Of a stretch of 35,163 nucleotides of DNA, positions 1-35,163 are shown piece after piece. The notes below the pieces were generated by a model that was given only the letters and a program-made list of their open reading frames with translations, had not been told where the DNA came from and did not search any database. The position numbers were made by a program, and so were the translations under genes. The stretch's first letter is position 1, and each line of letters opens with the position of its first letter. Source of the DNA: Synergistaceae bacterium (GTDB lineage Bacteria; Synergistota; Synergistia; Synergistales; Aminobacteriaceae). The DNA lies in contig JAIRYN010000027.1 in NCBI GenBank assembly GCA_031267575.1, forward strand, positions 1 to 35,163, in the 5' to 3' direction.

Positions 1-181
1 CGAAGATTTTTTCTACTTTCGTTACCTTCGCGCTTGAGCTTCTTTCATCTCTACGCTGTGGTTCTTCGAGCTTTAGGGATTGCCAGCAATTAAATAAGTT
101 CATGACCAGGAATTTCACCTGATCCTGCATACTCTTCACAGAGTATGGAAGGCTTTTATAGTACGTTTCATAAATATCCAT
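1..181 (-). CDS. Unrecognised protein, N-terminal part only
   Basis: An open frame starts at ATG 181-179 on the minus strand and runs off the left edge, giving about 60 visible residues. The product begins MDIYETYYKSLPYSVKSMQ and continues with a hydrophobic stretch (FLVMNLFNCW) and a charged, Ser/Arg/Lys-rich tail. The start lies inside an AT-rich tandem repeat with no clear Shine-Dalgarno, so ATG 130-128 is an alternative start. I do not recognise a family. A transposase fragment is possible but there is no motif to support it. Confidence 0.35.
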   Translation of the reverse strand, partial: MDIYETYYKSLPYSVKSMQDQVKFLVMNLFNCWQSLKLEEPQRRDERSSSAKVTKVEKIF

Positions 182-267
182 ATGAAATATCCATATAAAA
201 TATCCACACGAATAGATACATGAATAGATATATGAAATGGATACATGAATGGATACATGAATGGATA
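167..267. repeat. AT-rich tandem repeat, 12-13 bp units
   Basis: About eight degenerate units of 12-13 bp follow each other. The first group reads aaatatccatatg; the second reads aatggatacatg or aatagatacatg. The array fills the gap between the stop of the HisC-like gene (269) and the start of the left-edge gene. It may have displaced the natural 3' end of the aminotransferase gene. Confidence 0.8.
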
Positions 268-268
268 T

Positions 269-1396
269 TTATGTAAAGACTATATTGTTACCTCTGGGAT
301 TCAGCAACGCGACGATGGGGACACGCATATCCGTCGCAAGGTGCGTGAGTTTCTTTACACCTTCCAATAATCTAGACTTTATCACGGAAATGTCGTGTCT
401 GCACCGATCCAAAAAAGCATCTTCCTTCAAAGCAATCTCGGCGAGGACCGCGGCCTGCCGGGTAACAGCGAAAGGTGAGCTGACCTTGTCACAGTACTTC
501 ATGACTTCCTCGTCGCAGATCACGTAGCCGATTCGGAGGCCTGCCATACCGTAACCCTTCGAGAAAGAGCGCGCTATGATGAGGTTTTTGTATTTAGGCA
601 TCAGGGACACCACAGACTCACCTTTCGTTATGAAGTCACCGTAAGCCTCGTCGACTAGGACCGCCGCTCCCAATTCCGCCGCGCGGGCGAGAATGATTTC
701 TATCCCGTCGAGACCGATAACCTGTCCCGTCGGGTTGTTTGGGTTATCAATATACACCAAGGCGTGGTCCTCTGTAATCGCGCCGGATAATTTTTCCGCG
801 TCAAAGCGACAATCGTCGTTTTCCCTGTTTTTTCTGAAATCCACAGCCTCGTAAACACCACCAAGGGAAAGGACTCCGGCAGAAAAATCTGTAAACTGAG
901 GCAAATAGCCTAAAACATTCACCCCTTCGCCCACAAACGCCCTGCACACAGCCTCCAGAACGGCAATCGAGCCGCCGTACAAGCGTACCTGCGATGGTCG
1001 CAGGCACGCATACTCCGCCCAAAAATCAGCGATAGCCCTCAACGTGGAATCGTAAGGAAAGTTTGGATAAGAGACGATATCCCCTAACCGTTCAAGCCCT
1101 CCCTGCTTGATGCTCGCCTGGCAAAGGGTTTCAGGAGGGCCAGTGAGGTCGCTTTCGGCCGAACGAGCTCCGCCCCCCTGAGCTTGAACAATTACGATAT
1201 CCTTAACATCCAACCCCGCAGCCTGTGTCACCAATTCGGGAGTTCCAAACGGATTGACGCCCAAAGAACAGTCCAACGTCACTTCATATTCCCCAAAATC
1301 GTCGGGCTTAATATAAGTCTGCTTTTCATAATCAACGAGACATCGTTTGAATCGCAGGCTTTTGCTAAATATTTTTTCACTCACCTCTGTAGTCAT
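269..1396 (-). CDS. HisC-like class I/II aminotransferase, probably C-terminally shortened
   Basis: This is a fold-type I PLP aminotransferase of the histidinol-phosphate aminotransferase / CobD-like group, a cytosolic enzyme moving an amino group from an amino acid to a keto substrate or the reverse. Visible motifs are SLGVNPFG near the N-terminus, NPNNPTG (about 219-224), DEAYGDF (249-255) and the PLP lysine in SFSKGYGMAGLRIGY (Lys about 280). The start is taken as ATG 1396-1394; an in-frame TTG sits directly before it. Two oddities stand out. Residues about 68-100 are an extra peptide between the N-terminal arm and the SYPNFPYD motif, encoded by a palindromic repeat also present in the LpxK fusion gene. 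The protein also stops at NPRGNNIVFT, where relatives usually carry some 30 more residues, right at the edge of a tandem repeat. The exact substrate cannot be decided from sequence. Confidence 0.75.
   Translation of the reverse strand: MTTEVSEKIFSKSLRFKRCLVDYEKQTYIKPDDFGEYEVTLDCSLGVNPFGTPELVTQAAGLDVKDIVIVQAQGGGARSAESDLTGPPETLCQASIKQGGLERLGDIVSYPNFPYDSTLRAIADFWAEYACLRPSQVRLYGGSIAVLEAVCRAFVGEGVNVLGYLPQFTDFSAGVLSLGGVYEAVDFRKNRENDDCRFDAEKLSGAITEDHALVYIDNPNNPTGQVIGLDGIEIILARAAELGAAVLVDEAYGDFITKGESVVSLMPKYKNLIIARSFSKGYGMAGLRIGYVICDEEVMKYCDKVSSPFAVTRQAAVLAEIALKEDAFLDRCRHDISVIKSRLLEGVKKLTHLATDMRVPIVALLNPRGNNIVFT
1126..1198 (-). repeat. Palindromic repeat translated in frame inside the HisC-like gene
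   Basis: This segment is about 70% identical over roughly 70 bp to 17833-17905, at the 3' end of the LpxK fusion gene, in the same strand and reading frame. Both encode a peptide of the form QAQ-G-A-SA---L-GPPET. The ends are nearly self-complementary (TCAGGAGGGC against GCCCCCCTGA), so the segment could fold into a long hairpin. Confidence 0.7.
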
Positions 1397-1404
1397 CAAA
1401 ACTT

Positions 1405-1650
1405 ATTCCGATCCTTTCAGCGTATTAATACCTACTTATAACGAGTAGATACATTTCGCGTAGTATTTCTTTGACTATGAAGCCAAAGAAAAAGCTGAAT
1501 CTCGCAAAACTCGCGAAAATGCTCCATAAGCGCCGTTGTAGTACAGATCTACAACAATGGACCACCTCCTTATTGTCAAACTTATTGTCAAACTTATTGT
1601 CAAAACACACTACCCTGCTACCTACGCCGTTTGATGCATCGTACATAAAC
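1405..1650 (-). mobile_element. IS607-derived non-autonomous repeat, copy A
   Basis: On the minus strand the left part resembles the 5' end of the IS607 tnpA at 25524 (YTVYQAAEVTG region decayed to YDASNGVGSRV). It is followed by a 12-bp unit (cttattgtcaaa) present nearly three times at 1570-1605. The right part matches the 3' end of the IS607 element closely over about 120 bp, ending GGTATTAATACGCTGAAAGG. The right end stops next to the start of the HisC-like gene. The body is about 240 bp and encodes no functional protein. Confidence 0.75.
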
Positions 1651-1682
1651 CATGCGCAACCTTCCCAATTTTATTTTAGAAC

Positions 1683-2807
1683 CTAAACTTTTTGGGCTGG
1701 AAGCATTTGGCGGATCAAAATACAAATAAAGAAAAATATTCCCAGGTAGCCCACATAGGGATAAACCGTCCCGACCAGCGTTCCGAAAGGAAGCTGTCCG
1801 CCGAAGTAGGCTATAGCGGAAAGCACCACCACCAAGACCTTATGGCCTGAAGTTCCTTCCTTCGTAAACCTATCGCAGGTTACCCATAGCATGGGAGCCG
1901 CTGTGGAGTAAATTTCCCCGATCAGGATGACAGAGAAAATATTGGCCAGCAGAGGTGTCAACCTGTTGGCCAGAAAGAGGTTGGGAACCGACAGCGTCGC
2001 CACGTCGCCGGCATAAGTCAGTTGTCCCACCAACAACAGAACACCTGCCAACATCAATGCGAGACTCCCCACTATGGCGCCTAGTTTTGCCTCCCGGCGG
2101 CTATTGGCAGACGCACCCATAGATGTCAGAAACGGCACCGAACCGGTCACGTTGTACGCTACGTAAAGGACGCCGGATACCCACCAAAATTTTGTCGCGC
2201 TGGGTATGACTCCGGTCTTAATGACCTCCTGAGCACTCGATAGGCCCGAAGGGTTGATCGCAATCGCTCCGATCGCGATGATAATGGTAAAGAGGATCGT
2301 GAAGGGCCCTAATGCTCCGATGATGTCGATGATTCTGCGCAATCCGAACAAAACGCTGATCAGAACAGCGAGCGCCATGATAAAACAGCCATACTCCACC
2401 GGCAGTCCATAATATTCATTCATTGTGGCTCCCGCACCCGACACCATGATGACAACCACCGAAAAAAGAAAGAGAGGGACAAACCACTCGAAGAAGATAC
2501 TGATTCCCCTGCCCACGTAGTAGAGAAGGTTGTCTTTTTTATCCGTGAAGATCAACCAGTGATCGAAAGACTGCTTGCTTTCGGCCGCGTCATCTTTCGT
2601 GTCGTAGCCCCTGCACATGAGGGCCACGCCGGACCAGGCGAAAAGAAACATGCTGACGCACGCGCCGACGATCCCTAGATAACCATACGCGGTAAAAAAC
2701 TGCATGATCTCCTGTCCGCTGGCGAATCCTGAACCGATCATAAAAGCGACGAACGCGCCCCCAAATTTCAAAACGCTGATGGCGCTAACCTTCTCCTCAC
2801 TACCCAT
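1683..2807 (-). CDS. YkvI-family multispanning membrane protein (APC-like)
   Basis: This is an integral inner-membrane protein of about 374 residues with roughly ten hydrophobic segments. The first membrane segment carries FMIGSGFASGQEIMQFF, a signature typical of the YkvI/YdfJ-type membrane proteins related to the LeuT-fold amino-acid/cation transporters. A small-molecule transport role is therefore inferred; the substrate is unknown. The start is ATG 2807-2805 because an AGGAGG lies 8 bases upstream (2820-2815); the GTG at 2813 would be only 2 bases from that site. The gene follows an IS200/IS605-debris region and precedes repeat copy A and the aminotransferase gene on the same strand. Confidence 0.75.
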   Translation of the reverse strand: MGSEEKVSAISVLKFGGAFVAFMIGSGFASGQEIMQFFTAYGYLGIVGACVSMFLFAWSGVALMCRGYDTKDDAAESKQSFDHWLIFTDKKDNLLYYVGRGISIFFEWFVPLFLFSVVVIMVSGAGATMNEYYGLPVEYGCFIMALAVLISVLFGLRRIIDIIGALGPFTILFTIIIAIGAIAINPSGLSSAQEVIKTGVIPSATKFWWVSGVLYVAYNVTGSVPFLTSMGASANSRREAKLGAIVGSLALMLAGVLLLVGQLTYAGDVATLSVPNLFLANRLTPLLANIFSVILIGEIYSTAAPMLWVTCDRFTKEGTSGHKVLVVVLSAIAYFGGQLPFGTLVGTVYPYVGYLGIFFFICILIRQMLPAQKV

Positions 2808-2931
2808 CTCCACGACCTCCTATTTTGCGTTGCATGATTACACTATCACTTTATACTGCCATAATTTATAATTTTTTACAATATTTATTTTGTAAACTTC
2901 ATCCCAACCTTTACGATAAAGCGATGAGAAA

Positions 2932-3250
2932 ACTAACGGCTTCAGCCGTTGGATGAGAATCGCAACGCTGCCAACGGCAGCGTTTGTTTTGTATTTGGTT
3001 TCTTGCCATATGGCTACTTTCATGTTAAACTCCTTTTATGGCTTATCAACACGAGATGCGGGGCGGAACACGACCGGGATATTAATGCGGCTGTAAATAT
3101 TCTCAGAGTGGGGGGCGTCTACTCTTATGGGGGCATTAACTCTTAAATGGGGGCATTAACTCTTAAAGGAGAAGATGTAAGACCGGTTTCAGTCGGCTGG
3201 CTTTTTCGATCTTAGAATACCATAACTTTAGTCGTGGGAGTATGTTAACT
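2932..3250 (+). mobile_element. IS200/IS605-type element remnants
   Basis: The stretch between the YkvI-like gene and mutY holds decayed insertion-sequence ends. Two perfect hairpins stand side by side: AACGGC-TTCA-GCCGTT (2935-2950) followed by GGATGAGAA, and AACGCTGCC-AAC-GGCAGCGTT (2964-2984). A TnpB C-terminal fragment, a 20-bp tandem duplication (3127-3146 and 3147-3166) and the end ACTTTAGTCGTGGGAGTATG (about 3225-3244) follow. The last sequence recurs at 8638-8656. The 100 bases from 3251 to 3350 contain only the mutY leader. Confidence 0.65.
3045..3146 (+). pseudogene. TnpB C-terminal fragment
   Basis: The frame reads CGAEHDRDINAAVNILRVG and then stops. This is the conserved end of IS200/IS605/IS607 TnpB proteins: the last zinc-finger cysteine pair region plus the RuvC-III motif DRDxNAAxNI with its catalytic Asp. 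Everything upstream that should encode the rest of TnpB is missing, and the frame before it runs into hairpin sequence. It is a non-functional relic. Confidence 0.7.
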
Positions 3251-3350
3251 AATCTATTTTTTTGTCCGCATCCACCATATAAAATAAATCATATAAAATA
3301 AATATTGATAAAGCTAAAATCACTGGCGAAAGAGAGGGGGTATTTTCGCG

Positions 3351-4439
3351 ATGAAAAATTCTGGTCCGGGAAACGCGATTCCAGAAGAAACGACGGCTTT
3401 GCTCTTGATCGAATGGTTTTCCCTCCACGCTAGAGCGCTCCCCTGGCGCAAGGACTATTCCCCTTACCACATTCTGGTATCGGAGTTCATGTTGCAGCAA
3501 ACCCAGGTGGACATGGTGATCCCCTATTTTGAAAAATGGACGTCGGCTTACCCCGATCTGGCCTCTTTGGCCCAAGCCTCGGAAGCGGACGCGGCAAAGC
3601 TCTGGGAAGGTCTCGGGTACTACTCCCGGTGCCGTAACCTGCTCGCGGCCGCCCGCGCCATGATCGCGGAGGGGTACGAGAAACCGCCGTTTTCAGTAGA
3701 GGAGTTATCTCGTTATCCGGGTATCGGCCCTTATACAGCAGGAGCTATGGCTAGCATCGCCTATAACGTCTCGGTTCCCGCGGTAGACGGCAACGTAGAA
3801 CGCGTGATAGCGCGTCTCTTCGACCTGGAGGAAGCCGCGGGAAGCCTCACTCTGAGACGCGCGGCCTCGGAAAAAGTCTCGGAAATGATGCCGGAGGGAA
3901 AGGCGCGTGCTTTCAACCAAGCCTTGATGGAGCTGGGCGCTTTGGTTTGTTTGCCCCGGAAACCTCTTTGCGGAAAGTGTCCTTGTAGAAACCACTGTCT
4001 TGCGGCGCGGAATGGTGTTCAGTTGAAGCGTCCTTTGCCCAAGGCGCGTCCCACCGTGGAGAAAATCTCGGCATGGGGTGTGTTGCCTGTGATCGACGGA
4101 GCCTTTTTGCTGCGCCGCCGCCCCCAAAAAGGACTATGGGCAGGCTTCTGGGAAATTCCCTGGTTCGCCCGCAAAACGGAAGACGTGTTCTCCGACCTCC
4201 GGAGCTGGGGAGAAGAGATAGGGCTCGAATGCTACTCCTACGTGGAGGTAGGGACGGCGCGTTTTTCCTTCACGAACCACCAGGTGACGGCCTGGTTCGT
4301 GACCTGCAACGCTCGCCTCCTCCTTTGCCTAAAGGAGCAAATCCATACCGGGGAGTGGGGGCTTTATAAGCCGGGGGATCTGGCGTCGCTTACCCTTCCC
4401 GCTCCCAGCCGTAAGTTCCTGAAACTTTTGGATTTATGA
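3351..4439 (+). CDS. mutY: Adenine DNA glycosylase MutY
   Basis: This base-excision repair enzyme removes adenine mispaired with 8-oxoguanine or guanine. The 362 residues match the family length. The catalytic Glu lies in SEFMLQQTQV (Glu45), the helix-hairpin-helix is PGIGPYTAGA (about 123-132), and the catalytic Asp lies in AVDGNVERV (Asp146). The iron-sulfur ligands follow the C-X6-C-X2-C-X5-C pattern (Cys200, 207, 210, 216). The C-terminal third (about 230-362) is the NUDIX-like 8-oxoG recognition domain. GAGAGGGGG lies about 10 bases before the ATG. It is the first gene of a plus-strand housekeeping block and appears complete. Confidence 0.95.
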   Translation: MKNSGPGNAIPEETTALLLIEWFSLHARALPWRKDYSPYHILVSEFMLQQTQVDMVIPYFEKWTSAYPDLASLAQASEADAAKLWEGLGYYSRCRNLLAAARAMIAEGYEKPPFSVEELSRYPGIGPYTAGAMASIAYNVSVPAVDGNVERVIARLFDLEEAAGSLTLRRAASEKVSEMMPEGKARAFNQALMELGALVCLPRKPLCGKCPCRNHCLAARNGVQLKRPLPKARPTVEKISAWGVLPVIDGAFLLRRRPQKGLWAGFWEIPWFARKTEDVFSDLRSWGEEIGLECYSYVEVGTARFSFTNHQVTAWFVTCNARLLLCLKEQIHTGEWGLYKPGDLASLTLPAPSRKFLKLLDL

Positions 4440-4595
4440 AGCTCTATTCTTTAGACCTTGCCATATCCAGCATATCCAGAGTGAAGAGACCTCAAGCCAG
4501 GGCAAACGCGCAAACTACAAGTTGTTGCTATAATTTTTTTATCCTCTATGCGTAATTTCATCTCGATCTCGCGCTTTTGGGTAAGATTTTTGGGC

Positions 4596-4624
4596 TTGAC
4601 TCCAGCGCGACTTTCGTTGATAAT
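4596..4624 (+). promoter_or_regulatory. Sigma-70 promoter for tRNA-Gln
   Basis: A -35 box TTGACT (4596-4601) and a -10 box GATAAT (4619-4624) are separated by 17 bases. Transcription would start near 4631, about 50 bases before the tRNA. The rest of 4440-4595 holds no convincing gene; a 63-codon minus-strand frame there lacks support. Confidence 0.75.
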
Positions 4625-4680
4625 ATATCGTTGTATTCTCAAAAGGCTCTAAAAATAAAGAGTCGGGGAATGTGTTGATT

Positions 4681-4754
4681 TGGGGTGTAGCCAAGCGGCA
4701 AGGCAGCGGACTTTGGCTCCGCCATCGTTGGTTCGAATCCAGCCACCCCAGCCA
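4681..4754 (+). tRNA. tRNA-Gln (anticodon TTG)
   Basis: A complete cloverleaf can be drawn. The acceptor stem is TGGGGTG (4681-4687) with CACCCCA (4744-4750), discriminator G4751 and an encoded CCA (4752-4754). The anticodon stem is GCGGA/TCCGC with loop CTTTGGC, which places TTG at 4713-4715 and so reads CAA. The T loop GGTTCGAATCC is canonical. It has its own promoter and terminator between mutY and glmU. Confidence 0.97.
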
Positions 4755-4766
4755 AGGTTGAACGAA

Positions 4767-4792
4767 GAGGGGCCGGGTCCCCTTGTTTTTTT
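4767..4792 (+). terminator. Intrinsic terminator of tRNA-Gln
   Basis: A short GC-rich hairpin (AGGGG 4768-4772, loop CCGGGT, CCCCT 4779-4783) is followed by a run of seven T (4786-4792). It lies 13 bases after the tRNA CCA and just before the glmU ribosome binding site. Confidence 0.7.
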
Positions 4793-4810
4793 CTTTCGAG
4801 GTGAGAAAGT

Positions 4811-6202
4811 GTGCCGAATTCCACGTTAGGGATTTTCGTTATGGCTGCGGGAAAAGGAACCCGCATGAAAAGCGATCTTCCTAAAGTTCTTCTTCCGATC
4901 CTCGAAAAACCAATGTTGGGATACCTCTTGAAGACCGTCTTGGAGTGCCAACCCCAAGAAGTGGCCGTTCTCGTTGGACACCAAGGAGAACGGGTGTGTG
5001 ATTACCTGAAGATCTTCCCCTCCGTGGAACCTTTGTGGCAAAAGGAGCAATTGGGCACGGGCCACGCCGTGCGGACCGCCCGCCAATGGTGGGAGCGTTT
5101 TGATCGCGTGTTGGTCCTCAATGGAGATCTGCCGCTCCTGGGAACCGAAACCCTTCGGACTTTTTTGCGGGAACACGACGAACGCCGGGACTATTCCTGT
5201 TCCCTGCTGAGTTTTGTGACGGATCATCCCGAAGGATACGGCCGAGTGGTGCGGGAGCCGGATGGAGGAATGTCCATCGTAGAGCACAAGGATGCGACCC
5301 CTGAACAGCGCCTCATCCAGGAGGTCAACGGGGGGTGCTATGTTTTCGAGACAAAGCGTCTGGCTCAGGTTATCGACTGTTTAGAAAATCGCAACGCCCA
5401 GGGAGAGTTCTACCTGCCCGACGTGATCGCCCTGATGCGAAAAGCGGGATTGAAAGTTCGGGCTTCAATAGCCGACGAAGAAGAAATGCTGGGAGTCAAC
5501 ACCCAGGCGGAGCTTGCCCAGGTTACGTCACGGACGCGCGACGCCTTGGCACGGTACTGGATGAACCGGGGTGTTCAGATAGCGGACCCCTCTGCCGTGT
5601 GGATCGGCCCGGATGTAGAGTTAGCGGCCAACGTTTGCTTGATGCCTGGCGTCCAGATATGGGGAAACTCCATCGTGGGGGAGGGTACTGTCTTGGGGCC
5701 TTATTGCGTCCTGCGGAACGCCCGCTTAGGGCGAAGGATCAACCTGATCGCTTATGTAATGGTGGAAAACAGTGAGCTACGCGACGATTCAAAAGCGGGA
5801 CCCTTCGCCTATATACGCGAGGGGTCTTTTTTGGCGGAGGAAGCCTTTGCCGGAAAGTTTGTCGAACTTAAAAAAACCCGGGTGGGCAAGGGCAGCAAGG
5901 TCCCTCATCTCTCTTACCTGGGCGACGCTGTTCTAGGGGAAAATGTTAATATAGGGGCAGGAAGCGTCACCTGTAACTACGACGGCAGGAATAAGTTTCC
6001 GACGAAAATAGGAGATCGCTGCTTTGTGGGAAGCAACACGATGATGGTAGCGCCCGTAACATTGGGCAATGATTCCATGACCGCCGCGGGTTCCACGATT
6101 ACCGCGGATGTTCCCGATGGCGCTTTGGCAGTGGGGCGGACGCGCCAAAAGAACATCGAAGGTTGGGTTCTCAAAAAGAGAGCGCTGGAAAAAAGAGACT
6201 GA
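4811..6202 (+). CDS. glmU: Bifunctional GlmU (N-acetylglucosamine-1-P uridyltransferase / GlcN-1-P acetyltransferase)
   Basis: GlmU makes UDP-GlcNAc for peptidoglycan and lipid A by acetylating GlcN-1-phosphate and then transferring UMP. The N-terminal pyrophosphorylase domain opens with VMAAGKGTRMKSDLPKVL and contains NGDLPLL. The C-terminal left-handed beta-helix carries the acetyltransferase signatures HLSYLGDA and NIGAGSVTCNYDG, with the CNYDGRNKFPT loop. The 463 residues match the usual size. The start is GTG 4811, served by GAGGTGAG at 4799-4806. It is followed 34 bases later by prs, the common glmU-prs-rplY-pth order. Confidence 0.95.
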   Translation: MPNSTLGIFVMAAGKGTRMKSDLPKVLLPILEKPMLGYLLKTVLECQPQEVAVLVGHQGERVCDYLKIFPSVEPLWQKEQLGTGHAVRTARQWWERFDRVLVLNGDLPLLGTETLRTFLREHDERRDYSCSLLSFVTDHPEGYGRVVREPDGGMSIVEHKDATPEQRLIQEVNGGCYVFETKRLAQVIDCLENRNAQGEFYLPDVIALMRKAGLKVRASIADEEEMLGVNTQAELAQVTSRTRDALARYWMNRGVQIADPSAVWIGPDVELAANVCLMPGVQIWGNSIVGEGTVLGPYCVLRNARLGRRINLIAYVMVENSELRDDSKAGPFAYIREGSFLAEEAFAGKFVELKKTRVGKGSKVPHLSYLGDAVLGENVNIGAGSVTCNYDGRNKFPTKIGDRCFVGSNTMMVAPVTLGNDSMTAAGSTITADVPDGALAVGRTRQKNIEGWVLKKRALEKRD

Positions 6203-6236
6203 AGGGCAGATTGTTACAAAATAGGAGGACGGGCTC

Positions 6237-7205
6237 GTGTCTGGCGTGAAGGATCTCAAAATTTTCTCCGGTACGGCGCATCCCGATTTCGCCACGCGTA
6301 TTTGTAGCGAGTTGGGGGTAAGGTTGTCGGTAGCGCGACATTACCGTTTTTCAGACGGCGAAGTAGGCCTTTCAATCGATGAGAGCGTTCGGGGCTCCGA
6401 TGTTTTTGTCATACAACCCACATCTTACCCCACGAACGAAAACCTGATGGAGTTGCTTATCATGGTGGACGCCTTCAGAAGGGCCTCGGCCAGCCGAATC
6501 AATGTGGTGACACCCTACTTCGGATACGCTCGTCAAGACCGTAAAAGCAAGCCAAGAGAGCCGATTACGGCCAAGCTGGTCGCCAATCTGATCACGAACA
6601 GCGGAGCGGACCGGGTGATTACGGCGGACCTTCATGCAGGGCAAATTCAGGGTTTTTTTGACATCCCCGTGGATCATCTGACAGGGGTGCCCCTTTTAGC
6701 CTCTTATTGTAAAGAGGCCTTCCAGGCTGAGCTGCAAAGAGGCGAAGTTGTGGTGGTGTCCCCTGACGTGGGGGGTGTGGTACGGGCCAGACATTTCGCG
6801 GTGATGCTGAAAACCGATTTGGCGATCGTGGACAAACGGCGCTCTTACGAAGTGGCAAACTTCTGCGAGGTAATGGACATTATTGGAGAAGTCCAGGGGA
6901 AGACAGCCATTCTCGTGGACGACATTATCGACACGGCGGGCACGATCTGCAATGCCGCCGCCGGTCTGAAGCAACGGGGTTGCAAAGCGGTTTTCGCCTG
7001 CGCGACCCACGCGGTCCTTTCCGGCCCCGCGATGAAGCGCATCAACAGCTCCGGCATCGATAAACTGGTGTTCTCCGACACCATCCCCATGCCGGAATCC
7101 AAACGATCCAGCCGAGTGGTGCAGTTATCCATCGCTCCTCTTTTTGCCGAGGCGATCCTGCGAGTTCACAGTGACCGTTCTGTCAGTAGTTTGTTCGACA
7201 GATGA
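6237..7205 (+). CDS. prs: Ribose-phosphate pyrophosphokinase (PRPP synthase)
   Basis: This cytosolic enzyme forms PRPP from ribose-5-phosphate and ATP for nucleotide, histidine and tryptophan synthesis. Family motifs are PYFGYARQDRKSKPREPI (ATP-binding flexible region), ITADLHAGQIQGFFDIPVD, and the PRPP-binding loop AILVDDIIDTAGTI. The 322 residues are normal. The start is GTG 6237 with AGGAGG at 6223-6228. It lies between glmU and rplY, likely in one operon. Confidence 0.95.
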   Translation: MSGVKDLKIFSGTAHPDFATRICSELGVRLSVARHYRFSDGEVGLSIDESVRGSDVFVIQPTSYPTNENLMELLIMVDAFRRASASRINVVTPYFGYARQDRKSKPREPITAKLVANLITNSGADRVITADLHAGQIQGFFDIPVDHLTGVPLLASYCKEAFQAELQRGEVVVVSPDVGGVVRARHFAVMLKTDLAIVDKRRSYEVANFCEVMDIIGEVQGKTAILVDDIIDTAGTICNAAAGLKQRGCKAVFACATHAVLSGPAMKRINSSGIDKLVFSDTIPMPESKRSSRVVQLSIAPLFAEAILRVHSDRSVSSLFDR

Positions 7206-7235
7206 TCTAAATTAAATGTATAGGAGTTGTGATGT

Positions 7236-7880
7236 ATGTCTGAGCGAGTAACGATAGTGATGGAGCCCAGAGTTAAAGGTAGAAAAGGTGACACAGGAAG
7301 GCTTCGCAAAGAGGGATTCATCCCCTGTGTGTTTTACGGTCCGGAACTCTCCGAGTCCGTTATTGGCAAGGTAGACGCCACGCGGGTCACCCGCTTGCTG
7401 AGCGCCAGCCATTGGGAAACCATGCGCATCAACCTGAAGCTGCCTTCCGGCCAGGAGGAAATGTGCATCATTCGAGAAGTGCAGCGCCATCCTCTTACAG
7501 GAAAAGTGGTCCATATTGATTTCATGCGCCTCTTGCAAGGGCGCAAGGTGACGGTCCGGGTACCCATCCGCATCCATGGAAAAGAGACCTGTCCCGGTAT
7601 CAAAGAAGGCGGAGTCCTGGAAAACCTGCACGAAATCGAAATCGAAACCCTGCCTGCTAGTATTCCCGAGTTCGTAGATGTGGACATTTCCCAGTTGGCT
7701 TTGGGCGATATGATCCATATCAAGGATCTGCGCTTGGGCGGCGACTTGGAAATTCTGGCCGATCCCGAGGAGGTCTTAGCCATCGTCGCGACTCCGAAGG
7801 TCGTGGAGGAAGAGGCTACCGATGAGGAGAAGGAAGTCGAGGTCTTGGCCAAGGGCAAGGCGGCCAAAACCGAGGAATAG
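7236..7880 (+). CDS. rplY: Ribosomal protein bL25, CTC long form
   Basis: The protein binds 5S rRNA in the 50S subunit. It is the two-domain CTC/TL5 form: an N-terminal L25 domain (about 1-95) and a C-terminal beta domain (about 100-190, including the HIDFMRL and SIPEFVDVDISQL segments). It ends in an acidic and lysine-rich tail. The length is 214 residues. The ATG at 7236 is correct because the ATG at 7232 meets a stop after three codons; GGAG lies at 7223-7226. It is followed by pth. Confidence 0.93.
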   Translation: MSERVTIVMEPRVKGRKGDTGRLRKEGFIPCVFYGPELSESVIGKVDATRVTRLLSASHWETMRINLKLPSGQEEMCIIREVQRHPLTGKVVHIDFMRLLQGRKVTVRVPIRIHGKETCPGIKEGGVLENLHEIEIETLPASIPEFVDVDISQLALGDMIHIKDLRLGGDLEILADPEEVLAIVATPKVVEEEATDEEKEVEVLAKGKAAKTEE

Positions 7881-7928
7881 AAAACAAGATATAGAGCAAG
7901 ATATAGAGAAAGAGATAGAGAAAAACCG

Positions 7929-8534
7929 GTGAAACTGGTAGTCGGGCTGGGGAACCCTGGGCAAGAATATGTGTATACACGGCACAACATGGGGTGGGCC
8001 TCCGTGGATTTTTGGGCGGAGAAAAGATCATTAGGCAAGTCCACTTCAAAGTTCAGAGGGGAATTTTGGCGAGATCGGGAGTTGAGCCTACTCAAACCGT
8101 TGACGTACATGAACTTGAGCGGAATGGCTGTGCGCGAGGTCTTCGATTTTTACAAAATGGAACCCGAGGAGGTGCTCGTGATTTATGACGACATGGCCTT
8201 GCCTTACGGGCAACTGCGGCTCCGAGGCAAAGGCAGTGCGGGAGGCCATAACGGTTTGGCCTCCATTGTTTCTTGCTTGGGAACTTTGGAGGTTCCTCGT
8301 TTGCGGATCGGTATCGGCAGCGGCCCCGATGAAGGGGTCGTTTCGAAAAACAAGATTGGATGGGTCCTAGGCCACCTAACCGCTCAAGAGATGGAGCGTC
8401 TTCCCGATATTTTGGGGCGCGTGGCGGAGGGGGTCGAGGCGTGGCTTTCGCTTCCCTTGGAACAGGCGATGAGCAAGGTCAACATGAAAATCCAGCAAAA
8501 ACCGAACGCGAACACAGTGTCAACGGCGGAATAA
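7929..8534 (+). CDS. pth: Peptidyl-tRNA hydrolase
   Basis: Pth releases tRNA from peptidyl-tRNA that has dropped off the ribosome. Typical motifs are VGLGNPGQEY, TRHNMGW with the catalytic His, KPLTYMNLSG, YDDMALPYGQLRLRGKG and SAGGHNGL. The 201 residues are a normal length. The start is GTG 7929. The 48 bases between rplY and pth are a purine-rich tandem repeat (units like aagatatagag, 7887-7921), which may also act as a weak ribosome binding site because no classical one is seen. Confidence 0.94.
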   Translation: MKLVVGLGNPGQEYVYTRHNMGWASVDFWAEKRSLGKSTSKFRGEFWRDRELSLLKPLTYMNLSGMAVREVFDFYKMEPEEVLVIYDDMALPYGQLRLRGKGSAGGHNGLASIVSCLGTLEVPRLRIGIGSGPDEGVVSKNKIGWVLGHLTAQEMERLPDILGRVAEGVEAWLSLPLEQAMSKVNMKIQQKPNANTVSTAE

Positions 8535-8556
8535 CGGTAAATAAGACACCGTAGAA

Positions 8557-8656
8557 GATTTTCATTGCGCTCTCTCCCATTCAAAAAGAGCGCGCTCTCC
8601 CATTCAAAAGGACCAGTACTATTTTACAGCCCCACGACTTTAGTCGTGGGAGTATG
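8557..8656 (+). mobile_element. IS200/IS605-type end remnant (hairpin)
   Basis: A perfect hairpin CCCACGACT-TT-AGTCGTGGG (8631-8650) is followed by AGTATGTCAA. The part from ACTTTAGTC to AGTATG recurs at about 3225-3244 and looks like the subterminal hairpin of an IS200/IS605 end. Upstream, a segment containing ctctcccattcaaaa occurs twice (8574-8588 and 8597-8611). No transposase gene is present here. The remnant fills the pth to M20 gap (8535-8737). Confidence 0.55.
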
Positions 8657-8737
8657 TCAAGCCCTTATTTTTTCTGTTAGAATAACTGAAACTTGTTTAT
8701 TCCTGGAAAGGCGTATCTTATAATGAGGAGGAGTCCC

Positions 8738-9937
8738 ATGTACCGCAAAATCGATGAACTTGTTTCCAAGTACTCCGCCAAGGTGGTGAAGTGGCGCCGT
8801 GCCATCCACAGCCATCCCGAACTCAGCGCCCACGAAGAAAAAACCAGCGAGCTGGTCGCGGAGGTTTTGACGGGACTTGGCCTCGAAGTTATGAGAAACG
8901 TCGGCGGCTATGGAGTCGTCGGGATTTTGAAGGGCGGGAAGCCTGGGCTGGGCAAAGTCGTGGGGTTGCGCGCCGACATGGACGCGCTGCCAATGCAGGA
9001 GGAAACAGGGCTGCCCTTCACCTCTACCGTACCAGGCGTTATGCACGCCTGTGGACACGACACCCACACCGCTATGTTGCTGGGAACGGCCTGTATATTA
9101 TCAGAGTTAGCAGGGGAGCTGGAGGGTGGCGTGAAGTTCATTTTCCAGCCCGCGGAGGAGTTGAACCCCACGGGCGGCGCGCCGGGGATGATTGCGGACG
9201 GTGTGCTGGAGAATCCTCACGTGGACGCTATTTTTGCCCTTCACGTATGGCCTGGCTTCGAGACAGGAAACATTGTCACCCGGTCCGGAGCTTTAATGGG
9301 CGCTTCGGACCGTATCTTTTTAACGGTATTGGGAAGGACCGCTCACGGATCGGCTCCTCATCAAGGCACTGACGCCATTATGATCGCCTCTCAGATCGTA
9401 GGCGGTCTTCAATCCATCGTGTCGCGGACCGTAGCCCCCCTGGACTCGGCAGTGATCAGCGTCGGAACCATTAAAGGCGGATATCGCTACAACGTCATAG
9501 CGGACAAAGTGGAGATGGAGGGTACGGTCCGCACATTGAACCCTGCTACTCAGGACCGGCTGCCGGGTTTGATCGAACAGACGGCCCGGGGTTACGCCCA
9601 GGCGTTGGGCGGAGACGCGTCGCTGAAATACGTCCGTGGCTACCCGCCGACGATAAACGCGCCGGAGCTTTTCCAGTTGGCCGCCGAAACCGTCGAGGCC
9701 TCCATGGGAAAAGGGCATTTCGTGACCCTAGATAGCCCTGACTTGGGGGGAGAGGACTTTTCATTTTTCGCCCAGGAGCGTCCCTGTTTGATGGCGTGGC
9801 TCGGCTGCCGCCCCGTGGGAAAAGCCCCCGAGGATATGGCAGTACTACACAACACTCGGTTCATCCCTGACGAAACCTGTTTTCCCTGGGGTATGCGTTT
9901 TCTGGCCTCCTGCGCGGTGGATTTTCTGAGGAAGTGA
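8738..9937 (+). CDS. M20-family amidohydrolase (AbgA/hippurate hydrolase-like)
   Basis: This zinc-dependent peptidase/amidohydrolase removes an acyl or aminoacyl group from N-acyl amino acids or related amides. Motifs are WRRAIHSHPELS, the metal site HACGHDTHTAM, the catalytic QPAEE, the dimerisation-domain GRTAHGSAPHQG, and LGGEDFSFF plus LHNTRF near the end. The product has 399 residues from ATG 8738, supported by GAGGAGGAG at 8725-8733; a longer frame from 8693 has no ribosome site. The neighbouring AbgT transporter suggests uptake followed by cleavage, as in the E. coli abg system. The true substrate is not shown by the sequence. Confidence 0.88.
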   Translation: MYRKIDELVSKYSAKVVKWRRAIHSHPELSAHEEKTSELVAEVLTGLGLEVMRNVGGYGVVGILKGGKPGLGKVVGLRADMDALPMQEETGLPFTSTVPGVMHACGHDTHTAMLLGTACILSELAGELEGGVKFIFQPAEELNPTGGAPGMIADGVLENPHVDAIFALHVWPGFETGNIVTRSGALMGASDRIFLTVLGRTAHGSAPHQGTDAIMIASQIVGGLQSIVSRTVAPLDSAVISVGTIKGGYRYNVIADKVEMEGTVRTLNPATQDRLPGLIEQTARGYAQALGGDASLKYVRGYPPTINAPELFQLAAETVEASMGKGHFVTLDSPDLGGEDFSFFAQERPCLMAWLGCRPVGKAPEDMAVLHNTRFIPDETCFPWGMRFLASCAVDFLRK

Positions 9938-10067
9938 CGTGGGTCGTCGCAAGACGAGAAAAGTGATAGAAAAGGGAGGGAATGCCTATGAGATGAGGAA
10001 GTAAGCAATACGGGATATGCCGCGATGCTTGTATGATCCCAAATTTTCTGGAATGGAGGCGATAACG

Positions 10068-11648
10068 ATGAGTACCACAGAAACTGTAGCGAAAAAAGGC
10101 AAGTTCGAAAGTTTTATCAAGTGGATCGAGATTATCGGTAACAAATTTCCTCACCCTTTTTGGCTTTTTGTTATATTATCTTTGCTTGTTCTGGGTCTGT
10201 CGCACTGGCTGGCCCAAAAGGGAGTCTCTGTCACTTATATGGTCGCAAAGGCGGGCGAGGCCCCGTCGGAAACTACCGTGAGCGTCATCGATCTATTGAA
10301 TTACGATTCTCTTCGCGCCTTTCTGGCTAGGTTCGTTACAACTTACGTCAACTTCGCTCCCTTAGGGTTGGTTCTGACCATGATGCTCGGCATCGGCATC
10401 GTGGAACAAACGGGCATGATATCCGCCCTAATGCGCAAGACTATTTTAGGTGCTCCGAATTTCCTAGTGACAGCGGTCATTGCCTTCGTAGGCATCAACG
10501 CCAACCTAGCGTCGGACGCGGGCATCATCTTCACCCCCGTTATCGCGGCAGCCATTTATAAAGCCTTGGGGCGTAATCCCTGGGTGGGCATCGCCACAGG
10601 TTACGCGGCGGCAAGCGGCGGCTTCACGGCGAACTTTTTCATCGCCGGGACGGAGGCTCTGTTGTCAGGCATCACCAAATCCGCCATCGAGGGGGTTCCT
10701 TATATTCCGCCCGATACTCCCACACACGTTCTGATCAACTACTATTACATGGCCGCGGCTACTATCATTCTCACCGTCCTGACGGTCTTCGTCACCGAAA
10801 AGTACACGGTCAAGTTTCTTGGGGACAATGGTGGAGTGTTAGACGAGGAAGAAATGAAAAAACACGCCGTCACCCCCGCGGAAAACCGCGGACTTCTGTG
10901 CGCGTTTTTGGCGCTTGCGCTTTACATCGGACTAATCATCTGGTTGACTTACCCTCAGGGTTCTCTTTTCCGCAATCCGAGAGATGGTTCTCTCCTTCCT
11001 TCCTCTCCGCTTCTCAGCAGCGTCATGCCCATCCTCTTCTTTTTATTCTTCTTCGTGGGAATCGCTTACGGACTCGGTGCCGGAAGCATCAAAAAGAGTG
11101 AAGATATCCCAAAGCTGATGGCGAAGGGCATTGGAGGCAGCATCGGGTTTATCGTCGTCGTTCTGCCGGCCTCGCTTTTCGTGGAACTCTTCCGTATGAG
11201 CCGTTTCGACGTGGTTCTCTCGGTGAACGGAGCGGCCTGGCTTAAGGCTATGAACCTGGGAGGCATTCCCCTACTTTTGATGTTCATCGTGCTCGTTACC
11301 TTCTTGAACTTCTTCATGATGAGTGGATCGGCCAAATGGTTGATTCTGGCCCCTATTTTCGTGCCGATGTTCGCCCAGGTCGGCTTTTCCCCGGCCCTCG
11401 TTCAGGTGGCCTACCGCGTGGGGGACTCGCCGACTAACATCATCACGCCCTTGTCTTACTACATGCCTGTGGTTATCGGCCTGTTGGAGCAGTACAAGAA
11501 GGACTCCGATACGGAGGTGGGAATCGGCACAGTCATCTCCCTGGCGATGCCCTACACGATCTTCTACTTTATCGGATTCACGTTGCTCTTGATTGTATGG
11601 TACTGTGTGGGGTGGCCACTGGGACCGGGGGCTGGGTTGCATATTTAG
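10068..11648 (+). CDS. AbgT-family transporter
   Basis: This inner-membrane transporter is related to E. coli AbgT (p-aminobenzoyl-glutamate uptake) and MtrF. It has about 526 residues with many hydrophobic segments, the family-typical GIVEQTGM and NANLASDAGIIFTP segments, and the late SGSAKWLILAPIFVPMF and DSPTNIITPLSYYMP segments. The start is ATG 10068 with GGAGG at 10055-10059; the upstream ATG at 10017 adds an unsupported extension. Lying 130 bases after the M20 hydrolase, it probably brings in the hydrolase substrate. Some AbgT proteins export sulfonamides instead, so direction is uncertain. Confidence 0.9.
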   Translation: MSTTETVAKKGKFESFIKWIEIIGNKFPHPFWLFVILSLLVLGLSHWLAQKGVSVTYMVAKAGEAPSETTVSVIDLLNYDSLRAFLARFVTTYVNFAPLGLVLTMMLGIGIVEQTGMISALMRKTILGAPNFLVTAVIAFVGINANLASDAGIIFTPVIAAAIYKALGRNPWVGIATGYAAASGGFTANFFIAGTEALLSGITKSAIEGVPYIPPDTPTHVLINYYYMAAATIILTVLTVFVTEKYTVKFLGDNGGVLDEEEMKKHAVTPAENRGLLCAFLALALYIGLIIWLTYPQGSLFRNPRDGSLLPSSPLLSSVMPILFFLFFFVGIAYGLGAGSIKKSEDIPKLMAKGIGGSIGFIVVVLPASLFVELFRMSRFDVVLSVNGAAWLKAMNLGGIPLLLMFIVLVTFLNFFMMSGSAKWLILAPIFVPMFAQVGFSPALVQVAYRVGDSPTNIITPLSYYMPVVIGLLEQYKKDSDTEVGIGTVISLAMPYTIFYFIGFTLLLIVWYCVGWPLGPGAGLHI

Positions 11649-11718
11649 TTAAGGATATGGGGCGCGGACGAGTCGAAATGGACGAGAACGCGCAGTGTGG
11701 AATCGCAATTTTTAATCG

Positions 11719-11745
11719 GGCGCAAGGCGATTTTCGCCTTGCGCC
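11719..11745 (+). terminator. Strong hairpin after the AbgT gene
   Basis: A perfect 12-bp stem GGCGCAAGGCGA (11719-11730) and TCGCCTTGCGCC (11734-11745) with a 3-base loop lies 70 bases after abgT. The following T-run is poor, so termination may be partial or factor-assisted. The remaining gap to 11922 holds short tandem duplications (ctaggaagagct twice near 11847; gccaaagctac twice near 11900-11927) and no gene. Confidence 0.5.
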
Positions 11746-11922
11746 TTGTATATGTCGAAATTATTCACTGGAATATTAAAATATATCTGATAGTTCTAAA
11801 ATAGTTTCTCATGTCTACGACCTTTTTTTACCGCGTTCGCAAATCTAGGAAGAGCTCTAGGAAGAGCTTGAAGAGGCGCGCCGCGGCGGACTATACTGCG
11901 CCAAAGCTACCTGCCGCCAAAG

Positions 11923-13275
11923 CTACATAAACGTACTCAATATCAAAGCTCCCACACAACCCGTTACTCCTACGATGGTTTCCATGATTGTCCATGTTTT
12001 CAACGTCGTTTTCTCGTCGATTTCCATCAGTTGCTTCACCAACCAGAAGCCGGAGTCGTTTACATGACTCATGATAGTTGCGCCTCCGGCAATGGATGCC
12101 GTCATAGCCGCCAGATGTATTGGGCTCAATGCAGAGACTTCAGGCATGGAAGCCATAATGCCCGCCGCCATCGTCATGGCCACGGTAGCGCTGCCAACAC
12201 TGATGCGCACCAGTCCCGCCACCAGGAAGGCAACCAATACCAGCGGTAACGGCGTTTGGGCTACCACAGCCCCGATCACGTTACCCAAACCGCTGTCCTG
12301 CAACATATATCGCAGTACGCCGCCGCCGGCCGTCACCAGCATGATCATGCCGGTAGGGGCAAGACTTCGACTCATCACCTTTTCCAGTTCATCGGCGGAA
12401 TAGCCGTGTTTAGTGCCTAGCACATAGAGGGCTATGACGGTGGAGATGGTGAGCGAAATAAACGGTGTGCCGATAAATCCGAGAATGGGGCGTAACGAAG
12501 TTAAAGCAGGGACGACTCCCGATACGGTGTTGAGTAGAATGAAAACCAGCGGGATAAGGATGATACCCACCACCGTGAAAAATCCGGGCATTTTACTTTC
12601 GTCCACATCCGGCATTTCAGCGTAATTTTTAGGTACTGGCACGTTGAACTTTCCACCACAATAGCGTCCAAAAAGAATGCCCCCACACAACATCGCGACC
12701 AGACCAACCCCTACTCCCACGGCAATCACCAGACCAAGATCGACTCCCAGCATGTTTGCCACCAGAACTGGGCCAGGCGTTGGCGGAATAAACGTGTGTC
12801 CCACCGCAAGCCCTGCCAGAAGCGGTATGGCGTAATACATAGTCGATTTTCCGGTCTTTTTGGCGGTGCTGAAAGCCAGTGGAATCAGGATGATCAGGCC
12901 AGCGTCAAAGAATACCGGCGTCGCGACTACCATTCCCGTAATCCCCAGAGCCCAGGCCGCTTTGCTATCGCCAAATTTATTCACCAGCGTATTAGCAATT
13001 TTCTGAGCGCCGCCAGAAATTTCCAGAATAGCGCCAAACATAGAGCCTAGCCCCACTAGCAATGCAATGCCCTTCAATGTTTCACCCATGCCCTTGTTGA
13101 CGGTGTCAACGATCATGAGCAAGGGCATACCCGCGATGACGCCGATGACAATGGCGCTGATGATGATAGCGATAACGGCCTGCAATTTACATTTGATAAT
13201 AAGGAAAAGCAAAAACAGGATGCCAATAATGGCGGCAAGAATTAACCGGGTGGGATCCGCAATAAACTGTTCCAT
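11923..13275 (-). CDS. GntP-family gluconate/sugar-acid:H+ symporter
   Basis: This membrane permease has about 450 residues and about 12-14 hydrophobic segments. It closely follows the GntP/GntT/GntU pattern, including ATPVFFDAGLIILIPLAF, HTFIPPTPGPVLVANMLG, RISVGSATVAMTMAAGI and SHVNDSGFWLV. It should import gluconate or a related aldonate. The ATG at 13275 (MEQFIADPT) fits family N-termini; an in-frame TTG at 13287 would add four residues. Its upstream region is IS607-derived repeat copy B, whose GAAAGGAT end lies 7-17 bases before the TTG/ATG. It pairs with the IlvD/Edd-type dehydratase upstream on the same strand. Confidence 0.92.
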   Translation of the reverse strand: MEQFIADPTRLILAAIIGILFLLFLIIKCKLQAVIAIIISAIVIGVIAGMPLLMIVDTVNKGMGETLKGIALLVGLGSMFGAILEISGGAQKIANTLVNKFGDSKAAWALGITGMVVATPVFFDAGLIILIPLAFSTAKKTGKSTMYYAIPLLAGLAVGHTFIPPTPGPVLVANMLGVDLGLVIAVGVGVGLVAMLCGGILFGRYCGGKFNVPVPKNYAEMPDVDESKMPGFFTVVGIILIPLVFILLNTVSGVVPALTSLRPILGFIGTPFISLTISTVIALYVLGTKHGYSADELEKVMSRSLAPTGMIMLVTAGGGVLRYMLQDSGLGNVIGAVVAQTPLPLVLVAFLVAGLVRISVGSATVAMTMAAGIMASMPEVSALSPIHLAAMTASIAGGATIMSHVNDSGFWLVKQLMEIDEKTTLKTWTIMETIVGVTGCVGALILSTFM

Positions 13276-13287
13276 GTGTGATTTCAA

Positions 13288-13512
13288 TCCTTTCAGCGTA
13301 CTAATACCTATTTATAACGAATAGATACGTTTCGCGCAGTATTTTTTCGACTATGAAGCCAAAGAAAAAAAAGAAAAATCTGAATCTCGCAAAGCTCGTG
13401 GAAATATTCCACTACAACGTCAATAGCTATCGGGACGCATATGAAGCATCTATCAGACTCCAAAGTCAATCATAAATTCTACCTTCATCGGCCCACCTCC
13501 TTATTTTCGTTT
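13288..13512 (-). mobile_element. IS607-derived non-autonomous repeat, copy B
   Basis: On the minus strand the copy begins with GGAGGTGGGC-GATGAAGG, matching codons about 22-28 of the IS607 tnpA. An approximately 85-bp middle shared with copy D follows, then the conserved right end of about 120 bp finishing in GTATTAGTACGCTGAAAGG. The small hairpin near the end has changed as a pair (CTATT/AATAG here, CTACT/AGTAG in copies A and D). It occupies the gap between the dehydratase and permease genes. Confidence 0.75.
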
Positions 13513-13520
13513 CTTCCTTC

Positions 13521-13573
13521 CATATATCCGCATATCCGCCCATATATCCGCTCTTCATTCCATATATCCGCCT
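13521..13573 (-). repeat. 12-bp tandem repeat across the dehydratase stop codon
   Basis: On the minus strand the unit GCGGATATATGG occurs about four times, one shortened. The first copy encodes the last residues GYME and contains the TGA at 13557-13555; the others continue into the intergenic region. Confidence 0.8.
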
Positions 13574-15273
13574 TGCATAGGTGACGCCGCTCTTTCTGTA
13601 AACAACTTCAATACTCCATTTGTATATTTCGGTGGCTTAGGCTTCCAAGCGGCCTTCCGTTCTTCTAAAACCGCAAGGATATCCTTTTCGCTTTTGGGCT
13701 CCCCTTGAATGCCGCTAATGCGCAATACCCTGCCGGGAATATCCAGTTCAATCAAATCGCCTTCTTCCACTAGGGCGATGGGCCCGCCCGATGCGGCTTC
13801 GGGGGACACGTGGCCAATGGCCGGCCCTCTGGACGCCCCTGAAAACCGTCCGTCCGTGATGAGAGCGATACTGCTGCCGAGGGTTGGATCGGAGGATATC
13901 GCCTCAGTAGTGTAAAACATTTCAGGCATACCGCTTCCCTTCGGCCCTTCATAGCGGATCAACACGGCGTCTCCTGGCTGGATGGCGTGCCGCAGTACAG
14001 CGGATAACGCCTCCTCTTCACTGTCAAAGGGACGCGCCCGCAACACGGCCTTGAACATTTCCTTAGGTACCGCGGTGTGTTTCACCACTGCTCCATCCGG
14101 GGCAAGGTTTCCTTTTAAAATGGCAATGGCGCCGTCAGTGCCAATAGCCTCGTCAAAGGGGCGTATGATATCTTCCCGTCGCAGCTTCCAAGGAACAAGG
14201 TAAGCAGCGCAGCGATCGTAAAAGCCTTCCTCTTTCAGCAGCGCAAGATTCTCGCCGATGGTTTTTCCTGTAACCGTCATGACATCAAGATGCAGGATAG
14301 ACTTGATTTCTTCCATGATAGCCGGGACGCCTCCAGCATAATAAAAGAACTGGGCGGGCCAGCGCCCGGCGGGGCGGATATCCAGCAAGTAGTGGGCGCC
14401 GCGATGCATACGGTCAAAATCCATGCCATCCAACTCCACTCCAAATTCCCGCGCAATGGCGGGAATGTGCAACAGGCTGTTAGTTGAACCGGAAATAGCC
14501 GCGTGGACCATGATAGCGTTTTCAAAACTCTTTCGAGTAACGATTTCTCTGGCTCGCAATCCTCGTAACGCCAACCAAACAGATTGCTCTCCCGCTTGTT
14601 TAGCCACCTGCGGCAGTTCCTTGCCAGCCGCGGGCATCAGGGCGCTTCCTGGGAGCATCAAACCCAGCGCCTCCGCCATCACCTGCATGGTGGAGGCGGT
14701 ACCCATAAAACTACAGGCTCCACACGAGGGACAGGCATGATGTTTATACCATGTCAATTTTTCCTCCGTGATTTCGCCGCGCTGCCGCATAGCGCTAAAC
14801 TTACCGATTTGCTCCAGGGTCAGCAAGTCCGGTCCCGCGTCCATCACTCCGCCTGTGACGACGATCGAGGGAATGTTCAGCCTGCCGACGGCCATCAGAT
14901 GGGCGGGAACACCCTTATCGCAACTACAGATAAAAACCCCGCTGTCGAAGGTTGTCGCGTTGGCGTGAATCTCAATCATGTTGGCGATGCCGTCGCGGCT
15001 GGCCAGGGAGTAATTGATACCGTCGTGGCCTTGGGCCATGCCATCACAGATATCGGTGGCAAAGTAACGGGCAGCTTTACCTCCGGCGCTTTGTACCCCC
15101 ATGCGTACCTGTTCCACGAGTTCAAACAGCCCCTTGCTGCCCGGATGGCTGTCTCCAAAAGTGCTTTCGATCATTATCTGGGGCTTTCCCAGATCTTCCA
15201 CGGTCCAGCCCATGCCCATGCGCAGTGGATCCATTTCTGGAGCAATCATACGTATTTTTTGACTTTCAAGCAT
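13555..15273 (-). CDS. IlvD/Edd-family dehydratase, probably a sugar-acid dehydratase
   Basis: These iron-sulfur enzymes dehydrate dihydroxy acids: IlvD acts in branched-chain amino acid synthesis, while Edd and aldonate dehydratases act on sugar acids. The 572 residues contain cluster-ligand regions ICSCDKGVP and [19 protein letters not shown], the stretch [14 protein letters not shown], and [21 protein letters not shown] GntP permease downstream and a FadR-type GntR regulator upstream favour gluconate or another aldonate as substrate rather than the isoleucine/valine pathway; this is inference from context. The start is ATG 15273 with GAGGTGAT about 9 bases upstream. Its 3' end is a tandem repeat. 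Confidence 0.85.
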
Positions 15274-15365
15274 TTGATCAACATCACCTCATAAATCATC
15301 AGATGTTTGTTATGTGAGCAAATTTATAACGCGAGAAAGAATATGGAACTAATTAGATGAATGAG

Positions 15366-15396
15366 ATTATAATACACTTCTCATAGAAAAAGTCAA
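15366..15396 (-). promoter_or_regulatory. Likely promoter of the dehydratase-permease operon
   Basis: Read on the minus strand, a -35 box TTGACT (15396-15391) and the -10 sequence TATTATAAT (15374-15366) are separated by 16-19 bases depending on the register. The box pair lies about 95 bases before the dehydratase ATG. Confidence 0.6.
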
Positions 15397-15458
15397 TACA
15401 TTTTCTTATCTATTTGCAACTTATTTAATGGAGTACTTATTCAATAATATATAAGATA

Positions 15459-15495
15459 AATCATATAATCATCAGATGGATATCATCATATGATT
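15459..15495. promoter_or_regulatory. Inverted-repeat operator candidate for the GntR regulator
   Basis: The perfect arms AATCATAT (15459-15466) and ATATGATT (15488-15495) flank ATCATCAGATG (15468-15478). The same ATCATCAGATG occurs again at 15295-15305 near the dehydratase start. The placement between divergent genes, and right upstream of the regulator promoter, suits binding by the encoded GntR protein. Confidence 0.5.
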
Positions 15496-15498
15496 TTA

Positions 15499-15526
15499 TT
15501 GGTCTTCTTTTGAAATGCTGTACAAT
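15499..15526 (+). promoter_or_regulatory. Possible promoter of the GntR regulator gene
   Basis: TTGGTC (15499-15504) and TACAAT (15521-15526) are 16 bases apart. The -10 box runs directly into a 13-bp tandem repeat that forms the 5' UTR. Confidence 0.4.
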
Positions 15527-15601
15527 GATTTTGCGTAATGATTTTGTAAAATGATTTTGTAAAATGGTTTTGTAAAATGACTTTGTAAAATGACTTTGTT
15601 A
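15524..15601 (+). repeat. Six 13-bp tandem repeats in the regulator leader
   Basis: The unit aatgattttgtaa occurs six times without gaps, with single-base changes. The array lies between the predicted -10 box and the ATG of the regulator gene. Confidence 0.9.
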
Positions 15602-15644
15602 ATTAGGAAACAATGATGTCGCAATCGCACAGGGGGAATTATGC

Positions 15645-16379
15645 ATGGCTGGTGCGAAACAGCTAGCCGAATTAGCCGTAAACCAGCTTGTAGATTACAT
15701 TCTGGCAAACAATCTTTCGACAGGAGCCAAACTTCCCAATGAATTTGAATTAGCCCGACTTCTGAAGGTGGGGAGAAGTACCGTGCGGGAAGCTGTGAAA
15801 TCTCTCACGACCCGCCATGTATTGGAGGTTCGACAGGGCGCGGGGACCTTTGTTGCGGAGAGGCGCTTTGGGGTTTCAGAGGACCCGTTGGGATTCACCT
15901 TTGTCAAAAACAAGCAGAAACTTGTCGAGGACATTCTTGAGGTACGTATGATCATTGAGCCGCGCATTGCCGCAATGGCTGCCGTCTCGGCTGTCGAAGC
16001 GGACATTGCGGAACTCTACCGGTTGTGCGAGGAAGTCGAACAATTGATCGCGAAAGACGAAGATCATATGCACGCCGATGTTGCTCTGCACGCTAAAATA
16101 GCGGAGAGCAGCGGCAATTTGGTCGTTCCCAATCTACTGCCGATTATTCAAAGCGCCATTTCCCTGTTTGTGGACATCACCAACCGGCAACTTCGGCAGG
16201 AAACTATCGAAACCCACCGTATGATTATAAACGCGATTGCCGCCCACGATCCCGTTGGCGCTTCCGATGGCATGACGATGCACATCATTTATAACCGAAA
16301 CAGCCTCCGTAGCTATTACAATACTTCCGGATCATTTAAATACGTGTCATCGCAGGATTTCTCAACATCTAATTCATAA
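15645..16379 (+). CDS. FadR-type GntR transcriptional regulator
   Basis: The product has 244 residues. An N-terminal winged helix-turn-helix (about 10-75) contains LPNEFELARLLKVGRSTVREAVKSL and a wing RQGAGTFV. An all-helical FCD effector domain follows, with EVRMIIEPRIAAMAA, the metal-site-like DVALHAKIAESSGN and ETHRMIINAIAAHDP. FCD regulators usually respond to organic or sugar acids, so it probably represses the divergent dehydratase-permease genes until the sugar acid is present. ATG 15645 follows AGGGGGAA about 8 bases upstream. The last 30 residues are Ser/Asn/Tyr-rich and less family-like. Confidence 0.9.
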   Translation: MAGAKQLAELAVNQLVDYILANNLSTGAKLPNEFELARLLKVGRSTVREAVKSLTTRHVLEVRQGAGTFVAERRFGVSEDPLGFTFVKNKQKLVEDILEVRMIIEPRIAAMAAVSAVEADIAELYRLCEEVEQLIAKDEDHMHADVALHAKIAESSGNLVVPNLLPIIQSAISLFVDITNRQLRQETIETHRMIINAIAAHDPVGASDGMTMHIIYNRNSLRSYYNTSGSFKYVSSQDFSTSNS

Positions 16380-16688
16380 GTTATCTGTTTCGCTAGGACA
16401 TAAATGGCGCGCTTCAGCGCGGATGCGCTCATTGATGAATATTGATGAATAGGTTTGTTGGACATTGCTATCATCTCATCCCCTTTGTTAAGGATAGTCA
16501 ACGATTTCGACGTCACAGGAGCCCTTCATTTCCGAGGGTCAGCTAAAACATATGCGTGAGAATGCTTGTATTATGCGGATATTCACTATAAAATATAATA
16601 GCAGCGCGTTCTTTCGCGACAAAGGATTTTATCGAAAATATGCCGGAATGGGAAGATTTTACATTATGAAAAATGGGAAAAATTTACA
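16380..16688. other. Intergenic region with an IS-like hairpin, no convincing gene
   Basis: The hairpin CGCGCT-TC-AGCGCG followed by GATG (about 16408-16425) has the same design as the hairpin at 2935-2950 and may be another IS200/IS605 end trace. A duplicated attgatgaat follows near 16431-16451. A minus-strand frame reaching into the regulator gene (from about 16516) has a plausible GGGG site but no recognisable product. AT-rich sequence at 16580-16600 (actataaaatataata) could hold a -10 box for the next gene. Confidence 0.4.
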
Positions 16689-16710
16689 GAGAGGAGAGTG
16701 AAAGCCTCTC
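16689..16710 (+). promoter_or_regulatory. Hairpin hiding the ribosome binding site of the AhbAB-like gene
   Basis: GAGAGG (16689-16694), which contains the only Shine-Dalgarno-like bases, is complementary to CCTCTC (16705-16710), directly before the ATG. Formation of this stem would occupy the site; GGAG is otherwise 14 bases from the ATG, longer than usual. Confidence 0.4.
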
Positions 16711-17757
16711 ATGACCCTCAAAACTTTGATTGCCGAGCGTCTCCAAAACGGCATGCCTCTGGTGGAACATCCTTACCGGGCTATCGCCGCCGAGTTTGGG
16801 TGTCAGGAAGCGACTGTGCTGGCCCTCACCAACGAATTGACCCGTGAGGGATATATTCGTTCGTGGGGAGCCTTTGTCGATTTCGAGCGTTTGGGATATG
16901 AGAGACTTCTCTGTGGGCTCGCCGTTCCCGAAGGTCGGGTCGCGTCCGTCACCTCACTGCTGAGCGAGCGGCCGGAAGTGACGCGCGGCGACCTCCGGGG
17001 ACATTCGATCAACGTATGGCTCATGGTGCTCCTGAAAAAGACGACGGATCCGGAGGGCAAAGAACTCACAGAGCGAGCGCGCTTCATCGAACAAATCCTA
17101 GGGGCGTGCGAGTGTCCTTTTGTCGTTTTGTCGACGGAGGTTCGCCTGAAGCTGCGATCATCCTTCCATTTTTCACGCGATTTTTCACGCGATGAATATT
17201 CGGAGCCCACTTTCGAAGAAAGTGTACCTGACGTCATCACGGAAGAAGACATTCTCATCGACGAAACTCTGACCGCTTTGATTTTGAACGAGGAAACCCG
17301 ATCTATTCTGGGCTTGTTACAACGCAGTTTTCCCATCGTGTCGGAGCCTTTTGAACTCACCGCCCGCAAGGTGGAACGCTCGGTTCCGCAACTGCTGAAA
17401 CGGCTGCGGAACCTGGAAGAAGCTCGTATTCTGCGGAAAATCGGAGCTTCGCTGCACCACCGGCGCATGGGATACAACGTCAATACCCTCGTCGCGTGGG
17501 TGATTAACAACGAAGACATTATTGATGTGGCCAAGCGAGCGGCGTCCTTTCCCTGGGTCAGCCACTGTTATATCCGAAAGGTGGTAGAAAACACCCTCCA
17601 TCATCCGTGGCTTTATTCCCTTTATACCATATTGCACGCTCCCAATGAATCGTCGTTGATAGAGCAGCTCCGTGTCATGAAAGACTCTCTTCTAACGCGC
17701 GATATGATCACTATGCCCATGGTGCGGGAACTTAAAAAGGCGCGTTATCTTTTGTAG
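16711..17757 (+). CDS. Fused AhbA-AhbB-like siroheme decarboxylase (Lrp/AsnC fold)
   Basis: The 348 residues are two tandem halves, each with an AsnC-type helix-turn-helix and an AsnC ligand domain. In AhbA/AhbB and NirDLGH this double unit decarboxylates siroheme to 12,18-didecarboxysiroheme, a step in the alternative heme or heme d1 pathway. First half (1-155): GMPLVEHPYRAIAAEFG and LGYERLLCGLAVPE. Second half (about 190-348): FPIVSEPFELTA, ASLHHRRMGYNVNTLVAW, SHCYIRK, LYSLYTILHA and RELKKARYLL. These segments resemble the decarboxylase subunits more than ordinary Lrp regulators. In most organisms the subunits are separate genes of about 150 residues. No other heme gene is nearby, so a regulator remains possible. 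The 3' end overlaps the convergent LpxK gene by 26 bases. Confidence 0.72.
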   Translation: MTLKTLIAERLQNGMPLVEHPYRAIAAEFGCQEATVLALTNELTREGYIRSWGAFVDFERLGYERLLCGLAVPEGRVASVTSLLSERPEVTRGDLRGHSINVWLMVLLKKTTDPEGKELTERARFIEQILGACECPFVVLSTEVRLKLRSSFHFSRDFSRDEYSEPTFEESVPDVITEEDILIDETLTALILNEETRSILGLLQRSFPIVSEPFELTARKVERSVPQLLKRLRNLEEARILRKIGASLHHRRMGYNVNTLVAWVINNEDIIDVAKRAASFPWVSHCYIRKVVENTLHHPWLYSLYTILHAPNESSLIEQLRVMKDSLLTRDMITMPMVRELKKARYLL

Positions 17758-20350
17758 AATCTGTAGAATCTTTTGTAGAATCTATAGAATCTTTTGTAGA
17801 ATCTGTAGAATCCTTGGGCAGGTTTTGGTTGCGGGTTTCAGGGGGGCCGATCAGGCCTCCTTGTGCCGAATAGGCTCTGCCCTCTTGGGCTTGAATGTTT
17901 ACAGATCGCAACCTTTCGTAGACGCGGCAGCGCACACTCCAACCTAGCTTTTCACCCGCGTAACGCACAATGTCGTTCAGCGCTCCGGGCTCCCCCATGC
18001 GCGCCTTGCCTGCCAGAGACATCTTCCGATGGAGTTCAGGGTTCGTGAGGATATTTAGGGCACAATCGGCCAAAGCTGAAGGCTTCGGATCTACCAAAAT
18101 TTCAGATTCCCCCAAAAGTTTTTTCTGCACGCGCTTGCCCTTTTCATCGATGGATACCACGGGAATCCCCATTCCCGCGCACAGTTGGTTTGCCGTTCCC
18201 CCTAGGCCGATCAAAAGGCACACCCCCACCGCGGCGGTTGAAACCTCCCCCTGGTGTAGCCGAATTAAGATGTCGCCTTTTTTCAAGAACGGATCTCCAT
18301 TGTGGTTTTCTCCATTGTGCTTTTCTTGATTGTGGTTTTCTTTATTGGGGTTCTTTTCGTTTGAGTTTTCTTTGTTTGAGTTTTCTCTGTTTAGGCGCTC
18401 CTTTCCCATCTGGAGTTCCCATCCTTTGCAGGCCGCGACCAGGCAAGGCAGTGAAAGCGTTGGAGCCAGTGTCATAACATAATCGCAGGGCTTTCTCGCC
18501 TGAAGAATTTCCACGGCATCCAGAAGCAGCGTGACGTCGTCGTAAGCCCGTTGTCTGCTTCCAGGTAACAGTAGGATTTTAGATCTCGCGGCAAAGTCCG
18601 AAGGACTGCCGCGGCCAACGAAAGCCGGAAGATTCCCCAGCAAATCCATGACCGGGTTGCCCGCGTAAGTTACGTTTGCCTCTGAGGCGGCCAATTGCTC
18701 AGCGGAGTTCCGGTCCCGTGTCCAGGTCCTGCGGCAGCGAAAGCGGATGATAAATCGTTCGAGCCTCCAATGACCGTTTAGGTAGACCGTCTTGGCCGTC
18801 GCCACGAAAAGCGGCGCTATCCCCTGTCCCCAAAGGGTGTGAAGCAACAGGTAGACATCCCCTACGCAAAGTGGCGTGCGCGCCTTATGCGCGATGCGGC
18901 GCCAAGCAACCTGTTGAGCGCGAATGTGGCCGAAAAGACCCGCGCGGATATCCCCCCACAGATCCCGCAGCCGATACTTTAATACGCCTCCAGATGGGGT
19001 GACGGAGGGCGCGGAGACTACGGGAAAATTCAAGGCTTTATAAGGCTCTCCCCATCCCACCAGGGGAAAGGCCAAAACCTCAGCTTGGGGGAAAGCGTCG
19101 CGTAGCTTCTTCGCCAGCAATACCCCGATAGAGTCCTCCCCGTAGCCGTTGGAGGCCACGACAATATGGGGACGTAAGCACTCCACCAGCGTCTCGGTGA
19201 AACAGGCGGGATCCTCCAGGGCGACGGTCACCTGCGGCACAAGCAAAAGGGGAATTTTGTAATCGTTCAGACCCTCTATTAGCGGTAAGTTGTATATATC
19301 TTTCTCTGTGCAGGATAGAAACTCTGCTCCACAGGCCTCCATTTGGGCGTGAAGCGCGGCCACGTCTTCTTCGGAATAAACATGGTGGTCGCGGAAATGG
19401 CGTTCCCCAACGACTTTCACACCCTCTTGTCGCAGAGAGCGAACAAAACTGTCCGGGTTGCCAATGGCGGAAAACGCCATAACCCTGCGCCCTCGGACGC
19501 TTTCCCCGAAAGAGCGAAACCCCTTGGAACGTGGGTCGACGGGCAACAACGCTCTTCCATCCCAGAGCGCCCAATCCATGATGGAAAGACGGGCGTGGAA
19601 AATACGATGGTTGGGAACAAACTCTCTCAATTTTTCCCGAAGCGCGGAAAGCGTCGAGGCTTCTACCTGCTCGACTTTCGTGATGACGACGATGTGAGAC
19701 CGCCTTAGAGCGGAGGGAGGCTCTCGCAAAATGCCGGCGGGAATCATACGTCCGCTGCCAAAGGCACAAGCCGCATCAATCAGGACGATATCCACATCCC
19801 GGACTACTTTCCGGTGCTGAAAAGCGTCGTCGGCCACAGCCAACTGGATACCCCTGCGTTCCAGTTCTTCCAGACCTTTTATGCGATTACGGGACACAGC
19901 GACGGGAATCCGGGGCAACCGGGCGGAAAGCAACAACGGCTCGTCCCCCACCAGGCGCCGGTCGGCTTCGGCCTCTCCGATCCTCCCTCCTTCGATTACT
20001 CGCACGCCGAGGTTGTCGCCGCCATAGCCCCGGCTGACGATGCCCACGGAGACTCCACGTTCTTCCATTACGCGGCAAAGCATCTCTACAAACGGGGTTT
20101 TGTTGGTTCCGCCGTAGGTCAAGTTCCCCACGCTGATGACCGGGATTGGAGGCTCGGTGATTCGCCTCAGCCCGTGCCGATAGAAAAAGTCCACCACAGC
20201 GATGCCGAAGGCCACGCCCCAGCTGATGGGGATAAGCAATACCCATAAGGAAGAAAGGCGCGGAGCGAAAAACCTCTTCTCTCGGACAAAATCCATGTAA
20301 CTCTGAAGGACGCGGATTCCCAATCGTCTCTTTGCCGTTTTATCACCCAT
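17732..20350 (-). CDS. lpxK: LpxK (tetraacyldisaccharide 4'-kinase) fused to an LpxB-related glycosyltransferase-like domain
   Basis: About 872 residues from ATG 20350, 8 bases after the MsbA-like stop. A longer frame into the ABC transporter gene has no ribosome site. The N-terminal 390 residues are LpxK, which phosphorylates the lipid A disaccharide at the inner membrane: one membrane segment (about 34-56), P-loop-like GGTNKTP (80-86, Asn for the usual Gly), SRGYGG and DDAFQHR. From about 394 (HIVVASNGYGEDS) the protein resembles lipid-A-disaccharide synthase-related proteins, with LLLPGSRQRAYDDV and LIGLGGTANQLCAGMGIPVV. The second part is interrupted by a Lys/Asn/Glu-rich loop from six 15-bp repeats. 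The C-terminus carries the palindromic-repeat peptide (GLIGPPET) and a STKDSTD-type repeat tail. It is the last gene of the envelope operon. Confidence 0.85.
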   Translation of the reverse strand: MGDKTAKRRLGIRVLQSYMDFVREKRFFAPRLSSLWVLLIPISWGVAFGIAVVDFFYRHGLRRITEPPIPVISVGNLTYGGTNKTPFVEMLCRVMEERGVSVGIVSRGYGGDNLGVRVIEGGRIGEAEADRRLVGDEPLLLSARLPRIPVAVSRNRIKGLEELERRGIQLAVADDAFQHRKVVRDVDIVLIDAACAFGSGRMIPAGILREPPSALRRSHIVVITKVEQVEASTLSALREKLREFVPNHRIFHARLSIMDWALWDGRALLPVDPRSKGFRSFGESVRGRRVMAFSAIGNPDSFVRSLRQEGVKVVGERHFRDHHVYSEEDVAALHAQMEACGAEFLSCTEKDIYNLPLIEGLNDYKIPLLLVPQVTVALEDPACFTETLVECLRPHIVVASNGYGEDSIGVLLAKKLRDAFPQAEVLAFPLVGWGEPYKALNFPVVSAPSVTPSGGVLKYRLRDLWGDIRAGLFGHIRAQQVAWRRIAHKARTPLCVGDVYLLLHTLWGQGIAPLFVATAKTVYLNGHWRLERFIIRFRCRRTWTRDRNSAEQLAASEANVTYAGNPVMDLLGNLPAFVGRGSPSDFAARSKILLLPGSRQRAYDDVTLLLDAVEILQARKPCDYVMTLAPTLSLPCLVAACKGWELQMGKERLNRENSNKENSNEKNPNKENHNQEKHNGENHNGDPFLKKGDILIRLHQGEVSTAAVGVCLLIGLGGTANQLCAGMGIPVVSIDEKGKRVQKKLLGESEILVDPKPSALADCALNILTNPELHRKMSLAGKARMGEPGALNDIVRYAGEKLGWSVRCRVYERLRSVNIQAQEGRAYSAQGGLIGPPETRNQNLPKDSTDSTKDSIDSTKDSTDSTKDNAPF
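17754..17816 (-). repeat. Three 21-bp tandem repeats at two convergent gene ends
   Basis: On the plus strand the unit gtagaatctgtagaatctttt occurs three times with few changes. It encodes the STKDSTD-type tail of the LpxK fusion and includes the TAG stop of the AhbAB-like gene (17755-17757). Confidence 0.9.
17833..17905 (-). repeat. Palindromic repeat translated in frame at the LpxK C-terminus
   Basis: This is the second copy of the repeat seen at 1126-1198, on the same strand and in the same reading frame. It encodes a QAQEGRAYSAQGGLIGPPET peptide. The outer arms (TCAGGGGGGC and GCCCTCTTGG) are partly complementary. Confidence 0.7.
18306..18395 (-). repeat. Six 15-bp tandem repeats inside the LpxK fusion gene
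   Basis: Units of the type ttttctttgtttgag (plus strand) follow each other six times, keep the frame, and encode pentapeptides such as ENSNK, ENHNQ and KHNGE. They form a hydrophilic loop in the LpxB-related domain. Confidence 0.9.
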
Positions 20351-20357
20351 TTGTTCC

Positions 20358-22166
20358 TTATTTCGCTTGGGAGTCGAATTGGGAGTCAAATTGGGAATCA
20401 AATTGAAGATTGTAAAGCCGGGAGTAAAACCCTCCCGCTCGCAGCAGATTCTCATGGGTTCCCTGCTGCGCGATTTTGCCCCCAGCGAGCACCACGATCC
20501 GATTGGCACTCCTCACGGTGGAAAGACGATGGGCAATCACAAAGGATGTTCGCCCTGCCATAGCGCGGTTCATGGCCTCTTGGACCTGGCGCTCCACCTC
20601 CAGGTCCAACGAGGACGTAGCCTCATCGAGAATCAGAATACGGGGGTCCCGCACGATGGCCCGCGCGATGGCCATTCTTTGGCGCTGTCCCCCCGATAGG
20701 GTCACGCCCCTTTCCCCCACCTCCGAATCGTAAGCGTTGGGCAATCCCATGATGAAGTCGTCGATATCAGCCACCCGCGCCGCGGCGCGAATGATCTCCA
20801 TAGACGAGGCGAAGCGTCCGGGGTCAGACCGATCGAGCAACTCCGGCAATCCGTAGGCGATATTGAACGCCATGCTTCCCTTCATGAGGATGGATTCTTG
20901 GGGAACGATACCGATCTGTTTGCGTAACTCTGGAAGGTCTAGGTCCGCCACGTCTTGGTCGTCGATCAAAACGTGCCCCGCCGTGGGGTCGTAAAAACGG
21001 GGAATCAGGTCCACCAAGGTGGATTTTCCCACGCCTGTGGGACCGACGATGGCGATTCTCTCACCCTTGCGGACAGTCAAATCAACACCCTTCAGAATTT
21101 CCTGACCCGGCGTGTAAGAGAAACGCACATTCTCGAAGACGACGCGCCCCTCGATGCGGCCAGGATGACGATTGGCCCTGTTCGTGGATTCGATGGGAGC
21201 ATCCAGCACGGAGAAAATGCGATCAGCGGCCGCCAGTCCTGTCTGAAGGGAGTTCATGCTGTTCATGAAAACGCGGATCGGTTGCACCATGAAGGCGATG
21301 TAACCAATAAAGGCCACCAACTCCCCCGGTGTCAACGCGCCGTCTAGAACGTCACGTCCTCCGAACCAAAACACCACCGCCAGAGCGACGATCAAAAAAA
21401 CCTCCACTACCCCGGCCAAGATCGCGTGGACACGTACAGCCCGTAGCAGCGCGTCGAAGTTTTCCAGATTCCCCTTCCGAAAACGCGCCAGTTCTAGCTC
21501 TTCCGTGGCGAAGGACCGCACAATCCGAATAGCCGAGAAAGCCTCTTGCACGATGGCCGTCAAGTTCGCCAACCGTTCCTGCACCTGGTGACCTGCCTTG
21601 CGAAGGCTTCCGGCGGCGAACATCAAAAGCCAAGCCACGGCAGGCAACACCGTGACGGTGATCAAGGTCAATCTCCAGTTGATATAAAAGATGAAACCGA
21701 GCATTCCGAGAAAGGTCACACCGTTCATAACAAGATTGACGCACGTGCTGGTCACGAGGTTCTGCAATGTGGCCACATCACTAGTGATACGGCTCATCAG
21801 CTCCCCTATTCGAGAGGCGTGAACAACTCGCAACGACATGCGTTGCATATGATCGTAGAGGGCGAGGCGAATATCCATGACCACTCGCTGTCCCACCCAG
21901 TTCATGAGGTACTGTTGCCCAAAAAGAGCCCCGCCCTTCAGGACGAAAATCAATACCACGGACACGCAAAGAAGATCAAGTACCCTCACGTTTCTAGATA
22001 TCAAAACATCGTCCACCACGCTTTTGAAAAGCCAAGGAGGAAGGACATTCAACGCGGAGGCCGCGATCATAAAAAAAAACGCCGCTAAAAGAGTTTTCGC
22101 GTAGGGCGCGGTATAAACGGCAAGACGCGAAAATACGTTTTGCCCACTACCGCCGTGGTTGAACAT
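20358..22166 (-). CDS. msbA: MsbA-like ABC exporter (half transporter)
   Basis: This type IV ABC exporter half has 602 residues. The membrane domain (about 15-320) has six hydrophobic helices. The nucleotide-binding domain has Walker A GPTGVGKST, Q-loop region GIVPQESILMKGSM, signature LSGGQRQRMAIARAI, Walker B ILILDEATSSLD and H-loop IAHRLSTV. Beside lpxK it most likely flips lipid A-core across the inner membrane; the gene name rests on that context. The ATG at 22166 follows the upstream hypothetical gene by 19 bases, with only a weak AGGA site. The last residues FDSQFDSQFDSQAK come from a 12-bp repeat (20369-20404). Confidence 0.88.
   Translation of the reverse strand: MFNHGGSGQNVFSRLAVYTAPYAKTLLAAFFFMIAASALNVLPPWLFKSVVDDVLISRNVRVLDLLCVSVVLIFVLKGGALFGQQYLMNWVGQRVVMDIRLALYDHMQRMSLRVVHASRIGELMSRITSDVATLQNLVTSTCVNLVMNGVTFLGMLGFIFYINWRLTLITVTVLPAVAWLLMFAAGSLRKAGHQVQERLANLTAIVQEAFSAIRIVRSFATEELELARFRKGNLENFDALLRAVRVHAILAGVVEVFLIVALAVVFWFGGRDVLDGALTPGELVAFIGYIAFMVQPIRVFMNSMNSLQTGLAAADRIFSVLDAPIESTNRANRHPGRIEGRVVFENVRFSYTPGQEILKGVDLTVRKGERIAIVGPTGVGKSTLVDLIPRFYDPTAGHVLIDDQDVADLDLPELRKQIGIVPQESILMKGSMAFNIAYGLPELLDRSDPGRFASSMEIIRAAARVADIDDFIMGLPNAYDSEVGERGVTLSGGQRQRMAIARAIVRDPRILILDEATSSLDLEVERQVQEAMNRAMAGRTSFVIAHRLSTVRSANRIVVLAGGKIAQQGTHENLLRAGGFYSRLYNLQFDSQFDSQFDSQAK
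20369..20404 (-). repeat. Three 12-bp tandem repeats at the MsbA 3' end
   Basis: The unit gggagtcaaatt (plus strand) occurs three times and encodes the repeated tetrapeptide QFDS, 9 bases before the stop codon. Confidence 0.9.
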
Positions 22167-22185
22167 GACGTTGCTTTGCCGATTC

Positions 22186-22770
22186 CTAGTTTTCCATGCC
22201 CTTCATCGTGTTGCGCCACAGAAATTGTTGGCCCGACGCGATGTTCCCGCTCAAAGGAATCTCCACCCATCCCCAAGGCGTGACGAGGACGAAACGGAGA
22301 ATAATGCCCTGCTCGGCCAACGCGTCTACGTGGGCAGCGTAGTGAATGGTGTCTCCGAAAATGAAAGTATCGCTGATGACCCAGACCCGTTTACAGTTTT
22401 TTCGATTGAAAAGAGCCGCGTAATCAATAGCGGTCCGAACGCCGCTTTCGTAATCGGGAGGATTGACGCTCACTACGATAACATCGGCTTTTCCCTCTGG
22501 GCGCCTCGTGTTGGGAATGAGGTCCACGTATTGCTCCAGGCTTTCCAGGTCGGCGAAAAGTTTCTCCATATCCATCTCGCCGCCATCCTCGAACATGGCG
22601 GTAACCAGATCCATTCCTTGATCCGCCGGCGCATTCACCGTCTCCAACATCCAGTTCTGTATTCTGGATATGGCGTCGAGAATGTATTGGGGATACTCCG
22701 TTTCCGAAATGGCCGAAAGCAATTCTTTTACCGTCAAATCCTTGTCCCTATGCCTCTTGTCGTAATTCAT
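22186..22770 (-). CDS. Hypothetical protein in the envelope operon
   Basis: A soluble-looking protein of 194 residues with no signal peptide or membrane segment. The N-terminal half is helical and acidic (FEDGGEMDMEKLFADLESLEQYV). The C-terminal half alternates hydrophobic strands and helices (ADVIVVSVNPPDY, KRVWVISDTFIFGDTIHYAAH, IILRFVLVTPWGWVEIPL), suggesting an alpha/beta domain. I do not recognise a family. The ATG has GGGAGG 7 bases upstream. Its place between the methyltransferase-like gene and the MsbA-like gene suggests an envelope-related role, which is inference only. Confidence 0.75.
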   Translation of the reverse strand: MNYDKRHRDKDLTVKELLSAISETEYPQYILDAISRIQNWMLETVNAPADQGMDLVTAMFEDGGEMDMEKLFADLESLEQYVDLIPNTRRPEGKADVIVVSVNPPDYESGVRTAIDYAALFNRKNCKRVWVISDTFIFGDTIHYAAHVDALAEQGIILRFVLVTPWGWVEIPLSGNIASGQQFLWRNTMKGMEN

Positions 22771-22851
22771 GGATGGCCTCCCAAAAAATAATTCTCTTCA
22801 CGGCGGACTCTCTGCCTCTATATATCTCTATTCCTAATATCTCTATTCCTA

Positions 22852-23424
22852 TCAAACCAGGCTTTTGACCGCTATCAAGAGACTTCCCCCCACGGTTGTC
22901 AGAAGAGAATGACGCTCACTCGTCCACAGTATCCGCTTATCGAAGGGGCCGGCAATCCGACCGACCGGCCAGGCTTTTGGGAAGAAGCGCCCGGTTCTTT
23001 CCTTGTAGCGGCCGTATTCCATCCCGAATTTCTCCGAAAGAAAGGATTCCTCGTGAGGAACGATAAAGACAGTATACAGCAAAACGAACGTTATCACAAA
23101 AAACACCGTGGGCCAAAATCCAGTCATCAAACCCCAGCCCAAGCCAATCAATCCATTACCTAGGTAAAGCGGATTTCTCACAAAAGCGTAGGGCCCCCAG
23201 GTTGTTAAGGTCATAGCCCCCACCCGCTCTCCCCTGTAGCGTCCGATACACCCCACGGCCCAAAAACGGAGCGCCTGCCCCACAGCCACCAGAGGCCCTC
23301 CCCAAAGCATAGAACTGGGCGTCGGGTGGGCCAGAAATAACATGGCGGCAAAGAGCAGAGTCCACACGCCTCCCCGCAGTCGGAAGGCCTTTTCCCCGAT
23401 ACGCTTCAAGCTATAGGCTTCCAT
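22852..23424 (-). CDS. ICMT/PEMT-like membrane methyltransferase
   Basis: This integral membrane protein has 190 residues and about four or five hydrophobic segments. The C-terminal half carries the isoprenylcysteine carboxyl methyltransferase-type pattern: GPYAFVRNPLYLGNGL, then a membrane pair, then VPHEESFLSEKFGMEYGRYKERTGRFFP. The RNPxY and late E-x-x-L...Y-x-x-Y features form the SAM-binding region in this superfamily. Bacterial members methylate small or lipid substrates that are mostly unknown. Its ATG lies inside the end of the preceding gene (14-base overlap), so translation is probably coupled. Confidence 0.8.
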   Translation of the reverse strand: MEAYSLKRIGEKAFRLRGGVWTLLFAAMLFLAHPTPSSMLWGGPLVAVGQALRFWAVGCIGRYRGERVGAMTLTTWGPYAFVRNPLYLGNGLIGLGWGLMTGFWPTVFFVITFVLLYTVFIVPHEESFLSEKFGMEYGRYKERTGRFFPKAWPVGRIAGPFDKRILWTSERHSLLTTVGGSLLIAVKSLV

Positions 23425-24508
23425 CCTGTTCTTTCAATTTTTTCAACTTTTTCAGCTGCGCGGCTTCTTCTTCAGGAGACGCGCCTTTATGTAGGTCTTC
23501 GGTGACACCCCATCCCAGCATTTTAACGACGACGATGACGCCCATGAAAATCGAAAGGTACTCCGTAAAGAAACGCCAGATGACAGCCATGATCCCCGCC
23601 ATATTCCAGGGCATCAGGGTTCCAAAAAGAGCAGCGCCGCCGCTCTCCGCCACTCCGCTGGCGCCTGGCGTGGGGATGAAGTAGAGGACAAACATAAAAA
23701 CGGCTTGAGTCGCCAGAGTCTGAGCGAAATTGAAGGGCAGCCCCACGGCCAACATTAAAACCGGCAATACGGAAAAAATACTCAAAAGATGAGCCACCGA
23801 CAAGAGGATAGCCACGGCCGAGTACAAAAATCCGCTGGAAAAAGCCAGCCTGAAGTTTAGGTTGTAGTTGTCGATCTCGCAGTCCAGCCATTGGAAAGAC
23901 TTTTTGACGATTTTGGAGGACCTCAAAAAATTCAATTTTCTCGTCCACATTACCACGATTTTGCCCAACCGTTTAATGGAGTTGGGGCGTAGAATCGTGT
24001 AAGCGATAAAGAGCCACGTGCAGAAGATCACGACAAAGACGTAGCCTACCATACCCTTAATGAAGGGATTACCGTCTAAGAGCGCGGGGTCGATGAAAAG
24101 AGCGATGGGAACGATCAGACTCAGGATCAAGATGGTCAGCATGGTGCGGATGAGGGTGATCGCGATGCCTTTCCCCACGGGAATACCCCTTTTATAAAGG
24201 ACATAAACCTGAAAAGGGCCGCCGCCGCTTTGCATGGGGGTAACCGCGCAACCGAAATAATGAAGCCACGTGAGGACGATACCCAATTTAAAAGGGACGT
24301 GTTCATGGGCAGCGCGCACCAGAGCGCAGAAACGCGCCGCGTCGCAGCCCCAAGCCATGAACACCAATCCAAACGCCACCAGAAGATAGCTTTTATCGGC
24401 GGCGAAAAGAGAGCGTATCGTCTCCCTATCCACGCTCTGGGCCAGCACGATCGCGTTGGCGCCAAAGGCAAGCAGAACGAAAACGATCAAGCCTTTACGA
24501 AGAGACAA
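23411..24508 (-). CDS. Lysylphosphatidylglycerol synthase TM / UPF0104-family membrane protein
   Basis: A 365-residue integral membrane protein with about eight hydrophobic helices. It has the family-typical CAVTPMQSGGGPFQVYVL and FIPTPGASGVAESGGAALFG segments, as in the flippase-like half of MprF and the AglD/UPF0104 proteins. The synthetase half of MprF is absent, so lipid flipping or polysaccharide assembly is more likely than lysyl transfer. The start appears to be TTG 24508 (MSLRKGLIV). The only ribosome site is GAAAGGAT, about 8 bases upstream, and it belongs to the right end of the IS607 element. The C-terminus is a charged LKKLKKLKEQ repeat. It is the first gene of the envelope operon. 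Confidence 0.85.
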   Translation of the reverse strand: MSLRKGLIVFVLLAFGANAIVLAQSVDRETIRSLFAADKSYLLVAFGLVFMAWGCDAARFCALVRAAHEHVPFKLGIVLTWLHYFGCAVTPMQSGGGPFQVYVLYKRGIPVGKGIAITLIRTMLTILILSLIVPIALFIDPALLDGNPFIKGMVGYVFVVIFCTWLFIAYTILRPNSIKRLGKIVVMWTRKLNFLRSSKIVKKSFQWLDCEIDNYNLNFRLAFSSGFLYSAVAILLSVAHLLSIFSVLPVLMLAVGLPFNFAQTLATQAVFMFVLYFIPTPGASGVAESGGAALFGTLMPWNMAGIMAVIWRFFTEYLSIFMGVIVVVKMLGWGVTEDLHKGASPEEEAAQLKKLKKLKEQDGSL

Positions 24509-24521
24509 TATACCGATCCTT

Positions 24522-24992
24522 TCAGCGTACTAATACCCATTGATAACCTACTAGATACGTTTCGCATAGTATCCCTTCGACTATAAAGTCAAAGAAAAAG
24601 CTAAATCTCGCGAATCTCATGGAAACTCTTGAAATAAGTTGGTGTGCCTGCTTAAATACCATCTTACAACGCTTGACTGCGTTGCTAACGTCCTTCACTG
24701 CTATTATCTTTATTCGATATAGAATTCGATATAGAACTTCTCTTGTCCACTCTAGAAGATTTGGAAGGAGCGGAAGATTTAGAAGGAACCACTTTTTTAT
24801 TTTCATCTTTATTTTCATCCAGCTTGCTCTTGTTCTCGGGCACTTCAGGTAAACAGTCGTTTGGTTGTAGACATACCTCGCCCCCCCCATCCATTGCCTC
24901 AACATCCGCCGTTGCGTCATCATTGGGTAGATTGGGTAGATTGGATAAATTCGAATCTTCCGCGATTTTAGCTTTGTATTTTTTGAGTCCAT
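24522..24992 (-). pseudogene. tnpB: Truncated IS607 TnpB (N-terminal part)
   Basis: From ATG 24992 the frame gives a typical TnpB N-terminus: SRKIRIYP, then QRRMLRQWMGGARYVYNQT, then a degenerate IAVKDVSNAVKRCKMVFK. After about 120 residues it runs into the element's right end and stops at 24522. The RuvC catalytic motifs and the zinc finger are missing. Even this part contains in-frame expansions (IYPIYPIYP, MKIKMKIK, LYRILYR). The first 300 bases overlap the end of tnpA in another frame. Confidence 0.8.
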
Positions 24993-25524
24993 GAAGACGA
25001 CAAGAGAAGACATGCAAGATGGTAAGCAAGTCTTTTGTGAGTTCCTCTTCTGGAGAAAGTGAAACCTCGTTGAGAACCACGATTTTTCCACCATTGCGGT
25101 TGAGAATAAATTCGATAATCCCCGACCCAAATCTTGCAAGACGGTCTCGGTAAGCAACCACAAGCGTAATAATAGCTCCTGATATGCTTCGTTCCAGTAT
25201 GGAGAGCAATCCTTTCCGCTTGAAGTTGATTCCAGAACCAATGTCTTTGACGATTTCGGCATTGGGGTACTTGCTTCGCATAAACTCGACTTGCCTTTGC
25301 AAGTCGTTTTTTTGCTTTGCGCTTGAAACTCGGCAGTAACAGATTGTGAAGTCTCGATTATTTTCTGTGGGTTTCGGTAGCAGGTACTCGGACACATCAA
25401 CTCGCCTGTGACCTCCTTTTGTCCGAACACTATAGATCCTGCCTTCATCTGCCCACCTCCTAATAGTTCCAATACTCAACCCTGTTACCTCTGCTGCTTG
25501 GTACACCGTATATAGTCTAGCCAT
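24685..25524 (-). CDS. tnpA: IS607-family serine recombinase TnpA
   Basis: The N-terminal MerR-like helix-turn-helix (LYTVYQAAEVTGLSIGTIRRW, about 4-45) is followed by the small serine-recombinase domain: YCRVSSAKQKNDLQRQ with catalytic Ser about 67, SGINFKRKGL, and VAYRDRLARFG. The family core ends near VFSCRLHGLKKYKAKI (about 205). The reading frame continues some 75 residues as a low-complexity Ser/Lys/Asn/Glu tail where it overlaps tnpB, giving 279 residues in total. The catalytic core looks intact, so the protein may still be active and could move the short copies. The -10 box is so close to the ATG that the message would be nearly leaderless. Confidence 0.88.
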   Translation of the reverse strand: MARLYTVYQAAEVTGLSIGTIRRWADEGRIYSVRTKGGHRRVDVSEYLLPKPTENNRDFTICYCRVSSAKQKNDLQRQVEFMRSKYPNAEIVKDIGSGINFKRKGLLSILERSISGAIITLVVAYRDRLARFGSGIIEFILNRNGGKIVVLNEVSLSPEEELTKDLLTILHVFSCRLHGLKKYKAKIAEDSNLSNLPNLPNDDATADVEAMDGGGEVCLQPNDCLPEVPENKSKLDENKDENKKVVPSKSSAPSKSSRVDKRSSISNSISNKDNSSEGR

Positions 25525-25561
25525 AGTGACTAGACTATAGCACGTATCAATATTTTGTCAA
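25511..25561 (-). promoter_or_regulatory. tnpA promoter with inverted repeat over the start codon
   Basis: On the minus strand, TTGACA (25561-25556) and TATAGT (25539-25534) are 16 bases apart; the ATG is at 25524-25522. Perfect 10-base arms TATAGTCTAG and CTAGACTATA (25539-25530 and 25520-25511) bracket the ATG and include the -10 box. Confidence 0.7.
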
Positions 25562-25647
25562 GTACTTATTTATAGGAATAAATATTTGACTAAACTCTAT
25601 ATATTGATCGCCCATCTAGGGCGCGACAACTTAAAATACAAAAACAT

Positions 25648-26241
25648 TTATTGAGTGAAGGCCCCGATGTCGTGAAGCCTCTGAAGGTGCACGAAAAATT
25701 GCTCAAGTTGAGGGGTCAATTGTCGCTGGATACACAAAGCTATCTCAAAGTACCTCTTTTCCTGATACAGGGTTTCGAGATGACGAATGCTTTCTGAAAG
25801 GTTCTTCTGCAATTGGGAAAGTCCCGAATCGGCCGTTTCTTCCTGGACGGACAAAAGCGCGCTGCAATTTTGAAAAATGAGCAGCAACCAGTCCAACCCG
25901 TCCGCCGCATAGGGCAATTGTCCTTGACCTATAGCGATTTCGTTTTTCTCAAAATGGACAGCGACTTCCCTCAACCCGTCTATCAACCTGGGGACGTATC
26001 GCAGCGCCTCGTCCAGCGAATTTTGGATAAGTTCCCTCACAGGTTGAGAGGTAAAATGCGCTCCCAGTCCTCCCGTGACGTTCAAAAAGGCATCTTCGTC
26101 CATAACGACCCCGTCCAACCGAAGCTCCGTAACGACACGGCCGTTCTGAGACATCTCTCCCCTGACAGCGTTTAAAATAGAGGCCGTATCCGCATTATCG
26201 AGGAAATCAGTGTATTCCTTTCCGTCTATATAAACTTTCAC
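25648..26241 (-). CDS. Hypothetical protein upstream of fliD
   Basis: A 197-residue acidic, mostly helical, soluble protein without signal peptide. It begins MKVYIDGKEYTDFLDNADT, a small beta-rich start, followed by long amphipathic helices up to IQRQLTPQLEQFFVHLQRLHDI. I do not recognise a family. It is divergent from fliD. The Shine-Dalgarno GAGGG lies about 7 bases before the ATG (26241). Confidence 0.7.
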   Translation of the reverse strand: MKVYIDGKEYTDFLDNADTASILNAVRGEMSQNGRVVTELRLDGVVMDEDAFLNVTGGLGAHFTSQPVRELIQNSLDEALRYVPRLIDGLREVAVHFEKNEIAIGQGQLPYAADGLDWLLLIFQNCSALLSVQEETADSGLSQLQKNLSESIRHLETLYQEKRYFEIALCIQRQLTPQLEQFFVHLQRLHDIGAFTQ

Positions 26242-26455
26242 GAGGACCCCTCCCTCTTGATAACCTCAATCGCCTCTCGTATAAACACATCTATCGCCTT
26301 TTTTCACAACGCAACCCATTGCAACTCATTGTAACATAGAAGGTCATGGGAGTAATCAATAGGATAAAAGGCTTCCGTCAACTTACGTTATAAATTCTCC
26401 TTGCGCTTGGTGTAGAATGACAACATGAATATTACGAGAATTTCTGTATTGCGCT

Positions 26456-26482
26456 TATATTTATAACGGATTTTGCCGATAC
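26456..26482 (+). promoter_or_regulatory. Sigma-28 (FliA)-type promoter of fliD
   Basis: TATA (26456-26459), 15 bases, then GCCGATAC (26475-26482) agrees closely with the flagellar sigma-28 pattern TAAA-N15-GCCGATAA. It lies about 60 bases before the fliD ATG. The rest of 26242-26455 holds no gene. Confidence 0.75.
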
Positions 26483-26543
26483 AAAACATAAGTTTTAGTT
26501 TAAAATTTTCAATTAATTTTTTTGACTGGAAGGGGACTTTTCG

Positions 26544-29492
26544 ATGCCAGATATGTCTATTACGGGTATCGCGTCGGGTATTGATTGGGATAGCATGGTA
26601 GCAAAATTGCTGGAGAAGGCACAAAAACCCGCACTTGTTATGTTGACCAAGCGGGACAACCTGGAGATGAAAAGAGACCTTTTCGAGGAATTTCGCGTTT
26701 CTTTGCAGGCATTGCAGAGCAGTTTGTCGCCTTTGAAGCTGGCCGCCACGTTCAAGGCGAGAGATGTCGAGATATCGAGGCTGGATAGCAATATTTCATA
26801 TAAAGGTGTTTTGAGCGCCACCGCCAACTCGGACGCGGAGATCAGCGTACACGACTTAGAGGTATTGAAGCTAGCTAAGGGTCAGGTGAACCGCTCCAAT
26901 GCGTTTTCGTCTCCCACGGCTGCATTCGGCAGTTCTTTATTGGGATCGGACAGCACCTATTTCTACGTAAACGCCGGCGGACACAAAGTACGTATTGACG
27001 TGAATTCGACGGATTCGCTGGATTCTCTCGCGAAACAAATCAACACGAAACTCAAGACGCAAGTTCCTCCTGTGGACGTGACAGCGGCCGTCGTCGATAA
27101 CAAGCTCGTCCTAAAAAGCGATAACGTGGGTCTGGGAAAGACGACGCACACAGCAACGATCACACGATCCACCAACTCATACGACTCCGTGCTTTTCAGC
27201 ACGAACCCCGGCAATACCGACTCCAGCATCGAACCTCCGACCTACTCCCTCGACATGGTACTGGGCGGTGCCATGGTAGTGGGCGGTGGCCTTGGTGAAG
27301 GGAGTATCCTCATTAAAGACGAAGATGGCATAACCTACAGGGCGGGCCTGGACTTTGACGTTGTGGGCGGCAACCGTATCCGCTGGCGAAACTTGGACAC
27401 CGCGTTCCCTACTCCTGGAGAACTTTATCGCGATACATATAGTGCATACGCGGGAGACACGTTCTCGGTGACGGCGACGCGCTCTTCGAACGGTGACGTG
27501 GATGTGTGGGCTTTGCCTTTCGAGATGAGTACCAGAGCTGAGATCCAGGTCACATTCGGAGGCAACACTTATTCATCGACAGATCCGAATCCCATTTTTC
27601 GAGGCAGTGCCACGGGCGCAATACTATGGTTGAGCGACAATAAACCTGCGGATGGAAACGATTATAAGGTTACCTATATCGCGGCGGGAAGTGAACATAT
27701 CACTCTCGAGATCATGCGCGGTAATCAGGACGAACTGTCGGAAAACTACGCCGACATCGCGAAGGGAACCGCCACGATCCAGCAACCGGGAAGCCGAGTC
27801 TGGAGAGAAGGGCTCGACTTCGAGATCGTGCAGAGCGCCAACGGCAAGGCTGTAGTCCAGTGGTACAACGGAGGAGCTGGAGATGCCCCAGAACCAGCGA
27901 GTGTTTACGACATCACTTTGCAAAAAACCGATGGCACGACGACAACCCTCAACGGCGTTACGCGTAACGACAAGGACGTAGTCCGTCTGCCTGGCAACGG
28001 TACGTTCGACTCCGTGCCTCATGGAACGCACTCGTCGATAATAGGGCACAATGCCATACCTTTCGATTATAGTACCTCACCGGTCATGAATGCCTGGTCT
28101 TTTAATGCCGAACTTGATTCCTCAAAGCAAAATCTCGTGATAACATGGACAGCGCCAGATCCAGCGTCAACGAGCCTCCCCACCCCTGGAATACCTATAA
28201 AGTCTCCGGCCTACGGCAAAACGTACACTGTCGAGTACACCTACAACGCCAGCGTCTTCACCCTGAGCGACGACGGTAACGGCGCTCTGGCCGCTCTGGG
28301 GTTGGATCAGACGGACGAGGAACACTACACGGCGGCTCAAAACGCCGAGGTGATCCTGAACGGAGAGAAGGTCACCATCTCCTCCAACCGCCTTAGCGCA
28401 GCCAACAACAGCGAGCTGATCAAGGGCCTGACCATTGATCTGAAGGGACTAGGGCATGTGTCTCTAGATATCTCTCAGGACGCGGAGCCGGCCGTTACCG
28501 CTATACAGCAATTGACCACAGTCTACAACGACATCATGCAATGGATCAACACCCGCATGACGGAACAGGCGGTGGACGACACCAAAAAGGCCACACTGGA
28601 CAGCGACGACTTCCGCATGAAGTGGGGCCTTCTGAAGGGCAATTCCCTGTTGCGTAACTCGAAAAGTACTTTGCGCAGGCTCACTTCCCAGATCTACTCT
28701 ACCGCGTTCACTCAGCGAAGCAGCCGCCAAGCGGTTTATGGCACGATGGAAAACAACGGCATCCTGAACGCGGGGTCCTTTACCATTGCCGTGCGTGATC
28801 GGGTGGGCACCATAACCGTGAACCCCGGCGATACCCTTGAAACCATCGCGGCGAAAATCAATAGCCCTACGCTCGGTGAGCTGGATAACCCCCTGTTCGT
28901 CATTGCCGTCGACTCTAAGGGACAGGAGTACTCTACGCCTCTCGTCACGGCCACGGTAGAGAACAACACTCTGGTCATCAAGGCGGGGACCGATCAGCCG
29001 GTCACACTGGGCGGAAGCAACGTTGTGCTGTCGTCTTTAGGATTGAACTACGAGTACAGTTCTCTCTCCCAAATAGGAATCAAGCTCCCTTCACGTGGTA
29101 CTGTAACGACGGACGCGCTAGCGGGCTCATTAGAGTTCGATACCAGCGCGTTCATGGCCGCGCTGGAGAAGAACCCGGACGATGTGTCGATGTTGGTCAC
29201 CAACTTCGCGGGACAAATGCAAACCTATATGGACAACATGATCAGGTCCTCCCAGAAAGAGGTCTCCGGTATCGCCATCACTCAAGGTGCTGTGGTGCAG
29301 GAAATGAACGCCCTCAAAGCAGAAATGGATAGCATCGACAAATACCTGGCGGATTTCGAAAAGAAACTCCAGACAAAGCAGGAAAATCTTTACAAGCAGT
29401 TCTCGGCGGCGGAGGTTGGGCTATCGAAACTGATGCAACAGGCCAGTTGGCTCGCCAATGTCACGTCACAACTGCAACAATCCGCAGGATAA
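26544..29492 (+). CDS. fliD: Flagellar hook-associated protein 2 (filament cap) FliD, very long form
   Basis: FliD caps the flagellar filament and helps flagellin fold at the tip; it is exported through the flagellar secretion apparatus without a cleaved signal. The N-terminus MSITGIASGIDWDSMVAKLLEKAQ is the standard FliD_N start, with coiled-coil heptads (about 25-55). The C-terminus (about 570-982) is FliD_C, ending in a long coiled coil that finishes WLANVTSQLQQ. At 982 residues it is about twice the common size. The extra middle part (about 230-560) contains related beta-rich modules (YRAGLDFDVVGGNRIRW and WREGLDFEIVQSANGKAVVQW). GAAGGGG lies 10 bases before the ATG. A sigma-28 promoter precedes it and a bidirectional terminator follows. 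Confidence 0.92.
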   Translation: MPDMSITGIASGIDWDSMVAKLLEKAQKPALVMLTKRDNLEMKRDLFEEFRVSLQALQSSLSPLKLAATFKARDVEISRLDSNISYKGVLSATANSDAEISVHDLEVLKLAKGQVNRSNAFSSPTAAFGSSLLGSDSTYFYVNAGGHKVRIDVNSTDSLDSLAKQINTKLKTQVPPVDVTAAVVDNKLVLKSDNVGLGKTTHTATITRSTNSYDSVLFSTNPGNTDSSIEPPTYSLDMVLGGAMVVGGGLGEGSILIKDEDGITYRAGLDFDVVGGNRIRWRNLDTAFPTPGELYRDTYSAYAGDTFSVTATRSSNGDVDVWALPFEMSTRAEIQVTFGGNTYSSTDPNPIFRGSATGAILWLSDNKPADGNDYKVTYIAAGSEHITLEIMRGNQDELSENYADIAKGTATIQQPGSRVWREGLDFEIVQSANGKAVVQWYNGGAGDAPEPASVYDITLQKTDGTTTTLNGVTRNDKDVVRLPGNGTFDSVPHGTHSSIIGHNAIPFDYSTSPVMNAWSFNAELDSSKQNLVITWTAPDPASTSLPTPGIPIKSPAYGKTYTVEYTYNASVFTLSDDGNGALAALGLDQTDEEHYTAAQNAEVILNGEKVTISSNRLSAANNSELIKGLTIDLKGLGHVSLDISQDAEPAVTAIQQLTTVYNDIMQWINTRMTEQAVDDTKKATLDSDDFRMKWGLLKGNSLLRNSKSTLRRLTSQIYSTAFTQRSSRQAVYGTMENNGILNAGSFTIAVRDRVGTITVNPGDTLETIAAKINSPTLGELDNPLFVIAVDSKGQEYSTPLVTATVENNTLVIKAGTDQPVTLGGSNVVLSSLGLNYEYSSLSQIGIKLPSRGTVTTDALAGSLEFDTSAFMAALEKNPDDVSMLVTNFAGQMQTYMDNMIRSSQKEVSGIAITQGAVVQEMNALKAEMDSIDKYLADFEKKLQTKQENLYKQFSAAEVGLSKLMQQASWLANVTSQLQQSAG

Positions 29493-29553
29493 TATATAGT
29501 ATGTTAATAGCCTATAATATATTAGCTATTACAAAGCGCGACAATGTGTTATA

Positions 29554-29600
29554 GAGTAAACAAAAAGCGATCGTGGAATACGGTCGCTTTTTGTTTACTC
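29554..29600. terminator. Bidirectional terminator between fliD and the htpG unit
   Basis: A perfect 17-bp stem GAGTAAACAAAAAGCGA (29554-29570) and TCGCTTTTTGTTTACTC (29584-29600) extends inward by CGT/ACG. Runs of A and T on either side let it work on both strands. Confidence 0.85.
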
Positions 29601-29640
29601 TCAATTTACGCATTCTTAGTTTACGCGCTGCGCTGCTCCG

Positions 29641-29713
29641 ATCATTTCAGATTATTTCAGATTATTTCCGACTCATTTCAGATCATTTCCGCATACTAAT
29701 ACCTACTCAATTA
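29641..29713 (-). repeat. IS607 right-end fragment with tandem repeat
   Basis: Positions 29681-29710 (gatcatttccgcatactaat and onward) match the IS607 right end with few changes. Just before it, gatcatttcag-type units of about 11 bases repeat at 29641-29690. Unlike the other copies, it lies at gene 3' ends and not before a start codon. Confidence 0.6.
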
Positions 29714-29763
29714 TAGCTTACCCAGAAACTACATTGACCTTTTATTTTCCTACTGTTATTTTC

Positions 29764-30216
29764 CTATTCCGACTCGTCGCCTTCGCCAAAACCCAGCATG
29801 TCAGAGACATCGAAGACTTCCAATTCTGCTTTGGACCGAATGATCTCTATTTCTCGGCACAACTTCTGCTTAGCTTCGAGGATCGACCTGGCCTGCTCCA
29901 GCCTTTTGAATGCCTCGTCCACGAGACCTTTATCGTAGAGCGCCGTAGCGGCGTTGGTGATGAACGCCCCCATGAAAGCCTCGAACTTGCGCGCTTTATC
30001 CTCTTCCCGGTCACCGAAATGCTTACGTGTTAGCCGCAAAATATCCCAGGCAAGGGTCTCTTGGCTGATGCGCCCCAATTCGTCCAAAACTCTGTCGAAC
30101 TCGGATTTCTGAGACGTGGAATCGACATAGCGCTCCGTGGACATCACATCGTACTGTGGAACAAAATCTCCCACTTCGCTTTTTTCGATCTTTTGATCCG
30201 TCGCTGCCCGATCCAC
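29764..30216 (-). CDS. Hypothetical protein cotranscribed with htpG
   Basis: A 150-residue, charged, mostly helical soluble protein. The start is GTG 30216, with GGGAGG about 9 bases upstream, 30 bases after the htpG stop, so it is probably the second gene of that operon. It contains EFDRVLDELGRISQETLAWDIL and helices with heptad character (LVDEAFKRLEQARSILEAKQ), ending with the acidic FDVSDMLGFGEGDESE. I do not recognise a family. A co-chaperone or stress role would be a guess from position only. Confidence 0.75.
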   Translation of the reverse strand: MDRAATDQKIEKSEVGDFVPQYDVMSTERYVDSTSQKSEFDRVLDELGRISQETLAWDILRLTRKHFGDREEDKARKFEAFMGAFITNAATALYDKGLVDEAFKRLEQARSILEAKQKLCREIEIIRSKAELEVFDVSDMLGFGEGDESE

Positions 30217-30246
30217 TGTGATTTTTGCCTCCCTTCGCTCAGACGC

Positions 30247-32199
30247 TCAAGACTTGCCATCAGAATCACGCCCAATAAGAGCCGCGCCCATAATGTCGGC
30301 CAAATAACGCGCGAAACGTCCGGGATCGGCGATAATCCCTCCATCCAAGATCAGAGCCTGGTCGTACAACACCGACACAAAATCCCCTACCCTCTCGTCG
30401 CCATTTCCGGCCAACTCCATCAGGCGACGAATCACGGGATGCTCCGGGTTGACCTCCAGAACGCGCTTGCTCGGAGGGGCTTCCTGACCCATAGCGCGCA
30501 TCAATTGCTCCATCTGGAAGGACATGGCGTTTCCGTCACCCACAAGGCACACCGGAGAGGCGGTCATACGTGCGGACAACCGCACGTCGCTCAGGGCGTC
30601 GCCTAGAGACTTCATGATCACTTCTTTCAATGGCGTAAAATCGGACTGGAATCCTTCCATCTTTTTCTCCGCTTCCTTGCGCTCCTCCTCGGTGCTTGCC
30701 TGCACCGAGCCAGAACCCACGTCCAAGAATTTCGTTTCCCCGTACACGTGAGTCTGAGACATGATAACCTCATCCACAGGATCTGTGAGCAACAAAACCT
30801 CGTAGCCCCTTTCCAGAAACGCCTCCAGTTTCGGCGATCCCTTCAAGGTGGAGACGTCTCGGCCCACGAGGGTATAGATACCTTCCTGACCAGGCTTCAT
30901 GCGGCTTTTATAGGAATCCAAAGTCGTCCATCCACCGCCATTCGCCTCCACGCCTCCCGCGCAATGGAATAAGGATAACTCCAGGATTGTCTGGGCGTTT
31001 TCCTGGTCGTGCACGACGCCTTCTTTAAAGACTTTACCGAAAACCGACCAGAATTTTTCGTATTTTTCACGCTCGTTCTCCAGCATTTTGCGGAAACTCG
31101 CGAAGAGCTTGCGCAACGTACTGCGGCGCATAACCCGAACCCGCTGGTCCTCCTGGAGGATCTCTCTCGATATGTTGAGCGGCAGGTCCTCCGAGTCGAT
31201 AACGCCTTTGATGAAGCGTAGGTACTCTGGAATCAGGTCTTTGCAGTCATTCATGATGAAGACGCGTTTGATGTAAAGGCTGATTCCTCCGCTGTAGGTG
31301 TTCATGAAGAGGTCGAAGGGAGCCTGCTGGGGGATGAACAAGAGCCCTCTGAAGTTGACCGAGCCCTCAGCGTTGATGGTGACGCGCGTCAGAGGCTCCT
31401 GCCAATCGTGAGAGAGATGGCGGTAGAACTCGCGGTACTCCTCCTCCGTGACTTCTCCCTCAGGTTTACACCAGATTGCCTTCTGGGAGTTGACGACCTC
31501 GTCCTCGATGGTTTCCTTCTTATCTTTCCACTTCGCGCAGTTCATCACGATGGGGTAGCTGATGAAGTCGGAGTATTTTCCGATGATGTCGCGGAGCACC
31601 CATTCGTCCGTGTAATCTTTCTCGTCTTTTTCCTCCCCCTCCTCTGGCTTTCGGAGGTAGAGCTTTACCGAGGTGCCGCACTCAGGGAGCGCGGCTTCTT
31701 CCAGGCTGTAGGACCCATCTCCCGTGGACTCGAACTTCCATGCCTCAGAGGAACCCAGCCGTCGAGAGACAAGTTCCACCTTGTCGGAAACCATGAAGGC
31801 GGAGTAAAACCCCACTCCAAACTGTCCAATCAACATCTCCTGAGTGGAAAACGACGCTTTTTTCCCGGAGGCGTCTCGCCCAGCCGCGGCCAGATATTCC
31901 TTCGTCCCCGACTTGGCGATAGTGCCGATGTAATTGATGATCTCCTCTCGACTCATCCCCACGCCGTTGTCGAGAATGGTCAGGGTTCGTTTCTCCTTGT
32001 CTCGCTCGACGCGGATCTTCGCCTCATACTCCCCATACTCGTCACTGGACAAAACCTCTATCCTGCGCTTATCCAGGGCGTCAGAAGCGTTGGAGATCAA
32101 CTCCCTCAAAAAGATTTCTTTGTTGGAGTAAACGGAGTGGATCATCATTTTTAGAAGCTCCGCCGCCTCCGATTGGAAGAAATATTTTTCCTGTGCCAC
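30247..32199 (-). CDS. htpG: HtpG (Hsp90-family chaperone)
   Basis: This ATP-dependent cytosolic chaperone has 650 residues. The GHKL ATPase domain has FLRELISNASDALDKRR, ILDNGVGMSREE, IGTIAKSGTKE and GQFGVGFYSAFMVSDKVEL. The middle domain has IKRVFIMNDCKDLIPEYLRF and DSEDLPLNISREILQE. The C-terminal dimerisation domain ends with a short polar tail. The start is GTG 32199 (VAQEKYFF read as Met). The GAAAGGAT at the end of repeat copy D lies about 11 bases upstream and is the only visible ribosome site. It is followed by a small hypothetical gene. Confidence 0.95.
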   Translation of the reverse strand: MAQEKYFFQSEAAELLKMMIHSVYSNKEIFLRELISNASDALDKRRIEVLSSDEYGEYEAKIRVERDKEKRTLTILDNGVGMSREEIINYIGTIAKSGTKEYLAAAGRDASGKKASFSTQEMLIGQFGVGFYSAFMVSDKVELVSRRLGSSEAWKFESTGDGSYSLEEAALPECGTSVKLYLRKPEEGEEKDEKDYTDEWVLRDIIGKYSDFISYPIVMNCAKWKDKKETIEDEVVNSQKAIWCKPEGEVTEEEYREFYRHLSHDWQEPLTRVTINAEGSVNFRGLLFIPQQAPFDLFMNTYSGGISLYIKRVFIMNDCKDLIPEYLRFIKGVIDSEDLPLNISREILQEDQRVRVMRRSTLRKLFASFRKMLENEREKYEKFWSVFGKVFKEGVVHDQENAQTILELSLFHCAGGVEANGGGWTTLDSYKSRMKPGQEGIYTLVGRDVSTLKGSPKLEAFLERGYEVLLLTDPVDEVIMSQTHVYGETKFLDVGSGSVQASTEEERKEAEKKMEGFQSDFTPLKEVIMKSLGDALSDVRLSARMTASPVCLVGDGNAMSFQMEQLMRAMGQEAPPSKRVLEVNPEHPVIRRLMELAGNGDERVGDFVSVLYDQALILDGGIIADPGRFARYLADIMGAALIGRDSDGKS

Positions 32200-32207
32200 C
32201 TGCTGTA

Positions 32208-32520
32208 CCGATCCTTTCAGCGTACTAATGCCTACTCATAACTAGTAGATACGTTTCGCATAGTGTTCCTTTGTAGAGACACACGATCTCTACACGCAAA
32301 CATTCGGATGCCCGGGCCAATAGCCACTGCGCGGCCTTGGTTTTCGGCTACAACATCAGCGGCTATTGGGACGCGTATGAACTTATCAGACTCCAAAATC
32401 AATCGTCAATTCCGTCTTCATCGGCCCCCTCCTTACTATCGAAACGCGACTGTCGAAACATACAGCCCTGTTACCTACGCCGCTTGATACTCCGTATATA
32501 ATTTCACCATAACACATTGT
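32208..32520 (-). mobile_element. IS607-derived non-autonomous repeat, copy D
   Basis: The minus strand begins with a decayed tnpA 5' end (YGVSSGVGNRAVCFD at about 32510-32450, from LYTVYQAAEVTG). It continues through the middle shared with copy B, then a TnpB-like segment reading QGRAVAIGPGIRMFAC (about 32342-32295), where relatives have AIDPG. A perfect hairpin GTAGAGA/TCTCTAC (32273-32293) and the conserved right end follow, finishing ATTAGTACGCTGAAAGG before htpG. The remaining gap 32521-32650 is AT-rich with no gene. Confidence 0.75.
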
Positions 32521-32650
32521 AACATTTTGTAATAGTTCATTCAGACAAAATATTAATGTATTATAGCTTGTCATGTGCAGATACTTACGCATTCTCTTCC
32601 TAAACGATTTTTTGCGTGACGTAAAAATAATTATAAGATATATTGATTCT

Positions 32651-32686
32651 CAATCAAAATTTTCTCCCCAATCAAAATTTTCTCCT
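32651..32686 (-). repeat. 18-bp duplication of the amidohydrolase stop region
   Basis: Two adjacent copies (minus strand aggagaaaattttgattg and gggagaaaattttgattg). The first holds the stop codon of the amidohydrolase gene and the second repeats it just downstream. Confidence 0.85.
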
Positions 32687-33532
32687 CGATTTTAGCTCTT
32701 CCAACAACATTAACGCGTTGCCTCGCTTGATCCCTTCGATGGTGTTGTCGGAAAGACCGGACTCCAACAGAGCTTTTTCGTAACGACTGGAATCGAGAAT
32801 CGGGAAATCTGTCCCCATGAGAAATTTACGCACGACGCCGGAGGCCTCGATCATCTTTAGAATCTTGGGTTCGTAGAGCCACGGCAGGGCCGCCAGATCA
32901 TAAAAGGCGTTGGAGAGGTAAAGTTTCATCTCCGGCATCTGTTCATAAAGCCACAGGCCGCCCCCGAAATGGGCAAAAATGACCCGAATCTCCGGGTGAT
33001 GCATACAGAAGGCGGCCGCTTCTTTGGGTCCTACGTTGCCCTTTCCGACATAAGCGTGCCCCACGGGTTCGGCTGTGTGCCAGAGAACGCACAGGTTCGC
33101 CTCGCGCAGGACGCCAGCCAATCGCCACGTTTGGGAAATATCGGCGATATCAATTCCCTGCCCTTCAGGAAACAACTCCCCTACTCCAATGAGCCCGGCC
33201 TCCGCGCAACGGAGGATTTCCTTGTCGCTCCCCCGGACTAGAGGGGGCGCCAGACACAGACCATCTAGTTTGTCTGGATGTTTTCGCGCGCACTCGATAA
33301 TGTAGTCGTTGCAGAGCCGGCAAAGCCCTAGGTCCCGAAAGGCGAAGCCTCCCACCACCGCCCGCTCCACCGCATCCCGTTCCATACGAGGCAAAAGGTC
33401 GTCGAGGGTTGCCCATTTGTGCACTCCATTATGAACAAGCGCGTCGAAATAAGGCTCTCGCTTCGAGATTTTCTCCGCATCGCGGATGACGTCCGGCGGA
33501 TATAAATGAATGTGAAAGTCAATGGTCTTCAT
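32672..33532 (-). CDS. Amidohydrolase_2-family metal-dependent hydrolase
   Basis: The 286 residues form a TIM-barrel hydrolase. The metal motif is near the N-terminus (TIDFHIHLYP), with further His in VLWHTAEPVGHAY and VIFAHFGGG, and an Asp in FLMGTDFPILDSS that acts as the late metal ligand or general base. Members hydrolyse or decarboxylate small, often aromatic or cyclic, substrates; the substrate here is unknown. The start ATG 33532 is about 70 bases after the decarboxylase gene on the same strand, so they may be cotranscribed. Confidence 0.82.
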   Translation of the reverse strand: MKTIDFHIHLYPPDVIRDAEKISKREPYFDALVHNGVHKWATLDDLLPRMERDAVERAVVGGFAFRDLGLCRLCNDYIIECARKHPDKLDGLCLAPPLVRGSDKEILRCAEAGLIGVGELFPEGQGIDIADISQTWRLAGVLREANLCVLWHTAEPVGHAYVGKGNVGPKEAAAFCMHHPEIRVIFAHFGGGLWLYEQMPEMKLYLSNAFYDLAALPWLYEPKILKMIEASGVVRKFLMGTDFPILDSSRYEKALLESGLSDNTIEGIKRGNALMLLEELKSRRKF

Positions 33533-33601
33533 TTGCGCGAATTTAAGCGAATGAACAACTTTACGTTTGAAAAAATTCTTGACATGTCTGTGCAGAATCT
33601 T

Positions 33602-34777
33602 TCAATCGATCACATAAGACTTCAAAGGAGGAAAGCCGTTGAAAAAAACGGCGCTATAGGTCTGGGTATAAGCGCCCGTCGTCAAAAAGTAGAGTCTATC
33701 GCCCTCTTGCAAATTAGACGGAAGGCGACAGGGCATTTTTTCGTAGAGTACGTCCATGCTGTCGCAGGTGGGACCGGCCAACACATAGTCATTGGCTTCC
33801 CCCGTCTGTTCCGAGTAGATAGGGTATTTGATGGATTCGTCCAAGGTCTCGATGAGTCCGCCGAATTTGCCGACGTCGAGGTAAAGCCAGGGAATACCGC
33901 TCTCGCGTTCTTTGTGGGAAATCATGACGATCTCCGTCACCAAAACGCCGGCGTCCCCCACCATGTAGCGTCCGGGCTCAATGAGAATCTGGGGAAAATC
34001 CGAGCTGAAAAATTCGCGCAAATAGTCCGTGATTTCAGCGGCGTAGACGTAGGTCTCCTCCACTGGATGCAGGTAATGGGCAGGAAAACCGCCACCCATG
34101 TTGATGAGGTCAAGGGTGACTCCCTTCTCCTTCGCGGCGTCGAAAAGCTCTTTGCAGGTGGCGAGGGCCACCCGCCATTGGGTGACGTCGTGCTGCTGAG
34201 AACCCACGTGAAAAGAAATGCCTCTGGGATTGAGCCCCAGCTCTTTCGAGAGCAGAATATTTTGGAAAATCACGTCAGGTTGCGCCCCAAATTTTCGGGA
34301 CAGAGGCCAGTCCGACCCCAATCCACTGGACAGGATTCTAAAAAAAATGTCGCTGCCTGGGGCGTTTTGCGCTACTTTGCGTACATCGCTTTCCGCGTCT
34401 GTGGCGAAAAGGCGTATTCCTTTTTCATAAGCGTACCGAATGTCCCGGTCCTTCTTGATAGTGTTTCCATAACTCATACGGTTCGGAGAAACGCCCAGGC
34501 CAAGCATTAAGTTCAGCTCGTGAACAGAGGCAATGTCGAAAGAACTTCCCCGTTCGATCAACAGTCTCAAAACCGCGTCTGAGGGGTTTGCCTTGATGGC
34601 GTAGTAAATGTGTGCATAGGGCATCGATTTTTCCAATTCATCGTATTTCCTTGCCACAGTGCTCAATGATGTCATTAGGAATGGCGTCTCTTTGGCCGAG
34701 GCAAATTCCTTGAACTTTGCAAAACGTTCTTTCGTCATGTAATTTTCCATGTCAAAAGAATACTCGAATACGTGCAC
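33602..34777 (-). CDS. Fold-type III PLP decarboxylase, ornithine/lysine decarboxylase-like
   Basis: The 391-residue alanine-racemase-fold enzyme likely decarboxylates ornithine or lysine to putrescine or cadaverine. The PLP lysine is in YYAIKANPS (Lys62). Other motifs are FHVGSQQ (His190), INMGGGFPAHY (227-235), the phosphate-binding EPGRYMV (267-273), and GPTCDSMD with Cys338 and Asp339, which act from the partner subunit at the active site. The pattern fits ODC/LDC better than diaminopimelate decarboxylase. The start is GTG 34777 with AGGGGG 9 bases upstream; the frame also has ATG codons 9 and 13 codons later. In some Gram-negative anaerobes cadaverine or putrescine is linked to peptidoglycan; whether that applies here is unknown. 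Confidence 0.85.
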   Translation of the reverse strand: MHVFEYSFDMENYMTKERFAKFKEFASAKETPFLMTSLSTVARKYDELEKSMPYAHIYYAIKANPSDAVLRLLIERGSSFDIASVHELNLMLGLGVSPNRMSYGNTIKKDRDIRYAYEKGIRLFATDAESDVRKVAQNAPGSDIFFRILSSGLGSDWPLSRKFGAQPDVIFQNILLSKELGLNPRGISFHVGSQQHDVTQWRVALATCKELFDAAKEKGVTLDLINMGGGFPAHYLHPVEETYVYAAEITDYLREFFSSDFPQILIEPGRYMVGDAGVLVTEIVMISHKERESGIPWLYLDVGKFGGLIETLDESIKYPIYSEQTGEANDYVLAGPTCDSMDVLYEKMPCRLPSNLQEGDRLYFLTTGAYTQTYSAVFFNGFPPLKSYVID

Positions 34778-34854
34778 TACGACATGCCCCCTTGCAAATA
34801 AATTAGAACCCGCCTTCCAGGCTCCAACGCAGCGTATAGTTTACTCTGGATTTT

Positions 34855-35034
34855 TCAAATGTCGATGGTAAAAAGCCAAAAATCTGTCGTTGAACGCGCC
34901 GCGTAAACTGATCCTGAAAAGACAAAGCGATTATGGTCGATGATCGAAAAAGTATCGGATCCGCGGTAAACACCATTATTTTTTATTTCGTCGCCCACTA
35001 TTGCCTGGTAATCTCTTTTCTTGTAGACTGACAT
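34855..35034 (-). CDS. Possible small hypothetical protein
   Basis: A 59-codon frame starting MSVYKKRDYQAIVGDEIKN lies between the decarboxylase gene and the right-edge gene. The amino-acid composition looks protein-like, but there is no clear ribosome site and no recognisable family. It could be a remnant or chance. The rest of 34778-35065 holds nothing else that I can support. Confidence 0.3.
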   Translation of the reverse strand: MSVYKKRDYQAIVGDEIKNNGVYRGSDTFSIIDHNRFVFSGSVYAARSTTDFWLFTIDI

Positions 35035-35065
35035 TTGAAAATATCCACCGCGTTGGAGGTTGGTT

Positions 35066-35163
35066 ATGATAGAAAGCAAAGTTAACAGAGAATACAAGGA
35101 CAGCGTTTTTAGCAAATTGTGCGAAGACAAAAAAAGATTGATTGAGATTTATAACGCCATAGC
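35066..35163 (+). CDS. Rpn-family (PD-(D/E)XK) nuclease/putative transposase, 5' end only
   Basis: The frame starts at ATG 35066 with GGAGG at 35055-35059 and runs off the right edge after about 32 codons. The visible NREYKDSVFSKLCEDKKRLI is characteristic of the N-terminus of Rpn-type proteins (recombination-promoting nuclease / putative transposase family). The catalytic region lies outside the window, so activity cannot be judged. Confidence 0.65.
   Translation, partial: MIESKVNREYKDSVFSKLCEDKKRLIEIYNAI

Follow-up and report, generated by a model that had tools for sequence, protein, structure and literature searches.

Remnants of IS607-family transposons appear to supply replacement Shine-Dalgarno sequences in a Synergistaceae bacterium

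Dozens of genes in a gut bacterium of the Synergistaceae, some of them essential, appear from a computational analysis of their leader sequences to be read from the tail of a transposon. The repeats that precede these genes are remnants of the IS607 family, whose elements encode a serine recombinase, TnpA, and an RNA-guided nuclease, TnpB. We consider it probable that such elements insert at Shine-Dalgarno (SD) motifs and that, in one of the two families described here (family 1), the end of the guide-RNA (reRNA) scaffold doubles as a replacement SD, so that insertions are tolerated even before essential genes and this end outlasts the erosion of the remaining element. The IS607 family itself is already known; the SD-replacing habit seems to be undescribed, and open-access texts on IS607 or TnpB yielded nothing relevant on the SD.

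In the proposed mechanism, the element would recombine at a GG, mostly that of an (R)AGG, which is also the GG of a gene's SD. As GG is not symmetrical, the orientation would be fixed, with the right end always toward the gene and a few bases upstream of the start codon. The native SD would end up beyond the other end of the inserted element, and the right end, GAAAGGATC-GG, whose AAGGA is suitably spaced from the start codon, would take over as SD; we infer that ribosomes use it. Since the right end forms the conserved terminal part of the TnpB reRNA scaffold, the replacement SD is probably a by-product, one that makes insertion bearable even before essential genes. The remainder of the element could then erode freely, while the right end would stay because the gene needs it.

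Copies in the window

The window, that is, the whole stretch of 35,163 nucleotides that was analysed, holds four copies of the repeat, A to D, all on the minus strand and each with the SD-like GAAAGGAT. Copy A (1408..1650) is an eroded element made of a remnant of the tnpA start (1613-1648), the tnpB 3′ end with the reRNA region, and the right end. Its SD, GAAAGGAT, lies at 1411-1418 and its GG at 1408-1409, and the HisC-like (aminotransferase-like) gene downstream (268..1396, minus strand) starts at ATG 1396, with TTG 1399 as a possible alternative. Copy B (13287..13512), also eroded, has the same SD at 13287-13294 and a mutated junction GG (TGA), and it precedes a GntP permease gene (11923..13275, minus strand; PF02447) that starts at ATG 13275. 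Copy C (24513..25613) keeps two ends and an intact tnpA (24688..25524, minus strand; 279 aa, with a MerR-type HTH and a serine resolvase domain), and its tnpB is gone save for the 3′ end; the SD at 24516-24523 faces a flippase-like gene of the LPG_synthase_TM family (23411..24508, minus strand; PF03706) with a TTG start at 24508. Finally, copy D (32208..32600) is a deletion derivative with a degraded left end, where the GG at 32599-32600 was placed by position, and its SD at 32211-32218 precedes htpG (30247..32199, minus strand), which starts at GTG 32199.

The earlier note had put all four copies in the same orientation, each with its right end close before a minus-strand start codon, two of these being TTG or GTG, and the rechecked coordinates, with all four right ends on the minus strand, agree with this. 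Of the extents that it gave, the right ends stand, whereas the left limits of C and D have to be moved to about 25613 and 32600, where a GG borders the left end. It had also singled out a fifth, degraded end as an exception, and rightly so: this right end (29681..29710, minus strand; match at 29682-29701) reads GAAATGAT, has lost the SD-like core and is followed by no gene start. Most other SD-less copies likewise have no gene start next to them. The conserved right end consists of GAAAGGATC and then GG, the crossover dinucleotide, and 0.00 chance matches to the 20-mer right end are expected in the window.

The window holds other repeats as well. A 13-base tandem repeat (TGTAAAATGATTT) occupies 15506-15609, directly upstream of a GntR-like regulator gene, and a 57-base repeat with the hairpin CACGACTTTAGTCGTGG, found at 3209-3265 and 8621-8677 and also at loci L007, L022, and L023, probably represents the ends of another transposon family. 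An Rfam scan of the window returned a tRNA only.

Identity of the elements

The TnpA of copy C matches NF033518, "IS607 family transposase", with 179 bits (cut-off 110). Intact 1.77-kb elements with both tnpA and tnpB are found in two genomes (G004 and G022) of a sister genus, g5, where near-identical copies imply recent movement as judged by sequence. There, TnpA scores 183 bits against the same model, with Resolvase and MerR Pfam matches, and TnpB (locus L322) reaches 119 bits for guided_TnpB (cut-off 100) and 57 bits for the TNB domain. In the genome that contains the window, G000, tnpB is either degraded or deleted in every family-1 copy that was examined, and most copies are without TnpB. 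In most copies, the approximately 100 bases before the right end comprise the last tnpB codons (...VVDRDYNGARGIFLRALRDSAFSLAL-stop) and the presumed reRNA scaffold, which is conserved and shows partial covariation. Family-1 ends matched no Rfam family, RF03064 (RAGATH-18) included.

The left junction reads GG/TGACAACATAGTAT in g5 and GG/(G)TTATACATAGTATCTG in G000, and the right junction GAAAGGATC/GG. There is no target-site duplication, as joined flanks are contiguous native leaders. On the features tested, namely, TnpA, TnpB, and GG crossover without duplication, the family-1 sequences agree with IS607 membership, and they share with IS607, IS1535, and ISXfa1 the NF033518 TnpA, the guided_TnpB match, a GG at both junctions and the absence of duplication. 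IS607 is known to insert at GG, with (G)GG preferred and no further preference for the H. pylori element (PMC6188088), and GG is the IS607 crossover dinucleotide (PMC10711439). Described IS607 elements show a preference for (G)GG only, in contrast to those here, which overwhelmingly occupy SDs and restore an SD through their right end.

The family-1 TnpB (L322:1784-3349) carries the DPG motif (AIDPGVRTF), the reported signature of IS607 TnpBs related to eukaryotic Fanzors (PMC10711439). At the left junction of the same locus, the upstream gene that the element interrupts ends at a TGA provided by the left end; the gene's native stop had overlapped the SD region.

Two other kinds of system resemble these repeats. 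TldRs are nuclease-dead TnpB repressors with a TnpB-derived guide RNA beside host genes. A presumed guide RNA of this origin also adjoins host genes here, but there is no sign of a nuclease-dead TnpB or of repression; a TldR-like repressor was dropped as a candidate, as the g5 TnpB keeps the DPG, FET, and DRDYNGA motifs (read by eye) and most G000 copies are without TnpB. MITEs and short bacterial repeats such as BOX, RUP, and Correia are likewise short, non-autonomous, intergenic and near genes. Here, however, the orientation is fixed, the distance to the start codon is defined, and one end is retained as an SD.

Position of right ends across genomes

The G000 genome (2.76 Mb, 76 contigs) contains 66 copies of the 20-base right end TATTAGTACGCTGAAAGGAT with at most three mismatches, while the reversed control gave none. 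Genes were called with a codon-usage model that is blind to SDs; as this is a simple caller, start codons are predictions, and the null came from 355 kb of G000, whose noncoding GG sites were put through the identical start test. A same-strand gene start lies just after 43 of the 56 SD-type ends, which keep GAAAGGAT, compared with 736 of 7017 noncoding GG sites (10.5%; p=4e-31), and the difference persists with noncoding RAGG sites as the null (p=4e-24). Ends with a mutated SD stand at the background level, with 2/10 before a start (Fisher test of SD versus SD-less ends, p=0.001). The distance from junction to start is tight, mostly 4-11 bases. Three SD-type ends that fail the automatic test precede ribosomal L31, ribosomal L34, and a Phd antitoxin according to Pfam, which brings the count to at least 46/56; loci L031, L047, and L048 are still negative after the Pfam scan. 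Among the downstream proteins scanned, 37/40 match a Pfam family, for instance, ribosomal L17, L31, and L34, CysS, phosphofructokinase (PFK), FlgH, and ETF-alpha, and the genes have no common function.

Thus, the "four of four" placement that had been noticed in the window is not a local pattern, the whole-genome tabulation of repeat ends against start codons gives no preference-free spread, and a native SD between repeat and gene occurs in only a minority of copies. Short tandem duplications of the junction are seen at L031 (G000 C30:13482 onward; GAAAGGATCGGTTTTCATT) and L055 (GGATCGGATGAA/TATG), perhaps through slippage at the new SD. The members of one compact subfamily, about 350 bases in length, have ends that lack the SD (AAAGAATC; L045, L049, L051, L053, L054, L058, L062, L240, and L241); their left flank is AGG in 7/7 cases, and they generally do not lie at gene starts.

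The right-end pattern is present in 10/183 genomes of the order. A start follows the right end in about 9/14 cases (about 64%) in g5, in perhaps 2/4 in G044, and in few in G090 and G096, and a fair share of copies precedes no gene in the latter two genomes and in parts of G044 and g5. Consequently, the behavior is not uniform.

Insertion at native SDs

Joining the flanks of two-ended copies mostly restores a native SD ahead of the start codon that the element end now precedes. In G000, these are AGGAGG-N10-ATG at rpmH (L059), GGAGGG (L044), GGGG-TGAGTCT-ATG (L035), and GAGG (L022); locus L333 gives GAAGG-N8-ATG, and the intact g5 elements give GGGAAGG-N7-TTG, GGGAGG-N6-ATG, and AGAGG-N10-ATG. 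The joined flank of copy C yields a weak SD only (GATGG; -3.5 kcal/mol). The base before the left-flank GG is A, forming AGG, in 15/19 copies; in the formally tested set, it is so in 13/17 versus a background of 23% (p=4e-6). Orthologous loci supply independent evidence. In the rpoA-rplQ gap, a native SD (mostly AAGGAGG or AGGAGGTG) is present in each of the 29 relatives scanned at the place where G000 has an element end 7-10 bases upstream of the rplQ start. In the htpG leader, L122 and L123 have native SDs (GGAGG/GGGGG), and L124, from another genome, has its own IS607 end.

A second, unrelated IS607 family, found in 12 copies in G000 (L345, L349, L354, L358, L361, L363, L365, L366, and L368-L371), carries the RAGATH-18 RNA (RF03064 match), for which family 1 has no match. 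Its right ends (GTAGGTTTTCAGTAGCAG) all lie 8-15 bases upstream of a same-strand start (12/12), and the ten downstream genes scanned all have Pfam families. Nevertheless, this end gives no SD, with a random-like median pairing energy of -3.3 kcal/mol (p=2e-5 versus family 1). Since family 2 lies before starts without supplying an SD, SD targeting is separable from SD replacement; that it survives there also means that replacement is not required. Its genes, among them those for urocanase, TctB, GGT, DUF1177, Dtd, and an SbcC-like protein, strike us as more dispensable than the family-1 set. Together with the joined flanks and the AGG bias, the placement of family 2 supports one of two suggestions made earlier, namely, that insertion targets the SD region. 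If AGGAG targeting were the sole factor, a start would be expected after only 32% of the noncoding sites; selection or another cue therefore adds to it.

The site bias might instead come from TnpB, as a variant of the best explanation that differs in the protein responsible: insertion would be wide, and only copies with a TAM-like left flank (AGGAG-like, as in an SD) would persist, being recopied after excision. RAGATH-18-type IS607 TnpBs, such as those of ISFba1 and its relatives, have AGGAG or GAGGG as TAMs (PMC11061315), and AGGAG is the SD core; the main text of that paper mentions neither Shine-Dalgarno nor ribosomes. Family 2 has AGGAG-like left flanks (those found are AAAGGAG, TAGGAG, AAAGAG, and AAAGGAA), and family-1 flanks are mostly RAGG. 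Nevertheless, TnpA's own target choice could yield identical flanks, and the family-1 TAM is only putative; sorting by TnpB is therefore possible, although we hold it to be the less probable source of the bias.

It is unlikely that insertion is random among GG sites and that selection alone, by removing genic insertions and sparing those at SDs through the new SD, produced the bias. Some observations do point that way: SD-less copies show no excess before genes (2/10), H. pylori IS607 has no preference beyond (G)GG (PMC6188088), and older, eroded G000 copies are more biased than the near-identical g5 copies. Against selection alone stand the 12/12 placement of family 2 and the AGG at the junction, and the g5 copies, being near-identical and hence recent, are already about 64% at starts. 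Targeting and retention are both supported and seem to act together; TnpA specificity, TnpB retention at SD-like TAM sites, and selection against harmful insertions may each contribute.

A further observation concerns L014:2060-2848 (G000 C39), where a group I intron-like match of 39 bits (below the cut-off) is followed by a RAGATH-18-like match of 30.7 bits. This appears to be an IStron-like element that splits an ABC-transporter reading frame, which splicing could restore.

Retention of the replacement SD

By its calculated pairing energy with the anti-SD, the leader produced by insertion is about as strong as a native one: the median is -7.4 kcal/mol after insertion, compared with -7.9 in native leaders and -3.6 in random sequence. 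The two ends of the element have had different fates. Comparable queries detected 18 left ends, of which 16 are paired with a right end, versus 56 SD-type right ends, and there are about 40 right-end-only remnants versus two left-end-only ones. Among 47 copies found by the scaffold motif, one family-1 copy is without the right end, and some copies have been eroded to about 30-70 bases and still stand before genes. The SD columns are barely better conserved than the remaining right end (0.953 versus 0.934); retention is therefore argued from the asymmetry of the ends and from the SD-less control. With the native-like strength of the new SD and the lack of enrichment of SD-mutated copies, this asymmetry supports the second suggestion, that copies are kept as drivers of translation. 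Copies of about 30-70 bases (L020, L043, and L018) persist, two of which (L018 and L020) lie in short gaps after an upstream same-strand gene. For this reason, we rejected a promoter within the right end as the chief cause of retention.

Within the transposon, the motif may have been kept for another reason. AAAGG..AT is nearly invariant, distant scaffolds included, and RNAalifold pairs the GGATC of the SD with a scaffold GATTC, with some compensatory changes and a weak consensus energy of -5.65. From these two features of the sequence, we think that the transposon keeps the SD-like motif for the sake of its guide RNA and that its use as an SD is coincidental or a secondary adaptation. The same pairing might suggest that the repeats are domesticated regulators, in which the scaffold folds over the SD and switches by folding or TnpB binding. 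This is very improbable, as copies of about 30-70 bases without the pairing partner persist before genes, the downstream genes have no common function, and the reRNA architecture accounts for a pairing that is weak in any case. Start codons are indeed predicted, but a gene-calling artefact or chance is already refuted, to the point of being negligible, by the Pfam-supported genes, the orthologous starts at rplQ and htpG, and a null obtained under the same test.

Implications

If IS607 elements insert and persist in this way, a mobile element can settle in those bases ahead of essential genes that are most sensitive to disruption, and survive because it carries a substitute for the signal that it displaces. 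The published AGGAG TAM of IS607 TnpBs would be tied to the SD sequence, and the motif would thereby get a reason. It becomes directly testable which of the two, retention by TnpB or targeting by TnpA, shapes the distribution of transposons. For annotators, there is a warning that transposon remnants can form the leaders of dozens of genes. More tentatively, and with rather less confidence than in any of this, TAMs with an SD core could be a general strategy, in which IS607 elements of a broad class both target the ribosome-binding site and are retained there. In some of them, the 3′ end of the guide RNA would have evolved into a substitute for that site, with the guide segment lying over the host start codon. 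If so, folding of the reRNA or binding of TnpB could influence the translation of many host genes.
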